Source of the DNA: Microlunatus sp. Gsoil 973
Lineage (GTDB): Bacteria; Actinomycetota; Actinomycetes; Propionibacteriales; Propionibacteriaceae
NCBI RefSeq assembly: GCF_009707365.1
Contig: NZ_CP046122.1
Location: forward strand, 2,170,001 to 2,234,000
Length of the DNA stretch: 64,000 nt
Reading direction: 5' to 3'
Shown here: piece after piece, positions 1 to 64,000 of the stretch
Layout of the letters: every line of letters starts with the position of its first letter
Numbering within the stretch: the stretch's first letter is position 1
Program-made: the position numbers and the translations under genes
The notes under the pieces: generated by a model
Databases searched by the model: none
What the model was told of the DNA's origin: nothing
Seen by the model: only the letters and a program-made list of their open reading frames with translations

Positions 1-30
1 CGAGCTGTTCTCGGACCGCTCCTCAGCCAT
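1..30 (-). CDS. N-terminus of a leftward gene leaving the window (unknown)
   Basis: An ATG at 28-30 on the minus strand opens a frame that begins MAEERSENSS and runs off the left edge. An AGGAG sits 7 nt upstream of this ATG, which is good ribosome-binding spacing. Only ten codons are visible, so no product can be named. The leader upstream contains a strong intrinsic terminator (84-120), so this gene may be controlled by attenuation. Confidence 0.5.
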   Translation of the reverse strand, partial: MAEERSENSS

Positions 31-83
31 GTCCAAACTCCTGCCTCGGTGGATGTGCCACGTTTTCGGTACACAGCTCCGTA

Positions 84-120
84 CAAACAAAAACCCCCGC
101 CGCCGTTAGGCAGACGAGGG
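84..120 (-). terminator. Rho-independent terminator / attenuator on the minus strand
   Basis: Read leftward, an 8-bp stem (CCCTCGTC at 120-113 with GGCGGGGG at 101-94, two G-T wobbles) encloses a 3-bp GCC/GGC inner stem with a TAAC loop. It is followed directly by TTTTTGTTTG (93-84). It lies about 55 nt upstream of the leftward ATG at 30, a position suited to transcription attenuation rather than gene-end termination. Confidence 0.6.
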
Positions 121-448
121 AGCGCGTCGGTGTGGAGCCTTGCTCAGCCGGCGCGCTTTCTGAGTACGAGAATCGTGGATGCATTACGCACGGACCTAGC
201 GTGCGCCCAACTACCTGGCGATGTCAACTTCTGATACCACCCGTCTTGCTATCTGGTCGCCCGGCAACCGGTCCTCGGCGCGGCCGACTTGCTCGACGTG
301 GCCAGGGTACGGATGGGGACACGCCGGAGCCATCGGTCTTGACGAGCGAGGCGGCCCGCGGATAGACCTGAAGCCTGCCTAGACGTGACGACAGGGATCA
401 ACTGGCCAACGACGTGATCGCCGGCGAAGACGACGAAGCGGAGGATCC
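121..448. other. Intergenic region, leader of both flanking genes
   Basis: I see no convincing protein gene here. On the minus strand a 53-codon frame (184 to 23) spans the terminator and overlaps the start of the leftward gene; it could be a leader peptide, but it has no clear ribosome-binding site. On the plus strand TTGACG (339-344) and TAGACC (363-368), 18 nt apart, make a weak candidate promoter for the sugar transporter operon starting at 449. No tRNA, T-box or RNase P hallmark was found. Confidence 0.3.
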
Positions 449-1526
449 ATGCACCGACGCGGTTCCGGCCGAGGACGGTTCAGGAGATCGTTGCTGTGCC
501 TGTTCCTGGGATTGTGCTGCGTACTGACCGCCTGCGGGGGTCCTGATCCGCGTCCCGGCGTGTCGCTGATCCTCAAGACCCAGACCAATCCCTACTTCGT
601 CGCCATGAAGCAGGCAGCGCAGGCCGAGGCGGCGCGTCAGGGGGATCCGACTGTCGGTGGCCGCCGGAACCCAGGACGGCGACACCCAGAACCAGATCAA
701 CGAGATCTACACCGCGATGGCCCGTGGGGACAAGGGCATCCTGGTGACGAGCAACGGCAATGCGATCAACGCAGCGCTCCGCCAGGCGCAGGAGTCGGGG
801 CTGTATGTCAGTGCGCTGGACACGCCCCTGACTCCCGTCGACACCGCCGACAACACCTTCGCCACCGACAACCACCAGGCCGGCCTGTTGATCGGTAAGT
901 ACGCCGCCGCCCGGCTCAACGGTCAGAAGGCGACGATCGCCATGCTCGACCTGTACAACGACCAGGTGGTCGAGGTGGACACCGCCCGTGATCACGGATT
1001 CCTCGACGGCATGGGCATCCCGAACGATCCCCGGGCGATCAACGGACTGGAACCCAAGTCCGGCCACTACAAGGGCGGCAAGGGCGGCGACTACCGGATC
1101 GTCTGCCATCGACCGACCCAGGGAGCGATCGACGGCGGCCGGCAGGCCATGGAGCAGTGTCTGTCGGCCAATCCGAACATCAACGTCGTCTATGCGATGA
1201 ACGAACCGGCCGGCGAGGGCGCCTATGCCGCACTGCGGGCGGCCGGCAAGGCGGACAAGGTGTTGTTGGTGGTGATCGACGGCAGCTGCGACGGGATCGA
1301 GATGGTGCGCAGCGGTGAGTTCGACGCCGACGCCGTGCAATACCCCGGCAAGATGGCACGGCTCGGTGTCGATGCCGTCGCGAAGATTGCCCGCGGTGGC
1401 GCGCCGCCGCCGAAGAGCAAGGGGAAGGACTTCTACGACACCGGCACTGCCCTTGCCACGGCACATCCGGTGGACGGTGTGGACAGCCAGACACCGGATG
1501 AGGCTGCGAAGAAGTGTTGGGGCTGA
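449..1526 (+). pseudogene. Sugar ABC transporter substrate-binding lipoprotein, frameshifted
   Basis: A ribose/fructose-type periplasmic binding protein (Peripla_BP_4 family) that would deliver a sugar to the permease and ATPase encoded just downstream. It starts at an ATG after GCGGAGGA and has a signal peptide with an LTAC lipobox near residue 30. The first part reads in the 449 frame (TQTNPYFVAMKQAAQAEA). At the G run 640-644 the sensible reading moves to the other frame, continuing IRLSVAAGTQDGDTQNQI and ending at 1526. Removing one G restores a continuous protein of about 358 residues. Either the gene is broken or the extra G is a sequencing error; an intact operon downstream favours the latter. 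Family identity is secure, the exact sugar unknown. Confidence 0.8.
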
Positions 1527-1598
1527 CGACCGGCCCGCAGAGCAGAGCCATTCACAGCTGACGCGTTCTGAGGACGTGCGGCGGCGGAGAGGAAGCCG

Positions 1599-2621
1599 AT
1601 GACCACCCAGGTAGAGAATCCGGCCAGCGTGGAGGATCTGCTGAGCCGGAGGCGCAGCCCGCTGGAACGCATCCAGCATCTGCTGCACGGCAGTCCGGCG
1701 CTGAGCCCGTTGATCGTGTTGATCGTCGCGATCATCGTCTTCGGCATCGTTTCCGAGGGCTTCCTGCGGCCCCAGGCACTGTCCCTGCTGGTGCAGCAGA
1801 TGGCAGTCGTCGGCGCGCTGGCCGCGGGCCAGACCTTGATCATCCTGACCGCCGGTGTCGATCTTTCCATCGGCATGGCGATGGTGCTCGCCTCGCTGGT
1901 GATGGCCAAACTCAGCTTCGACGGGGTGCCGGGCGTGATCGCGTTGTTGATCGGCTTCGCGGTCGCGGTCGCCACCGGCCTGTTGAACGGGTTCCTGGTG
2001 ACGCGCATCAACCTGCCGCCGTTCATCGTCACGCTCGGCACGTTCTCGATCTTCACTGCGATCTCACTGCTGTACGCCCAGGGCCAGACAGTCACCCTGA
2101 ATCCCGACGCCTTCCTGCTGGTGACCGGGACCAGTCTGCGGCTGGGACCGGTCAGCGTCACCTGGGGTGTCCTGCTGATGCTGTTGTTGTTCCTCGTCCT
2201 GGGCTTCGCCTTACGCACGTCGGCCTGGGGACGCCATCTGTACGCCACCGGTGACGACCGGGAGGCGGCCCAACTGGCCGGCATCGCGACTCGGCGTGTG
2301 TTGTTCAGTGCCTATCTGGTGGCCGGCATCTGCGTCGGCGTCGCCGCCTGGATCGTCTGCGGGCGGGTCGGCGGTGCGGACCCCAACGCCGGTCTGAACT
2401 ACAACCTGTTGTCGATCACCGCCGTGGTCATCGGTGGCACCAGTCTCTTCGGCGGCCGCGGTTCGGTGGTCGGCACCCTGATCGGTGCGTTGATCGTGCA
2501 GACGTTCAACAGCGGCCTCGCCCTCGCCGGCGTCGACCCGAACTACCAGGTGCTGGCGACGGGCATTCTGGTCATCCTCGCTGTTGCCATCGATCAGTGG
2601 ATCAGGAGAGTGAAGGGCTGA
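1599..2621 (+). CDS. Sugar ABC transporter permease (RbsC/FrcC type)
   Basis: A 340-residue inner-membrane permease of the BPD_transp_2 family that forms the sugar channel. About 8-10 hydrophobic segments follow a cytoplasmic N-terminus of roughly 40 residues. The family-typical VGALAAGQTLIILTAGVDLS lies near residue 70, and the C-terminal GGTSLFGGRGSVVGTLIGAL segment that contacts the ATPase near residue 270. It lies 72 bp after the binding-protein gene and overlaps the ATPase start by one base (TGATG), so translation is probably coupled. The architecture is that of CUT2 importers for monosaccharides; the substrate cannot be read from sequence. Confidence 0.92.
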   Translation: MTTQVENPASVEDLLSRRRSPLERIQHLLHGSPALSPLIVLIVAIIVFGIVSEGFLRPQALSLLVQQMAVVGALAAGQTLIILTAGVDLSIGMAMVLASLVMAKLSFDGVPGVIALLIGFAVAVATGLLNGFLVTRINLPPFIVTLGTFSIFTAISLLYAQGQTVTLNPDAFLLVTGTSLRLGPVSVTWGVLLMLLLFLVLGFALRTSAWGRHLYATGDDREAAQLAGIATRRVLFSAYLVAGICVGVAAWIVCGRVGGADPNAGLNYNLLSITAVVIGGTSLFGGRGSVVGTLIGALIVQTFNSGLALAGVDPNYQVLATGILVILAVAIDQWIRRVKG

Positions 2622-3445
2622 TGAACACAGCAACCGCTCCCGAAGAACAACGCGCGGCCACGGACGAACGCCCGGTCCTCGAGGCGTCCGGGCTGGTCAA
2701 GCTGTTCGGCCGGGTGGTCGGCCTCCGCGGGGTCGACCTGCGCCTGTATCCCGGTGAGGTGTTGGCCGTGATCGGCGACAACGGTGCCGGCAAGTCCACC
2801 TTGATCAAGTGCCTGTCCGGTGCCCTGCAGCCGGACCAGGGAACGATCATGATCGACGGTCGCCCGGCGCGTTTCAGCAGCCCCCAGGATGCGCGCGCGG
2901 CAGGGATCGAGACCGTCTACCAGAACCTCGCCGTGGCGCCGGCTCTCGACGTGACCAGCAACCTGTTCCTGGCGCGGGAGATCCGCCGTCCGGGGGTGTT
3001 GGGTTCGGTGTTCCGGATGGTCGATCGCCGGGCGATGCGCGAGCACGCCCAGCAGTTCATCTCCGAACTCGGCATCACCACCCTGCAGAACATCGACCAG
3101 GCGGTCGAGACGCTGTCCGGTGGTCAGCGCCAGGTCGTTGCGGTGGCGCGGGCGGCCGCCTTCGGCAGCAAGGTGGTCATCCTGGACGAACCGACCGCCG
3201 CGCTCGGCGTCCGGGAGACGGGTCAGGTGCTGAAACTGGTCCGGGACCTGCGGGACCGTGGGCTGGCCGTGATCCTGATCAGTCACAACATGCCGAATGT
3301 CTTCGAAACCGCCGACCGGATCCACATCCAGCGCCTCGGCGGCGTCGCCGGCGTCATCACCCCGCAGAGCCACAGCATGGAGGAGGCGGTTGCGATCATG
3401 ACCGGTGCGCGGACCCTCGAGCCCGACGAACAGACCCTCCGCTGA
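2621..3445 (+). CDS. Sugar ABC transporter ATP-binding protein
   Basis: A 274-residue single-domain ATPase that powers the importer. Visible are Walker A GDNGAGKS (about residue 53), the Q-loop region YQNLAVAP, signature LSGGQRQ, Walker B VVILDEPTA and H-loop ISHN. CUT2 ATPases such as RbsA usually have two fused domains (about 500 residues). This is the short FrcA-like form with one complete domain, so it would act as a homodimer. The start at 2621 overlaps the permease stop; the frame is open further upstream, but the short intergenic arrangement favours this ATG. It is followed after 10 bp by a stress-protein gene on the same strand. Confidence 0.92.
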   Translation: MNTATAPEEQRAATDERPVLEASGLVKLFGRVVGLRGVDLRLYPGEVLAVIGDNGAGKSTLIKCLSGALQPDQGTIMIDGRPARFSSPQDARAAGIETVYQNLAVAPALDVTSNLFLAREIRRPGVLGSVFRMVDRRAMREHAQQFISELGITTLQNIDQAVETLSGGQRQVVAVARAAAFGSKVVILDEPTAALGVRETGQVLKLVRDLRDRGLAVILISHNMPNVFETADRIHIQRLGGVAGVITPQSHSMEEAVAIMTGARTLEPDEQTLR

Positions 3446-3455
3446 CGGGAAGCAG

Positions 3456-3863
3456 ATGATCATCATCGTCGGCTACATCCCCAGTCCGGAAGGTTCGGCC
3501 GCCTTCGAACAAGCCCGCGAACTGGCGCGCGGCGGGCACGATCTGGTGGTGATCAACACCGGTCACCACGGGAACAACGCTCATCCGAACTTCGCCTCGG
3601 CGCAGGATCTCGATGCCGTCGACGCGGAACTCACTGAGGCGGGGATCAACCACGAGATCCGCCAGCCCGCCGGGCGGACATCGGCCGCCGAAGTGATCCT
3701 CGCGGCAGCCGACGAGCTCGACGCCGGCCTGATCGTCATCGGGCTGCGTCGCCGCAGCCCGGTGGGAAAGATCATCTCCGGCAGTACGGCCCAGGCGATC
3801 CTGGTCGACGCCCGCTGCCCTGTGCTGTCGGTCAAACCTGGGCAAGCCGTCCTCAAGCCGTAG
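3456..3863 (+). CDS. Universal stress protein family protein
   Basis: A 135-residue UspA-fold protein, starting MIIIVGYIPSPEGSAAF. It carries the family C-terminal nucleotide-binding pattern in degenerate form (GLRRRSPVGKIISGSTAQAI, like G-x2-G-x9-G-S/T). It is the last gene of the transporter operon, 10 bp after the ATPase, with a GACGGGAAG purine stretch before the ATG at 3456. Such proteins bind ATP or AMP and modulate stress responses. Its presence in a sugar-import operon suggests a link between substrate uptake and physiology, but no partner can be named. An upstream in-frame start at 3405 would overlap the ATPase by 41 bp and is less likely. Confidence 0.85.
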   Translation: MIIIVGYIPSPEGSAAFEQARELARGGHDLVVINTGHHGNNAHPNFASAQDLDAVDAELTEAGINHEIRQPAGRTSAAEVILAAADELDAGLIVIGLRRRSPVGKIISGSTAQAILVDARCPVLSVKPGQAVLKP

Positions 3864-3928
3864 CCCGCCGCCGGCATGCCGTGGCCATGGCCGAGGCTGC
3901 CTGATGCCGGATCTCGGGACCCCGGCGG

Positions 3929-3934
3929 TAGGTT
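3929..3934 (+). promoter_or_regulatory. -10 box of a leaderless promoter
   Basis: TAGGTT matches the actinobacterial TANNNT -10 element and ends 6 nt before the ATG at 3941, so the transcript would begin at or next to the start codon. This supports 3941 over the in-frame start at 3935. Confidence 0.5.
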
Positions 3935-3940
3935 GTGATC

Positions 3941-4816
3941 ATGGAATACACGACGCTCGGTGGCACCGGTGCCACCGTCAGTCGGCTTGGCTTCGGCGGT
4001 GCGACGCTCGGATTGGCCAACTACGTCGAGGAATTCGACCCCGCCGACGCCGCGACCCATGCGCGGTCGGTATCGGCCATCGAGACCGCGTTGGACGCCG
4101 GTGTGAACTATTTCGACACCGCCCCCGGCTACGGCGCCGGGATCAGCGAGCGGGTCTTCGGCGAGGCGCTCCAGGGTGTGACCACCGTCGGTGATCACCG
4201 GCTGTTCGTCGCCACCAAGGTGTCACCCCAGACGGCCCCCGATGATCTTCGGGTATCGTTGGAGAGCAGCCTGGAGCGGCTCCGGCGTGACCGGATCGAG
4301 TTGCTGCAGCTGCACGGATCGTCCTACAGCACCGAGGACGTCGACCGGCTGCTGCGCCCGGGCGGCCTGGTCGAGCAGTTGGTCGCGGCCCGCGACGAGG
4401 GGCTGATCGGGGCGGTCGGATTCACCTCGGAGGACACCAACGACGGCGTCTACCGGCTGATCCGCAGCGGTGCGTTCGACGCCGTGCAGCTGTGCTACAA
4501 CCTGATCTACCAGCATCCCTACGATCCGTCCCGACCGTACGGGTCGATGATCGTTGCCGAAGACCGCGGGCTGGGCATCATCACCATGCGGACCTCGACA
4601 TCGGGCATCTTCCAGCGTTGGGTGCAGGCGGTCAACCCGAACAACACCTTCGACTACACGCCCGCACTGATCCAATTCGTGCTGTCCAATCCCCTGGTCG
4701 ACGTCGCACTGGTCGGGATGCGCACACCTGACGAGGTCCGGGCGAACGTCGCACTGGTGAACGACAGATCCGGCCGAATCGATCTCGGCCGGATGCACGA
4801 ACGCTACGTCCGCTGA
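3941..4816 (+). CDS. Aldo/keto reductase (sugar dehydrogenase-like)
   Basis: A 291-residue TIM-barrel NAD(P)-dependent oxidoreductase. It begins MEYTTLGGTGATVSRLGFGG, typical of the D-threo-aldose/L-fucose/galactose dehydrogenase branch. The catalytic tetrad is recognisable: Asp and Tyr in NYFDTAPGYG (about residues 50-60), Lys in VATKVS and His in LLQLHGSS. It follows the sugar-transporter operon, and its stop codon abuts that of the convergent dehydratase with no spacer (4816/4817). Together they suggest oxidation of an imported sugar to a lactone or aldonate and then dehydration. The substrate assignment is inference. Confidence 0.88.
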   Translation: MEYTTLGGTGATVSRLGFGGATLGLANYVEEFDPADAATHARSVSAIETALDAGVNYFDTAPGYGAGISERVFGEALQGVTTVGDHRLFVATKVSPQTAPDDLRVSLESSLERLRRDRIELLQLHGSSYSTEDVDRLLRPGGLVEQLVAARDEGLIGAVGFTSEDTNDGVYRLIRSGAFDAVQLCYNLIYQHPYDPSRPYGSMIVAEDRGLGIITMRTSTSGIFQRWVQAVNPNNTFDYTPALIQFVLSNPLVDVALVGMRTPDEVRANVALVNDRSGRIDLGRMHERYVR

Positions 4817-6004
4817 TCAGCGACGCAGCAGCTCGCGCCCGGTGATCTTGGACTCGTCCAGTTCGATCCCGAAGCCGGGCCGCCGAGGCAGCGCGAAGGA
4901 GCCGCCCTCCGGGACCAGCGGATGCTTCTCGAAATGGTGCCGGTTGGGCATGATCCGATAGAGATACTCCACCTTCGGGCAGGTGGCCGGGCTCTGGCTC
5001 GCGACAACGTGCAACGCGGCGTGCAGCCCGTGGCCGTGCGGGATCACCGGCACGGTGAACGAATCCGCGAGCGCACAGATCCTGACCAGTTCGGTGACTC
5101 CCCCACACCATTCCGGATCGCATTGCAGGATTGACAGCGCACCGGACTGCAGGAACGGCAGCACGTCGGGCCGGTCGTAGAGGTGTTCGCCGGCACTGAG
5201 CGGCTGACCGGTGCTGCGGTGCAGTTCGACGAACGCATCCACCCGGTTCGGCAGGAAAACTTCCTCCAGCCAGGTCGGACGCAGATCACGGACCCGTTCG
5301 ATCCAGGCCCTGGCGAACGCCAGATCCCAGCCCATGAAGGCATCGAACATGATCGGAAAGTCCGGGCCGACGGTCTGCCGGACGGCCCGCGCCAGTTCCA
5401 CGGTGCGGCTCAGGCCGTCCGGCCCGTCGCCCGGACCGTCGGCGAAGAACCACTTCTGCCCGTCGAATCCGGCGGCCTTCAGCTCGGCCGCCGTTGCGGC
5501 GACCGTCTCAGGTTCCAGCGAGGTTCCCAGCGTGCTGACGTAGGCCGGGATCCGGTCCCGCGACGCGCCACCGAGCAGCTGCCACACCGGGGCCTCGTAC
5601 ACCTTGCCGCGGAGGTCCCACAGCGCGTTGTCGATGGCGCTGATGGCGATCTTGAGATGGCCGTGTCGGGCATGCCGGTCGAGCCGTTCCAGCTTGTCCC
5701 AGATGATGGTGCCGGCCAGCGCATCCTGGCCGACCAGGAAGTCGGCGTAGCGGTCAAGGATCGGCCAGGCGGCCTCGTAGTCGATCGGGCCGTAGTAGCC
5801 GCTGATCCCGTGGTCCGTGCTGATCCTCAGGTAGAGCGAGCTGAGCTCGGCGGGCCGGTCTGCCGGCGGCTGCTGCATCGGCGGCCGGTGCTCGGGATAC
5901 AGCGTGATCGGCCGGACCTGCTTCTGCCGGCCACCCTCCGGCGGTTCGGGATGAGCTCCGGTCACAACCTCGATGTCAACGGCGGTGATCTTGATCGTAC
6001 GCAA
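4817..6004 (-). CDS. Mandelate racemase/muconate lactonizing enzyme family, L-rhamnonate dehydratase-like
   Basis: A 395-residue enolase-superfamily enzyme expected to dehydrate a sugar acid using Mg2+. Recognisable are AISAIDNALWDLRGK (end of the capping domain), metal ligands in FDAFMGWD, WLEEVF and SAGEHLYD, then QCDPEWCGGVTELVRI and the catalytic-loop PHGHGLHAALHV. The last two resemble the rhamnonate dehydratase subgroup (DVGWCGGLTTLVEIAAIA, PHG...H), as does the C-terminal RPGFGIELDES. The start is a TTG at 6004 preceded by AGAGGGG. The gene is convergent with the aldo/keto reductase. Exact substrate (rhamnonate, fuconate or another) is undecided. Confidence 0.85.
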   Translation of the reverse strand: MRTIKITAVDIEVVTGAHPEPPEGGRQKQVRPITLYPEHRPPMQQPPADRPAELSSLYLRISTDHGISGYYGPIDYEAAWPILDRYADFLVGQDALAGTIIWDKLERLDRHARHGHLKIAISAIDNALWDLRGKVYEAPVWQLLGGASRDRIPAYVSTLGTSLEPETVAATAAELKAAGFDGQKWFFADGPGDGPDGLSRTVELARAVRQTVGPDFPIMFDAFMGWDLAFARAWIERVRDLRPTWLEEVFLPNRVDAFVELHRSTGQPLSAGEHLYDRPDVLPFLQSGALSILQCDPEWCGGVTELVRICALADSFTVPVIPHGHGLHAALHVVASQSPATCPKVEYLYRIMPNRHHFEKHPLVPEGGSFALPRRPGFGIELDESKITGRELLRR

Positions 6005-6050
6005 GCCAGCAGCCCCTCTCCGATTCAGGCGATGTGATCAAACCTGTTGA

Positions 6051-7229
6051 TCATCCGGCGACGGCCCTGGCCAGCGGGGACGGGAATCTCGGCATCACGA
6101 TCTTTCCGTCCAGCCAGGCGGTGAGCCGCTCAGCCTCGGCATTCACCATAGCCTCCGCGCCGCGGCCGATGTCCTCCAGGTGGTGGACGACGACGACCCC
6201 GTCCGGTTCCTGCCACCAGCCGCCGACGATCCGGCCCTCGCACCAGATGGTCGGACCGGCGTTGCCGTTGCTGTCGTAGACGAGCTTCTTGTGATCTCCG
6301 AGATACCAGGACCGGTCGGTCCAGCCCATCGGCGTCGGGTCCAGGGCGGGGAGCAGTGCAATCCACGGCTCGACCGGGTGATCCTCCAGAACCTCGTCAA
6401 GATCATCGCCGAGCAGATAACCGGTCACGCCGTCAAGGTCGACTTCGACGAGGTCGAGTTCGGCCAGCGAGCGTTTGACCGCGGCAACCGTCGACCCGAG
6501 CCACCATCTGATGTCCTGTGCAGTGCCGGGTCCGAAGGCGCTGAGCCAGCGACGGACCATCCGCCGATGAGCGACAGCAGCCTCGGTGGGTTCCCAGCCA
6601 GCTCCCAGCCACGACTCCATGGTCGTCCACCGCGGACGCGAGGTGTACCAGGCGCCCCGATTCGTCGCCCGCACCACCCTCCCCTCCGCCGACAGGATGG
6701 TCAAGATCCGCGGCGCGATCGGTTGTTCGGCCGACCACTTGCCGCTGCCGGAACGGACGGTGCGCTGCAGGATCGGCAACTCGTCCCTGAGTTCGGTCGA
6801 GGTGGCTTCACGGCCGTCGGCCAGCGCATCCAGCACCGCCGCCCTGGCCCGGCGCAGCCAGCGTGCCCCGTCCGAGGCCACGCCGCTCTCCTCGATCAGT
6901 TTGATCATCTTGCGCGACTCGGATCCGGCCACCCGCTCGCCCGCCGCCGGTTGCACATCACAAAGCTGGTCGCTGTCGATCACGAAGAGCGTGCGGCGCA
7001 TGGCCAACTGCTTGATCAGCGAGCGCTCCTGATACAGCGCCCGATCAAGATCGGTGATGACGAAGCCCGGAATCCTGGCACGGGCGGACAGATAGACGGT
7101 CGCCGGGTCCGTGGCGTGCAGACAGACCAGATCCCGGGTCAATGCGCCGACATCGCCCGGCGGTAGCCCGACCAATCGTTGCCGTCGGGCCAGTTGTGAC
7201 CTGCGCTGCTGCACACTGATCCGTTGCAT
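6051..7229 (-). CDS. Winged-helix DNA-binding domain protein, AlkZ-like
   Basis: A 392-residue member of the HTH_42/AlkZ family of tandem winged-helix proteins, some of which are DNA glycosylases that unhook crosslinks. N-terminal features are QRISVQQRRSQLARRQRL, LVCLHATDPATVYLSARARI and AMRRTLFVIDSDQL; later WWLGSTVAAVKRSL and the C-terminal GRIVGGWWQEPDGVVVVHHL. The classic AlkZ Gln-x-Gln pattern is not obvious at the family position (HATDPA here), so glycosylase activity should not be assumed. I chose the ATG at 7229 over the in-frame GTG at 7253. It follows the sugar operon on the same strand with a 33-bp gap but is probably functionally separate. Confidence 0.8.
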   Translation of the reverse strand: MQRISVQQRRSQLARRQRLVGLPPGDVGALTRDLVCLHATDPATVYLSARARIPGFVITDLDRALYQERSLIKQLAMRRTLFVIDSDQLCDVQPAAGERVAGSESRKMIKLIEESGVASDGARWLRRARAAVLDALADGREATSTELRDELPILQRTVRSGSGKWSAEQPIAPRILTILSAEGRVVRATNRGAWYTSRPRWTTMESWLGAGWEPTEAAVAHRRMVRRWLSAFGPGTAQDIRWWLGSTVAAVKRSLAELDLVEVDLDGVTGYLLGDDLDEVLEDHPVEPWIALLPALDPTPMGWTDRSWYLGDHKKLVYDSNGNAGPTIWCEGRIVGGWWQEPDGVVVVHHLEDIGRGAEAMVNAEAERLTAWLDGKIVMPRFPSPLARAVAG

Positions 7230-7262
7230 GCCCGCATCCTGCCAAAGCGGCACCTGGTTCGG

Positions 7263-8072
7263 TCACCGGGCAGACAGCCGCACCGACCACCGGAATGTGC
7301 CCGACGGACCGACCACCGGACAGCTGCCCTCGCGCGCCGACGCCAGGTCGGCTGCCCGACCGACCATCGGTTCGATGCCGATCGACCGGTACGGCGATTG
7401 TGGCGGCCAGCCGCCGAGATTCCGCCAGACCATCAGGGAGCACAGCTCGGGCGATTCGGCACAGTCCCACTCCAGCTCCAGCCGATCGTCGCCGTCGATG
7501 ATCACCGCCCGCCTGACGTCGGGCACAATGGCGCAGACGGCGGTGCCGTCAGCCGCACTCAGTCGATCAAGCCCGGACGGCCACCACCGCTCGGGATCCA
7601 AGTCGTCGAGAACGGTCATCCGTTTCGCGTCCGGAATGTCGAGCACCGCCCGGCTGCTCACCGCGAGCAACGCATGCAGGGCGTGCAGGAATGATGTTCC
7701 GGGTCGGCCGTCGATTCGATAGGTGATCTCCGGCGCCGGACCGTCCGCGATGGTGCGCCGGAGTGTGCCGTTGCCCGGGATGTCGACCGCAGCAGAACGG
7801 TTCGTACCCGACCATGGCCGGGACCAGGCGTCGCCGTGATCGGGCAATCCACGAATCGTCGGAAAACACTCCTCGGCGCCGCCGGCATCGATGAAGGCCG
7901 CGCCGGGCCGGGCACGATGGCGCTCCGCGGCCGGTACCAGCGGGTTCTGCCACAGCCACTCGCGGTCCCCGGCCCGCCAGGAGGTCCAACGCCCACCGTG
8001 GCCGAGATCGACCTGCCAGTCGAGAGGCAGGCAGCCGCGATTGATCACCTCGCTCCGTCCGCGCCGTCCCAT
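7263..8072 (-). CDS. Aldose 1-epimerase-like (galactose mutarotase-like) protein
   Basis: A 269-residue protein of the galactose-mutarotase-like superfamily: INRGCLPLDWQVDLGHGGRW, WLWQNPLVP, DAGGAEECFPTIRGLPDHGD, then HALHALLAVS. The AEECFPT segment matches the sugar-binding region of aldose epimerase-like proteins. It is the last gene of the AraC-linked sugar operon, 19 bp after the second permease. It lacks a signal peptide, so it would act in the cytosol on imported sugar, perhaps interconverting anomers. Which catalytic residues are conserved cannot be judged without alignment. Confidence 0.75.
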   Translation of the reverse strand: MGRRGRSEVINRGCLPLDWQVDLGHGGRWTSWRAGDREWLWQNPLVPAAERHRARPGAAFIDAGGAEECFPTIRGLPDHGDAWSRPWSGTNRSAAVDIPGNGTLRRTIADGPAPEITYRIDGRPGTSFLHALHALLAVSSRAVLDIPDAKRMTVLDDLDPERWWPSGLDRLSAADGTAVCAIVPDVRRAVIIDGDDRLELEWDCAESPELCSLMVWRNLGGWPPQSPYRSIGIEPMVGRAADLASAREGSCPVVGPSGTFRWSVRLSAR

Positions 8073-8091
8073 GCGGCGCCGGGCCGGTCTG

Positions 8092-8967
8092 TCACTTGTT
8101 CACCCCTACCAGCAGCCCGGAGACGAAGTGCCGCTGGAAGGCGAAGAAGACGATGGTTGTCGGGATCGCCGCGATCAGTGATCCGGCAGCGATCACGTTC
8201 CACGAGGAGCTGTAGCCCCCCTGCAGGTTGAGCAACGCTGCGGTGATCGGAAACTTCGTGTCGGTCCGCAGGACCGTCAGGGCCCACAGCAGGTCGTTGA
8301 ACACCCAGGTGCTTTCCAGTGCGGCGAGAGCGGCCAGCGCGGGACGACACAACGGCATCACCATCGTCGCGTAGATGCGCAGATCACCGGCACCGTCGAT
8401 CCGAGCGGCTTCGAACAGCTCGTCCGGCAGCGACCTCATGAACCCGTACAGGACGAAGGTGAAGAAGCCCATTCCGAAGCCGACCTGGACGGCGACGACG
8501 GCCAGCAGCGTGTCGTAGATACCCAGCAGCTCGCAGATCTTCGCCACCGGGATGAGCAGGATCTGCGGCGGCAGCAGGTTGCCGGCGAGCATGATCAACA
8601 GGATCGCCCGGCCGAACGGGATGCGATACCGGCTGAGTGCGAAGGCCGACAGCGAGGCCAGTAACAGCACGACGACCACCACGCTGACGGTGATCACGAT
8701 GCTGTTGCCGAGAGCCTGGCCGATGCTGCCGTCGACCCACGCGGTCCGGAAGGCGCCCAGCGTGAACTCCCGCGGCCAGGACCCCAGACCGTTGCCGGCG
8801 ATGTCGTCGAAGCTACGGATCGCGATCATGACCACGAAGACCAGCGGCAGGACCCACAGAACAGCGATCGGTGTCATCACGACGTGGAACACCCATGGGT
8901 GTCGTCGCCGTCGCACGCGCGTAGGCGGTGGCGTCCGCCCGGAAGCGATCGAAGTGGTGGCGGTCAC
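8092..8967 (-). CDS. Carbohydrate ABC transporter permease (MalG/UgpE type)
   Basis: A 291-residue CUT1-family permease with six hydrophobic segments. The cytoplasmic EAA loop FEAARIDGAGDLRIYATMVMP lies near residue 200 and the typical C-terminus RHFVSGLLVGVNK follows. It lies 3 bp after the partner permease and pairs with it to form the membrane channel. No ATPase gene is present in the operon, as is common for actinobacterial CUT1 systems that share a general ATPase (MsiK type). Confidence 0.93.
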   Translation of the reverse strand: MTATTSIASGRTPPPTRVRRRRHPWVFHVVMTPIAVLWVLPLVFVVMIAIRSFDDIAGNGLGSWPREFTLGAFRTAWVDGSIGQALGNSIVITVSVVVVVLLLASLSAFALSRYRIPFGRAILLIMLAGNLLPPQILLIPVAKICELLGIYDTLLAVVAVQVGFGMGFFTFVLYGFMRSLPDELFEAARIDGAGDLRIYATMVMPLCRPALAALAALESTWVFNDLLWALTVLRTDTKFPITAALLNLQGGYSSSWNVIAAGSLIAAIPTTIVFFAFQRHFVSGLLVGVNK

Positions 8968-8970
8968 CGG

Positions 8971-9924
8971 TCAGTCCTCCCGGGTGGCGCGAGCCAGGTA
9001 GGTGATGATGAAGACGATCGCCAGCACGAAGATCACCACGGCGATCGCCGATCCGTAGCCGAGATTCACCAAAGTGAAGCCGACCTGGTACATGTATGTG
9101 CTGAGCAGTTGGGTGCTGTTGTACGGACCGCCTCGGGTCATCGCCCAGACGATGTCGAAGGTGCGCAGCGAATCGATCACCGTGACGGCGAACACGACGG
9201 TGTTCACATTGCGCAGCTGCGGCATCACGATGTGGGTGAATCGTTGCCAGCGGTTCGCCCCGTCGACGGCAGCCGCTTCTTCCAGTTGCGGATCGCAGCC
9301 CTTCAGACCCGCCAGATACAAGACCATGATGTATCCGGCCTGCCGCCAAACCGCCGCGACCAGGATCGCACCGAGGGCCGTGCTGGGATCGGCCAGCCAC
9401 TGGTGGTTGTTGGTGTTGATGCCGATCGCCGCCAGCGCGCCGTTGATCGGGCCGTCCGGCTGGTACAGCACCTGCCAGAACAGGCCGCTGACCGCCAGCG
9501 AAAAGACCATCGGCAGATAGATGGCGCTGCGGTAGATGCCGACGCCTCGTCGCGGTCGGTTCAGGGCGACCGCCAAAGAGAGACCGACCACGACCGAGAT
9601 ACCGCCGAACGCCACGATCCAGATGATGTTGTTCTTGATCGCGGTCCGAAAGATCGGGTCGTCGGTCAACAGGGTGCGATAGTTCTGCAGGCCGACGGGT
9701 TGGGCCGCGCCTACTCCGCTCCATTTCGTGAAGGACAACTGGAAGCTGTTGAACGCCGGCCAGAACACCCAGAACATCTCGACGGCCAACGGGACGAGGA
9801 GCAGCAACCAGACGACCGGCGGGACGCGTCGCGGGCCCCGGCCGTGCCGGGTACGTTCACCGGCTGGCGGTCGATGATCCTCGAGATCGGCCGGTACGGG
9901 TCGCGCGGATGCTGTGGCGCTCAC
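8971..9924 (-). CDS. Carbohydrate ABC transporter permease (MalF/UgpA type)
   Basis: A 317-residue CUT1 permease. A roughly 35-residue cytoplasmic N-terminus precedes the first membrane segment (VVWLLLLVPLAVEMFWVFWP). The family landmark YRSAIYLPMVFSLAVSGLFW and the EAA loop LEEAAAVDGANRWQRFTHIV follow. It lies 31 bp after the binding-protein gene and immediately before the second permease, completing the import complex apart from an ATPase. Confidence 0.93.
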   Translation of the reverse strand: MSATASARPVPADLEDHRPPAGERTRHGRGPRRVPPVVWLLLLVPLAVEMFWVFWPAFNSFQLSFTKWSGVGAAQPVGLQNYRTLLTDDPIFRTAIKNNIIWIVAFGGISVVVGLSLAVALNRPRRGVGIYRSAIYLPMVFSLAVSGLFWQVLYQPDGPINGALAAIGINTNNHQWLADPSTALGAILVAAVWRQAGYIMVLYLAGLKGCDPQLEEAAAVDGANRWQRFTHIVMPQLRNVNTVVFAVTVIDSLRTFDIVWAMTRGGPYNSTQLLSTYMYQVGFTLVNLGYGSAIAVVIFVLAIVFIITYLARATRED

Positions 9925-9955
9925 GGTCCGGCCCCCGTATCGCGGTGTGGCCCGG

Positions 9956-11266
9956 TCACGCGTTCCGTACCTTGGTCGCCGCTTCCTGCCAGCTCTTCAG
10001 AATGCTGTTCAGTTCCTCGGGATGATCAAGGAACCGGGTCAGCGCGGTGTCGGCTGTGGTCTGCAGGGCGTCGGAGGAGTCGCGGTTGAAGAACTGGGTG
10101 ATCTCCTTGGTGTCGGCCAGCAACTTGATGCCCTTCTGGACCAGCGGTGAGAAGTTGGAGGTGTCGACATCGGGAGAGGTCGGCAGGTTGGAGGAACCTG
10201 CGGCCTCGATGTAGGCCTGCTGCTGTTCGGGCGAGGCGAGGTAGTTCAACAGATCCTTGGTGCCCGCAACATTCTTGGTCCGCGAACTGGCGAAGAAGCC
10301 GTCGGTCGGCGCCTCTTCGGCCGACGGGATGGACGGATCGATGGTCGGCACCGAGAAGAAGTCGATGTCGTCCTGCATCTTCTTGGGCAGGTACTCGGTG
10401 ACGAAGGCACCGATGAGATACATGGCGGCCTTCTTGTTGGCCAGCGGTGTGGCTGCCTCCTGGGCGCTGTAGGACCGGCCCTTCGGATCGAAGTACGGGA
10501 TCAGCGTGCCATAGGTCTTCATCACATTGCGGACCTCGGCACTGTCGAAGGAATGTTTGCCGGCCAGCAGATCGCGGTGGAACTGGGCACCGTTGATCCG
10601 CAGGTCGAGGTAGTCGAACCAACCGGAGGACATCCACGCCGTCGAGCCGGTCCCGCAGGTGAGCGGGTAGACGCCTTTGCCCTTCAGCGTGTCGAGCAGG
10701 GCCATGAAGTCGTCCCACGTGGTCGGGACGCTCACGCCCCATTCGTCGAAGGCCGACTTCCGGTAGAAGATGCTCCACCAGTAGTAGCTGGTCGGCACGA
10801 AGATCTGATGGCCCTGCCCGTCGGTGGACAATGCCTTGAGGGCGGGTGAGAACGACGCGCACGACCCGTCACCGCTCCACAGGTCCGAGACGTCGAGAAG
10901 GTAGCCCTTGCTCGCATAGTCCCGGGCGACCGCACCGGCCAGCCAGGTGATCACGTCGGGCGGGTCCGAGGAGGTCAGGTAGGTCGACAGCTGCGCCCGG
11001 AACTGCTCGGTGGCCACCGTGTTCACGGTGACCTTGTTCTTCGTGTAACCGTCGACGACCTTCTTCAAACCGGCTTTCGGTCCGGGATCGGCCAGATCGG
11101 ACTGCAAGGTCAGCGGCGCGTTCTTCTTCTGCGCGACGGTCGGCTGCGAGGAGCCCTGGCTGCCGCCGCCGATGCAGCCGCCCAGGAACAACGAGCTGCC
11201 TACCGCGGCACCGCCCAGCAGCAGACCGCGGCGGGTGGTGCCGGTCGGTACGGGTCGAGCATTCAT
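9956..11266 (-). CDS. Extracellular solute-binding lipoprotein of a sugar ABC importer
   Basis: A roughly 436-residue family 1 extracellular solute-binding protein. The N-terminus has a twin-arginine motif (TTRRGLLLGG) followed by a lipobox (FLGGC), so it is probably exported folded by Tat and lipid-anchored outside. Later motifs fit oligosaccharide binders: SDPPDVITWLAG, TSYYWWSIFYRKSAFDEWGV, and NKKAAMYLIGAFVTEYLP. Two ATGs compete: 11272 overlaps the upstream stop (ATGA) but sits only 3 nt after AAGGAG, while 11266 is 9 nt from it; I chose 11266. The two candidates differ by two residues. Confidence 0.92.
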   Translation of the reverse strand: MNARPVPTGTTRRGLLLGGAAVGSSLFLGGCIGGGSQGSSQPTVAQKKNAPLTLQSDLADPGPKAGLKKVVDGYTKNKVTVNTVATEQFRAQLSTYLTSSDPPDVITWLAGAVARDYASKGYLLDVSDLWSGDGSCASFSPALKALSTDGQGHQIFVPTSYYWWSIFYRKSAFDEWGVSVPTTWDDFMALLDTLKGKGVYPLTCGTGSTAWMSSGWFDYLDLRINGAQFHRDLLAGKHSFDSAEVRNVMKTYGTLIPYFDPKGRSYSAQEAATPLANKKAAMYLIGAFVTEYLPKKMQDDIDFFSVPTIDPSIPSAEEAPTDGFFASSRTKNVAGTKDLLNYLASPEQQQAYIEAAGSSNLPTSPDVDTSNFSPLVQKGIKLLADTKEITQFFNRDSSDALQTTADTALTRFLDHPEELNSILKSWQEAATKVRNA

Positions 11267-11268
11267 GA

Positions 11269-12621
11269 TCATGTTCTCCTTCGAACTGCTGTCTGGCGGC
11301 GCGGATCGACCCCAGCGAGAAAGGCCGCGTTGCACTGTTGCTGAAGGACGATGTCGGACCACATGGCATGCTGCGGTGCGGCGTTGGAACAGATCACGGT
11401 GCCGCGGGCACCGACCCGAACCGACTCCGCCACCGCCAGCCGACAGAATTCCGCACCGATGGGTCCCTCCTCGAACCGGCCGTCACGTGGTGTGTAGCCG
11501 ATCCAGCCTTCACCGAAGACCAGGGGTACGCCGTGATCGACGGCCCAGTCGCGGGCCACGTCCAGCCAGATGCGCAGTGTGGTGTTCATCTGCTGCTCCC
11601 AGGCCGGATAGCGACGGTAGAGCCAACGGTCTATAGCCTCCGGGTCACCCCAGTCGTGGACGTACACCTCCGGCGCCGACACGATCGTCGCCCGCAACCG
11701 CCAGGGGTCCGACGGCTGCCATTCGGTGATCTTCGGCGCGCCGGCCCGCAGCAGGTCCGTCTCGGCGCGGGACTGGTCGAACTCCTCAACCGGTGACCGT
11801 AGACCGTATTCGTTGATCAACTGCTCCAGTACGCCGTAGACGTACGGATGGGTGACCAAGACGTCGATCGTCTCCGGTATCCCGCGCATTGACCCGGCCG
11901 GCACCCGGGCGTAGTTGACCGTGACCGGACGGCCGGGATGCCTGCTGTGGAAGGCCGCAAGGGCTCGCTCCAGCCGCGGCCGAAGTGCGACGACGCGCTC
12001 CTGCGTGTCTTCGGTCAGCCCCTCGGCGAGGTGCCCCACCTGGACCTCGTTGTGGATCTCGGTGAAGGCGATCCGGTCGTCGAGGTCATGATCGGCCAGG
12101 AAGTCGATCAGGTCGGCGAGCGCGACCGCCTGGCGTTCGGCCCGCCGCTCAGGATCGACGGCCAGCAAGGCGTCACACCAGTCGCTGCTGTCGGCGAACG
12201 CGGAGCTCTGCTGGTACTCCCACGACGAGAGGATGACGAAGCAGTCGTGTCGTCGGGCCGCCTCGAACAGATTCACCAGGTGGGCGCGGCCGTCGATCGC
12301 GGTCGGCGTCGCGACGTCGTACCAGCGCACCCGTTGCCCGTATCCGGTTCGCTCCGGACCGCTGCCGTTCACTGCACCCAGCGGACCGAGCCGGATCGTC
12401 GTGGTGTCCAGGCCACTGCCGAACAGCAGATAGGGCATGGCACAGATGCGGATCGTGTTGTAGCCCCGCTGGACGGCCTCGGCGAAGACCCGGTCGAGAT
12501 CGGCGAACGGCTCACCCGGCCCGGTCCGGACGTACCAGGAGAAGTCCCAGAGCGTGATCGTCAGCCGGTTCGGCAGGTGAGCCGGCAGCGGAACCGGTTG
12601 ATAGGTCCTCGGTGGCGTCAT
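11269..12621 (-). CDS. Cellulase-like family protein (clan GH-A type glycoside hydrolase)
   Basis: A 450-residue TIM-barrel protein beginning with NRLTITLWDFSWYVRTGPGE. An Asn-Glu pair in FTEIHNEVQVG (about residue 190) fits the clan GH-A acid/base. A Glu in VFGEGWIGYTP (about residue 371) fits the nucleophile. There is no signal peptide, so it should cleave sugars after import. Its start overlaps the stop of the upstream DUF5107 gene by 4 bp, and its stop overlaps a candidate start of the binding protein, making a tightly coupled operon. The overall similarity is to the uncharacterised 'cellulase-like' group rather than true cellulases; substrate unknown. Confidence 0.75.
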   Translation of the reverse strand: MTPPRTYQPVPLPAHLPNRLTITLWDFSWYVRTGPGEPFADLDRVFAEAVQRGYNTIRICAMPYLLFGSGLDTTTIRLGPLGAVNGSGPERTGYGQRVRWYDVATPTAIDGRAHLVNLFEAARRHDCFVILSSWEYQQSSAFADSSDWCDALLAVDPERRAERQAVALADLIDFLADHDLDDRIAFTEIHNEVQVGHLAEGLTEDTQERVVALRPRLERALAAFHSRHPGRPVTVNYARVPAGSMRGIPETIDVLVTHPYVYGVLEQLINEYGLRSPVEEFDQSRAETDLLRAGAPKITEWQPSDPWRLRATIVSAPEVYVHDWGDPEAIDRWLYRRYPAWEQQMNTTLRIWLDVARDWAVDHGVPLVFGEGWIGYTPRDGRFEEGPIGAEFCRLAVAESVRVGARGTVICSNAAPQHAMWSDIVLQQQCNAAFLAGVDPRRQTAVRRRT

Positions 12622-15600
12622 CGGCGTTCCTTCCGGTGATCAAGATCGCGACGGAGATCTGTTGCCGCCTCATGGCTCGGGTCGAGGGTCAGCAGAGACT
12701 CCAGTTCACCGGCCGCGGTCTCGACGTCGTCGGTCAACACCCCCAGCTGGGCGCGCAGCAGGCCGACCACAAGATCGCGGGACCGCTGCGGATCCTCATC
12801 AAAGAGCAGCAGGTTGGGCAGAGAGGTGGCGAAGTAGTCGATCTTGGCCGGGGTTTCGGCGAGTCGCTTGACGTGGCCGGACAGTCCGTCGACCAGCCCG
12901 ACGGCCAGCTCATGATCACCGACGGCTCGAGCGGCGAGCACGGAGAAGTAGGTGTTGTCGGAATACGGCTGCGGCGCCATCCCGGAGAAGTCCCCGACGA
13001 TTCGGGCCGCACGCTGCCACGCTTCGCGAGCGGCGGCCGCGTCGCCGGCCGCCGCGGCGACGTCACCGCTGAGCAACAGCAGCTGCGACGGGTTGGCCAG
13101 AGGGTGCCTGGCCTCGCCCAGCGAGGTGGGCGGTACGAGTGCGCGATCGAGGTGTTCGCGCGCCGCCCCGGGATGGCCGCTGCGCAGAGCGCGGGTGGCC
13201 AGCAGCACATTGGCCCGGTCCCAGGCGCGCAGCACCTGTCCCTCGCCACCCTCCCACGGCTGGAACCGTCGTCGGGAGAGCAAACTGAGCGCTTCGCCCA
13301 GACGTCCCGCGGTGATCAACAGCTGGGCGTACTCGACGGACAGGTCGTCACGGCTGTGGACCGGGGCGTCGGCGTCCTCCAGCAGCCGTAGCCGTTCGGC
13401 CGGCGACCAGCCGACGCGGCGCCTCAGCTGATCGCTCTCATACCAGAGCCGACCGTCCCGCGGTGACCGTTCGATCGCCCGCTCGTAGGCCGAGAGTGCG
13501 GCGCCGCCGTCGTCTTCGGTGTTGACCAACGCAACGGCGAGATTGCGCCACACGACCGGGTCGGACGGGTCGCCCGCGAGACTGTCCCGCCAGCGCCGGA
13601 TCGCCTCGGCCGGCCGGCCGTTCGCGTACAGCCAGTGCCCGAGCAGGGCGGCTGCCGTGGCATCTGTCCGGTCGGCGGCGACAGCATCTTCCAGAGCGCC
13701 GACATCATCGAGCCGGGACGGGAAGTTCCAGCCACGATCACCTTCGGCGGCGCGGCGCCGGACCCGCCCGGCCTCGTCCGTGTCGCCTCGCCGGTGCAGC
13801 AGTGCCGCGGCCCGGTAGGCAGCGGTCAGTCCGCCGGCGGTCTGGCCCAACGGACGATGGGCATCCAGGCTGCGGGCCTGCTCCAGTTGGGCCAGAGCCT
13901 GCCCATCGTCGCCCGCCCTGGCGAACTCTCCGGCGACGTCGATCAACAGCTGGGTCTCGGCGAGCCCGCCGAACCGGCCGGCCTGTTGGGGGCAGCCGTC
14001 GATCACCCAGGTCCAGACGTCCAGCGGATCAGCCCGTCGCGACCTGCGCAGGTCCGCGTCGGCCTCGGCGACCCTGCCCAGCCGGCGCAGCAGGAGGATG
14101 CGCAGTGCGGCGGCCTGGAGATGTTCCGGTTCGCCGCGCAGCGCCTGGTCGACGCGGGACAGCGCCGCACGGTTCCGACCTGCTCGGGCGTCCAGCAGTG
14201 CCAGCTGGAAGCCGGCCGGTCCGGCCCAGGCGCGCAGCCAACCCGCTTTGGCGAAGGCGGTGTACGCCTCCTCCTCCCTGCCGAGCCGGAGCAGAGTCAG
14301 ACCGAGGCGATAGTGCGCCTCGCCCTCGACCGGGTTCCGGTTGTAGCTGGTCAGCCGCTCGATCGCCGTTCGGAGGTGCTGTTCTGCTGCTGCGAACAGA
14401 CCCTCGTCGTAACGGCGTGCCGCGAGCGCGACGTGGCTGGCAGCGTGGCCGGGATCGCGGTGCAGCGCCTCGCGCCAGTACGGTTCCGGCGACCGGGTGG
14501 CGTGCCGGTACTGCTGCAGATGCCGACCGATCAGGAAGAGCACTTCGACGCTGTCCACGGCCGCTGGTGGCGGCGGCTCGACCGCCGCCCCGGTCGATTG
14601 GCCACGCCGGGAGGGGTCCGGTTCCGGTTCGGACCAGGCGACGAGGATGCCTCCGCCGACCCGAAGTTCGACGGTCGCCGGCCGGCCGGTCAGATCGAGC
14701 CCGAATGGTCGGTCCGGGACAAGATCGACCACATGGTGCGCGGTCGCGCCATCGGCCGCGGTCAGGACGATGTCGGCGTCCGGCAGTGCCCGGGTCACTT
14801 CGACGTTGAGCCGTGTCGAGGACTCGTCGGCGAGGATCGACAGGGCGGCGTCGCGGCCCGCCGCCGCTGCCGGTCCGGTGCCGGCCAGCGGATACCAGTA
14901 CTGGCTGAACGCCTTGGTCTCCCCTGGTGCCAGGTGGGAGAAGTCGGGCTGGTTGTCGGTGTAGACGCCGGCCATCAGTTCGATGTAGGCGGATCCGTCA
15001 TCGGCGAGGTTGGCATTCCAGACGTGCCCGAACGGCGCGTCACCCCAGGTCCACTGCTTCTTGCCGACGGCTATCTGGTGATCGGCCCAGTGGACGAACC
15101 CGGCATCGGCGCGGTGATCGTACCCGCCGAAGAAATCACCGGTCGAGTCCAGGCACATGTACGACGTCGGCACCGGTATGTTGCGGTACCAGTCCAGGCG
15201 GTCGCCGGGCACCCGGCGATCGCTGCCCGGACGGGTCTCCTGGGGGCGCCGGGCCGGATAGTCGACGCCGTAGTAGCTGCCGGTGGCGGTGGGAAACGTG
15301 CTGAGTGCCCGGCGGGCGTGGTCGGCGACCAGGTGGACGTCGCCGGGAAAGAACGACTGATAGTCCGCATGGACCTCCGCGGCAGCGTTGGCCCACCAGA
15401 GGAAGGTCTGCGGCAGATCGCTGCGGTTGTAGAGGCGGACCTGCAGTTCCAGCAGCGTCGAGCCTGCCATGAGCCTGATCCCGTGCATTCCCTTCATCCG
15501 GGCGAACGGGTCGTGGTCGGAACACCACACCGTGACCTCGCTGTCGTCCGCACCGTCGTCCGCACCGTGATCGACCGACCACGCGGTGGGCAGGAACGTG

Positions 15601-16025
15601 GCCGGGCGATGGTGCTGCGGCCAGTTGAATTCCACCCCACCCGCCAGCCACGGTCCGGCCAGTCCGACCAGCGCAGGTTTGATCACCGGATTGGCGTAGA
15701 AGATCGGATACTCGGTGCGCTTGTCGACGACGAGGTGGATCCGACCGCCGAGTTCGGGCAGCACCAGCACCCGGAGGTATTCGTTCTCCAGATGCAGGCC
15801 GAGCCAGCGATGCGGCACGGGATGCTCGGCGATGCGGTCATGGAAGGGCAGCGGATAGACCCGGCCCGAGGATCCCTGGTAGACGCGTCGGTCAAGGTAG
15901 GCCGGATAACGGCTCGGCGGATCCGGCAGATACGTGGGTAGCTCGATGGGCTCCGCCCACGCGGCGGTCGCGGCTCCGACCAGCCGGGCCGGACGGGCCG
16001 GAAGAGCGAACGCCGCGTTGCGCAT
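12618..16025 (-). CDS. DUF5107 domain protein with tetratricopeptide repeats
   Basis: A large (1135-residue) cytoplasmic protein. Roughly residues 40-390 match the DUF5107 region: YPLPFHDRIAEHPVPHRWLG, LVLPELGGRIHLVVDKRTEY, GVEFNWPQHHRPATFLPTAW and FGHVWNANLADDGSAYIEL. These resemble mutarotase-like sugar-binding beta folds. The rest is rich in TPR-like helices (EGEAHYRLGLTLLRLGREEE, AYTAFAKAG and many more) up to the C-terminus. No signal peptide is seen. It is the first gene of the sugar operon, leaderless from TAGCGT at 16033-16038, which fixes the ATG at 16025 over the longer open frame to 16199. The family is recurrent near actinobacterial sugar transporters, but its biochemical role is unknown. 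Confidence 0.8.
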   Translation of the reverse strand: MRNAAFALPARPARLVGAATAAWAEPIELPTYLPDPPSRYPAYLDRRVYQGSSGRVYPLPFHDRIAEHPVPHRWLGLHLENEYLRVLVLPELGGRIHLVVDKRTEYPIFYANPVIKPALVGLAGPWLAGGVEFNWPQHHRPATFLPTAWSVDHGADDGADDSEVTVWCSDHDPFARMKGMHGIRLMAGSTLLELQVRLYNRSDLPQTFLWWANAAAEVHADYQSFFPGDVHLVADHARRALSTFPTATGSYYGVDYPARRPQETRPGSDRRVPGDRLDWYRNIPVPTSYMCLDSTGDFFGGYDHRADAGFVHWADHQIAVGKKQWTWGDAPFGHVWNANLADDGSAYIELMAGVYTDNQPDFSHLAPGETKAFSQYWYPLAGTGPAAAAGRDAALSILADESSTRLNVEVTRALPDADIVLTAADGATAHHVVDLVPDRPFGLDLTGRPATVELRVGGGILVAWSEPEPDPSRRGQSTGAAVEPPPPAAVDSVEVLFLIGRHLQQYRHATRSPEPYWREALHRDPGHAASHVALAARRYDEGLFAAAEQHLRTAIERLTSYNRNPVEGEAHYRLGLTLLRLGREEEAYTAFAKAGWLRAWAGPAGFQLALLDARAGRNRAALSRVDQALRGEPEHLQAAALRILLLRRLGRVAEADADLRRSRRADPLDVWTWVIDGCPQQAGRFGGLAETQLLIDVAGEFARAGDDGQALAQLEQARSLDAHRPLGQTAGGLTAAYRAAALLHRRGDTDEAGRVRRRAAEGDRGWNFPSRLDDVGALEDAVAADRTDATAAALLGHWLYANGRPAEAIRRWRDSLAGDPSDPVVWRNLAVALVNTEDDGGAALSAYERAIERSPRDGRLWYESDQLRRRVGWSPAERLRLLEDADAPVHSRDDLSVEYAQLLITAGRLGEALSLLSRRRFQPWEGGEGQVLRAWDRANVLLATRALRSGHPGAAREHLDRALVPPTSLGEARHPLANPSQLLLLSGDVAAAAGDAAAAREAWQRAARIVGDFSGMAPQPYSDNTYFSVLAARAVGDHELAVGLVDGLSGHVKRLAETPAKIDYFATSLPNLLLFDEDPQRSRDLVVGLLRAQLGVLTDDVETAAGELESLLTLDPSHEAATDLRRDLDHRKERR

Positions 16026-16117
16026 GATCGACACGCTAGGTCGGACGGACGCGGTCGAGGAATGCACAATTCGACGATCGACCTGGACGATTCTCTGAAC
16101 TGTCCTACGGTGGCGGG
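16026..16117. promoter_or_regulatory. Divergent promoter region of the AraC-linked sugar locus
   Basis: Two face-away -10 boxes lie in this 92-bp gap. TAGCGT (minus, 16033-16038) is 7 nt from the ATG at 16025, and TACGGT (plus, 16106-16111) is 6 nt from the ATG at 16118. Both fit leaderless transcription. The space between would hold operators for the AraC-type regulator; an inverted pair TCGACGATCGA (16072-16082) is a candidate. Confidence 0.55.
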
Positions 16118-17029
16118 ATGTATCTGCGCGACGGGTTCCCCGGTCAGCGGCTGCATGTGCTACCCGGCCCGCTGGTCCAGGAGGCGCTGACCCGGCCACC
16201 GACGAGCCGCTTGATGATCACCGACGCTGGATATTTCCCGCATGCGGCGATGCACGGGCGGGTTCGGCGGACCGGCGCCGGACAGACCATTCTGATCATG
16301 TGTGCCGACGGCGCGGGCTGGGGCGTTCTCGACGGCGTACGTCATGAGGTCGCCGCCGGACAGCTGATGCTGATCCCGGCGCGCACCCCACACCAGTACT
16401 ACGCCCACACGACCGATCCCTGGTCCATCTGGTGGCTGCATGTCACCGGCGCCGACGTCGACGAGTTGGTCGAGGCGATCGGGCTGACCGCGATCAAGCC
16501 GGTGGCCGCGCTGAGCGATCCGGTGGCCGCGTTCGCACTGGTCGAGGCCATCTGTGACACCCTGGAACGGGACGAGACCTGGGCCAGTCTGATCGCGGCG
16601 GCCGGCCTCGGCTGGAATCTGCTGGCCAGACTGGCTGCCGAACGGCAGCGGTCGGGCAATACCGAACCACTTCGGCTGGTGCAAGATCATCTTCGCCAGC
16701 ACCTGACGGCGCCGGTGCGGATTCCCGAGCTGGCCGAACTGGCCGGATTCAGTCCGTCCCATTTCTCGGCCCGTTTCCGGGCGTTCACCGGCTATTCGGT
16801 GATCGAGTACGTCAAGCGCCTCCGGATGGCTCGGGCGCGGCAACTGTTGATCACCAGCGATCGCACGATCGCCGAGATCGCCACCGCCGTCGGCTATCGT
16901 GATGCGTTCTACTTCTCCCGGGTGTTCCGTGCCGTCAACCAGACCAGCCCGAGTGCGTTCCGGGCCCGTGCCCGTGAGGAGGCGGGGCACCAGGCGACCG
17001 GGAAGCCGACCGTGATCATCGGCCTGTGA
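16118..17029 (+). CDS. AraC family transcriptional regulator
   Basis: A 303-residue regulator. An N-terminal cupin-like ligand domain includes GVRHEVAAGQLMLIPARTPH at about residues 70-95. The C-terminal double helix-turn-helix includes RIPELAELAGFSPSHFSARF and the canonical TIAEIATAVGYRDAFYFSRV at about residues 200-290. It is transcribed divergently from the six-gene sugar operon, which it most likely activates when its sugar ligand is bound. The short 92-bp shared promoter region supports this pairing. Confidence 0.92.
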   Translation: MYLRDGFPGQRLHVLPGPLVQEALTRPPTSRLMITDAGYFPHAAMHGRVRRTGAGQTILIMCADGAGWGVLDGVRHEVAAGQLMLIPARTPHQYYAHTTDPWSIWWLHVTGADVDELVEAIGLTAIKPVAALSDPVAAFALVEAICDTLERDETWASLIAAAGLGWNLLARLAAERQRSGNTEPLRLVQDHLRQHLTAPVRIPELAELAGFSPSHFSARFRAFTGYSVIEYVKRLRMARARQLLITSDRTIAEIATAVGYRDAFYFSRVFRAVNQTSPSAFRARAREEAGHQATGKPTVIIGL

Positions 17030-17216
17030 CGGTGGCCCCGGAATGATCATCCACCCGCCGGCCGGTACCCGAGTGGCCTTGCTGTGATCGTTCGGATGTG
17101 GCAGCGTCGGAGTTGAAACGTCAGCGTGGCAGATTCGATGTCAGAGGTCGCTGCGTCCGACCCGGCACAGCCGCGCACCCGGACCAACCGTGCATCAGGC
17201 ATGAGGAGGCAGGCCA
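17030..17216. other. Intergenic region without visible gene
   Basis: A 187-bp gap between the AraC gene and the oxygenase gene. I see no terminator with a T tract and no small gene; only the strong AGGAGG ribosome-binding site at its right end. Confidence 0.3.
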
Positions 17217-18164
17217 ATGACGGCCGTCGCAGACAGTACCCAACTCCCGTCGGTCGAGCTGACTGACTCCACCCCACTGCTCGGTGATCCGCCGAGGCTG
17301 CTCGAGCGGGCCGGTACGGACGGTTACCTGTTCTTCCGCGGCCTGTTGGACCGTGACAAGGTGCTGAACGTTCGGCGGCAGATCATGCAGGTGGTCGCCG
17401 ATCACGGCTGGCTCAGGGCCGGCACCGACGTGATGGACGGCATCGCCGATGTCGAAGCCTTCGACACGGTCGATCCGGTCGCCGCCGCCTTCTGCGGCAC
17501 GGGCGTCCCTCTGGATGCGTATCAGGACGTCTATCGCATCCAGGACTTCCACGGCATCGGCCACGACCCTGCACTGCTGGGTCTGTACGACGGTCTGCTC
17601 GGCGGTCACGTGCTGCGCCAGCCGCTGTCGATCGCCAGGGTGATGGTGCCCGGCACGGATTCGGCGCCGACACCCGCACACCAGGACTTCATCCACATCC
17701 AGGGCACCAAGAACGTCTGGACCGCCTGGTTCCCGCTGGGCGACTGCCCGGTCGAGCTGGGAGGCCTGACCGTCCTGGTCGGATCGCACGCGGACGGCCT
17801 GCTGACCTATCACGCCGCCAAGGGTGCGGGCGAGCTGGAGGCGTACATCTGCAATTCCGGCTACAACTGGGGAGTGGCCGATTTTCGCGCCGGTGATGTG
17901 CTGACCTTCACCAGCCTGACCGTGCATCGAAGCCAGCCGAACATCCGTGGCGAGCAGGTCCGGCTGTCGCTCGACATGCGCTATCAGCGCGACGACGAGC
18001 CGATCACGCGTGGCTCCATCACGCCGCACTGCGGCGTGCTGAGCTGGGACGAGGTCTATCACGGCTGGACCGACGAGAGCCTCAAGTACTACTGGACCGA
18101 TCGCGACCTGCAGCTCGTCGACCACGACGAGGAACTGCGCTGGCAGAAGCACAAGATCTGCTGA
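17217..18164 (+). CDS. Phytanoyl-CoA dioxygenase (PhyH) family protein
   Basis: A 315-residue Fe(II)/2-oxoglutarate-dependent oxygenase of the PhyH family. The iron-binding His-x-Asp appears in TPAHQDFIHIQGTKNVW (about residue 157). The distal His is in FTSLTVHRSQPN and the 2-oxoglutarate-binding Arg in QVRLSLDMRY. It starts at an ATG 6 nt after AGGAGG. Neighbours give no clear substrate. It lies between the AraC gene and the STAND ATPase, all on the plus strand but with separate spacers. PhyH proteins hydroxylate diverse small molecules, so no more specific function is claimed. Confidence 0.85.
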   Translation: MTAVADSTQLPSVELTDSTPLLGDPPRLLERAGTDGYLFFRGLLDRDKVLNVRRQIMQVVADHGWLRAGTDVMDGIADVEAFDTVDPVAAAFCGTGVPLDAYQDVYRIQDFHGIGHDPALLGLYDGLLGGHVLRQPLSIARVMVPGTDSAPTPAHQDFIHIQGTKNVWTAWFPLGDCPVELGGLTVLVGSHADGLLTYHAAKGAGELEAYICNSGYNWGVADFRAGDVLTFTSLTVHRSQPNIRGEQVRLSLDMRYQRDDEPITRGSITPHCGVLSWDEVYHGWTDESLKYYWTDRDLQLVDHDEELRWQKHKIC

Positions 18165-18283
18165 GTCGAAGCGGCCGGGGCCGGATCGCGGGATGATGGC
18201 CGACTTCTTGATCATCGACACGGATTCGCGTCGTTGGCCACCGGCCACCGTGCCGGGCACTACGCTGCTGCGCGGGGGTAGGC

Positions 18284-20893
18284 ATGCAATCGGGGGATGC
18301 AGAGCAGATTCTTATCCGGACACCTGATCGACGGCTCCGGGTCTTCGTCTCGTCGACGCTCGGCGAGCTGGTGGACGAGCGCCGCGCGGTCCGGTCCGCC
18401 GTCGAACAGCTGCGGCTCAGTCCGATCATGTTCGAGATGGGTGCCCGGCCGCATCCGCCGCGGGCCCTGTACCGGTCCTATCTGCTGCAGTCCGACGTCT
18501 TTGTCGGCATCTACTGGCAGCGCTACGGTTGGGTCGCTCCGGACATGACCATCTCCGGTCTCGAGGATGAGTTCGAGCTGTCCGACGGCATGCCGAAGCT
18601 GATGTACCTGAAGCGACCGGCGCCCGACATCGAGCCGAGGCTCTCCGCCCTGCTGAAACGGCTGCAGTCCGGCGACACCGTGAGTTACAAGTCCTTCTCG
18701 ACCGCCGAGGAGTTGCGCCTGCTGGTGCTCGACGACCTGGCGCTGATGCTCACCGAGCGGTTCGCACCGGCAGCGGTGCCGACGTCCCGCGGCGCTTCGG
18801 GGGCGGCTCCGGAGCCGACCACGAGCCTGGTCGGCAGGAGTACCGAGATCGACGACATCGCCGGTCTGGTGCAGTCCGGACGGCGGCTGATCACGCTGAC
18901 CGGCGCCGGTGGGGTCGGCAAGACGCGGGTCGCCCTTGCCGTGCTCGACCACCTCCAGCAGGCCCGGGGCGGGGACTCCACGTTCGTCGACCTGTCCGCG
19001 GTCAGCGATCCACAAGGTGTCCTTGTCGCTCTCGCCGTCGGCGCCGGCATTCGTGAGGAGGGCCGGGAGAACGTCACGGACGCCCTGGTCAGGCAGTTGA
19101 GTGTGGGCTCGTGGTTGATCGTCATCGACAATTTCGAGCAGGTGCTCGACGCCGGACCGGAACTGGTGACGCTGTTGCAGCGATGCCCTCGCCTGCAACT
19201 GCTGGTGACCAGCCGGCGACTGCTGCGGCTGCGCGGAGAGACCGAGTACCGGATCCGCCCGCTGCCGGTCACCGAATCCCTCGGATCCGACGGCACAGGG
19301 CCGGCCGTCACCCTGTTCGAGGAGCGTGCCCGGGCGGCGCAACCCGACTTCACCGTCAACGATCACAACCGGGACGCCATCGTTGCGCTCTGTCGCCGGT
19401 TGGACGGACTTCCGTTGGCGCTCGAACTGGCCGCTCCCCAACTCCGCCTGTTCACCCCGGACCAGTTACTGGCCCGGATCGACGACTGGTTGGCCGGCCA
19501 GACCTCCGATGCCGCGTACGCAGACCTCCCGCCTCGCCAACGAACGTTGCGGGCAACGGTCGAATGGAGCCGCGGGCTGCTCGGCGGACCCGCCCAGCCG
19601 CTGTTCGCCCGACTCGCCGTCTTCTCCGGTTCGTTCACCCTTGACGGGGCGATCAGGGTCTGTGGCTGGGACGGGCTGGACGTGCCCGCCGGATTGGGTA
19701 CCCTGCTGGATCACAGTCTGGTGTCGCCGACCACCCGCCCGGACGGCCAGCCGGCCTTCACGATGCTGGAGACCATCCGCGCCCAGGCGCGCAGCCAGTT
19801 GGCGGCATCGGGTGAGGTGGACGCCTGTTCCGCGGCACTCGAACGTCAGCTGATCAGGGTGTACGCCGCCGCCGCGCCGCGGTTGCACAGTGCCGACCAG
19901 GCGCAGGCCGCGCTCACCCTCGACGGACGCCTCGGTGATCTTTCGGCCACGCTGACCTGGTTGCATGCCGAACGCCGACCGCTGGCGCCGTTGATCAGCG
20001 CTCTCGGCTCGTGCTGGGTCTGGGGACAGCTGCGTGGACGGATCCGTCACCTCCCCGACGTCTCCGGCTGGCTCCAGCAGCTGTCCGGCGGTGATCATGA
20101 TCATGAGGTGGATGATCATGAGGTGGATGATCATGGTCGGGACCGGGCGGCATTGAGCTGGCTGCACATGGGACAGCTGGTCAACGCCTGCCGCTATGCC
20201 GAGGCGAACAGCATGCTGCGCTACTGGTTACCCGAGATGCGGTTGCTGGAGGACCGTCTCTACGGAATGGCTCTGATGGTGTCCGGTCTGAGCACCCTGC
20301 CCGGCCGCGGTTCCGAGGTGCGCACGGCCCGGGAACGCCTGGCCCGGGCGGTCGACATCTTCACCGACTGCGGCTATCGCGCGGGGCGCGGCTACGCCCT
20401 GACGCATCTGGGCGATGCCTCGTTGTTGGACGGGCAGCCGGAGACCGCCGCCGGGCATTACCGCGAGGCCGTGCAGATCAGCCGCGAACTGGGCGACCTG
20501 AATCTGAACGCCGACGCCGAATTTCACCTCGCCGCGTTCTCGGCCCAGGCCGGTAACGCGGCGGAAGCGGCCGCACACCTCCAGATCGCCGCGCCCTACT
20601 ACCTCGATCTCGTGCATCTGGACGGTATGGCCCGCTGTCTGGCTGTCGCGGCCGGAATTGCCCTGCTGCACGGCGACGAGAGCCGGGGCGCCGAGTTGCT
20701 CGGCGCCGCCGATGCCCTCCGCGCGCCGCTCGAGATCCGTCCGTGGCCGATGATCGGCGTCCTGGAGCAGCGCTGCTCCGACGCGCTCCGGACCCGGCTT
20801 GGCGACAGTGCTTTCGCCGCGGCGCAGGACCGGGGCCGGACCTTGGACGGCCGGCGCGAACTCGCCGACCTGCTGCAACCGACCGCGGTCTGA
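18284..20893 (+). CDS. DUF4062-STAND ATPase with TPR-like C-terminus
   Basis: An 869-residue signal-transduction ATPase. Residues about 15-130 match DUF4062 (RLRVFVSSTLGELVDERRAV, LYRSYLLQSDVFVGIYWQRY). Residues about 180-450 form an NB-ARC/STAND module: LVGRSTEID, Walker A TGAGGVGKTR (about 206), Walker B WLIVIDNFEQVLD (about 279), the LLVTSRRLLRLRGETEY sensor and PLALELAAPQLRLF. The C-terminal 400 residues are TPR-like (AGRGYALTHLGDASLLDGQP). A 15-bp in-frame repeat encodes an acidic/His-rich DHEVD stretch near residue 610. DUF4062 also occurs in eukaryotic NWD1 and TEP1. Such proteins are oligomerising sensors; whether this one is regulatory or defensive is open. Confidence 0.85.
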   Translation: MQSGDAEQILIRTPDRRLRVFVSSTLGELVDERRAVRSAVEQLRLSPIMFEMGARPHPPRALYRSYLLQSDVFVGIYWQRYGWVAPDMTISGLEDEFELSDGMPKLMYLKRPAPDIEPRLSALLKRLQSGDTVSYKSFSTAEELRLLVLDDLALMLTERFAPAAVPTSRGASGAAPEPTTSLVGRSTEIDDIAGLVQSGRRLITLTGAGGVGKTRVALAVLDHLQQARGGDSTFVDLSAVSDPQGVLVALAVGAGIREEGRENVTDALVRQLSVGSWLIVIDNFEQVLDAGPELVTLLQRCPRLQLLVTSRRLLRLRGETEYRIRPLPVTESLGSDGTGPAVTLFEERARAAQPDFTVNDHNRDAIVALCRRLDGLPLALELAAPQLRLFTPDQLLARIDDWLAGQTSDAAYADLPPRQRTLRATVEWSRGLLGGPAQPLFARLAVFSGSFTLDGAIRVCGWDGLDVPAGLGTLLDHSLVSPTTRPDGQPAFTMLETIRAQARSQLAASGEVDACSAALERQLIRVYAAAAPRLHSADQAQAALTLDGRLGDLSATLTWLHAERRPLAPLISALGSCWVWGQLRGRIRHLPDVSGWLQQLSGGDHDHEVDDHEVDDHGRDRAALSWLHMGQLVNACRYAEANSMLRYWLPEMRLLEDRLYGMALMVSGLSTLPGRGSEVRTARERLARAVDIFTDCGYRAGRGYALTHLGDASLLDGQPETAAGHYREAVQISRELGDLNLNADAEFHLAAFSAQAGNAAEAAAHLQIAAPYYLDLVHLDGMARCLAVAAGIALLHGDESRGAELLGAADALRAPLEIRPWPMIGVLEQRCSDALRTRLGDSAFAAAQDRGRTLDGRRELADLLQPTAV
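20098..20136 (+). repeat. 15-bp tandem repeat inside the STAND gene
   Basis: The unit TGATCATGAGGTGGA occurs at 20098-20112 and 20113-20127, followed by a partial copy TGATCATGG to 20136. The period is a multiple of three, so copy-number change would add or remove five residues (DDHEV-type) without breaking the frame. The unit contains the TGATCA word that recurs across the window. Confidence 0.85.
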
Positions 20894-20910
20894 TCCGCTG
20901 TGATCAGTGA

Positions 20911-22638
20911 TCAGGAACAGACTGCGCCGACGTTGGCGGACTTGACCAGCTTGGCGTACTTGGCCAGCACACCGCGAGGCTGCGGGCGGTGCGGCAGCAC
21001 CCAGGCGGCCCGACGCCGTTCCAGCTCTTCGGCGGGAACGTCGAGTTCCAGTGTCCCCTGGGCAACATCAAGGATGATCTTGTCCCCGTCCTCGACCAGG
21101 GCGATCGGGCCACCCTCGGTGGCCTCTGGCGCGATGTGACCGACACACAGCCCGGTGGTGCCGCCGGAGAACCGTCCGTCGGTGATCAACATGACGTCCT
21201 TGCCGAGACCGGCGCCCTTGATCGCACCGGTGATGGCGAGCATCTCGCGCATGCCGGGGCCACCCTTGGGGCCCTCGTAGCGGATCACCACGACATCGCC
21301 GCCGGTGATGGTGCCGTCCTCCAGCGCATCCATCGCGGCACGCTCGCCGTCGAAGACCCTCGCGGTGCCCTCGATCACGGTGTCGTCGAAGCCTGCGCTC
21401 TTGACGACCGCACCCTCGGGTGCCAGTGAGCCGTGCAGGATGGTGATGCCGCCGGTCGGGTGGATCGGCTCGGAGAGCGCCCGGATGATCTTGCCGTCGA
21501 CGTCCGGTGGGTTGATGTCGGCGAGATTCTCCGCAACCGTCTTCCCCGTCACGGTCAGGCAATCACCGTGGATCAGACCGGCGTCGAGCAAAGCCTTCAT
21601 CACCACCGGCACGCCGCCGATCTTGTCCACGTCGTTCATCACGAACCGGCCGAACGGCTTCAGGTCGCCCAGGTGCGGTACCTTCCTGCCGATCCGGGCG
21701 AAGTCCTCCATGGTCAACTCCACGCCGGCCTCGTTGGCGATCGCCAGCAGATGCAGCACGGCATTGGTCGAACCGCCGAACGCCATCACCACGGCGATCG
21801 CGTTCTCGAACGCCTCGCGGGTCATGATCTGCCGGGCGGTGATGCCCTGCTTGAGCATGGTGACTACTGCTTCACCGCTGCGGTGGGCGAACCCGTCCCG
21901 GCGCCGGTCCACGGCCGGCGGCGCGGCCGATCCAGGGATCGACATGCCGAGCGCCTCTGCGGCACTGGCCATGGTGTTCGCCGTGTACATGCCGCCACAG
22001 GCGCCCTCGCCCGGACAGATCGCACGTTCGATGCGGTCCACCTCCTCGCGGCTGATCAGGCCGCGGACGCAGGCGCCGACGGCCTCGAACGCGTCGATGA
22101 TCGTGACGTCCTTGCCGTCGACGCTGCCGGGCATGATCGACCCGGCGTAGAGGAACACCGAGGCAAGATCAAGACGGGCCGCGGCCATCAGCATGCCGGG
22201 CAGGGACTTGTCGCAGCCGGCCAGCAGCACCGACCCGTCCAGCCGCTCGGCCTCCATCACCGTCTCCACCGAGTCGGCGATGATCTCTCGGCTGACCAGC
22301 GAGTAGTGCATGCCGACGTGGCCCATCGAGATGCCGTCGGAGACGGAGATGGTGCCGAACTCCAGCGGATACCCGCCGGCGGCGTGCACGCCGTTCTTGA
22401 CGGCCTTGGCAAGCCGGTCGAGCGACAGGTTGCAGGGAGTGATCTCGTTCCAGCTGGAGGCGACGCCGATCTGCGGTTTGGCGAAGTCCTCGTCGCCCAT
22501 GCCGACGGCGCGCAGCATTCCGCGGGCCGCGGTGGCTTCCAGACCATCGGTGACGGTACGCGAGCGGGGCTTGATATCGGGACCGTTGCCACCCGCGCCG
22601 GACGTAGGCGTGCTGGAATCGACAGTGCTGCTGGACAT
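20911..22638 (-). CDS. ilvD: Dihydroxy-acid dehydratase
   Basis: A 575-residue Fe-S enzyme converting dihydroxy acids to 2-oxo acids in valine, isoleucine and pantothenate synthesis. Family marks: [56 protein letters not shown] with the cluster cysteines, [15 protein letters not shown], and [19 protein letters not shown]. The start is the ATG at 22638. The TAGTTT box 7 nt upstream points to a leaderless transcript; the in-frame TTG at 22647 falls inside that box. It is convergent with the STAND gene (17-bp gap). Confidence 0.97.
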
Positions 22639-22645
22639 AGGCGTC

Positions 22646-22651
22646 AAACTA
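22646..22651 (-). promoter_or_regulatory. -10 box of the ilvD leaderless promoter
   Basis: TAGTTT on the minus strand ends 7 nt before the ilvD ATG (22638), matching TANNNT at the distance expected when transcription starts on the A of ATG. It lies inside the 3' end region of the upstream GT87 gene. Confidence 0.5.
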
Positions 22652-23938
22652 CCCTTGCTGGATCAGCTGCCCGGCACCGGACCGACCTTTGGGCACAGCC
22701 TGCCGCCGTGAGCGTACGACCATCAGCAACGCCGCGGCGATCAGCACGGCAGTGATCAGCAAGGGGCCGAGGTTCGCGATCAGTTCCTGGAGTGCATCGT
22801 AGGAATCCGCCGCGCCCGCGGAGTACGGCAACAGCGCCAGCGGGAGGCAGGCGCTGACGTAGAGCACGATGGCCGCCGAGCAGATCAGCAACCAACGCGG
22901 CATCGGCACATGGCCGGCGCGGGCACCCGGCCAGGGTCGGCGACGCAGTTGATAGAGAACGGCCACCGCCAGCGGCAGGATCCAGACGAAGTGGTGGGTC
23001 CAGGACAGCGGCGAGGCGAGGTTGCTGCCCAGCCCGACGAAGGCGATCGCCAGCACATGGGCACCCTGTTTCCACCAGTGCGCTCCGACGACAGCCGCGA
23101 GGATCGCCATGATCACCGAGACGCCGAGCCCGATGTAGGTGTTGGTGGGGTTCTCGCCGAAGAGCCGCAGCACGACGCCGAGCAACGACTGGTTGCCGAC
23201 GTAGACCGGCCCGGAGGTGTGGGTGTTTCCGCCGGCCAGGCTCTTCAGGTAGGACACCGTTGCCGACGGCTGGACGATGGTGCCGATCGCGGTCAGCACG
23301 ACGAAGGTGATGATCGCGGTAAGGGCCGGCTTCTTCTTGCCGAGCAGCAGCAGCATCAGTACGAAGATCGCCGGGGTGAGTTTGACCGCCGCAGCGAGCC
23401 CGATCAGGACGCCCTGGGGGATCCGCCGCTTACGACCGGGATCGGCCGGAAGCAGGTCGATGATCACCAACACCATCAGGAACGTGTTGATCTGGCCGTA
23501 GCCGATGGTCGTCCGGATCGGTTCCATCCCGATCACCAGGGCAAGGGAGAGCAGGGCCAACGGCCAGCCGCGCGGTACTCCGCATCTGATCATCACAACG
23601 TTCTGCGCGATCACCAGGCCGGCGATCCAGAGCAGTTCCCAGACGATGAAGGGGCCGACGGCCAACGGCAGCATGATGATCGCCGCGGCCGGCGGATAGA
23701 TGAACCAGAGATGGAATCCTGGGGATGTCCACTCCATGATGTTCTGGCCGTGCAGCATCGCCCGGACGGCGTAGTAGTAGACCTGGAGATCCATCGTCGA
23801 CGGCCTGAACGGCCAGAATCGTCCGCCGGCGATGATCAACGGCAGCATGGCCAGCGACACCACGTAGGCCGGTAAGAACTCGACCAGCCAGCGGCGGAAT
23901 CGCCGTGCCCCGGTCAGCGGCCGGTCAGTTGTTGCCAT
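22649..23938 (-). CDS. GT87-type polyprenyl-phosphate mannosyltransferase-like membrane protein
   Basis: A 429-residue polytopic membrane protein of the DUF2029/GT87 family, with about ten hydrophobic segments. An acidic residue lies in the first extracytoplasmic loop ([20 protein letters not shown], residue about 50), and [20 protein letters not shown] follows. Members use lipid-linked mannose to build cell-envelope glycans. The ATG at 23938 follows GGAGG by 5 nt and lies within the 3' end of the HIT gene (25-bp overlap when that gene is read frame-corrected), indicating coupling. The natural acceptor is unknown. Confidence 0.82.
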
Positions 23939-24341
23939 ACCGCCTCCAGGTCCTCGTCGGTCGCGGCCGGTTTGAAACCGAAGAGATTCCGCAGGCGCCG
24001 CTGTCGGCGTACCGCGGCACCAGATGGACGTGCAGGTGGAAGACCTCCTGTCCGGCGATGGCACCGGCCGAGGAGAAGAGGTTCATGCCCTCGGCGTCCA
24101 GCCTCTGTGTCACCAGCCGGGAGACCCGGTCGATGGCCGGGGTGATCTCCGACAACGCCGGCGGGTCGGCAAGGAAGCTGTCGACGTGACGCTTGGGCAC
24201 CACAAGGGTGTGGCCGGGATGGAACGGCGCGACGTCGAGGAAGGAGTAGGAATGATCGTCCTCATCGACCTTCCGGGACGGGATGTCGCCGGCGATGATC
24301 TTGCAGAACACGCAATCGGCGGTCGTCGTGTTCTCGGTCAT
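23914..24341 (-). CDS. HIT family protein (histidine triad), C-terminus frameshifted
   Basis: A small nucleotide hydrolase/transferase of the histidine-triad superfamily. It starts TADCVFCKIIAGDIPSRKVD and carries the triad HLHVHLVPRY near residue 105. As sequenced the frame then reads ADSGACGISSVSN and stops at 23925. Adding one G to the GG at 23994-23995 gives ADSGALRNLFGFKPAATDED followed by [11 protein letters not shown] and a stop at 23914, which is the family-typical C-terminus. So either a sequencing deletion or a recent frameshift removed the proper tail after the active site. The ATG at 24341 overlaps the dehydrogenase stop (ATGA). Confidence 0.85.
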
Positions 24342-25258
24342 AGCACCACGTTCTCCAGCGGCCGGCCGGTGGCGTACCGGCGCAGCTGCGCGGCCATCAG
24401 GGCCCGGGTGCGCGGATAGAACGCGCTGCTCGCTCCGCCCACGTGCGGCGAGATCAGGACGCCGGGGCTGCGCCACAGCGGGTGGTCTGCCGGCAGCGGT
24501 TCGGGGTCGGTTACGTCGAGGCCTGCGGTGATCCGCCCGGTGCTCGTCTCCGCGACCAGCGCGTCGGTGTCGATCAGTCGCCCGCGACCGACGTTGATCA
24601 CCTGTGCGCCGTCGGGCAGCAATGAGAGGGCGTGTTTGTCGATGATCTTCTCGGTCTGTGGCGTGAGCGGGGTGATCAGGAACAGCACGTCGGTCGCCGG
24701 CAGCACACGATCCAGCTCGGTGATCGGGTGCACCGGCACCGGCTCGCTTCGGGCCCGGCGGGCGACGCGGGTGATCGAGGCGACCTCGAAACCGGTCAGG
24801 CGGCGCTCGATGGCCTGGCCGATGTGGCCGTAACCGAGGATCGTCACCCGCTTGTCGGCGATCGAGCTGCCGAAGGCCGTCTGCCAGGTGCCGGTCGTCT
24901 GGTTCCGGGCGAACTCGTCGAGGTGCCGGCCCAGCGCCAGGGACAGCGCGACCGCCAGTTCGGCGGTGCTGGCGTCGTGCACACCGGCGGCGTTGCACAG
25001 CGTGACGCCCTGGGGGATGTACGGCTTGATGTCGTCATAGCCGGCGGACTGGATCTGCACGACCTTCAGCCTGGGCAGCTCACCGAACCGCTCCCACGGG
25101 TCGGGATCGCCGAGGTAGGGGTGGATGTAGAACTCCACTTCATCGGCGGTCGACGGGAACTCACCGCCGTTGTAGAAGTCGAGTTCGAGGTTGTCCGGTA
25201 ACTCACCGAGTTTCTCCCGGGCTTCGGCTTCCGATTCGAAGGGCACCCACACACGCAT
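24338..25258 (-). CDS. D-2-hydroxyacid dehydrogenase family protein
   Basis: A 306-residue NAD-dependent dehydrogenase. Seen are the Rossmann motif TILGYGHIGQAIERRL, the catalytic Arg in INVGRGRLIDTDAL, the Glu in DVTDPEPLPADHPLW and the His in SPHVGGASS. It is related to phosphoglycerate and glyoxylate/hydroxypyruvate reductases but is shorter and lacks an ACT domain, so it should not be called SerA. ATG 25258 gives the natural N-terminus MRVWVPFESE. It is followed by the HIT gene with a 4-bp overlap; hisF lies 23 bp upstream. Confidence 0.88.
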   Translation of the reverse strand: MRVWVPFESEAEAREKLGELPDNLELDFYNGGEFPSTADEVEFYIHPYLGDPDPWERFGELPRLKVVQIQSAGYDDIKPYIPQGVTLCNAAGVHDASTAELAVALSLALGRHLDEFARNQTTGTWQTAFGSSIADKRVTILGYGHIGQAIERRLTGFEVASITRVARRARSEPVPVHPITELDRVLPATDVLFLITPLTPQTEKIIDKHALSLLPDGAQVINVGRGRLIDTDALVAETSTGRITAGLDVTDPEPLPADHPLWRSPGVLISPHVGGASSAFYPRTRALMAAQLRRYATGRPLENVVL

Positions 25259-25281
25259 GAGGTCGATCTTGCCAGGAGACC

Positions 25282-26043
25282 TCAACGAACCGGGTAACCG
25301 GCCGTCGTCAGCGCCTTCTTGACGTCGGCGACAGTCAGCGTCCCGTAGTGGAAGACGGTCGCGGCGAGCACCGCATCCGCTCCCGCGTCGACTGCCGGCG
25401 GGAAGTCGTCGGCGCTGCCGGCGCCGCCGGATGCGATCAGCGGCACGTCGACCACCCGGCGGACCGCGCGGATCATCTCCAGGTCGAATCCGTCGGTGGT
25501 GCCGTCGGCGTCCATGGAGTTGAGCAGGATCTCACCGACGCCGAGTTCGGCGGCTCGCCGAGCCCATTCCAGCGCGTCCAGACCGGCAGCCTTCCGCCCG
25601 CCGTGGGTTGTCACGCCGAAGCCGGACGGTTGCTCGGGCTCGCGGCGGGCATCGAGCGAGAGCACCAGCACCTGGTTGCCGAACCGCCGGCTGATCTCGC
25701 CGATCAGCTCGGGCCGATGGATCGCTGCGGTGTTCACCGCCACCTTGTCCGCCCCGGCCCGCAGCATCCGGTCGACATCGGCGACCGAGGAGATGCCCCC
25801 GCCGACGGTCAACGGGATGAAGACACTGCCGGCGGTCTCCCGCACCATGTCGACGGTGGTCTCGCGGCCCTCGGCAGACGCCGAGATGTCCAGAAAGGTG
25901 ACCTCGTCGGCCCCCTCCTGGTCGTAAACCGCCGCGAGCTCGACCGGATCACCGGCGTCGCGCAGGTTGGTGAAGTTGACGCCCTTCACGACGCGGCCGT
26001 CGTGCACATCGAGACACGGGATGACCCGCACCGCCAGACTCAT
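25282..26043 (-). CDS. hisF: Imidazole glycerol phosphate synthase cyclase subunit
   Basis: A 253-residue TIM-barrel cyclase that uses ammonia from HisH to make imidazole glycerol phosphate and AICAR in histidine synthesis. It begins [20 protein letters not shown] with the catalytic Asp in CLDV. Phosphate-binding loops follow: [37 protein letters not shown] and [13 protein letters not shown]. The partner hisH and other his genes are not in this window. The ATG at 26043 is 7 nt after TAGGGT, so the message is probably leaderless. Confidence 0.97.
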
Positions 26044-26050
26044 GCACCAA

Positions 26051-26056
26051 ACCCTA
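26051..26056 (-). promoter_or_regulatory. -10 box of the hisF leaderless promoter
   Basis: TAGGGT on the minus strand lies 7 nt before the hisF ATG. The divergent VOC gene begins 24 bp further on, so both genes share a 36-bp intergenic space. Confidence 0.5.
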
Positions 26057-26079
26057 AACCGGCGGGCCATGATGAACGA

Positions 26080-26475
26080 ATGAACGATCGTGCGTCCATC
26101 CATCACGTCGAACTGTGGCTGCCCGACCTCGACGCCCATCTGCCGTCCTGGGACTGGCTCTTCGGCGAACTGGGTTGGGAGCCGTACCAGCGCTGGGAGG
26201 GCGGGCGTTCCTGGCGGGCCGGTGACGGAAGCTACGTGGTGATCGAGGAGTCACCCGACCTCGACTCGGGCGCCTACAGCCGGCTGCACCCCGGCATCAA
26301 CCATCTGGCTGTCACGGCCGCCCGGGAGCTGATCGACCATATCGTCGCAGCGGCCCCTGCTCATGGTTGGACCGTGCTGTTCGCCGATCGGCATCCCTAC
26401 GCCGGCGGCCGGGACCACTACGCGGCATACCTGGAGAATGATCATGGTTTCGAGGTGGAGATCGTCGCCTCGTGA
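26080..26475 (+). CDS. VOC superfamily (glyoxalase/bleomycin-resistance-like) protein
   Basis: A 131-residue vicinal-oxygen-chelate fold protein starting [20 protein letters not shown]. Two beta-alpha-beta modules carry potential metal ligands: His in IHHVELW, Glu in [12 protein letters not shown], His in INHLAVTA and Glu in [13 protein letters not shown]. It is divergent from hisF across 36 bp. Substrate unknown; it could be a lyase, dioxygenase or binding protein. Confidence 0.8.
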
Positions 26476-26537
26476 ACGGGCAACACTGATCACGTACGGA
26501 CAACACTTTGACACGGTCCGCTGTCAGTGATCACCTT

Positions 26538-26543
26538 TAGAAT
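26538..26543 (+). promoter_or_regulatory. -10 box in front of a 34-codon ORF
   Basis: TAGAAT ends 7 nt before ATG 26551, ideal leaderless geometry. A TTGACA at 26508-26513 is 24 nt upstream, too far for a normal -35. Two TGATCAC words flank the region (near 26488 and 26529) and could be regulator half-sites. Confidence 0.45.
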
Positions 26544-26550
26544 TCGTTGT

Positions 26551-26655
26551 ATGGCAAGGGATCTGGCGGATTGGGGAGTTGCGGAGCTGGCCGCAGCAGC
26601 CGCCGCCAGCGTGCGCGCCGAGATGCTTGCCGGATGCAACCTGCCCGAGCCCTGA
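26551..26655 (+). CDS. Possible 34-residue small protein
   Basis: A short open frame encoding MARDLADWGVAELAAAAAAS, then VRAEMLAGCNLPEP and a TGA at 26653-26655. It has no ribosome-binding site but sits 7 nt after a good -10 box. The Ala-rich middle could form one amphipathic helix. It ends 2 bp before the convergent helicase stop, so it cannot be the start of a longer gene on this strand unless that gene was cut off. I do not recognise it. Confidence 0.35.
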   Translation: MARDLADWGVAELAAAAAASVRAEMLAGCNLPEP

Positions 26656-26657
26656 AC

Positions 26658-29576
26658 TCAGCGATCGTCGGCCACGTAGAGATCCGGTGTGCCGTCCGGC
26701 TCGTCGGGACTGAAGTCGATCACTCCGCGACGCATCGCCGAGACCACCTGACGGGCCCGGTCGCGCAACGGTCCGGGGCCTGCGGCGTCGGCGATCTGTC
26801 CCGCGAAATCGATTACCTGCCGGACCCAGCGGACGAAGTCACCGGCGGTCAGCTCGTTGTCCTCCAGTACCTCGCCGAGTGGCCGCCCGGCCGCCCAGCC
26901 GTAGGCAGCACGGGCGAATCCGATGTCCGGCTCCGGTCCGCGATCGATGCGCGCGTCCCGCTCGGCCAACGAGACCTCCCGCCACACCCGCCGCAGAGCC
27001 ACCATGGCTTCCTCGGTCGTGCCGTCCGGCATCTGGGGACGGAACCTGCCGTGATCGGTTCGCCGCGCTTCATAGATCAACGTCGACAACACGCCGGCCA
27101 GCTGGGCGACACCAAGATCGTCGAACACTCCGGTACGGATGCATTCCGCGGTCACAAGATCAAGTTCGGCGTAGATGCGGGACAGCATCCGGCCGTCGCC
27201 GGTGACTCGGTCGCCGTCCTCGTCGAGGTAGCCGAAGGCGATCAGGACCTGGCAGATCTTGTCGAACTGGCTGGCGATCGTTGACGTTCTCCTGGCCATC
27301 TGCCGATCGGCCTGATCGTTCTCGCGCTGCAGCCGCAACGCCTGGGCTGCGAACCGGGCATGGGTCTCCCGGTCCGGGCAGTTGTGGCACGGATGATCTT
27401 CCAGCTCACTTCGCAGTTCGGCGACCCGTTGCGCCGCTGCCGGATCCATCGCCGCCGGACGGTAGTGGGAAAGATCAAGGTCGAGGGTACGCAGCTTCGA
27501 CTCGAGTGCCGCGCGCAGATTGCGTACCGTCGCCTTGTCCTTGGGGTGATAGTGCTTGGGCACCTTGACCCGACCGACGACCGGGGGCGGCGACGGGAAG
27601 TCGACCAGTCCGAGACGGCGGACCTGACCCTCCTCGGTCTCGACCTGGGGTTGCGGGGCCTGGCGATGCCCTGCGACGCCGGGGTCGATGATCACTGCCC
27701 ACCCGGTCGACCGGCCGGCCGGCACCCGGATGACGTCGCCGCGCTGCAACTGCTGAAGGACCGCGATCACCTCGGACTGCCGGTTGATCTTGCGGTCGCG
27801 GGCCGCCTCACTCTCGACCCGGCTGATCTCGTCGCGGAGCTTGGCGTATTCGGTGAAGTCGCCGCGATCACAGGCCGCCTTCTCGAACAGCGCTTCGATC
27901 TCACGCTTGTTCCGCGCCACCTTGCGGGCCAAACCGACCACAGACCGGTCGGACCGGTACTGCGCGAACGACTGCTCCAACAGGGTGCGCGCGCGATCCC
28001 GGCCGACCGCGCCGACCAGATTGACCGCCATGTTGTAGGTGGGTGCGAACGAGGAGTTCAACGGGTAGGTACGCCGGGAGGCCAGGCCGGCAACCGCTCG
28101 CGGATCCAGCCCGGGTTGCCAGAGCACGACGGCGTGGCCCTCGACGTCGATACCGCGTCGGCCGGCCCGGCCGGTCAGCTGGGTGTACTCCCCCGGGGTG
28201 ATGTCGGCGTGGGTCTCCCCGTTGAACTTGACCAGCTTCTCCAGCACCACCGAACGAGCCGGCATGTTGATGCCGAGCGCCAGGGTCTCCGTGGCGAACA
28301 CCACTTTCACCAGGCCCTTGACGAAGGCTTCCTCGACGCACTCCTTGAACGCCGGCAGCAGTCCGGCGTGATGCGCCGCGACCCCGCGCACCAGAGCCTC
28401 GGCGAACGTCGCATAGCCCAGCGCCTGCTTGTCCGCCGGGGACAGCCCGGCCGTGTGCCGTTCGGCGATCTCGTTCAGTTGGGCGCGTTCTGTCGCACTG
28501 GTCAGCATCAGCCGGGAGCCGAGCAGTTGGCGTACCGCAGCATCACAACCGGCCCGGGAGAAGATGAACACGATCGCCGGGAGCAGGTTCTCCCGCTCCA
28601 GCACGTCGATCATCTCGTAGCGACCGGGCACCGACCGGGAACGTGGCCGCCCGCCGCGGTCCTGATCACGGTCCGACCAGTTGCTCCGGTGCGTCGCCCC
28701 GCCGTAGCGGCCGCTGCCGTAGGAGACACTGCGCTTGCCCTTGCCATTGCGGCCCCGCGGCCTGCGGGAGTCGTCCCGGACGGCCCGGGCCTCCTGCTGC
28801 GCGACCTTGGTCAGCGCCGGATTGACCTCGGCCCGCCGGTTGCCGGTCGACTGGTCGGTGATCGCGGTCGGAGCGACACCGGCGAACAGGTCGTACAACC
28901 TGGTGCCGACCATCACGTGCTGGTAGAGCGGCACCGGCCGACGCTCGGAGACCACGATCTCGATGTCGCCGCGGACCTCGGCCAACCAGTCGCCGAACTC
29001 CTCGGCATTGCTGACCGTCGCCGACAGGGCGACCACCTGGACGGAGTCGGCCAGTCCGATGATCACTTCCTCCCAGACCGCCCCGCGGAAGCGGTCGGCG
29101 AGGTAATGCACCTCGTCCATCACGACGTAGCCGAGGTTGGCCAGGGTGGAGGACCCGGCGTAGATCATGTTCCGCAATACCTCGGTGGTCATCACCACCA
29201 CCGGTGCCTCGGAGTTGATCGTCGAGTCGCCGGTCAGCAGGCCGACGTTGGCGGCGCCGTGCCGGCGGACGAGGTCGGCGTACTTCTGGTTGGAGAGCGC
29301 CTTGATCGGCGTGGTGTAGAACGCCTTCCGGCCCTGTTCCAGGGCGAGGAAGACGGCGTATTCACCGACGATGGTCTTGCCGGCTCCGGTCGGGGCTGCG
29401 ACCAGGACGCCGGAGCCTGCCTCGACGTACTCGCAGGCCTCCCGTTGGTAGGGGTCGAAGGTGAAGCCGTACGCCTCGGCGAAGGTTGTCAGGGATCGGC
29501 TCATCTGCCCGGCCCGGAAGCTGGCGTACGCCTCGGCCGGGCTGGCGGCGGATTCCGGTTCAGGATTGGCGGACAT
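26658..29576 (-). CDS. helY: Ski2-like DEAD/DEAH-box helicase HelY
   Basis: A 972-residue superfamily 2 helicase. Residues 1-500 hold the helicase core: Walker A APTGAGKTIVGEYAV, motif Ib TTPIKALSNQKY, motif II VMDEVHYLADRF, SAT (ALSATVSN) and motif VI QLTGRAGRRGIDVEG. A basic Arg/Gly-rich insert lies around residues 270-310. The C-terminal half has rRNA-processing-arch/DSHCT-like helices (NCPDRETHARFAAQALRL, DFVRWVRQVIDFAGQIADAA). It ends the pafBC-tatAC block as in Mycobacterium. The start ATG 29576 lies 8 nt after TACTTT (leaderless). It probably unwinds structured RNA; the exact target is not known. Confidence 0.93.
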   Translation of the reverse strand: MSANPEPESAASPAEAYASFRAGQMSRSLTTFAEAYGFTFDPYQREACEYVEAGSGVLVAAPTGAGKTIVGEYAVFLALEQGRKAFYTTPIKALSNQKYADLVRRHGAANVGLLTGDSTINSEAPVVVMTTEVLRNMIYAGSSTLANLGYVVMDEVHYLADRFRGAVWEEVIIGLADSVQVVALSATVSNAEEFGDWLAEVRGDIEIVVSERRPVPLYQHVMVGTRLYDLFAGVAPTAITDQSTGNRRAEVNPALTKVAQQEARAVRDDSRRPRGRNGKGKRSVSYGSGRYGGATHRSNWSDRDQDRGGRPRSRSVPGRYEMIDVLERENLLPAIVFIFSRAGCDAAVRQLLGSRLMLTSATERAQLNEIAERHTAGLSPADKQALGYATFAEALVRGVAAHHAGLLPAFKECVEEAFVKGLVKVVFATETLALGINMPARSVVLEKLVKFNGETHADITPGEYTQLTGRAGRRGIDVEGHAVVLWQPGLDPRAVAGLASRRTYPLNSSFAPTYNMAVNLVGAVGRDRARTLLEQSFAQYRSDRSVVGLARKVARNKREIEALFEKAACDRGDFTEYAKLRDEISRVESEAARDRKINRQSEVIAVLQQLQRGDVIRVPAGRSTGWAVIIDPGVAGHRQAPQPQVETEEGQVRRLGLVDFPSPPPVVGRVKVPKHYHPKDKATVRNLRAALESKLRTLDLDLSHYRPAAMDPAAAQRVAELRSELEDHPCHNCPDRETHARFAAQALRLQRENDQADRQMARRTSTIASQFDKICQVLIAFGYLDEDGDRVTGDGRMLSRIYAELDLVTAECIRTGVFDDLGVAQLAGVLSTLIYEARRTDHGRFRPQMPDGTTEEAMVALRRVWREVSLAERDARIDRGPEPDIGFARAAYGWAAGRPLGEVLEDNELTAGDFVRWVRQVIDFAGQIADAAGPGPLRDRARQVVSAMRRGVIDFSPDEPDGTPDLYVADDR

Positions 29577-29584
29577 CGCCTGCC

Positions 29585-29590
29585 AAAGTA
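29585..29590 (-). promoter_or_regulatory. -10 box of the helY promoter
   Basis: TACTTT on the minus strand ends 8 nt before the helY ATG, giving helY its own likely leaderless start within the 73-bp gap after the lipid-kinase gene. Confidence 0.4.
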
Positions 29591-29649
29591 CCCCGCCGCC
29601 CGGCACAGCATCGAGACCGGCTTTGGTTCACCGATCTGTTCGACGAATC

Positions 29650-30579
29650 TCAGAGCACCGGGCGGCAGACCCGGAGTGCGGCCGGCACCTGTTCTATCGC
29701 CAGTGGCGTTGCGCCGATCATCTCGCCGTCGCCGAAGCCGACCAGACCGGGCCCGTCGATGGTGATCGACCGCACGCGCAGCAGTTCGACACAGGGATCG
29801 CTGATGAAGCCACCGGTGTAGAGCAGCGGCATCAGCCGCAGCAGCGTCGGCCGCCCGACCGGGTGGATGATCGTCAGCTCGAGCAGCCCGTCGGTGGGAT
29901 CGGCGTCCGGGCAGATCCGGATGCCGCCGCCGTAGGAGCGGGTGTTACCGACGGCGACCAGCATGGCGTCCAGATCACGTCGTACGCCGTCGATGGTGAG
30001 TTGGTAGTGCAGCGGTTCGAAGGTCCGCAGCACAGCGAACAGCGCCAGCGGATAGCGGGACGAGCCCTTCGGCCACCGCATGTCGTTGGCGCGCCGGTTG
30101 ACCATCGCATCGAATCCGGTGGCGATGATCGTCCCGATGTACGCCTCGCCGACCCGCGCCAGATCGACTGCGGTCTCGGTGCCGGCCAGGATGATCTCCA
30201 GCGCGGCCAGCGGGTCGGTGCCGATGTCCAGGCCGCGGCACAGGTCGTTGCCGGTACCGGACGGGATCAATCCGAGGACCGGGGCCGTCGGCGCGGACTG
30301 CTGGGCGCGTACGGCCTCATTGACTCCCAGGTGCAACATGCCGTCGCCGCCCATCACGACCATCACGTCGGCGCCGGAGTTTGCTGCCTTGTTGATCAGC
30401 GCCTGGGCTTCGTCGAAATCCCGGCTGAGCCAGATGTCCAGTTCGTGTCCGGCGTCGCGGATCCGACCGGCGATCTCGGGAAGCATCTCCTGGGAACGGC
30501 CCTTGCCCGCGGATGGGTTGACCACCAGGGCGATGCTCGACGGAGGCCGCCGGGTGACAGCAACCTCAGGACTGCTCAT
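29650..30579 (-). CDS. Diacylglycerol kinase family lipid kinase
   Basis: A 309-residue DAGK-catalytic-domain protein that would phosphorylate diacylglycerol or a related lipid. Motifs are LVVNPSAGKGRS near the N-terminus, VVMGGDGMLHLGVNEAV (about residue 80) and GLIPSGTGNDLCRGLD (about residue 105), then a C-terminal beta-sandwich. The usual GGDGT reads GGDGM here, a change at a conserved threonine. The start ATG overlaps the tatC 3' end by 14 bp, so the gene is co-transcribed with tatA-tatC. Confidence 0.9.
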   Translation of the reverse strand: MSSPEVAVTRRPPSSIALVVNPSAGKGRSQEMLPEIAGRIRDAGHELDIWLSRDFDEAQALINKAANSGADVMVVMGGDGMLHLGVNEAVRAQQSAPTAPVLGLIPSGTGNDLCRGLDIGTDPLAALEIILAGTETAVDLARVGEAYIGTIIATGFDAMVNRRANDMRWPKGSSRYPLALFAVLRTFEPLHYQLTIDGVRRDLDAMLVAVGNTRSYGGGIRICPDADPTDGLLELTIIHPVGRPTLLRLMPLLYTGGFISDPCVELLRVRSITIDGPGLVGFGDGEMIGATPLAIEQVPAALRVCRPVL

Positions 30580-31546
30580 CGTCCTTCTTGCTCAGTCCGA
30601 GCAGGTCGGCGACCGTCGGCCGGGCGACCGACTGTTCGGCGTCAAGATCACGGCCCTCGAGCGCCGCCAGAGCGCGGTCGTTCTCGACGCCGCCGCCCCG
30701 ATTGCCGAAGCCCGGCTCGATACCCCGACGATGCAGCGACCGATCGTGCAGGTGCGCGATGACCTCTGCCGCGAGGTACAGGATCGTCATCGGACCGGCC
30801 AGCATGAGCATCGACACCGGGTCGGTCTGCGGCGTCGCGACGGCGCCGAAGACGAAGCATCCGAAGACGACGAACGACCTGGCCTTGGCCAACTGTTTGG
30901 CCTTGACGATGCCCATGAAGTTCAGGCCGAGGACGAAGACCGGTACCAGGAAGCCGGCGCCGAAGACCAGCATGACCCTGATCAGGAAGTTCAGGAAGTT
31001 GGTCAGATCGAGCAGGTTCTCGATCTGCCCGCTACCCGGCGTGAAGCCGATCAGGACCGAGATGCCCTTGGGGATCAGGTAGTAGCCGAGGACGACTCCG
31101 CCAAGGAACAGCGGCACCGCGGCGCTCAGGAAGATCAGCGCCCACTTCTTCTCCTTGGCCAGCAGGCCGGGGACGATGAACGCCCAGATCTGATACAGCC
31201 AGATCGGTGAGGTCCCGACGAGCGCCGCGACGAAGCACGTCTTGAGGACCAGCGTGAAGGGCGTGGTCGCGCCCTCGATCACCGGCTGGACGTGCAGCTC
31301 CGGATTGGTTCGGTGGAGGTTCTCGGCGGCGACGGTGTACGGGTGCATCAGCAGGTCGTACAACTGCGTGTTGAAGATGAACGCGACGACGGTGCCGACG
31401 ATGATCGCCAAAGCGATGATCACCAGCCGGTAGCGCAATTCCCGCAGATGCTCCCAGAGGGTCATGTTGCCGTCTGACGGCATCGGCGGCGGTTTCAGCC
31501 ATGCCAGGCTGAACCGGATCGGTCGTCCTCGGAGACTGAGTGCCAC
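30566..31546 (-). CDS. tatC: Sec-independent protein translocase TatC
   Basis: A 326-residue six-helix membrane protein that recognises twin-arginine signals and forms the Tat core with TatA. Family marks include TLWEHLRELRYRLVIIALAI and the periplasmic/loop segment FYQIW-like WLYQIWAFIVPGLLAKEKKW. A glycine/hydrophobic C-terminal half precedes a hydrophilic tail of about 60 residues. Start: GTG 31546 gives the N-terminus ALSLRGRPIRFSLAWLKPPP seen in related actinobacteria; ATG 31483 is the alternative. It follows tatA by 52 bp. The binding protein at 9956 is a plausible Tat substrate. Confidence 0.94.
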   Translation of the reverse strand: MALSLRGRPIRFSLAWLKPPPMPSDGNMTLWEHLRELRYRLVIIALAIIVGTVVAFIFNTQLYDLLMHPYTVAAENLHRTNPELHVQPVIEGATTPFTLVLKTCFVAALVGTSPIWLYQIWAFIVPGLLAKEKKWALIFLSAAVPLFLGGVVLGYYLIPKGISVLIGFTPGSGQIENLLDLTNFLNFLIRVMLVFGAGFLVPVFVLGLNFMGIVKAKQLAKARSFVVFGCFVFGAVATPQTDPVSMLMLAGPMTILYLAAEVIAHLHDRSLHRRGIEPGFGNRGGGVENDRALAALEGRDLDAEQSVARPTVADLLGLSKKDDEQS

Positions 31547-31598
31547 GACGTTTACGGTCTGTCTTGACTACCCGGGCCTTGGCGTGAGCCGGCCCGGA

Positions 31599-31910
31599 TC
31601 AGTTGTCGCGACGGGCTTCAGACGGCTGTGCTGCCGAATTGGTCGGCTGCTGGACCTGCTGCTGCGGGCCGCCCACCGCCGGCGGGGTCTGCTCGGTCGG
31701 CTGGGGATCGACCACCTCGGCGTCGACGACCTCGGAATCGTCCTTCTTGTCGGCGAGGTTCTTGGTCTCTTCCTTGAACTCCCGGATGGCGCGACCGGTG
31801 CTCTTGCCCAGTCCTGCCAGTCGGGCACCACCGAAGAGCACAAGGACGATGACAAGGATGATGATGAGCTCGGTGGGACCGAGGTTCATGAATCCGGCCA
31901 ACGGGGACAT
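31599..31910 (-). CDS. tatA: Sec-independent protein translocase TatA
   Basis: A 103-residue single-span protein: a short N-terminus, the hydrophobic segment LIIILVIVLVLFGGARL, the hinge GLGKSTGRAIREFKEE amphipathic helix and an acidic, Gln/Pro-rich tail. It polymerises to form the Tat pore. The ATG at 31910 follows GAGGA by 6 nt; ATG 31922 and 31889 are in-frame alternatives. No tatB is present here. Confidence 0.93.
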   Translation of the reverse strand: MSPLAGFMNLGPTELIIILVIVLVLFGGARLAGLGKSTGRAIREFKEETKNLADKKDDSEVVDAEVVDPQPTEQTPPAVGGPQQQVQQPTNSAAQPSEARRDN

Positions 31911-31979
31911 AAGGTTCCTCATTTCGCTGTGGAGCAGTTGCGTCCTGCCGCCGCATCGGTGCGACGGCTGCAACTCACG

Positions 31980-32237
31980 TCATCCTACGTCGTCGGTCGC
32001 TGCTTCGAGGTTACGCAGGGTTGCATTCTTATCAGGATCTGCGACGCGCTCTGGGCCGGTTCCCAGCTCGGGCACCTGTACCTGGGCGGCGAGCTCGGCG
32101 AGCTTTCCGGTGCGCTGACCGAGCACCCGCAACTCGGCGAACACGTCCGAGGCCTTGTGGGCCAGCCAGATCGCGTACGCCACCAGCATGATGAGTCCGG
32201 CAACGGCGATGCCGCCGAACACGAAGACCCAGATCAC
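31980..32237 (-). CDS. Small single-span membrane protein
   Basis: An 85-residue protein starting at GTG with one N-terminal membrane helix (VFVFGGIAVAGLIMLVAYAI) followed by a helical, charged region (ASDVFAELRVLGQRTGKLAE) that could form a coiled coil. It sits between pafC and tatA, on the same strand, directly downstream of the tandem array. Unrecognised; the position is compatible with a Tat- or envelope-associated accessory protein, which is inference. Confidence 0.65.
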   Translation of the reverse strand: MIWVFVFGGIAVAGLIMLVAYAIWLAHKASDVFAELRVLGQRTGKLAELAAQVQVPELGTGPERVADPDKNATLRNLEAATDDVG

Positions 32238-32277
32238 GGGCGCCAGCGTACGTCACGGGCTCCTACCGCGTCAGCTC
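32238..32277. other. Short spacer before the tandem array
   Basis: Forty bases between the small membrane-protein start and the first GCACC-containing unit. No gene or promoter recognised; any promoter for the membrane protein and tatA would have to lie here or within the array. Confidence 0.3.
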
Positions 32278-32718
32278 CCGCACCGTTTGCTCGTTGACCC
32301 GCACCACTGCCCGGCTCAGGCGCTCGGTGCCGCACCAATCACTCGCTCCCGCACCGCTTGCCCGGCCCCGGCACCGCTTGCCCGGCCCCAGCACCGCTTG
32401 CCCGGCCCCGTCCCGCACCACTTACTCGTTCCCGCACCACTTACTCGTTCCGCTTGCCCGGCCCCGGCACTGCTTGCCCGGCCCCTGCCCCGCTTGCCCG
32501 GACCCGGCACTGCTTGCCCGGCCCCTGCCCCGCTTGCCCGGACCCGGCACCGCTTGCCCGGCCCCTGCCCCGCTTGCCCGGCCCCGGCACCGCTTGCCCG
32601 GCCCCGTCCCGCACTACTTACTCGTTCCCGCACCACTTACCCGGCTTCTTCGCCTCCGTCCCGCACCGTTTGCTCGTTGACGCACCAGCAACTCGGTCGC
32701 GCACCACCTGCAGCCGGT
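32278..32718. repeat. Left tandem array of degenerate about 19-20-bp units
   Basis: About 21 units share the core GCACC(A/G)CTTRCYCG. Two adjacent copies of CCCGCACCACTTACTCGTT (32412-32430, 32431-32449) are identical. A 40-bp higher-order pair unit is repeated three times (32465-32504, 32505-32544 identical, 32545-32584 with two changes). The plus strand is extremely C-rich, so the minus strand, which is the sense strand of the flanking genes, has regularly spaced GGGG/GGG runs able to form G-quadruplexes. Open frames across it on both strands are compositional and not counted as genes. Confidence 0.9.
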
Positions 32719-32832
32719 GCGAGGCCGAGTAACTGGTGCGACGCCGAGCAACCGGTGCGGCGCCGAGCAGCCGGTGCGAGGCCGAGTAAGTGGTGCGGCG
32801 CCGAGTAACTGGTGCGGCGCCGGGCAACTGGT
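32719..32832. repeat. Right tandem array, six 19-bp units, inverted relative to the left array
   Basis: Six exact-length units follow the pattern GCGRSGCCGRGYARSYGGT, starting at 32719, 32738, 32757, 32776, 32795 and 32814. Unit 4 contains GAGTAAGTGGTGCGG, the reverse complement of CCGCACCACTTACTC in the left array, so the arrays face each other. The dyad centre is GCACC-(10 bp with CTGCAG)-GGTGC at 32701-32720. It ends 46 bp before the pafC stop codon. A transcript of either strand could fold into very long hairpins. Confidence 0.9.
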
Positions 32833-32878
32833 GCGGGAGGGGAAAGCCGGCGGCGACGGGCGGGGGTTCCGCGCAGGG

Positions 32879-33892
32879 TCAGCCGGCGAGGGCGGCGTAC
32901 TGGTCGAGTGCCTCGGAGGCCGCGTCGGCGGCGGAATCCCCGGCGCCCTCCGGCGAGAGCACCCGCGCCCCACCGCCCAGCCGCAGCAGCAGGCTGCGCA
33001 GCCAGGCCGGATCGCTGACCCGCGTGGTCACCGTGAGGCCGCCGTCATCGGCAGCGGTGACCGACTCCATCGGGTAGTACTCGGCGACCCAGACGGCGCT
33101 GCGGTCCAGCGCCAGGGTGACCAGCGGTGCGTCCTTCAGTGCGTCGAACCAGCCCTTGCTGACGTCCCGGAGCTGGACGTCGTGGTCGACCACATCGGTG
33201 TCGGTGATGGTGATGGTGGCGATCCGGTCCATCCGGAACGACCGCAGACCGTTTGCCGAGTAGCACCAGGCGTCGAGATAGCCGTATCCCTCCAGTACGA
33301 AGACTCGCAGCGGATCGACGAACCGGTGGGTAGTCTCGGCCCGACTGGCCACGTCGTAGGTCAGCTCGAGCCGCTTGCCCCGCCGCAGCGCCTCGGTCAC
33401 CGTTGCCCGAATGTCCTCCCGGCCACCGGTCACCGCCACCTCCGCCTGACCGGCGACCCGGTCCGGCTGCTCCCCGGCGACGGCCTCGAGTTTGGTCAGC
33501 GCGCGGTCGATCGCGTCCCGTTCCCCCGTCGCCGTCACGCCGCGCAGAGTCCGCAACGCCAGGATCAGGGCCAGCGCCTCGTCGGCGGTCAGGCGCAGCG
33601 GCCGGGTCAGATAGTCGGCGTTCGACAGGTGGATGATGCCTTCGCCGTCCACTGCATCCATGTCGATGTCGATCAGGTCACCAGGGCTGAGCCCGGGCAG
33701 CCCGCACATCCACAACACGTTCAGGTCCTCGCGGATCCGTTGCGGCGGCACTCCGAACGCCTCGGCGACGTCGGTGATCGCGACGCCGTCGTGCTGGCGC
33801 AGGTACGGGATCAGGCTCAGCAACCGCTTCACCTGCGCCTGCGCGGTCTGACCGGCGGTCGACCGCTTCTCGTTCTTCGGTGAGTCGCTCAT
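32879..33892 (-). CDS. pafC: PafC, WYL-domain transcriptional regulator
   Basis: A 337-residue partner of PafB. The N-terminal helix-turn-helix (LIPYLRQHDGVAITDVAEAF, then VPPQRIREDLNVLWMCGLPG) is followed by the WYL domain (KRLELTYDVASRAETTHRFV, VLEGYGYLDAWCYSANGLRS) and the WCX tail. PafB and PafC activate DNA-damage genes in mycobacteria independently of LexA. The start ATG overlaps the pafB stop by 4 bp. Downstream genes follow only after the 555-bp array. Confidence 0.92.
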   Translation of the reverse strand: MSDSPKNEKRSTAGQTAQAQVKRLLSLIPYLRQHDGVAITDVAEAFGVPPQRIREDLNVLWMCGLPGLSPGDLIDIDMDAVDGEGIIHLSNADYLTRPLRLTADEALALILALRTLRGVTATGERDAIDRALTKLEAVAGEQPDRVAGQAEVAVTGGREDIRATVTEALRRGKRLELTYDVASRAETTHRFVDPLRVFVLEGYGYLDAWCYSANGLRSFRMDRIATITITDTDVVDHDVQLRDVSKGWFDALKDAPLVTLALDRSAVWVAEYYPMESVTAADDGGLTVTTRVSDPAWLRSLLLRLGGGARVLSPEGAGDSAADAASEALDQYAALAG

Positions 33893-34929
33893 AGAACGAC
33901 CTCCTCGACGCTGTCGGTGTCCAGGACAGCACCGACCGCCGCATAGCGGCGAGGAGTCGACCGGGTCGCCGCGACGGACCGCAACTGGTTGATCACCGCA
34001 GTCCGCAGGTCGGATGGCTCGAGCACCACGGCGTCGGCCGCGTAACCGGCGACCTCTTCACAGAGATAGCCGGCATCGGCATAGCCGACTTCGACGACGT
34101 CGAAGCCAACCGGCCAGGCGTACGCCAACCGGTCGAGGCGCTCCGGGGCGAGCGGACGGCCGCGACGGCGCAACCCGGGTGCCCGGCCCGGCCGGATCGC
34201 GATGACTGCGCTGGCCCGCGGTTCCTCCGGCGCCAGCGACCTGGCCAGTGCACGCAGGTCGAGATCGGTGGGGACCTCGTACGCGCCGTCCTTGGACACC
34301 CGTTTGGGCGTGTCGAGGATCCGCGACAGCTTGAACATCCGGGTCGCGTTCCTGTCGGTGTCGTGGCCGATCACATACCAGCGACCCTTGTTGGAGGTCA
34401 GGCCCCAGGGTTCGAGCGTCCGGGTGGCGCCACCGCGGTAGGTGAACGAGACCCGGGAGCGGTCCAGTACGGCGTGCCAGAGCGGCTCGAAGGCCGGTTC
34501 GTTGGCCGAGACGTTCGGCTCCAGCGCCGCCAGCCGGGAGGCGTCGGGTTCGATGCCTGCGGCCCGGAGCTTGGCCAACGCGCTGCGGGTGGAATCCGCG
34601 ACCGCGGTGTGCTGCCAGGACCTGGCCGCCACACCCACCACGGCCGCCTCCTCGGCATCAAGTTCGATGGACGGCAGCTCGAACGCCGACCGCTCGATCC
34701 GGTAGCCCGGTTCGTCGTCGAAGAGCGGATCGAAGGAGCCGACCTGCAGCGGAATGCCGAGCTTGCGCAACTCCTCCTTGTCCCGTTCGAAGGTCCGCTC
34801 GAACGCCTGGTCGGACAGGTCGTGATAGCCCTCGACGATCTCGCGGATCCGGCTCTTGGGCAGGAAGTTCCGCGTGACCAGCAGGCAGATCGTCAGGTTG
34901 AGGATCCGCTCCGTCTTGCGAGGAGCCAT
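33889..34929 (-). CDS. pafB: PafB, WYL-domain transcriptional regulator
   Basis: A 346-residue regulator. The HTH region includes KTERILNLTICLLVTRNFLP and the wing FERTFERDKEELRKLGIPLQ. The WYL domain includes RVSFTYRGGATRTLEPWGLT, then WYVIGHDTDRNATRMFKLSR. The C-terminal WCX region follows. The ATG at 34929 has AGGAG 11 nt upstream; a -10 candidate TAGCGT is at 34966-34971. Here pafA is not adjacent, unlike in mycobacteria; the divergent neighbour is the GluQRS gene. Confidence 0.92.
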   Translation of the reverse strand: MAPRKTERILNLTICLLVTRNFLPKSRIREIVEGYHDLSDQAFERTFERDKEELRKLGIPLQVGSFDPLFDDEPGYRIERSAFELPSIELDAEEAAVVGVAARSWQHTAVADSTRSALAKLRAAGIEPDASRLAALEPNVSANEPAFEPLWHAVLDRSRVSFTYRGGATRTLEPWGLTSNKGRWYVIGHDTDRNATRMFKLSRILDTPKRVSKDGAYEVPTDLDLRALARSLAPEEPRASAVIAIRPGRAPGLRRRGRPLAPERLDRLAYAWPVGFDVVEVGYADAGYLCEEVAGYAADAVVLEPSDLRTAVINQLRSVAATRSTPRRYAAVGAVLDTDSVEEVVL

Positions 34930-35050
34930 GAGGTGGCAATCTCCTAGAAGTCCGGGCAACTGTGGACGCTACCATCACACAACCGTTCGATTATGCGCCG
35001 CGCCGGGCATTTTCCCAAGCGCCGCCCGGCCGCCTGTACGGTGTGCCACT
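34930..35050. promoter_or_regulatory. Divergent promoter region of pafB and gluQRS
   Basis: A 121-bp gap holding TAGCGT for the leftward pafB transcript (34966-34971, a 36-nt leader with AGGAG) and TACGGT for the rightward gene (35037-35042), 8 nt before its GTG start. It marks the junction of the paf-tat block and the accessory block. Confidence 0.45.
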
Positions 35051-35983
35051 GTGACGCAATCCCAGCGCAGCCGGGAGCGAATTCGCGGTCGATATGCTCC
35101 GAGTCCCACCGGTGACCTGCACCTGGGCAATCTGCGGACGGCAGTGCTCGCCTACTTGTTCGCCCACAGCGGTGACGGTCTGAATGACGGGCCGGGTGAA
35201 CTGCTCTATCGGATCGAGGATCTCGATCGTTCCCGGGTACGGCATGGGGTGGCCGATCGGCAACGTGCGGATCTGGAAGCGCTCGGCCTGGTCTTCGATC
35301 CGCCGCTGGTGGTGCAGTCCGAGCGCACCGACGCCTACCGCGAGGCCCTGCAGTCCCTGGCGGGCAAGACGTTCGAATGCTTCTGCAGCCGGCGGGAGAT
35401 CGCCGAGGCCGCATCGGCACCGCACGGCTCACCCGGCCGGTATCCGGGCACCTGTCGGGACCTCACCGAGGCGGAACGGGCCGAGCGGCGCCGCACCAGG
35501 CAACCCGCGATCCGATTGCTCGCCGACCGGGAACCGCTGACGGTGATCGACCTGGTGTACGGCGAGGTGACCGGGATCCCCGACGACATCGTGCTGCAGC
35601 GCAATGACGGCACTCCGGCCTACCACCTGGCCGTCGTCCTCGATGACGCCGAGTCCGGCGTCAACCAGGTGGTCCGCGGCGACGACCTGCTCGGGTCGGC
35701 GATCAGCCAGGCCTATCTGGCGCGGTTGCTGGGTCGGCAGGTGCCGAACTACGCCCACGTGCCGTTGGCGCTCAATGCCGAGGGCAACCGGCTCGCCAAG
35801 CGCGACGGTGCCGTCACTCCGGCCGATCTGGCGGCACGCGGCGTGGGGCCTGCCGAGGTGTTGACCATGATCGCGGTGTCGCTGGACCTGGCCGCCGACG
35901 CCGAACCGGTTGATCTTGAAACCCTGAGGGCCCGGTTCGACCCGGAGCGGCTTCCCCGATATCCCTGGATCGTCACCGGCTGA
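35051..35983 (+). CDS. gluQRS: Glutamyl-Q tRNA(Asp) synthetase
   Basis: A 310-residue truncated glutamyl-tRNA-synthetase paralogue. It has RGRYAPSPTGDLHLGNLRTA with the HIGH-like HLGN, a Cys-rich zinc site (FECFCSRREI ... YPGTCRDL) and a KMSKS-like RLAKRDG. The sequence ends soon after, lacking the anticodon-binding domain of GltX. GluQRS glutamylates queuosine on tRNA-Asp. The GTG start is set by a TACGGT box 8 nt upstream and by homology starting a few residues later. Confidence 0.93.
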   Translation: MTQSQRSRERIRGRYAPSPTGDLHLGNLRTAVLAYLFAHSGDGLNDGPGELLYRIEDLDRSRVRHGVADRQRADLEALGLVFDPPLVVQSERTDAYREALQSLAGKTFECFCSRREIAEAASAPHGSPGRYPGTCRDLTEAERAERRRTRQPAIRLLADREPLTVIDLVYGEVTGIPDDIVLQRNDGTPAYHLAVVLDDAESGVNQVVRGDDLLGSAISQAYLARLLGRQVPNYAHVPLALNAEGNRLAKRDGAVTPADLAARGVGPAEVLTMIAVSLDLAADAEPVDLETLRARFDPERLPRYPWIVTG

Positions 35984-36022
35984 GGTTGCTTGGTCTGGCT
36001 GGTCAAGGGGTATCACGCCGAT

Positions 36023-36862
36023 ATGAGCCAGCCACCCCAGCAGCAGCAACCACCCGGCACCGAATCGGATCTGGAACCGAAGGCGGATCACGGCGAGCGC
36101 AGCTACGTCGGCAGCGGCCGGCTGGAGGGCAAGGTCGCGGTGATCACCGGCGGCGACAGCGGAATCGGCAAGGCCGTCGCGATCGCCTACGCCCGCGAGG
36201 GAGCCGACCTGGTGATCAGCTATCTCAGCGAGCACGAGGACGCCGAGGACACCAAGCATTGGGTGGAGAAGGCCGGCCGGCGTGCCGTCCTGATCCCCGG
36301 CGACGTTTCGGACGCCGACCATTGCCGCAAGATCATCTCCCGGACGGTCGAGGAGTTCGGGCGCGTCGACGTCCTGGTCAGCAATGCCGCCTACCAGATG
36401 ACCCACGAGACCGTGGAGGAGGTGAGCGACGAGGAGTTCGACTACACCGTCCGCACCAACCTCAACGCCTACTTCTACCTGGTCAAGGCGGCCCTGCCGC
36501 ACATGCGGGAAGGCGGCAGCATCATCGGTTCGTCGTCGATCAACTCCGACGCACCGTCCCCGACGCTGATGCCGTATGCCGCGACCAAGGCCGCGATCGC
36601 CAATATGACCGCCTCCCTGGCCCAACTGCTCGCCGAGCGAGGCATCCGGGCCAACAGCGTCGCGCCGGGACCGATCTGGACGCCGCTGATCCCGTCGACG
36701 ATGCCGCCGGAGAAGGTCGAGAGCTTCGGCCAGCAGGCGCCCCTGCAGCGGCCCGGACAGCCGGCCGAACTGGCACCGGTCTATGTGATGCTGGCATCCG
36801 ACGAGGGCAGTTATGTCTCCGGCGCGCGGATCGCGGTCACGGGAGGCAAGCCGATCCTCTGA
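36023..36862 (+). CDS. SDR family oxidoreductase (YghA-like)
   Basis: A 279-residue short-chain dehydrogenase. It has a hydrophilic Gln/Pro-rich N-terminal extension of about 35 residues, then the cofactor motif VITGGDSGIGKAVAIAYARE, the NAA-type LVSNAAYQ, a catalytic Ser in SIIGSSSINS and YAATKAAI (Tyr-x3-Lys). It resembles the stress-associated YghA/general-stress-protein-39 group, whose substrates are poorly known. The ATG at 36023 follows AAGGGG by 12 nt. It runs codirectionally with gluQRS and DUF3866. Confidence 0.88.
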   Translation: MSQPPQQQQPPGTESDLEPKADHGERSYVGSGRLEGKVAVITGGDSGIGKAVAIAYAREGADLVISYLSEHEDAEDTKHWVEKAGRRAVLIPGDVSDADHCRKIISRTVEEFGRVDVLVSNAAYQMTHETVEEVSDEEFDYTVRTNLNAYFYLVKAALPHMREGGSIIGSSSINSDAPSPTLMPYAATKAAIANMTASLAQLLAERGIRANSVAPGPIWTPLIPSTMPPEKVESFGQQAPLQRPGQPAELAPVYVMLASDEGSYVSGARIAVTGGKPIL

Positions 36863-36874
36863 TCCCGGCCCGGA

Positions 36875-36880
36875 TAGGCT
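36875..36880 (+). promoter_or_regulatory. -10 box of the DUF3866 gene
   Basis: TAGGCT ends 7 nt before the GTG at 36888, consistent with leaderless transcription and deciding this start over longer in-frame options. Confidence 0.45.
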
Positions 36881-36887
36881 CGGGGCC

Positions 36888-38021
36888 GTGATCATCTGGG
36901 CGGAGGGAACGGTCGCTGTCGTCGGCGACCGGTGGGCCGGTGCTGTCGAGTTGATCATCGACACCGACGGCGGTCAGACCTTCCGATCACTGGCCTACCT
37001 GGATCTGATGCCACAGCCCCGGACCGGGGACCGGGTGTTGCTCAACATCGCGGCATTGGCCCGCGGCCTGGGCACCGGCGGGTACGCGTTCGTTGTCGCC
37101 GTCCTGGACCAGAACGGGCGGCTGATCGGACAACCGGGCCTGCCGAAGGGCCATCTGGTCAAGGCGCGCTACACGCCGCTACAGGTGATGATCTCCGGCG
37201 TGGACGAGCAGGATTCGGACTTCCATGATCGACTCGATTCCGCCGATGATCTTGACCGGATGCCGGTGATCGTCGCCGACCTGCATTCGGCGGTGGCCCC
37301 GATCATTGCCGCGATCCGCAGCGACTCCGGCGACCGAACGCCGCGCGTGGCGTATCTGATGACCGATGAGGCAGCCCTGCCGATCGCCTTCTCCCGTACC
37401 GTCGCCGCACTTCGGGCCGAGGAGTGGCTGGTCGGAACCATCACCTGTGGGCAGGCGTACGGCGGCGATCTTGAAGCGGTCAACGTGCACTCCGGCCTGC
37501 TGGCGGCCAAGGTTGCGATGCAGGCCGATCTGGTCATCGTCAGCCAGGGGCCGGGCAATCTGGGGACCGGCACCCGCTGGGGATTCTCCGGCACCGGGGC
37601 CGGTGAGGTGATCAACGCGGCAGCTGTGCTCAACGGCCGTCCGATCGGGTCACTGCGGATCTCCAGCGCCGACCCGCGGTTCCGGCATCGCGGTGTCTCC
37701 CATCACAGCCTGACCGCCTACAGCAGGGTCGCGTTGCGGACGGCGGATATCGCCGTGCCCGACTTCTCCGACGTGTCACCGCTGACCGGTATCCGTGACC
37801 TGTACGCCCTCCCCCGCTTCGCGGCCAGGATCAACGAGGCGGTCGCCGAACTGGCCGGACTGCATCGGTTGCACAGGATCGAGCTCGCCGGACTTGATCG
37901 CGCCCTTCTGGGGTGCCCGGTCCGGCTGTCGACGATGGGCCGTGATCTGGACGCCGACCCCGCCTACTTCCTGGCCGCAGCAGCCGCGGGCCGGCTCGCC
38001 GTACACCTCATGTCGGACTGA
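36888..38021 (+). CDS. DUF3866 family protein
   Basis: A 377-residue protein of an actinobacterial conserved family without a known role. It begins IIWAEGTVAVVGDRWAGAVE, has LNIAALARGLGTGGYAFVVAV near residue 50 and GKGHLVKARYTPLQ-like PKGHLVKARYTPLQVMISGV. Ser/Gly-rich stretches (IVSQGPGNLGTGTRWGFSGT, GVSHHSLTAYSRVAL) suggest a nucleotide or sugar-phosphate-binding fold. No signal peptide or membrane segment. It ends 22 bp before the presumed start of the GH32 gene. Confidence 0.82.
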   Translation: MIIWAEGTVAVVGDRWAGAVELIIDTDGGQTFRSLAYLDLMPQPRTGDRVLLNIAALARGLGTGGYAFVVAVLDQNGRLIGQPGLPKGHLVKARYTPLQVMISGVDEQDSDFHDRLDSADDLDRMPVIVADLHSAVAPIIAAIRSDSGDRTPRVAYLMTDEAALPIAFSRTVAALRAEEWLVGTITCGQAYGGDLEAVNVHSGLLAAKVAMQADLVIVSQGPGNLGTGTRWGFSGTGAGEVINAAAVLNGRPIGSLRISSADPRFRHRGVSHHSLTAYSRVALRTADIAVPDFSDVSPLTGIRDLYALPRFAARINEAVAELAGLHRLHRIELAGLDRALLGCPVRLSTMGRDLDADPAYFLAAAAAGRLAVHLMSD

Positions 38022-38043
38022 ACCACGACCCCAGGAGCCCGCC

Positions 38044-39306
38044 ATCGATACCAGTGCACCGGATCGCCGTCCGAACGACCCGACCTTTCCCGGTCTGCAC
38101 GTCCGCCCCGTGGACGGATGGGTCAACGACCCGAACGGTCTGGCACTGATCGACGGTCGGTATCACGTCTTCTTCCAGTACAACGGTGCCGAACCGCGGC
38201 ATCGGTCGATCACCTGGGGGCACGCCAGTTCATCCGATCTGATCAGCTGGACCTACCACGGGGTCGCGCTGGTCAACCGGCCGGGAAACATCGACCAGCA
38301 GGGCTGCTGGAGCGGGTGCCTTGTCGATGATCGTGGCCTACCGACCGCGGTGTACACCGCCGTCCGGGACAGCCCGGCGGAGGCGGTCGTGGCGCTCGCC
38401 CGAAGCGAGGACAGGACATTGCTGACCTGGCGGCAGTCCGATCACGGGGTGATCGGACCGCCCGCTGATCGTTCCTTGACCGAAACCCGGGATCCTTACG
38501 TCTTCAGCTACGCCGGCCACCGATACGCCGTCCAGGGCACCGGCGGCCGCGATGCCGAGCCGGCCGTACTGCTTTACGGTTGCGATGATCTCGACCGGTG
38601 GACCGAGCTTGGGGTGCTGCTGGACTTCACCGACCCCCTGGTTCGCCGGATCGCCGCCTCGAGCACCTGGGAGTGTCCGAACCTGTTTCCGCTGGACGGT
38701 CACTGGGTGCTGGTGCTGTCCTGCTGGCAGGACGGCGATCTGTGCAGCGTCTATCTGATCGGTGACCTCGAGCCGCACGACGCCGGTCCGCGATTCGTGC
38801 CGCGCTCAGGTGGCCGGGTGGACGACAGTTCGGCCTACTACGCACCGCAGGCGTTGGTGACCGCCGACCGCGTACTGATCTGGGGTTGGGCACGGGAGGT
38901 CCAGCGGACCGAGACCCAACTCCTGGAGGCGGGGTGGGCCGGCGCACTGACCTTCCCCCGCCGGCTGTCGGTGGTGGAAGATCGATTGGTGTCGACGCCG
39001 GTCGCTGAACTGGACCGGCTGCGTGGTGATCAACTCGACGCCGCCGCGCCGATCACCGCGCGTGCGTTCGAGATCCGCTCCGATGCTGGGGTACGGCTGG
39101 CGCTGGTCGACGGTGATGATCATCAGGTCGTCGTCGACGGCTCCGGACCGGTCCGGGTGTTCGTCGACGGCAGCCTGATCGAGATCTTCACAGCCGGTGC
39201 ACCGCCGCGGACGGTACGGGCCTATCCGCGCCCGACCTCGGTCTGGTCGGTGCGGTCCGACCCGGCGTCGGTGGTGGTCACGACGTTGTCCCTGCCGAGC
39301 AGCTGA
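38044..39306 (+). CDS. Glycoside hydrolase family 32 (sucrose/levan hydrolase-like) with unusual start
   Basis: A roughly 420-residue GH32 enzyme cleaving beta-fructosides. It has the catalytic nucleophile in DGWVNDPNGLALIDG, HASSSDLISWTYHGVAL, the RDP motif TETRDPYVFS, the acid/base Glu in STWECPNLFPLDG and a C-terminal beta-sandwich (RVFVDGSLIEIFTAG). No ATG, GTG or TTG occurs in frame between the upstream stop (38021) and the catalytic region. AGGAG (38033-38037) is correctly spaced from an ATC codon at 38044, which I take as the start or as a mutated ATG. No signal peptide, so it should act on imported fructosides. Confidence 0.85.
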   Translation: MDTSAPDRRPNDPTFPGLHVRPVDGWVNDPNGLALIDGRYHVFFQYNGAEPRHRSITWGHASSSDLISWTYHGVALVNRPGNIDQQGCWSGCLVDDRGLPTAVYTAVRDSPAEAVVALARSEDRTLLTWRQSDHGVIGPPADRSLTETRDPYVFSYAGHRYAVQGTGGRDAEPAVLLYGCDDLDRWTELGVLLDFTDPLVRRIAASSTWECPNLFPLDGHWVLVLSCWQDGDLCSVYLIGDLEPHDAGPRFVPRSGGRVDDSSAYYAPQALVTADRVLIWGWAREVQRTETQLLEAGWAGALTFPRRLSVVEDRLVSTPVAELDRLRGDQLDAAAPITARAFEIRSDAGVRLALVDGDDHQVVVDGSGPVRVFVDGSLIEIFTAGAPPRTVRAYPRPTSVWSVRSDPASVVVTTLSLPSS

Positions 39307-39332
39307 CCACCGGCCATTCGACGGACTCGCGA

Positions 39333-39665
39333 TCACATCGATCCGGGATCGCGTTCGGCCAGGGCACGCAGTCTGGCCAGTGAGGCATCCCAGTAGGCCG
39401 CGTAGCGGTGGGCCCACTCGCCGAAGGCGCGGTCGAACCCTTCCGGGTCGATCCGGTAGTGCTGGTTGCGGCCGAGCTTCTCCGACCTGACCAAGCCCGC
39501 CGCCCGCAGCGTCATCAGGTGCTTGGAAATGCCGGACGCGACCAGGTCGGGGAACTCGGCGGCCAGTTCGCCGACGGTGAGCGTTCGGCGCTCGGCCAGA
39601 AGGTCGAGAATGCGCCGCCGGGTGGGATCGGCGATCACCCGGAACGGATCGTCCGGGCTAGGCAA
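39333..39665 (-). CDS. ArsR family helix-turn-helix regulator
   Basis: A 110-residue winged-helix repressor: DPFRVIADPTRRRILDLLAE, then LTVGELAAEFPDLVASGISK and HLMTLRAAGLVRSEKLGRNQ. It lacks the cysteine metal-sensing motif of ArsR proper, so it belongs to the ArsR/SRPBCC-paired group. It begins with TTG, at the very end of the SRPBCC gene. It probably represses the operon from the palindromic sites at 40110-40131. Confidence 0.88.
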   Translation of the reverse strand: MPSPDDPFRVIADPTRRRILDLLAERRTLTVGELAAEFPDLVASGISKHLMTLRAAGLVRSEKLGRNQHYRIDPEGFDRAFGEWAHRYAAYWDASLARLRALAERDPGSM

Positions 39666-40093
39666 CGCGTTCCCGCTGCGCGACCAGGGGCTGACAGTCG
39701 TTGCAGGACACGATGCCGGTCGGCCCCGCGCTCGTAGGCCTGCATGATGTCCCGCCAGCCGTCCCTGCCGATTCCGGCGAACCCGTCGTGAACCAGCGAC
39801 ACCCGCGTCCCGCCCGGCACCGGCTCAAGTCCGATCAGCAGCCGGCCCGGGTGTGCCCAGCCGGCATCCTCTTCGAGCCAGGAGAGCACCAGGCGGCTCT
39901 GGGGAACCAGTTCCAACACGACGCCACTGATCCACGTCCCGTCCTCACCCTGCATCCGGTAGGAGCCGCCCTCCTGCAGGTCGATGTCCAGGGTCGGGGC
40001 GATCCATTGGCGCAGCCTTTCGGCTGTGGTGAACCAGGACCAGACGGAACTCGGCGGGGCGTCGATCTCGACGGAGCGGGCGACCTGTGGCAT
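39635..40093 (-). CDS. SRPBCC (AHSA1/START-like) domain protein, C-terminus frameshifted
   Basis: A small hydrophobic-ligand-binding fold protein: VARSVEIDAPPSSVWSWFTT, GGSYRMQGEDGTWISGVVLE and the C-terminal helix IMQAYERGADRHRVLQRLSA. After this the sequenced frame reads APGRAAGTRC and runs to 39635. Dropping one G from the GGGG at 39687-39690 gives LSALVAQRERVA and a TAG at 39658, a far more natural end that abuts the ArsR start. So a one-base insertion, by error or mutation, is likely. The ATG at 40093 has TTGGAG 7 nt upstream. Typically co-regulated with its ArsR partner. Confidence 0.8.
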   Translation of the reverse strand: MPQVARSVEIDAPPSSVWSWFTTAERLRQWIAPTLDIDLQEGGSYRMQGEDGTWISGVVLELVPQSRLVLSWLEEDAGWAHPGRLLIGLEPVPGGTRVSLVHDGFAGIGRDGWRDIMQAYERGADRHRVLQRLSAPGRAAGTRCLARTIRSG

Positions 40094-40109
40094 GTCTGTC
40101 TCCAATACA

Positions 40110-40131
40110 TTACTGAATAGTAAGCTTTACT
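40110..40131. promoter_or_regulatory. Candidate ArsR operator, overlapping palindromes
   Basis: TTACT-GAAT-AGTAA (40110-40123) and AGTAA-GCT-TTACT (40119-40131) overlap, sharing the central AGTAA half-site. They form an AT-rich island in the 104-bp gap between the SRPBCC and VOC genes. A protein binding here would block the leftward promoter (TACTAT lies inside on the minus strand) and possibly the rightward one. Confidence 0.55.
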
Positions 40132-40183
40132 CTACGGTAATGAATCGTGCCGCACAACCACGCCCGTTGTCGGGAGGCGGTCG

Positions 40184-40189
40184 TACGGT
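40184..40189 (+). promoter_or_regulatory. -10 box of the VOC gene
   Basis: TACGGT ends 8 nt before ATG 40198, fitting a leaderless start; CGGAG between them could also serve as a weak ribosome-binding site. Confidence 0.4.
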
Positions 40190-40197
40190 GTCGGAGC

Positions 40198-40596
40198 ATG
40201 ACTGGTATTCGCGGTTTCACCGGCTGGCTGGGCGTCGTCCTCGGCAGCCCGGACCCACGCAGGCTCGCCGGCTTCTACCGGGATCTCCTCGGCTGGGAGA
40301 TCGCCAACGAGGATCCGACCTGGGTCACGATGCAGATGCGCGACGGCGACGGGAAGCCGATTCCCGCCAATCTCGCCTTCCAGCTCGAGAAGATCTATCA
40401 GCGCCCGGTCTGGCCCAATGAGGACGGCAAGCAGCAGATGCAGTTCCACCTCGACGTCGGGGTCACCGACGTCGAGGCGGCAGTCGAGGACGCCGTGGCG
40501 CTGGGCGCGGCGCCGGCAGGGTTCCAGCCACAGGACGACGTCCGGGTCATGCTCGACCCGGACGGTCACCCGTTCTGTCTGTATCTGGACGCCTGA
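40198..40596 (+). CDS. VOC superfamily protein (glyoxalase-like)
   Basis: A 132-residue protein of two VOC modules: FTGWLGVVLGSPDPRRLAGF, YRDLLGWEIANEDPTWVTMQ, then MQFHLDVGVTDVEAAVEDAV and the C-terminal VMLDPDGHPFCLYLD. The last motif is common in the antibiotic-resistance/glyoxalase-like subset. It is divergent from the SRPBCC-ArsR pair across the operator region, so it may be part of the same regulon. Substrate unknown. Confidence 0.85.
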   Translation: MTGIRGFTGWLGVVLGSPDPRRLAGFYRDLLGWEIANEDPTWVTMQMRDGDGKPIPANLAFQLEKIYQRPVWPNEDGKQQMQFHLDVGVTDVEAAVEDAVALGAAPAGFQPQDDVRVMLDPDGHPFCLYLDA

Positions 40597-40601
40597 CCCG
40601 G

Positions 40602-41291
40602 TCAGACCACCGGCTCGGCCGGCTCCAGGCCGACACGGTCGACCCGGCGGTGGAAACGCATGCCCAGCAGGCCGCCGAGGACCGCGCCGATCAATGCCAC
40701 GATCACCAGCGCGGCAGCCAGGATGATGCCGCCGGCTGTCAGCGTGCCCTCGTTCACCGGGATCCGCGGGAAGCTGTTGGTCATGCTCAACACGTTGTAG
40801 CGGTTGCCGGCGATGAGCCCGATCACGCCGAGGATGATCGAGACCACGATCGCCCAGAGCCAGACGCCGATGCCTTGCCGGACGCCGTTGAACCGCGCCA
40901 TCCGACCGGCGACGTACCCGCCGGCGACATAGGCGATGAACACGATGATGACCAGCGCGATCGCCCCGGCCAGGCCCAGCGGCCGCGGATTCTCCGCTGC
41001 GTCCGTCGGGGTCACGTTCTGCGCCAGTCCGACTCCCAAGCCGGCCGCGGCAACCAGAGCCGTGAGCAGCACCGCCACGCCGGTGGCCGTCAGCCAGCCG
41101 AAGAAGCAGGAGCCGAACTTGATTCCTCCATAGGCCTCACGCTGTCGCCGTACGACCTCGTGACGCCCGGGAACCGCACCGGTCCGGTCAATTCCAGTGG
41201 TCCGGTCAATTCCAGTGGTCCGGTCGACGTCGGTGGTCCGATTGCGCTCGGGAGTCGCCGGGTCCTCAGCCGGGTTCGCTTCAGTGCTCAT
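40602..41291 (-). CDS. Four-helix membrane protein
   Basis: A 229-residue protein with a 60-residue hydrophilic Thr/Arg/Asp-rich N-terminus containing a duplicated DRTTGI unit, then four hydrophobic segments (LTATGVAVLLTALVAAAGLG, LAGAIALVIIVFIAYVAGGY, GVWLWAIVVSIILGVIGLIA, AAALVIVALIGAVLGGLLGM). The second includes YVAGGYVAGRMARFNGVRQG, recalling the TIGR04086/YrzE-like group. Convergent with the VOC gene (5-bp gap). No enzyme motif is visible; a stress or envelope role is only a guess. Confidence 0.7.
   Translation of the reverse strand: MSTEANPAEDPATPERNRTTDVDRTTGIDRTTGIDRTGAVPGRHEVVRRQREAYGGIKFGSCFFGWLTATGVAVLLTALVAAAGLGVGLAQNVTPTDAAENPRPLGLAGAIALVIIVFIAYVAGGYVAGRMARFNGVRQGIGVWLWAIVVSIILGVIGLIAGNRYNVLSMTNSFPRIPVNEGTLTAGGIILAAALVIVALIGAVLGGLLGMRFHRRVDRVGLEPAEPVV
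41181..41234. repeat. 18-bp tandem repeat in the membrane-protein N-terminus
   Basis: GGTCCGGTCAATTCCAGT occurs at 41181-41198 and 41199-41216, followed by a diverged third copy to 41234. On the coding strand it encodes repeated DRTTGI-like hexapeptides. The 18-bp period keeps the frame, so the number of hexapeptides could vary between strains. Confidence 0.85.
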
Positions 41292-41356
41292 GCCAGTGCC
41301 GTACCCAGCGAACCCGGGATATCACCGAACGGATAACGAGCGCGGCTGTTCCGTCC

Positions 41357-42451
41357 CTACTGCTGTGGCTGGCTGAACAGGATGTCGACGACCATCACGA
41401 CTGTGTCGTCCTTGCTGATCCCCTGGCTCTTGTCGCCGTTCGGGTACGCCGTGCCGGGCGGGAAGACGATCAGCAGCCGGCTCCCGACCCGCTGGCCGAC
41501 CATCGCCTGTTGCATCGCCTTCAGCCGGATCGGACTGGTCTGGCCGGTGCTCGGATCGGTCTGCGGTGTGAACGGGGTCTTCCAGCTGTCGTCGACGACC
41601 TTCCCACCGGACCACAACACGGTGACCGAACGGGTGGTCACGTTGTCGTTCGCCTTGACCTTCGGTCCGGTGCCCTTGATCAGCGGCTGGACCGTGGTCT
41701 TGTCCGGCGGGTTGTCGGACGGGATCTTGACCGTCGGCTTGTCACCGGACAGCGTCACCGTCGGCAGCCCCGGCACCGGCTTGACCGCGGCGCCCTCGGC
41801 ACTCTTCAGGGTCGCGCCCGCGATGTCGACCACGAAGATGAGCGTGTCGCCGACCTTGACCCCGATCTGCGGGTTGCCGCCCGCGCTGTCGTAGCCGTCC
41901 TTCCCGGCGATCGCGATCAGCACCCGGTCACCGACGTGGTGGCCCTGCAGACCCTTTTGGAATCCCGGGACCACGCCGTTCAGCGGGAAGTAGGCCAACT
42001 GTTGGTGGGAGAACTTCTTGTCGTAGGAGGAGTCGAACTCCTTGCCGGTCCGTCCGACCCAGGCCGAGTAGTTCACGGCGACGGTGCTGTCGGCCGAGAC
42101 CTTGGCGCCATCACCCTTCTTGAGCACCTTGGACTGGGTCTTGTTGATCGCCCACGGGTGTTTGAAGGTCAACTTCGGCGGCTTGCCGTAGTCGCCGGAG
42201 ACCTTCAGCGCATCGAGGTTGTCCGACGGCTTCACCGTTGCCGACGGCGAGGGGCTGGGCGACGGGGTCGCCGACGACGCCGCCGACGATGGAGACGGAC
42301 TCTTGGACGGGTTGGTCGAGGCTTTGTCGTCGCCACAACCGCCGAGCAACGCCAGGCTGACGGTGACGGCGCCCACGACCAGCGCTTTGACGACGCCGGA
42401 ACTCACCCGGCGGGTACGGGGCAGCAACGTCAGGTGCAGCGGCGGGGTCAC
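41357..42451 (-). CDS. FKBP-type peptidyl-prolyl isomerase lipoprotein, tandem domains
   Basis: A 364-residue exported lipoprotein with lipobox LALLGGC (about residue 39) and a Ser/Pro linker of about 35 residues. The first FKBP domain (VAVNYSAWVGRTGKEFDSSY, VVPGFQKGLQGHHVGDRVLI) and the second (VTVLWSGGKVVDDSWKTPF, MQQAMVGQRVGSRLLIVFPP) both keep the fold but differ in active-site aromatics. It starts with GTG at 42451. It is the gene normally found between pafA and pafBC in actinobacteria, here left beside pafA only. It would act in the cell-wall space. Confidence 0.88.
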   Translation of the reverse strand: MTPPLHLTLLPRTRRVSSGVVKALVVGAVTVSLALLGGCGDDKASTNPSKSPSPSSAASSATPSPSPSPSATVKPSDNLDALKVSGDYGKPPKLTFKHPWAINKTQSKVLKKGDGAKVSADSTVAVNYSAWVGRTGKEFDSSYDKKFSHQQLAYFPLNGVVPGFQKGLQGHHVGDRVLIAIAGKDGYDSAGGNPQIGVKVGDTLIFVVDIAGATLKSAEGAAVKPVPGLPTVTLSGDKPTVKIPSDNPPDKTTVQPLIKGTGPKVKANDNVTTRSVTVLWSGGKVVDDSWKTPFTPQTDPSTGQTSPIRLKAMQQAMVGQRVGSRLLIVFPPGTAYPNGDKSQGISKDDTVVMVVDILFSQPQQ

Positions 42452-42562
42452 GTCGCGTCGGCCTCAGCTTTCGATTCGATCACAGGGAGCTGCCGACGAC
42501 GGTCAACCGTCGATTCGGCAACCAGACCTTACCCAACCGGCCTGTGAAACCCAGAGCCCAGC

Positions 42563-43936
42563 TCAGGAGTGCCGGTGCATGCTGGCGATCAGCCGGTCGA
42601 CCCGCTCATCACTCGAGGCGAACGGATCCTTGCAGAGCACCGTTCGCTGAGCCTGGTCGTTGAGTTTCAGGTGCACCCAGTCGACCGTGTAGTCGTTGCG
42701 CCCTTCCTGGGCGTGCCGGATGAAATCGCCGCGGAGCTTGGCGCGAGTGGTCTGCGGCGGAACCGACTTTGCCCGGAACACCTCCGGATCGCTGACCACT
42801 CGGGCCGCCGTTCCACGCCGCTCCAGCATGCTGAAGAGACCGCGGCCGCGCCGGATGTCGTGGTAGGCGAGATCCAGCTGGGCGATCCGCGGATCGGCGA
42901 AGCTCAGCCCGTGCTTGGCGGCGTACGCGTCCAGCAGCTTGTACTTGATCGCCCAGTCGATCTCGGTGTCGATCAGTGACAGCTTGTCCTCCTCGACGGC
43001 ACGGACCGCCCGCTCCCACAGATCCAGCACTCTCAGTGTGGTGGCGGTCTCCAGACCCCGCTCGGCGACGAAGGTGGACACCTTCTCGTAGTACGCCCGC
43101 TGCAGTTCCAGCGCGCTCATCCGCCGGCCGTTGGCCAGCGCGACCAGCACCCGTCCGCTGCGATCCCGGCTGATGTCGCGGATCGCCCGGATCGGGTTCT
43201 CCAGCGTCAGGTCGCGCATCTGCACCCCGGCCTCGACCAGCCGGAGCACCAGCTCGGTCGACCCGACCTTGAGCAGGGTGGTGGTCTCGCTCATGTTGGA
43301 GTCCCCGACGATCACGTGCAGCCGGCGGTACCGTTCCGGATCGGCGTGCGGTTCGTCGCGGGTGTTGATGATCGGCCGGGACCGGGTGGTGGCGCTGGAC
43401 ACCGACTCCCAGATGTGTTCGGCCCGTTGTGAGACCGAATACTCCGCACCTCGTACGGTCTGCAGCACCTTGCCGGCTCCGCAGATCAACTGCCGGGAGA
43501 CCAGGAACGGGACCAGCACATCGGTGATCTTGGAGAAATCCCCGATCCGGCTGATCAGATAGTTCTCGTGGCAGCCGTAGGAGTTGCCGTGGCTGTCGGT
43601 GTTGTTCTTGAACAGATAGATGTCACCGGTGATGCCCTCGGCACTCAGCCGCTGTTCGGCGTCGATGATCAGATCCTCCAGGATCCGCTCACCGGCCTTG
43701 TCGTGGGCGATCAGGGTGGGCAGGCTGTCGCACTCGGCGGTGGCGTACTCGGGATGGGAACCCACGTCGAGGTAGATCCGCGATCCGTTGCGCAGGAAGA
43801 CATTGCTGGAGCGGCCCCAGGTGACCACCCGCCGGAAGAGATAGCGGGCGACCTCGTCCGGGGTCAACCGGCGGCTCCCCCCGGAGGTGCAGGCGACGCC
43901 GTATTCGGTTTCCAGTCCGAAGATCCGTCGGTCCAT
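42563..43936 (-). CDS. pafA: Pup-protein ligase
   Basis: A 457-residue ligase that attaches the protein Pup to lysines of targets for proteasomal degradation. It opens with [20 protein letters not shown] and has the catalytic-Asp motif [16 protein letters not shown] (about residue 55-70). It also has [14 protein letters not shown] and the C-terminal [20 protein letters not shown]. The PafA-specific N-terminus and length separate it from Dop. No pup, dop, mpa or proteasome gene is in this window. It follows the pseudouridine synthase by 12 bp and precedes the FKBP gene. Confidence 0.95.
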
Positions 43937-43948
43937 AGGATCGACCTG

Positions 43949-44776
43949 CTACCGACCGACCAGATCCAGCAACTTGCCCAGCTCTGACTGATCAAGATCG
44001 CGGATCTCGCCTGGCCTGAGATTGCCCAGCCTGACCGGGCCGATGGCGACCCGGGAAAGCCTTCTGACCGGATGACCGACCGAATCCAACATGCGTCGCA
44101 CGATGCGGTTTCTCCCTTCGTGCAAGGTGATGTTGACCATGCTACGTTCCGCGGTGGCAGAAACCAGCCGAACTTGCTCGGCGCGTACCGGTCCGTCCTC
44201 CAACATCAGCGGCCGGCGCAGTTTGTTCAAGGTCGCCCGATCGACCGTTCCGACCACTTCGGCGACGTAGGTCTTGGGGACCTTGTACGACGGATGAGCA
44301 AGCCGGTGGGCGAACTCGCCGTCGTTGGTCAGGATCAACAGGCCCTCGGTATCGGCATCCAGCCGTCCGACGTGGAACAACCTCTCCTTGCGGCCCTCCA
44401 GGTAGTTGGCGAGCGTCGGCCGACCCTCCGGGTCGTCGAGGGTGGACACCACCCCGCGTGGCTTGTTGAGCACCAGGTAGACGTGCCGCCGGGGCGGCGG
44501 GATGCGTTCCCCATCGACCCGGATGACGTCCCGCTCGGGGTCGACACGCATCCCCTGTACCCCGACGACCTTGCCGTTGACCTCGACCCGGCCCTCGGCG
44601 ATCATCTGCTCGCTGGCCCGCCGGGACCCGATCCCGGCTGCCGCGAGGACCTTCTGCAGGCGCACGCCCTCGGCCTCCGGCCCGCCGCGGGTTTCGCCGT
44701 GCTGCCCGGGGTAATCGGTGGACGCACCGGTGGACGGCCCCGGCCGGTCATGGGGAGCCCGACCTGGGGGTTTCAC
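43949..44776 (-). CDS. RluB/RsuA family pseudouridine synthase
   Basis: A 275-residue rRNA modification enzyme. An N-terminal S4 RNA-binding domain (VRLQKVLAAAGIGSRRASEQ, AEGRVEVNGKVVGVQG) is followed by the catalytic core with the active Asp in HVGRLDADTEGLLILTNDG and NKPRGVVSTL, YVAEVVGT and HEGRNRIVRRMLDSVGHPV. It starts at GTG overlapping the scpB stop (GTGA). This order, scpA-scpB-pseudouridine synthase, is conserved in actinobacteria (Rv1709-Rv1711). RluB versus RsuA target (23S or 16S) is not decided here. Confidence 0.93.
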   Translation of the reverse strand: MKPPGRAPHDRPGPSTGASTDYPGQHGETRGGPEAEGVRLQKVLAAAGIGSRRASEQMIAEGRVEVNGKVVGVQGMRVDPERDVIRVDGERIPPPRRHVYLVLNKPRGVVSTLDDPEGRPTLANYLEGRKERLFHVGRLDADTEGLLILTNDGEFAHRLAHPSYKVPKTYVAEVVGTVDRATLNKLRRPLMLEDGPVRAEQVRLVSATAERSMVNITLHEGRNRIVRRMLDSVGHPVRRLSRVAIGPVRLGNLRPGEIRDLDQSELGKLLDLVGR

Positions 44777-45477
44777 GATTCCACCTCGGCATCGCTGGAG
44801 CCTGAGGCGTCGGCCCGGCCGTTCGAATCGCTGGTTGCCGGGACGACTGCGAGCTGGCCCAGTTCCTCCTCGAGTTCGGTGGCCTCCGGAAGGTACGGCG
44901 CCAGCTCGGGGAGTTCGTCCAACGACTGCAGCCCCATCCGCTCCAGGAAGTAGTCGGTGGTCCGGAACAGAGTGGCACCGGATTCCTCCGACCCGGTCTC
45001 GGTGATCAGCTCTCGGGTCAACAGGGTGCGTACCACGCCGTCGACGTTGACCCCGCGGACCGCGGAGACCCGCGACCGGCTGACCGGCTGCAGGTAGGCG
45101 ATCACCGCCAGGGTCTCCAGGGCCGCCTGGGACAGCTTGGCGGTCTGCCCTTCCAGGACGTACGCACCGATCAGGTCGGCGTACTCCTGCCGGGTGTAGT
45201 AGCGCCAGCCGCCGGCCACCCGGCGCAGCTCGAAGCCACGCCCGGTCTCGGCATAGAAGGCGACCAGGTCGTCCAGGGACGCTCGGACGTCGTCGGTCGG
45301 TACCCGCAGCGCGGCGGCCAGATTGGTCTCGCTGACCGGTTCATCGGCAATCAGCAGCAACGCCTCGAGCGCGCCGCGCAGCTGTTCGGGTGTACTGACC
45401 CGCGGCTCGTCGACCTGGTCCGTCGGCAGGTCCTCCGGGACCGGTTCGGCGCTCGGTCCCCTTGTCTCGTCAGTCAT
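44773..45477 (-). CDS. scpB: SMC-Scp complex subunit ScpB
   Basis: A 234-residue tandem winged-helix protein of the condensin-like complex that compacts and segregates the chromosome. Typical segments: [59 protein letters not shown] and [19 protein letters not shown]. The C-terminus is acidic and variable. Start ATG overlaps scpA stop and stop overlaps the pseudouridine-synthase start, so translation is coupled. Confidence 0.95.
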
Positions 45478-46430
45478 GCATCCCGTTCCGTCGTCGATTG
45501 GTCCCCCCTCGGACCGTCGTCAGGTCCTCCGTCGGCCTGCCAGTGTCGTTCCTCCTCGGTCGCCTCGTCACCATCCCGGAGTTGCTCGGGCGGCGCGTCG
45601 AACTCGTCGGAGATGCTGACCTGCTGGTCATCGGTTCCGGTCCAGCGGACCACCAGTTCGGCCAGCGGTCTGGGCTGCTCGAAGACCACCGCCTGTTCGC
45701 GGAAGAGTTCCAGCAGTGCGAGGAACCGGCAGACCGTGGTGATCCGGTCCGGCGAGTCACTGGTCAACTCGCGGAAAGTCGCCTGTCCGCGGGATCGTAG
45801 CCGGTCCGCGACCACGACGGCCTGTTCCCGGACACTGACCACCGGAGCGTGCAGGTGGGCAAGGGACAGCACGTCGGCCTCTTTGGGCGCCATCGCGCGA
45901 GCCGCGATCCGAGCGAAGCGTTCCGGTGTCACCGGGATCGTGATCTCCGGAACCAGCCGGCCGAACTCCGGATCGAGGCCGGCCGTCCGCGGCGCGCGCC
46001 GGCTCTGGGCGCTGAGTTGCTCCGCGAAGGCTGCGGCCAATTGTTTGAAGGCGCGGTACTGCAGGAGCCGGGCGAAGAGCAGATCCCTGGCCTCGAGCAG
46101 CGCCAGGTCCTCGGGGTCCTCGACCTCGCCGCTGGGCAGCAGCCGGGCGGCCTTGAGGTCAAGCAGGGTCGCGGCGACCACGATGAACTGGCTGGTCTGT
46201 TCCAGGTCCCACTGATCGCCGAGAGTCTTGATGTGGGCGATGAAGTCGTCGGTGACCTGGGACAGCGCAACCTCGGTGATGTCGAGTTTGTGCTTGCTGA
46301 TCAGCTGGAGCAGCAGATCGAACGGGCCCTCGAAGTTGGTCAGCCGGACGCTGAAGCCGGTGCCGTCGGGTTGCTCGTTCTGGTTGCTTGTCTGGGTCAC
46401 CGTCGGCTCGCGCGGGGCGATCTCGCTCAC
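45474..46430 (-). CDS. scpA: Segregation and condensation protein A
   Basis: A 318-residue kleisin bridging the SMC heads. The N-terminal FSVRLTNFEGPFDLLLQLIS and HKLDITEVALSQVTDDFIAH are characteristic, then a helical middle (LEQTSQFIVVAATLLDLKAA) and a C-terminal winged helix (RITTVCRFLALLELFREQAV). A Gln/Asn-rich N-terminal tail of about 25 residues precedes the domain. GTG start overlaps the stop of the RHH-like gene. Confidence 0.95.
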   Translation of the reverse strand: MSEIAPREPTVTQTSNQNEQPDGTGFSVRLTNFEGPFDLLLQLISKHKLDITEVALSQVTDDFIAHIKTLGDQWDLEQTSQFIVVAATLLDLKAARLLPSGEVEDPEDLALLEARDLLFARLLQYRAFKQLAAAFAEQLSAQSRRAPRTAGLDPEFGRLVPEITIPVTPERFARIAARAMAPKEADVLSLAHLHAPVVSVREQAVVVADRLRSRGQATFRELTSDSPDRITTVCRFLALLELFREQAVVFEQPRPLAELVVRWTGTDDQQVSISDEFDAPPEQLRDGDEATEEERHWQADGGPDDGPRGDQSTTERDA

Positions 46431-46840
46431 GGTTGGGAGAGCCTTCGGACAAGATCGGAGTCGGCGCCGTGCTCGGCGAGATCACCCATGGCCAGGGCCA
46501 ACGCCTCGCGGACGATCCGCCCGCGGTCCACCGCCATCCCGTGTTCTGCCCGGAGCTGCAGCCGGGCCCGCTCCAGTTCCAGCAGCTCATCGCTGCTGAC
46601 GTAGACCGTGATCTTCTCGTCGTGGCGCACCCGGCCCGTACCACGCGGAGCACGGCGCGACTGCCGGGCAGCCGTCAGCTCGTTCGGTTCACCATTGGAT
46701 GGTGCCGGCTCGGCCGGTGATGCCGGAGACCCCGGGGACGCGGCCGCGGCGGCATGCTGCTCGTCGGCCGGATGCCGGGGTGTCGACGGCGTGGCGCGGA
46801 ACAGTTCGGCCGCACCCGGCAGACTCACCCGACGAGGCAT
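46427..46840 (-). CDS. Small protein with ribbon-helix-helix-like domain, between parA and scpA
   Basis: A 137-residue protein. The first 75 residues are low-complexity (Ala/Pro/Ser). The rest, RHDEKITVYVSSDELLELER ... MAVDRGRIVREALALAMGDL, resembles a ribbon-helix-helix DNA-binding fold. It overlaps the parA 3' end by 16 bp and scpA by 4 bp. Placement between ParA and ScpA suggests a DNA-binding accessory of segregation, possibly serving as the adaptor that ParA lacks here. That role is inference. Confidence 0.7.
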   Translation of the reverse strand: MPRRVSLPGAAELFRATPSTPRHPADEQHAAAAASPGSPASPAEPAPSNGEPNELTAARQSRRAPRGTGRVRHDEKITVYVSSDELLELERARLQLRAEHGMAVDRGRIVREALALAMGDLAEHGADSDLVRRLSQP

Positions 46841-47967
46841 CGGGCAAGCACCTCGCGGGCCAACGACCGGTACGCCTCCGCACCCGGCGAGTCGGAGGCG
46901 TAGGTGGTGATCGGCTCGCCGGCCACCGTGGTCTCGGGGAACTTGATCGTCCGCCGGATCACGCTGTGGAAGACCTTCTCGCCGAAGGCCTGCACCACCC
47001 GTTCCAACACCTCGCGGCTGTGCAGGGTGCGCGGGTCGTACATGGTGCCGAGGATGCCGAGCATCTCCAGCTCCGGGTTGAGTCGTTCCTGGACCTTCTC
47101 GATCGTGTCGGTGAGCAGTGCGACACCGCGCAGGGCGAAGAACTCACATTCCAGCGGAACGATCACCTGGTCGGAGGCGGTCAGCGCGTTGATCGTCAAC
47201 AGACCCAGCGACGGAGCGCAGTCGATCAGGATCACGTCATAGTCGCCGCGTACCTTCTCCAGCACCCGCGAAAGGGTCTGTTCGCGGGCCACCTCGGACA
47301 CCAGCTGCAGTTCGGCCGCGGAGAGATCGATGTTGCTGGGCAGGATGTCCAGGCCGGGGACCGAGGTCGGGGCGATGACCTCGTCGGGGGTGACGTCACG
47401 GCTCAGCAACAGGTTGTAGATGCTCAGTTCGAGGGTGTGCGGATTGACACCGAGACCGACCGACAGCGAGCCCTGCGGGTCGAAGTCGACCAGCAGCACC
47501 TTGCGCCCGAGCTCGGTCAACGCGGCGCCCAGATTGATCGTGGTGGTGGTCTTGCCGACCCCGCCCTTCTGGTTGCACATCGCCATGATCATCGCCTTGT
47601 CGCCGGGCTGCACCGGTGGTGGCGTCGGCAGGTCCGGCCAGGGTCGCCCGGTTGGTCCGAGCTTCGGCTCCGGCGCGGCCTCGGGCTGTGTTTCGGCCAC
47701 GTCGCCGGCATGGGCGGTCGTCGGTTCGACGCCGGTGTCCTCCACCGACGGAACGACGAACGTCTCGGTGCTGTGCCCGTCGGTGACCGGATCGAACAGT
47801 GGCTGCTCGGCCGGCCCGTCTCCGGGAACCCGGTGATGGTTGGTGTCGCCCTGGGAGGGTCCATCCGGTGACGGGTCGTCGGGAGACAGTGCGTCGACGG
47901 GTCTGCCGCGGTTTCCGGAGTCTGTCTGCGGGGGCTCCGGTTCACGCGGATCCTGCGTCGTCTGCAC
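46825..47967 (-). CDS. parA: ParA/Soj family ATPase
   Basis: A 380-residue Walker-type ATPase of chromosome segregation. A 125-residue acidic, Pro-rich N-terminal extension precedes the core: deviant Walker A NQKGGVGKTTTTINLGAALT, VLLVDFDPQGSLSVGLGVN (Walker A'/switch I), YDVILIDCAPSLGLLTINAL (Walker B) and VIVPLECEFFALRGVALLTD. No parB is adjacent; this is the Rv1708-like ParA of the scpAB cluster. I chose GTG 47967 because it follows AAGGAGG by 4 nt; ATG 48039, near a TAGAGT -10 box, is the alternative. Confidence 0.9.
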   Translation of the reverse strand: MQTTQDPREPEPPQTDSGNRGRPVDALSPDDPSPDGPSQGDTNHHRVPGDGPAEQPLFDPVTDGHSTETFVVPSVEDTGVEPTTAHAGDVAETQPEAAPEPKLGPTGRPWPDLPTPPPVQPGDKAMIMAMCNQKGGVGKTTTTINLGAALTELGRKVLLVDFDPQGSLSVGLGVNPHTLELSIYNLLLSRDVTPDEVIAPTSVPGLDILPSNIDLSAAELQLVSEVAREQTLSRVLEKVRGDYDVILIDCAPSLGLLTINALTASDQVIVPLECEFFALRGVALLTDTIEKVQERLNPELEMLGILGTMYDPRTLHSREVLERVVQAFGEKVFHSVIRRTIKFPETTVAGEPITTYASDSPGAEAYRSLAREVLARCLVG

Positions 47968-48184
47968 CGATCCTCCTTCTTCTGGCCGGTCGTCGGGACC
48001 CAGCCGTCGGGTTCGGTCACCCTGCCTTGACCCGTTCATATTCCGCAAGACTCTAGTACGGACGGCTCGTCGGGTGCAGCCGCTGGCCGCCCGCCTCACC
48101 GATCGCCGACGGTACATCGACGTGTTGGCCGGGCCGACACTACTCGTCGGCCGGCTCCACCGCACAACTTGCCCGACGCCGGGA
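47968..48184. other. Intergenic region with parA promoter candidate
   Basis: TAGAGT on the minus strand at 48050-48055 is the likely -10 box; transcription would begin near 48043. The resulting leader covers ATG 48039 and the AAGGAGG before GTG 47967, leaving both start options open. Nothing else recognised. Confidence 0.4.
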
Positions 48185-49174
48185 TCAGTTCGCCCGGGGA
48201 TGAGAGGTCAGGTACACCTCGCGGAGATGATCAACGGTGATCAACGTGTAGATCTGGGTTGTGGTCACCGAGGCGTGCCCGAGGAGCTCCTGGACGACGC
48301 GGACGTCGGCACCGCCGTCCAGCAGATGGGTGGCGAAGGAATGCCGCAGGGTGTGCGGGGAGATCTCGGTGTTGATCTTGGCGCGGTCGGCGGTCTGCTG
48401 CAGGATCAACCAGGCACCCTGCCGGGACAGCCGACCGCCTCGGGCGTTCAGCAGCAACGCCGGGTTCCCCCGGCCGCGCGCGGCCAGCTGCGGCCGTCCG
48501 CGGACCAGGTAGTCGGTGACCGCTTTCTTGGCATAGCGGCCCAATGGCACGAAGCGCTCCTTGCTGCCCTTCCCGATGACCCGCAGCCCGCCGACCTCGT
48601 CGGGTTCGGTGAGCAGCCCGGACAACTCGTCGACATCCAGCCCGACGATCTCGGAGATCCGCCCGCCGGTGCCGTAGAGCAACTCCAGCAGAGCGGTGTC
48701 GCGCAGCGCGGTCGGGGTCTCGGTGCCCGGTGCCGCCAGCAGGGCCTGGACGGCGTCCAACGGGAGCGCCTTGGGCAGCCGCCGTGGCGGTTTGGGCGGC
48801 TTGATCCGCGCGGCCGGATTGTCCGCAGTGATGCCTTCCTCTGCGGCGAACCTGTGCAGCCCGCGCACGGCTGCCAACGCTCGGGCGGCGCTGGAAGGAG
48901 CCAGCGGAGGGTGCCTCCAGTGCGGCCGCCCTCCGGCATTCTCCGGCCCGCCGCCGGACTTCCCCGATTCCGGTACGCCTTCGGCCAGGCTCACCGCGTA
49001 TCCGGTGATCGCCGCCGGCGTGATGCCCGCCGGCTCGGTGATGTGCTCGGCGGACAGATAGTCGGCGTACCGCTGCAGGTCGCGGCGATAGCCGCCGACC
49101 GTGTTGGGCGACAGTCCTCGCTCAACGGTCAGATGATCAAGGAAGGACCGGATCATCCGCTCGATCGGCTCCAC
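48185..49174 (-). CDS. xerD: Tyrosine recombinase XerD
   Basis: A 329-residue site-specific recombinase that resolves chromosome dimers at dif. N-terminal SAM-like domain FLDHLTVERGLSPNTVGGYR; catalytic residues in GTGGRISEIVGL (Arg), IGKGSKERFVPLG (Lys), SPHTLRHSFATHLLDGG (His-x2-Arg) and LGHASVTTTQIYTLI (His, Tyr). A Gly/Pro-rich insert of about 25 residues separates the domains. Housekeeping location (between ald and parA, as near Rv1701) argues against a mobile-element integrase. It follows ald by 3 bp. Confidence 0.93.
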   Translation of the reverse strand: MEPIERMIRSFLDHLTVERGLSPNTVGGYRRDLQRYADYLSAEHITEPAGITPAAITGYAVSLAEGVPESGKSGGGPENAGGRPHWRHPPLAPSSAARALAAVRGLHRFAAEEGITADNPAARIKPPKPPRRLPKALPLDAVQALLAAPGTETPTALRDTALLELLYGTGGRISEIVGLDVDELSGLLTEPDEVGGLRVIGKGSKERFVPLGRYAKKAVTDYLVRGRPQLAARGRGNPALLLNARGGRLSRQGAWLILQQTADRAKINTEISPHTLRHSFATHLLDGGADVRVVQELLGHASVTTTQIYTLITVDHLREVYLTSHPRAN

Positions 49175-49177
49175 CGG

Positions 49178-50308
49178 TCAGGCCAGCACCTTCTCCACCG
49201 GCAGCAGCTCCAGGCCGTGGGCGTCGGCCACCGACGGGTAGGTCACATTGCCGTCGTAGGTGTTCAGTCCGGCGGCCAGGGCGGGATCCCGGCTCAGCGC
49301 CTCGCGCCAGCCCTTGTCGGCCAGGCTGACGGCGTACGGAAGCGTGACGTTGGTCAGCGCGAAGGTGGACGTGTGCGGTACGCCGCCGGGCATGTTGGCG
49401 ACGCAGTAGAAGACCGAATCGTGCACCCGATAGGTCGGGTCGGCGTGGGTGGTCGGCCGCGAGTCCTCGAAACACCCGCCCTGATCGATGGCGATGTCGA
49501 CCAGCACGCTGCCAGGCAGCATCCGCGCCACCAGCTCGTTGCTGATCAAGGTCGGCGCCTTCGCCCCGGGCACCAGCACTGCACCGATGACCAGGTCGGC
49601 ATCGAGAACGGCCCGCTCGACCTCGTAGGTGTTGGACGCCACCGTCTGCAGGTGTCCGCGATAGATGCGGTCCGCCCGCCGGAGGCGTTCGATGTTCTTG
49701 TCCAGGATCAGCACCTCGGCCTGCATGCCCAGCGCGATCGCCGCAGCGTTCATCCCGGCCACGCCGGCGCCGATGACCACCACCTTGGCCGCATAGACGC
49801 CGGACACACCGCCCATCAGGACGCCCCGGCCACCGCCGGCTCCCCCGCCGGCACTGCGCATCAGGTGGTAGGCGCCCACCTGTGGTGCCAGCCGTCCGGC
49901 CACCTCGCTCATCGGCGCCAGCAGGGGCAGCGCGCCGTCGTCCTTCTGCACGGTCTCGTACGCGATCCCGGTCACGCCGTGGTCCAAGAGGGCTTCGGTG
50001 CACGGCCTGCTGGCGGCCAGATGCAGGTAGGTGAAGAGCACCTGACCCGACCGCATCCGGTGGTACTCCTCGGCGATCGGCTCCTTGACCTTCAAGATCA
50101 ATTCGGCCTCGCCCCAGACCTCGTCAGCGGTGTCGACGACCGTTGCTCCCGCGGCGGCGTACTCCGCATCGGTCAGTGACGACCCGGAGCCAGCACCGGA
50201 TTCGATCAGGACCTGATGACCGTTGGTCGTGAACTCCCGGACCCCTGCCGGCGTGATCGCGACCCGGTACTCCTGGCTCTTGACCTCGGCCGGAACCCCA
50301 ACCTTCAT
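49178..50308 (-). CDS. ald: Alanine dehydrogenase
   Basis: A 376-residue NAD-dependent enzyme interconverting alanine with pyruvate and ammonia. Marks: MKVGVPAEVKSQEYRVAITP, GSGSSLTDAEYAAAGATVVD, FTYLHLAASRPCTEALLDHG with the active His, VVVIGAGVAGMNAAAIALGM and VDIAIDQGGCFEDSRPTTH. The ATG at 50308 is 8 nt after GGGAGGAG. TATGAT at 50340-50345 is a good -10 box. In M. tuberculosis ald is elsewhere, so its place between NUDIX and xerD is lineage-specific. Confidence 0.95.
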   Translation of the reverse strand: MKVGVPAEVKSQEYRVAITPAGVREFTTNGHQVLIESGAGSGSSLTDAEYAAAGATVVDTADEVWGEAELILKVKEPIAEEYHRMRSGQVLFTYLHLAASRPCTEALLDHGVTGIAYETVQKDDGALPLLAPMSEVAGRLAPQVGAYHLMRSAGGGAGGGRGVLMGGVSGVYAAKVVVIGAGVAGMNAAAIALGMQAEVLILDKNIERLRRADRIYRGHLQTVASNTYEVERAVLDADLVIGAVLVPGAKAPTLISNELVARMLPGSVLVDIAIDQGGCFEDSRPTTHADPTYRVHDSVFYCVANMPGGVPHTSTFALTNVTLPYAVSLADKGWREALSRDPALAAGLNTYDGNVTYPSVADAHGLELLPVEKVLA

Positions 50309-50549
50309 CCCCGTCGCTCCTCCCTGACACCTGATGGAGATCATATCCACCCTGGCACCATGACCTGGAAAAATGCTCCACCGTCCCTGTGGGGCGCGGT
50401 GTCACTGCGCTCGGCCGGGTTGGGCCGGGAACGCGACCGACGATCGGTTCGGTCATGTCCGTCATGGTAGATCGCCTTGCTGTGACGGCGCACGAGATGA
50501 GCGTCCAGAGCCGTCGCGCCGGGCCCGTCGCTCCCAGAACGGGACGCGC
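50309..50549. other. Intergenic region between NUDIX and ald with ald promoter
   Basis: A 241-bp gap. TATGAT on the minus strand (50340-50345) would give a roughly 25-nt leader with the GGGAGGAG site. No -35 with good match, no T-tract terminator for the upstream NUDIX gene, and no small gene were recognised. Confidence 0.4.
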
Positions 50550-52996
<2,447 letters not shown>

Positions 52997-53009
52997 TCAC
53001 GCGCCGGGA

Positions 53010-54551
53010 TCAGGGCGTGTCGGACGGCGGGGGTGTCACCGCCTCCGGTGCCGCCCGGCCCGCGGAGCGGCGACGCACCACCGCAACGACCACGACCGCC
53101 ATCAACATCAGGCTGACAGCAGGGCCCATCACGTTCCGCGCCCCGTCAGTCAGGAGCTGTACCGCGGGAGGGAAGTAGTAGGCCGCGCCGGGTAGGTAGG
53201 CACAGATCAACGCAGTTGTCCGGATCGTCAGCACGCGGTCGACCAGCGGCGCGCCGACGACAAGGGTCAGCGGTGCCCAGCCGAGCACGTCGTACCAGGG
53301 CAGCGTGTACGCCGAGGTCAGCGCCCACCCGATGCCCAGGGCGGAGAGCACCGGCACCAGCTGACCGAGCAGGTCCTGTCGGTCACCGGTGGCCCCGGGT
53401 TCGCCCGGGGTCACCGAGCCGGTCACCACCTGTTGTGCGGGCATCAGCTTGTGGAAGAGCAGACCGTAGACCAGCATCAGCAGCCAGCCGGTGGCAACGA
53501 TGATCGTCACTCCGCGCCGCAGTCCGACGACCTCGCTGAGCGGATACAGCGGCCAGCGCAGCGGGCTGGCCGAGGCGTACTTCCCGGTCGCCAGCAGGGT
53601 CGAGCGGATCGCCTCCGGGCCGGCGATCAGGTAGCTGATCGCGCCGACCACCAGCCCGCTGACCAGGACGACGGCCAGCCGGCGCGGCTGCCTCCGCAGC
53701 ACGATGATCACGGCCAGCACAGCGATACCGAAAGTGATCTTGACGGCGCAGGCCATCCCGAGCAGCACACCGACGATGATCCATCGGCGGCGGGACAGCG
53801 CCAGCAGGGCACCGGCGACGAACATGATCCCGATCGTGTCGGCGTGTCCGGAGTTCACCGCGATGAACAACAGGACAGGATTCACCGTCCACAGCAGGGC
53901 CACCCGCGCCTGCCGGAGTTGATCAGCACCTGCCATTCTGCGCAGCAGCAGTCCGGTGATCAGATAGCAGACCGCCCCGAACGCCGTGTAGACGAAGACC
54001 GTGGTATGCACCGACGACCCGCCGATCAGCGAACCGACGGTCTGCACGCCGGACATGATCGGGCCGTAGACCGAGGTGGTGTCGACCCAGCGGATCCCGA
54101 TGTTGGCGATCCCTACCGGGTCGCGTCCGGTGATCAGTTCGCGGACGGTGTCGATGTACGGATTTCCTCCGGTGGCGGCGAGCCGGCCGTAGCCGGCATA
54201 GATCAACACGTCGGTGGAGCCCATCGGCCCGACCAGAACCATGGCGACGGTCGATGCCACCCCGATCCACGTGAGCCGGCGGACATCGGGCCGCCAGCCT
54301 CGCTCCAGCGCCGACAGCGCCACGAAAAGGCCGGCCCCGCCGACCAGCACGGCCGCCATCAACACGACGGTGACCACCATCGGGCCGGGGTCGACACCGA
54401 AGCCGTACGGCGGCAGCCAGGCCGGCCCGCCCGGCAGTTCGGCCTGGGCGGCCGTCGGGCCGAACGCTCCGACCACGAGGACGACCACGATCGAGACCGC
54501 GATCAGCACCAGGGCGGCGCGTCCGGAGTTCGATCCGTGCTGTGCGGGCAT
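53010..54551 (-). CDS. MptB-like polyprenol-phosphomannose-dependent alpha-1,6-mannosyltransferase
   Basis: A 513-residue polytopic membrane protein with about 13 hydrophobic segments. Segment GSTDVLIYAGYGRLAATGGN, then PYIDTVRELITGRDPVGIAN and TTSVYGPIMSGVQTVGSLIG give the MptB/GT-C landmark with an acidic residue in the first external loop. Family members extend the mannan core of lipomannan/lipoarabinomannan-like glycans. Start ATG 54551 is fixed by TAGGAT (54560-54565) 8 nt upstream; the frame is open further but reads as Arg/Pro-rich non-membrane sequence. Confidence 0.82.
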   Translation of the reverse strand: MPAQHGSNSGRAALVLIAVSIVVVLVVGAFGPTAAQAELPGGPAWLPPYGFGVDPGPMVVTVVLMAAVLVGGAGLFVALSALERGWRPDVRRLTWIGVASTVAMVLVGPMGSTDVLIYAGYGRLAATGGNPYIDTVRELITGRDPVGIANIGIRWVDTTSVYGPIMSGVQTVGSLIGGSSVHTTVFVYTAFGAVCYLITGLLLRRMAGADQLRQARVALLWTVNPVLLFIAVNSGHADTIGIMFVAGALLALSRRRWIIVGVLLGMACAVKITFGIAVLAVIIVLRRQPRRLAVVLVSGLVVGAISYLIAGPEAIRSTLLATGKYASASPLRWPLYPLSEVVGLRRGVTIIVATGWLLMLVYGLLFHKLMPAQQVVTGSVTPGEPGATGDRQDLLGQLVPVLSALGIGWALTSAYTLPWYDVLGWAPLTLVVGAPLVDRVLTIRTTALICAYLPGAAYYFPPAVQLLTDGARNVMGPAVSLMLMAVVVVAVVRRRSAGRAAPEAVTPPPSDTP

Positions 54552-54559
54552 GGCGAGCG

Positions 54560-54565
54560 ATCCTA
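54560..54565 (-). promoter_or_regulatory. -10 box overlapping the murJ stop codon
   Basis: TAGGAT on the minus strand uses the murJ TAG stop (54563-54565) as its first half and ends 8 nt before the mannosyltransferase ATG. It would give that gene an independent leaderless transcript inside the envelope operon. Confidence 0.5.
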
Positions 54566-56218
54566 CCGATCGCCCGGGACCAGATCGTCGTCGTCGTCGG
54601 AACCGGCCGCGAGGGCACCGGCTGACCGGGCACGCCACAGCCGCCGCAGCGCCGCCAGGGACGGCCGGTCGACGACCCGGAGCGCCGCAGCGAAGATGAT
54701 CACGCAACCGGCGGCGGTCGCGAAACAGCCGAGCAGCGCAGCCAGGGACCCGACCGTGGTCAGCCGGGTGGCCGGCCAGGCGATCAGTGCGCCGGCGGCA
54801 AGTCCGAGCGGCAGGTCCCGCAGACACGGCCGCAGCAGCCCGAAGCCGATCCGCTCCGTACGACTGGTGATGATCATCACCCAGCCCACCACTGCGCCGA
54901 CCAGCATCCCGAGTGAGTTCGCCGCGGCGATGCCGGTGACCACCTGGTCCGCCGGTACGAACAGGCCGACCGCGATCACTGCGACGATCACCGTTCCCCA
55001 GCCAACCGCGGTTGCGGTACCGGCCTGGCGGGCCCGGTGTTCGGCGAACAATGTCCGGGTGGCCAGGCCCATCAGGGAGAAGCCGATCACTGCCGGCGCG
55101 TAACCGATGATCGGCCAGGCCACCGCCATGGTCTCCCCCGACCCCGGTCCGAGCACCAGCAGCCTGGCGACCGGGATCGCCGCCGCGATCAGCAGGCCGG
55201 CGCCGAGCCCGGCCAGGGTGCAGATCGCCGGGCCGACCGATGCGAGCACTCGGGCGACCTCACGCTCACCCTTGTTCGCCGCGGCGGCCAGTCGCGGGAA
55301 GACCATCTGGTGGAGTGGGTTGATCAACACCGCGTACGGCAGCAGGTAGACCGCCCCTGCCCAGACCGCACGGGTCCAGGCTCCTGGGACGGCCGACCAC
55401 CGCGCCGTCAACATGCCGGCCACGACACTGAGCTGCTGCATGATCAGCCCGGCCAGGCTGGCGCCGGCGATCGCCATGATCACTCTCGGCACGCCGGGCG
55501 GGAACCGCAGCGTCGGTCGCAGCCGCAGCGGCGAGCGCAGTAGCGGAACCAGCGTCACCGAGGTCAGCGCGGCAACGCCAAGTGTCGTGCCCCAGCCGAG
55601 TACGGCCAGAGCTGTCCGGTCCAGTAGCGCGGGATCGTCCCGGCTGCCGGCTCCGGCCACGGCTGCGAAGATCAGATAGCTGGTGATCACCACGAGACTC
55701 GACGCCAGCGGGGCGGCGATCGCTGCGACGAATCTTCCCTGTGCCTGGAGGAGACCGCCGCCGACGACCGCGATGCCGTAGAGCCAGACCTGCGGGGCGA
55801 AGATCAGCACCAGAGCCGCCGCGGTCTGCACCGCTCCCGAACACTCCGGCTGGACGAATGCGCCGGCGTACGCCCGGGAGAAGATCATCGCCGCGATCGC
55901 CACCGGGGTGAGCACCAGCAGGGTCCAGCACAGCAGCGCCGAGGCGGTCGGTGAGGCGTCGCCGGCGGCCCGCCGGCCGGCGGCCAACTGTCTGCTGACC
56001 ACGGGCACGACGACACTGGCCAGGATGCCGCCGGCGGCGATCTCGAAGAGCACGTTCGGCAACTGGTTGGCGGCGTTGTAGGCGTCGCCGAGACAGGTGT
56101 CGCCGATGGTCTTGGAGAAGACCAGCCATCGGCCGAAGCCGACGATCCGGGACGCCAGGGCCAGTGCTCCGACGCCCGCGGCGACCCGGCCGAATCGCGG
56201 CGTGAGCTCAGCCGCCAT
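54563..56218 (-). CDS. MurJ/MviN-family lipid II flippase-like protein
   Basis: A 551-residue member of the MOP superfamily with about 14 membrane segments. [20 protein letters not shown] and [20 protein letters not shown] at the N-terminus are the typical MurJ start. [20 protein letters not shown] and [20 protein letters not shown] follow. It may move lipid-linked precursors across the membrane. The gene overlaps the MraY-like gene by 11 bp, suggesting it works on the product of that enzyme. Whether it is the main MurJ or a paralogue cannot be told from this window. Confidence 0.85.
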
Positions 56219-57053
56219 CGGCGTCCGGCTCCGGCCGGTGCGGCCTGCCGAGTCGATCGAGCCTGTCCAGTACGCGATTGTTCTCGATCACCGCGGTGAA
56301 ACTGATCTTCTCGCTGGCCAGCGTCAGGGCGACGACGGCGCAGACGGCCATCAGCCGCGCCGGCCGCGGCAGACGTCCGACGGCGACGCCGATGCCGGCA
56401 CCCAGGGCGTTCGCCCCGCAGTCGCCGAGCATCGAGCGGCCGGCAAGGTCAGCCGGCAGGACACCGACGGCGGCGCCGACCACCGGACCGGCACCGGGCA
56501 CCAGGCTGCCCGAGGCGATGATCACCTTCGCGGCCCGTCCCGGCCGCAGGTCGAAGAGATTGATCAGATTGGCGGTTCCCGCGGTCAGCGTTGAATTGAT
56601 CAGCACGTCGGCAACGGCGGCCGTGCCGGTCCGTACCGGGCGGTCGATGATCGCGGCCGTCAGCCCGGCCAGCCCGATGCCGGTGATCTTGATCATCCCG
56701 CTGGTGATCCTTCCATCCCGCAGAGCGCGCAGATGGCCCCGGAATCCCTTGGCCTGTGTCGATCCGAAGAGGTCGTCGTAGGCTCCGACAGCGGCTGCTC
56801 CGAGGACGGCGACCAGTTCCGCGGCCGCCCGCCGGGGCCTGCCGGAGCCGGTGCGGACCAGGATGCCGGACACTGCTCCGGCGGTGGCGATCGGGCCCTC
56901 GAGCAGCGTCACCGGGTCGCCGGCGTGGTTGGTGCGCTGCCAGCTGCCCCCGCCGGGCCGTGTCGCGGCCAGCCGACCCAGGCCGTACGCCACCCCTGCT
57001 GCGGCGGCGGTGGCGGCCGGCCCGGCCAGCCGACCGAGGACTGTGCTGCTCAT
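56208..57053 (-). CDS. MraY/WecA-like glycosyltransferase 4 family protein
   Basis: A 281-residue membrane protein related to the polyprenyl-phosphate sugar-1-phosphate transferases. Seen are an Asp pair in [20 protein letters not shown], the inner-loop [19 protein letters not shown] and [19 protein letters not shown]. Shorter than MraY (about 360), with about 8 hydrophobic segments, so it is a divergent branch. ATG overlaps the steB stop by 4 bp. Substrate unknown; likely supplies a lipid-linked intermediate to the adjacent MurJ-like flippase (inference). Confidence 0.8.
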
Positions 57054-57970
57054 TTGATCGGCAGTTGCGGTGCCGGCGCGTCACTGCTGTTGTGGAAGCC
57101 GTAGTGACCCTGACCACCCGCCAACTGCTCGGCGCCGGCCATGATCACGGTACTGACCCCGCTGGGCAGGTCGACAACGTCGACGGTGCTCAACAGGTCG
57201 CGGCTGCTGACGTCGGACCGCACCGTCGCGACGTCGGTGGCGTCGATGCCCGTGCTGTTCGGGCCGGCGACCACCAGGCCCTGGCTGCCGTCGGCCAGGG
57301 CGACGTCGAAGGCGACATGCCGGTTGAGGGTGTCCGCTGTCAACGGCGGGTCGGAGGCCGCCGCGGTGATCACCAGAACCAGTCGGGCCGCCTCGTCGCT
57401 GCGTCGGTCCAGGTTGATCAACTTTCCGTTCAGTGCGTTGCCCATGTCGATCGCCGACTGGTCGCTGTTGCCGACCTCCCGGGAGAGCAGCGACCGGGCC
57501 AGCACCTTGCCCAGCCGGACCGCCGGCGGGTCGTTCTGGTCGAACTCGTTGTTGTACGGCGCCAGCGCCGCCAGCACCTGCTGCCGCTGGCTGGGGTCGA
57601 AGACCTGCGGGTCGACGTTGGTCACCGAGGCGATCGTGCCGCCGGCTCCGGCTACCGCGTCCTCGACGTTCCCGATCACGCCGCGCGGCGCATCGGGCAT
57701 CGCGACGACGGCGACCGGGACGCCGACCAGCAGTCCTGCGGTCACCTCGTTGCCGATCTGGCTGGCGTAGGCGTCGCGGTACTTGTCCAACTGCTGGAGT
57801 TGCTGCAGTTGCTCACGATAGGTCTGGACCTGTCTGCGATCCTGTTCGGCCTGGGCGGCCAGTCCCTTGTTCGCCTCCCCGCTGACCAAGGTGACCCCGA
57901 GCGTGATCCCGACCGCCAACGCCAGGAACACCGCCATCAGCGAGACGATGTGATAGCGGAAGTTGATCAA
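57050..57970 (-). CDS. steB: SteB/MctB-like membrane-anchored protein
   Basis: A 306-residue protein with one N-terminal membrane helix ([20 protein letters not shown]), a coiled-coil stretch rich in Gln ([20 protein letters not shown]) and a C-terminal extracytoplasmic domain. It matches the Rv1698 family, described as an outer-membrane copper-related protein (MctB) in mycobacteria and as SteB, a regulator of the cytokinetic ring partner SteA, in corynebacteria. Start is TTG overlapping the steA TGA (TTGA), with AAGGA 9 nt upstream. Confidence 0.85.
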
Positions 57971-59148
57971 GTGAACAGTTCCTTCACCCAGTAGACGACG
58001 TCGTTCCAGCGGGCCAACAGCAGGTCACCGACCTGCCGGCCGAAGTCGGTGAAGGCCATCGCGGTGATCAATGCGACCAGCGCCGACAGCACCAGCAGCA
58101 ACACCTGCCATGCCCGCACCTCGCTGCGATAGATCCGGGACACGCCCTTGGCATCGACCAGCTTCGGCCCGACCCGGAGCCGGGTCAGGAAGGTCGAGGC
58201 CATGCCCGACCGCCCCTTGTCCAAGAACTCCACCAACGATGCGTGGGTCCCCACGGCGACGATCAACTGGGCTCCTTTGGAGTCGGCCAGCAGCATCGCC
58301 GCGTCCTCGCTGGTGCCGAGCACCGGAAAGACGACGGCGTCGAGCTTCTCGCGTTCGATCCGGTCGAGGCCGGGTGCCCTGCCGTCCCGGTAGGCGTGGA
58401 CCACCAGTTCCGCGCCGCAGTGCAACGCCGCGTCGCTGCAGGAATCCATGTCGCCGAGGATGATGTCGGGCACGTAGCCCGCTTCCAGCAGCGCATCCGC
58501 GCCGCCGTCGACACCGATCAACAGCGGCCGGGTCTCGGTGATGTAGGACCGCAGCGCCGCCAGGTCCTCCCGGTAGTCGTAGCCGCGGACCACGATCAGG
58601 ACCTGCCGTCCCTCGAAGACGGTCCGGACGTCGGGAACGCCGACGCCCTCCAGCAGCAGGTCCTTCTCCTCGCGGAGGTAGTTCATCGTGTTCTCGGTGA
58701 ACGCCAAGATCTGGTCACTGAGCCCGGCCTGTGCGCCCGCCAGCTGGGAGTCGAGCGTCTGCTGGTCCAGCAGCTCACCCTTTCCGACGATCTGATGGTC
58801 GGCGGTCAGCACCGAGCCACCGTCCAGCAGCACCCGATCGCCGTCGGTGAGAGAGTCGAACAACCTCCGGTCGGCCCGGTCGATCAGCGGGATTCCGGCG
58901 TCCAGCAGGATCTGCGGACCGAAGGTCGGATAACGCCCGGACACCGTCGGTGCCACGTTGACCACGGCAGCCACCCCGCGATCGACGAGCGCCTCGGCAC
59001 TGACCCGGTCCAGGTCCTGATGATCGATGATCGCGATCTCACCGGGTCGGATCCGCTTGGTGAGGTTCTTGGTGCGTCGGTCGAGGCGGACCACTCCCCC
59101 GAGATCGGCGGAGGGCGCGTGACGGCGCAACAGGGTCGGGAGTTTCAT
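57967..59148 (-). CDS. steA: Putative cytokinetic ring protein SteA
   Basis: A 393-residue protein with a thiamin-pyrophosphokinase-like catalytic-core fold: DLGGVVRLDRRTKNLTKRIR, GEIAIIDHQDLDRVSAEALV, then LLIGVDGGADALLEAGYVPD, IILGDMDSCSDAALHCGAEL and a C-terminal membrane helix (VLLLVLSALVALITAMAF). It matches the Rv1697 family (SteA), localised to the division septum with SteB. ATG 59148 has GAGGA 6 nt upstream and is preferred over the in-frame GTG at 59160. Confidence 0.9.
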   Translation of the reverse strand: MKLPTLLRRHAPSADLGGVVRLDRRTKNLTKRIRPGEIAIIDHQDLDRVSAEALVDRGVAAVVNVAPTVSGRYPTFGPQILLDAGIPLIDRADRRLFDSLTDGDRVLLDGGSVLTADHQIVGKGELLDQQTLDSQLAGAQAGLSDQILAFTENTMNYLREEKDLLLEGVGVPDVRTVFEGRQVLIVVRGYDYREDLAALRSYITETRPLLIGVDGGADALLEAGYVPDIILGDMDSCSDAALHCGAELVVHAYRDGRAPGLDRIEREKLDAVVFPVLGTSEDAAMLLADSKGAQLIVAVGTHASLVEFLDKGRSGMASTFLTRLRVGPKLVDAKGVSRIYRSEVRAWQVLLLVLSALVALITAMAFTDFGRQVGDLLLARWNDVVYWVKELFT

Positions 59149-59200
59149 GGCGATCCTCACCAGTCTGTCATGCAGACCTGTGTGGGCCCGCCAGCAGAGG

Positions 59201-60022
59201 TCACAACCCGGCCTCGGGTCGGTCGCCGACCCGATCCCGACCCGGCTCCAGACTCCGTTCCCGGGTGGCGGTCGGTCGCAGCGGTGTCAGATGATCGGTC
59301 AAGGTCACTGGTTGCCACCCCTGCTCCGCGCTGTCGTCCAGCAGCGCCGGTAGCGCGCCCAGCGTCGAGCGCCACGATCCCGGCGCCGACGTGCAGTCGG
59401 CGTCATGCAACAGGATGGTGGCCCCACCGGTCAGCCGTCGACCTACCGTACGGCGGACCGATTCGGGTGTCGCGCGCGCGGTCCAGTCCCTGCCCCAACT
59501 GCTCCACAGCACCGGCCGCATGCCGAGGCGGGCGGCGGCCAGCACAGCCGAGGTGGTCAGGATGCCGTACGGCGGCCGGTACCACCGCGGCCGGGTCCCG
59601 GTCGTCTCGGCGATCAGCTCGTGTGCGGCGGTGATGTCCGCGACGGTCGACACCGGGTCGCGGAACAGCAGGTTCCGGTGCAGGTCGCCGTGCACCCCGA
59701 TGTCATGGCCGGCGGCGGCGATGTCGGCGGCGAGCCCCGGTGCCCGGCGCACCATGAATCCGAGCAGGAAGAAGGTCGCTCGGACGCCGCGCCTGGCCAG
59801 CAGGTCGAGGAACTGTGGCGTTGAGGACGGATCGGGACCATCGTCGAATGTGAAGGCGACCTGCCCTGGCCGGCCGATCCCCGTCGTCGTCGGTGCCAGT
59901 GCCGCCCGGAGCGATCCGGCGGAGCTGATTGCCGGAAAGGTGTTGGCCGTCCAGAGCGCGGCCGCGGAACCGGCCACTCGGCCGACCTGCAGCGCGACCC
60001 GGCGCCTAGTGTCCGGGTTCAT
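59201..60022 (-). CDS. Polysaccharide deacetylase (NodB-fold, CE4)
   Basis: A 273-residue deacetylase. NodB motifs: TFDDGPDPSSTPQF (metal Asp), HGDLHRNL (His-x3-His metal pair), WYRPPYGILT, LWSSWGRDW and ILLHDADC. A short N-terminal hydrophobic stretch (VAGSAAALWTANTFPAISS) could anchor or export it. It would remove N-acetyl groups from a cell-surface glycan. ATG 60022 lies inside the glycosyltransferase gene (17-bp overlap), so the two are coupled and probably act on the same polymer. Confidence 0.87.
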   Translation of the reverse strand: MNPDTRRRVALQVGRVAGSAAALWTANTFPAISSAGSLRAALAPTTTGIGRPGQVAFTFDDGPDPSSTPQFLDLLARRGVRATFFLLGFMVRRAPGLAADIAAAGHDIGVHGDLHRNLLFRDPVSTVADITAAHELIAETTGTRPRWYRPPYGILTTSAVLAAARLGMRPVLWSSWGRDWTARATPESVRRTVGRRLTGGATILLHDADCTSAPGSWRSTLGALPALLDDSAEQGWQPVTLTDHLTPLRPTATRERSLEPGRDRVGDRPEAGL

Positions 60023-61931
60023 CGGCCAGCTCGCTGATCGACCCCAGCGGCACCCGGTGCCGTTGGGCGGCCCGTCGGATCTCGGTGAGGATCCTGACCA
60101 GGTCGCAGCTCTCCTCCCGGGAACAGTCGACCAGCACCACCTGCGCGCCAGCGATCGCCGCCGGCCGGTCAGTGTCGAGTCGCACCCTGGGCTGGACGAC
60201 ACGGTCGTGCAGCGAGGTGACCACGCCGAGATCGAGCGCGTCCACGTGCCGGGTCGGCACGAAGAGCGTCGGCCGCGAGCCGGTCAGTGCGTAGATGCTG
60301 GCGGCGTCGGCCGGGATGTCCCGGATCTCACCGAACACCCGGCCGCGGGCGGGCTCGGTCACCAGGATCGGCACGCCCGTGCCGGCCAACTCACGAACGA
60401 CGTCGGGTTGGTGTTGGGCGAATCCGGCATCGACCGCCACCGCCGCCGAGGTGTCGCGGAGCAGTGTCTCTGCTTGCCGGGAGACCCGGGTGTTCGCGCC
60501 GGGTCGGACGACCAGATAACTGGTCTCTGCCCCGCCGGACGGCCGGACGGCACGCAGCCCGTGGGCTACGGCGAACTCCGTACTGGTGTTGCCGCCGACC
60601 GTTGCCGCCACGACGAACAGGATCAGCGTGACGACCGGGCGGGCCAGCCCGCCGATCCGTACCGCGGTCGGCCGCACGGCGGGCAGCACGATCCGCGGCA
60701 CGGTGGCCGACTTCGGATCGGGGCACGCCGGCCGGCGATCGCTTGCCGAAACCATCGCGGATCGCAGCGCGGCCACCGGATCATGGTCGAAGAGCGCCAG
60801 ACCCCGTTCGCGCTGCAGCCGGCCCCGGTCCCCGTCGATGAGTTCGAGCAGCCTCGGGGCCAGCTCGGCGCTGCGGCGGATGTAACAGGTCACCCCGGCC
60901 GCGGCGAGGCTTTCGGCGTTGGTCCTTCCGTGACCGGCGATCGGTCGGTAGCTGGCGACGGGGAGCCCGACTGCCATCGCCTCCAGTGAGGTCAGCCCAC
61001 CGGCGTTCTCGACCAGGACATCGACACAACGCATCAGCGCCGGCATGTCGGTGATCCAGCCCAGCGCGATGCCGGTGCCGGCAGTGACCAACCGGGACCG
61101 CAGACCGACGTTTCGTCCGCAGACCACGACCGGTACGGCGACTCCGGTCGCGGCGATCTCGGCCGCTGTCGTCTCGACCTCGCCGACACCCCACGATCCG
61201 GCCACCAGCAGAGCCAACCGGGCGCCGGTCGGTAGTCCGAACCGCCGGCGTCCCGCCGCCACCGGTGCCGTGGTGTCGGATTCGATCAGCCCGCGGAGAG
61301 GTCCAGGCGTGTGGAAGCGTTCGCCGACCACCGGCCCGCAGACCACTGCCGGCCGCCCGCCGCAGGCGACCGCCTGATCGGCACTCACCTGGTGCAGGGC
61401 CAGGTGGGCGTCGACTCCGGGCGCGACGCACAACCGGTGCACCGAGAAATCGGTCAGGAACGTCAGCACCGGCGCCTGCAGGCGACCCTGCCGGCGCAGT
61501 TCTCCCAGCACGTGCCCGGCCAGCGGGTAGGTGCACAGCACAGCCGTCGGCGAACCGACCGGCCGCTGGTCCGGGGTTCGTCCGCGGAGGACACCGTGGA
61601 TCCGCCGGCGCCGGACGCCGAGCAGGTCGGCGACCCGGGGCAAGGCGCCACCCATCAGCGCGCGGGCAACAACGACACCGATCGGCCTGGTGGCCACTGT
61701 GAAGAGCAACTCGTACAGCCACGGTGCCCGGTGCAGCACTGCCTCGTACGCGGCGGCGACCCGAGCCCCCTTCCTGCGGCGCAGCACGCCGAGCAGATCG
61801 TGGATCTGCACCGGATATCCGGCGTGGGCCAGGCGTTCCGCCCAGGCTCGCGCAGCTCCGTCATGGCCGGCTCCGACCCCGGCCGTCAGGATGATCACCG
61901 GATGCTCCGTGCTGTCCGGCCCGCCGACCAT
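60006..61931 (-). CDS. GT28/MGDG-synthase-like glycosyltransferase with C-terminal extra domain
   Basis: A 641-residue protein. Residues about 1-400 are a GT-B glycosyltransferase: TEHPVIILTAGVGAGHDGAA (MGDG-synthase N-domain), LTFLTDFSVHRLCV, LLVAGSWGVGEVETTAAEI, and the acceptor/donor motif DVLVENAGGLTSLEAMAVGL. A membrane helix (VVTLILFVVAATVGG, about 427-447) is followed by a 195-residue domain of unknown function (SYLVVRPGANTRVSRQAETL ... QVVLVDCSREESCDLVRILT). The extra domain would lie outside if the transferase is inside. It overlaps the deacetylase gene; ATG 61931 follows GTGGGGA. Confidence 0.8.
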   Translation of the reverse strand: MVGGPDSTEHPVIILTAGVGAGHDGAARAWAERLAHAGYPVQIHDLLGVLRRRKGARVAAAYEAVLHRAPWLYELLFTVATRPIGVVVARALMGGALPRVADLLGVRRRRIHGVLRGRTPDQRPVGSPTAVLCTYPLAGHVLGELRRQGRLQAPVLTFLTDFSVHRLCVAPGVDAHLALHQVSADQAVACGGRPAVVCGPVVGERFHTPGPLRGLIESDTTAPVAAGRRRFGLPTGARLALLVAGSWGVGEVETTAAEIAATGVAVPVVVCGRNVGLRSRLVTAGTGIALGWITDMPALMRCVDVLVENAGGLTSLEAMAVGLPVASYRPIAGHGRTNAESLAAAGVTCYIRRSAELAPRLLELIDGDRGRLQRERGLALFDHDPVAALRSAMVSASDRRPACPDPKSATVPRIVLPAVRPTAVRIGGLARPVVTLILFVVAATVGGNTSTEFAVAHGLRAVRPSGGAETSYLVVRPGANTRVSRQAETLLRDTSAAVAVDAGFAQHQPDVVRELAGTGVPILVTEPARGRVFGEIRDIPADAASIYALTGSRPTLFVPTRHVDALDLGVVTSLHDRVVQPRVRLDTDRPAAIAGAQVVLVDCSREESCDLVRILTEIRRAAQRHRVPLGSISELADEPGH

Positions 61932-62037
61932 CGATTCCCCACCTGCTTCCGCCTGTGACCGCCACCCGCATTGTGCCGGGTGAACGGCCGCGACGGCGGC
62001 GACAGTGCCGTCGCGGCGCTTTTCGCCCAACCGGCAC
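61932..62037. other. Gap between recN and the glycosyltransferase
   Basis: A 106-bp spacer with no recognised -10 box at leaderless distance and no intrinsic terminator; read-through from recN is plausible. Confidence 0.3.
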
Positions 62038-63759
62038 TCAGGAACGGCGCCCCGGCGCTGCGCGGGAGGCCAGTTCGAGCAACTCCTCGGCGTGTGCGAT
62101 CGAGGACTCGGTCTTGTCCAGCCCGGCCATCATCCTGGCAAGTTCGGCCGCCCGTTCGGCATTCGTGACCCGGCTGACGCCGCTGGTGGTGACCTGCCCG
62201 TCGTCGGCCTTGGCGACGACGTAGTGCCGGTCGGCGAAGGCCGCGACCTGGGCCAGATGGGTGACGACGATCACCTGGGAATGCCTGGCCAGGGCCGCCA
62301 GTCGGCGTCCGATCTCGACCGCGACCTTGCCGCCCACGCCGGCGTCGACCTCGTCGAAGACGAAGGTGCCACCCGCATCGTCGCCGGCCAGCACGACCTC
62401 GAGTGCCAGCCTTACCCGGGACAGCTCACCGCCGGAGGCGACCCGGGCAAGATTGCGCGGCTCGGTACCGGGATTGGCACTGAACAACAGTTCGACCTGG
62501 TCCCGGCCGTACGGGCCCGGCTCGGTGGGTGCAATGGCGAATTCCAGCCGGGCGTGGGGCATGGCCAGGGCCGCCAGCTCGGCAAGGACGAGTCTGCTGA
62601 GTCTCCTGGCAGCAGTGGTACGGAGTCTGGTGATGCTGCCGGCCTGGTCGGCCAGGCGGGTATCGAGTTCGGCGAGCCGGACCTGGAGTTCCTCGATCCG
62701 CTCGTCGCCGGTCTCCAGTTCGCCGAGCTGCCGGTCGGCGTCGGCGCTCCAGGCGAGCACCTCGTCGACGGTCGTGCCGTACTTGCGGGTGAGTTGGGCG
62801 AGTTGGGAACGGCGGGCGGCGACCTCCTCCAGCCGGCCGGGCGAACTCTCCAGGCCGGCCAGATAGCGGCTCAGGTCGCCGGCCAGATCGCTGAGCAGGT
62901 AGCCGACCTCAGCGATCCGCTGGGAAAGGCCCGCGGCGTCGGCATCCAGCCCGGCAAGCTGTTCGGCGGCCTTGCGCGCGATGCCGATGGCGGAAAGGGC
63001 GTCCGCGGCACCCAACGAGGCGTTCGGATCGTCCTCGTCACCGGCGATCGCGACCATCGCGGTCGTCGCTGCGATCTGCAGATCGTCGGCGGCCTGCAGC
63101 CGGGACGCTTCGGCGGCCAGCGTCTCGTCCTCGCCCGGTTGCGGCTGGACCGCACCGATCTCCTCCAGGCCGAAGCGCAGCAGGTCGATCTCGCGGGCAC
63201 GTCGTTGGGCGCTGCGACGCAGCTCGTCCAGTTCCGCAGCGGTCCGCCGCCGCTCGGTGTAGTCCACGCCGTAGGAGGTAAGCACGGTCGCCAGTTTCGG
63301 CCCGGCGAAGCGGTCGAGGATCTCCCGCTGCCGGTCGGATCTGCCGAGCCGGACCTGCTCGGACTGGCCGTGCACGGTGACCAGTTCGGCGACCAGGTCG
63401 CCACAGGTCGCCGCGGGTACCTGCGCGCCGCCCAGATAGGCCCGGCTACGTCCGGCGGCAGTCAGATGCCTGGCCACCAACAGTTCGTCGTCCTCCACAC
63501 TGCCGCCCGCTTCGGCGACGGCCTCACCGACGGCAGCGGACCGCTGCGGAAGCCGGAAGACGCCTTCGATCCGGGCGCGCTCAGCGCCGGTCCGTACGGC
63601 GCCGGCGTCGGCGCGGCTGCCCAGCAGCAGGGCGATGCCGCTGACGATCATGGTCTTGCCCGCACCGGTCTCACCGGTCACCACGGTCAGCCCGGGGTCG
63701 AGGTCGAGCGTCGCCTCACTGATCACTCCGAGATCGGTGATCCGCAGCTCCGCGAGCAT
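62038..63759 (-). CDS. recN: DNA repair protein RecN
   Basis: A 573-residue SMC-like ATPase of double-strand-break repair. Walker A is in VTGETGAGKTMIVSGIALLL (about residue 30). The coiled-coil middle includes RLQAADDLQIAATTAMVAIA. The C-terminal signature is NLARVASGGELSRVRLALE, with Walker B FVFDEVDAGVGGKVAVEIG and the ATTH-type VTHLAQVAAFAD. It lies 3 bp after the nadK stop, as in other actinobacteria (Rv1695-Rv1696). Confidence 0.96.
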   Translation of the reverse strand: MLAELRITDLGVISEATLDLDPGLTVVTGETGAGKTMIVSGIALLLGSRADAGAVRTGAERARIEGVFRLPQRSAAVGEAVAEAGGSVEDDELLVARHLTAAGRSRAYLGGAQVPAATCGDLVAELVTVHGQSEQVRLGRSDRQREILDRFAGPKLATVLTSYGVDYTERRRTAAELDELRRSAQRRAREIDLLRFGLEEIGAVQPQPGEDETLAAEASRLQAADDLQIAATTAMVAIAGDEDDPNASLGAADALSAIGIARKAAEQLAGLDADAAGLSQRIAEVGYLLSDLAGDLSRYLAGLESSPGRLEEVAARRSQLAQLTRKYGTTVDEVLAWSADADRQLGELETGDERIEELQVRLAELDTRLADQAGSITRLRTTAARRLSRLVLAELAALAMPHARLEFAIAPTEPGPYGRDQVELLFSANPGTEPRNLARVASGGELSRVRLALEVVLAGDDAGGTFVFDEVDAGVGGKVAVEIGRRLAALARHSQVIVVTHLAQVAAFADRHYVVAKADDGQVTTSGVSRVTNAERAAELARMMAGLDKTESSIAHAEELLELASRAAPGRRS

Positions 63760-63762
63760 CGC

Positions 63763-64000
63763 CTACCCGTCCTGTCCGTCGGGCTGTCCACTCTCCCGTC
63801 CGTCACTCGTCCGTCCTGCCTCGGGTGACCGGGCCGCGGCGTCACGCGCTGCTTGATGCCTGAGTTGGGCGGCACCCCGCCAGCCCTCGACCCGGAGCCC
63901 GAACTTGTGCACCAACCGGTCGGTGAACGGAGCCTCGGACAGCCTGGCCAGCCGCAACCGGTGCCTGCCCTGGACCACCTCGACCCGCATGCCCCGACGC
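63763..64000 (-). CDS. nadK: NAD kinase, C-terminal part
   Basis: The last 78 codons of a leftward gene running off the right edge. MRVEVVQGRHRLRLARLSEA, then PFTDRLVHKFGLRVEGWRGA is the typical end of actinobacterial NAD kinase, followed by a short hydrophilic tail (ARSPEAGRTSDGRESGQPDG). NAD kinase makes NADP from NAD. Position directly before recN supports the call. The catalytic N-terminal domain is outside the window. Confidence 0.85.
   Translation of the reverse strand, partial: RRGMRVEVVQGRHRLRLARLSEAPFTDRLVHKFGLRVEGWRGAAQLRHQAARDAAARSPEAGRTSDGRESGQPDGQDG

Follow-up and report, generated by a model that had tools for sequence, protein, structure and literature searches.

A head-to-head tandem array between pafC and tatA of Microlunatus is one overgrown member of a dispersed family of inverted elements

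Results

Structure of the pafC-tatA array

The window is the whole 64,000-nucleotide stretch of the Microlunatus sp. Gsoil 973 genome analysed here, and coordinates refer to it unless stated otherwise. Pfam searches identified, all on the minus strand, a pafB-like gene (33889–34959), whose WYL and WCX domains are those expected of PafB, pafC itself (32879–33892; HTH_PafC, WYL and WCX), tatA (31599–31910) and tatC (30566–31483). This gene context bears out the claim of an earlier note on this DNA that a repeat array interrupts the pafBC-tatAC block. The array (32278–32836) sits in a 641-bp gap, its right arm about 43 bp from the pafC stop codon. Downstream of it, the first open reading frame before tatA is an 85-aa frame on the minus strand (31980–32237), which has a hydrophobic N-terminus and no Pfam match. 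Similar reading frames come after pafC in several relatives.

Sequence inspection and a unit scan of the window confirmed that the array is real. The left arm (32278–32700, plus strand) is made of about 20 tandem units carrying the box GCACC, the first at 32280 and the last at 32682; 18 units satisfied the unit criterion, and two or three degenerate ones added by eye bring the total to about 20–21. Steps are mostly 19–20 bp, part of the arm advancing by 20 bp rather than 19. Within this arm a 40-bp higher-order unit, consisting of two 20-bp units, is present three times (32467–32586, plus strand), as the note had said; the copies at 32467 and 32507 are identical, but the one at 32547 has two differences. 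The dyad centre placed at 32701–32720 proved to be a 20-bp core with no strand of its own, of the form GCACC-N3-TGCA-N3-GGTGC and here reading GCACC-ACC-TGCA-GCC-GGTGC. Beyond it, the right arm (32721–32836, minus strand) contains six units whose box reads GGTGC on the plus strand (GCACC on the minus strand), in exact 19-bp steps from 32735 to 32830, the final box ending at 32834. Thus the unit numbers in the note, about 21 facing six, and the inversion between the arms stand, but the right-hand units are exact only in spacing and not in their letters (for example, GAGGCCGAGTAACTGGTGC and GACGCCGAGCAACCGGTGC). The absence of CRISPR-like spacers was also correctly observed: successive units are contiguous and change direction at the core, and a CRISPR array is excluded.

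A search of the window for GAGYAASYGGTGCG, allowing up to two mismatches, gave 27 matches, 19 within the array and 8 elsewhere; the mean in 100 shuffles was 4.5 and the maximum 10. An assembly artefact is very unlikely as the origin of the array, since the genome is a single contig, other array loci repeat this design with units of their own, and relatives carry the family.

The pafC gene is 89% identical to its counterpart in M. endophyticus. The pafC-tatA gap of that species (about 69 bp) is without the element, as are those of relatives G006 (about 110 bp) and G011. The copy between pafC and tatA was therefore probably gained. Other short repeats were seen in the pafC-tatA gaps of relatives G006, G011, G003 and G017 (loci L033, L034, L047 and L049 respectively): an unrelated 21-bp unit present twice in G006, an unrelated unit of about 16 bp present three times in G011, and in both G003 and G017 an unrelated repeat containing a CTTTTCGTC stretch.

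A dispersed family in the Microlunatus genome

The genome (G000; 4.91 Mb, one contig) was searched together with those of relatives, among them M. endophyticus (G012); other G numbers denote further relatives. The unit pattern had 184 and 141 matches on the two strands of G000, compared with 15 and 14 for a reversed control. The other 19 of the 20 genus genomes gave 1–21 matches per strand, about control level, and in a 196-genome draw from the order every other genome gave at most 33 per strand. The search of genome and relatives suggested in the earlier note located the family in G000 and kin elements in related species, and the idea of an expanding genomic repeat family was supported, the pafC-tatA array being one of dozens.

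The exact core GCACC-N3-TGCA-N3-GGTGC is present at 75 places in G000; the reversed-pattern control gave none. Core statistics rest on the 64 of these 75 that were listed. Of those, 62, spread over 39 loci, belong to the array type and the remaining two are single-copy; array-type DNA amounts to about 9.0 kb in the portion counted. Allowing up to two mismatches per box, an arm of at least two units flanks 61 of the 62 array-type cores, and one of at least three units flanks 53. Several loci contain two or three successive head-to-head elements. One locus (L148, positions 3560–4600; G000:C1:3138060–3139100) has degenerate cores within a higher-order repeat of about 195–245 bp, present four times. 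A search with positions 32640–32850 in distant mode found no match in phages or plasmids.

Two subfamilies can be told apart. Subfamily A consists of unextended single-copy elements with the core GTGTAC, GTACAC or GTGCAC, of which 19 were fetched. Subfamily B is the array type, whose arms run to as many as 11 units in strict phase; distances between consecutive CGCACC boxes were 19 bp in 334 cases, 38 bp in 42 and 20 bp in six, each other listed value occurring at most four times. Units of the same arm share 10.8–11.0 of 14 free bases, compared with 8.9 for units of different loci and 8.25 for opposite arms of one core. Units are thus alike within an arm and unlike across the core, indicating that growth is local and that each arm expands on its own. 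In relative G002, extra 20-bp units were found in five of 16 elements in a walk that allowed one box mismatch, and are plain in two. In the pafC-tatA array, a non-coding element that is dispersed in several Microlunatus species has expanded locally.

The basic element and its spacing in related species

In relatives the basic element is mostly single-copy and has the form GCACC-N14-GCACC-N10-GGTGC-N14-GGTGC. This layout, box-box-core-box-box with inverted halves, is common to subfamily A and to elements of six related species. With up to two mismatches the 19-bp form was found 99 times in G000, 44 in G011, 32 in G006 and 15 in M. endophyticus, and in further genomes 11 times each in G003 and G238, nine each in G010 and G383, seven in G284 and five in G018; controls gave 0–1 matches. 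At least one match was present in 67 of 391 genomes of the order, many of the single matches looking like chance. A search with 20-bp spacing, which had been intended as a negative control, yielded 59 elements in G019 and 16 in G002, one each in G003, G004 and G010, and none in G000, G006, G011 or M. endophyticus. The 19-bp form is absent from G019 and occurs once in G002. The existence of 19-bp and 20-bp spacings, one dominant in each species, suggests a putative reader protein. Among 394 genomes of the class, a related pattern with up to one mismatch was found at most twice per genome outside the order, and controls behaved alike.

Loci chosen by the core alone had an exact GCACC at offset 19 in most of their arms: 37 of 40 in G006, 15 of 22 in M. 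endophyticus and 13 of 14 in G011, and in G000 all 34 of subfamily A and 92 of 124 of subfamily B. At other offsets between 10 and 30 bp it was seen at most once each. The box is CGCACC throughout the seven sets of elements compared, and the majority base four bases further is T. Bases upstream of the outer boxes match the inner boxes of their own set best in five of the seven sets; in G011 and G019 they fit another set slightly better, and the margin for subfamily A of G000 is small. A set-specific box flank may be regarded as a tendency only.

Two further groups of elements were noticed. Genomes G100, G192 and G341, of the same order and another family, contain extended palindromes whose outer box is GCGCC or close to it and whose inner box is GCACC, again spaced by 19 bp; these are possibly distant kin. 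G006 carries a second subfamily (L262–L270) with different arms and a centre that is mostly CGAAATTTCG; eight of its nine places are closed elements, and L267 is irregular.

Conservation of boxes and of arm pairing

The two arms of one G006 locus share 11.2 of 14 bases, compared with 8.7 for arms of other loci (p = 5e-5). The within-locus match was also seen in the other 19-bp single-copy elements, in G011 (p = 0.003), in M. endophyticus (p = 0.045) and in subfamily A of G000 (p = 0.025; n = 19, one degenerate array element being left out). In an alignment of 19 G006 elements, 17 of 32 pairs had changes on both sides, and the covariation score was reached by none of 500 shuffles. Arm covariation was not detected in the first two units of subfamily B arrays (p = 0.92 and 0.95) or in the 20-bp species G019 (p = 0.97, on 34 of its 59 elements) and G002 (p = 0.31). 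In the core, complementarity even lay below that of random pairs, both for subfamily B (p = 0.995) and for G002 (p = 0.997).

Adjacent units of arrays were compared in 289 pairs, which are not independent of one another. Their differences are distributed non-uniformly over unit positions 6–19 (chi-square p = 7.5e-48): the rate is 3% at C19 and 10–12% at C13 and G14, and reaches 36–46% at the most variable positions. The commonest change is a C/G swap (400 of 1229). Plain mutation would hardly produce this pattern together with the excess of C/G swaps. The search itself accounts for part of the box conservation, as loci were found via boxes or cores and unit walks required a box within one or two mismatches.

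The features common to all sets are the box and its phase. Both persist where arm pairing is undetected, as in arrays and 20-bp species, which favours the view that the boxes are read in duplex form. Palindrome correction by template switching could keep arms paired without selection.

Gain and genomic position of the elements

Fetched element loci were compared by blastn, which aligned 14 between-species pairs. Two positions are apparently shared, G006 L201 with M. endophyticus L182 and G006 L171 with M. endophyticus L189; the aligned pair G000 L160 and M. endophyticus L186 is ambiguous in position. Clear absences were found as well: G000 is empty where G006 carries L180 and L172. The L180 copy (3056–3113) seemingly lies inside a coding gene, and is missing from the G000 counterpart (L127). 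Flanks of empty sites were also compared for a target-site duplication; they are too diverged, and none was established.

Genes neighbouring the elements were called with a simple codon-bias caller rather than taken from curated annotation, and the position counts omit three element regions called inside genes and one without both neighbours. In G006, M. endophyticus and G011, 19 of 20 codirectional elements lie closer to the stop codon of the upstream gene (p = 4e-5), at a median of 28–30 bp past it. In G000 alone the stop-side bias (15/23 and 7/12) was not significant, and the corresponding figures are 13/18 in G019 (p = 0.10) and 5/9 in G002. Pooling five sets gives the stop-side position for 41 of 55 codirectional elements (p = 0.0004), and convergent positions outnumber divergent ones by 27 to 11 (p = 0.014). 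A preference for 3′ ends therefore exists, though it is not universal. The stop-side bias would arise just as well if selection removed insertions close to promoters.

RNA and G-quadruplex potential

The RNA fold proposed in the earlier note gave structures stronger than those of shuffled sequences, with z = –7.4 for the whole array (20 shuffles) and z = –4.4 for core plus right arm (200 shuffles), as is expected of inverted repeats. In codirectional elements G-U outnumbered A-C on the transcript strand by 47 to 29 (p = 0.05). TTTT was found within 25 nt after the element in none of 109 approaches from a neighbouring gene, which excludes an intrinsic terminator with a U run. Together with the lack of detected arm covariation within array loci, this argues against the suggested transcription attenuator or hairpin as a property of the whole family. 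Arm pairing is kept in 19-bp single-copy elements, and there a hairpin role may still be considered. Rfam searches of positions 31900–33000 returned three microRNA models, all far below the gathering score. Three G-quadruplex motifs do lie on the minus strand at the pafC-tatA array, but only four of 38 other array loci hold one, and G-quadruplex formation, also raised in the note, was dropped as a family trait.

Discussion

We give about an even chance (probability roughly 0.5) to the reading that the array is an overgrown copy of a family of phased binding sites, whose boxes would be read by a putative DNA-binding protein. One sequence-specific protein would bind each of the boxes and would need at least two phased sites to either side of the dyad; its specificity and spacing would have drifted between species. 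The repeated boxes could then provoke slippage, or unequal duplication one unit at a time, and so add sites. At the present locus the element lies between pafBC and the tatAC block, where the most likely effect of bound protein would be that of a local roadblock or DNA-organising site. Among the options offered in the earlier note, that of a multi-site protein-binding array fits the sequences best, the protein being putative. Some observations count against it. The palindrome itself is maintained in 19-bp single-copy elements, which a pure box model would not require; and phase is not strict at this very locus, the left arm running partly in 20-bp steps.

The strongest rival is a miniature mobile element acted on by a putative enzyme: two inverted half-ends, each with two transposase-like boxes, would have spread in trans, and arrays would be slippage by-products of old copies. 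Empty sites and the scarcity of clearly shared positions, two among the fetched loci, are consistent with this, as are the distinct subfamilies within one genome, the G006 copy seemingly within a gene and missing from G000, and the likeness of box pairs to multi-site transposon ends. We nevertheless consider it unlikely. The G006 half-site pattern has 44 matches, of which 30 are paired 39 bp apart, four are in fetched elements and ten are further ones (nine closed and the irregular L267); all but one thus lie in short closed elements, and a larger element bounded by such ends was not seen in G006. Y1 transposase, the one family searched, was found in none of the 20 genus genomes. A mobile gene near the elements was rejected: the 25 largest protein clusters of 96 fetched loci contained no recurrent one, and those recognised, by eye, were common families only (short-chain dehydrogenases, LacI-type regulators and transporters). 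Nor would dead copies be expected to show the constraint seen among resident tandem units.

An RNA element at 3′ ends is more doubtful still. In this view the upstream gene's transcript would form a long hairpin, which would terminate or protect the mRNA and insulate the operon that follows. The stop-side position in the three 19-bp sister species and over five sets, the excess of convergent neighbours, the arm covariation in G006, G011 and M. endophyticus and the G-U excess all point this way, but the last could reflect mutation bias and the stop-side position the removal of promoter-near insertions. The absence of TTTT, a stop bias that is non-significant in G000 and weaker in G019 and G002, and covariation undetected in arrays and in these two 20-bp species argue against it, and a hairpin would not require exact box spacing. 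Neutral slippage, in which direct repeats of an old palindrome expand and contract without function, seems improbable, despite the likeness of units within arms, the duplication of a whole array in L148 and the G002 elements with extra units of their own 20-bp length. It leaves the non-uniform variation between adjacent units and the surplus of C/G swaps unexplained, as well as a common layout despite unrelated arm sequences and one dominant spacing per species.

If boxes are indeed read by a protein as we propose, the evolution of a binder that has as many as a hundred or so sites in the chromosome would be traceable between species, and the strict geometry means that the reader protein could be sought directly.

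Comparison with known systems

No earlier description of the array family was found in the titles and abstracts of the open-licence literature searched, and likenesses to several known systems were considered. Transposon ends of the Mu, Tn7 and Tn5053 type contain several phased transposase-binding repeats of about 19–22 bp in inverted halves; the halves of the present element are only about 29 bp and are joined, and no enzyme or cargo was seen. Bacterial VNTR and MIRU loci are intergenic tandem arrays whose units are locally similar, as here, but the element has a dyad core and two opposed arms, and the same grammar recurs with other sequences in relatives. MITEs, among which the account of PMC2817692 names Correia and RUP, are likewise small dispersed inverted-repeat elements that are absent at corresponding places in relatives. 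The present element differs in having almost no interior, and a parent transposon was not seen among G006 half-sites of one pattern.

The closest parallel is with REP and BIME sequences, and the manner of life may be similar. REPs are described as short palindromic intergenic high-copy repeats found in inverted arrangements, in which complementary changes keep the palindrome (PMC2817692), and high copy number, short palindromic intergenic form, inverted arrangement and pairing by complementary changes are shared. Membership fails, since no Y1 transposase was found in the genus and there is no conserved head motif. The Y1 search (PF01797), positive in five of 14 control genomes and in none of the 20 genus genomes, led to the rejection of a RAYT/IS200 driver for the genus. 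In the sample treated in PMC6006769, Actinobacteridae carry only subclass 1.1 (TnpA of IS200), and the sampled actinobacteria are without RAYT transposases, the known REP driver. A conserved GT(A/G)G head (GTAG/GTGG) was not found in the consensuses of the seven sets, that of G006 having GTAA inside the arm. The family differs from REPs further in its four boxes at 19 or 20 bp and in arms that expand as head-to-head tandem arrays. Tentatively, and with less confidence than for the reading of the array given above, we suggest that several Microlunatus species, and apparently some other Propionibacteriaceae, carry chromosome-wide phased inverted sites that are REP-like and RAYT-independent, with a putative protein reader, a box flank and a 19- or 20-bp spacing that would diverge along with the species, and arrays grown by slippage. 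This would be an actinobacterial family comparable to REP, with a strict geometry, two versions of its spacing in one genus and an expanded form.
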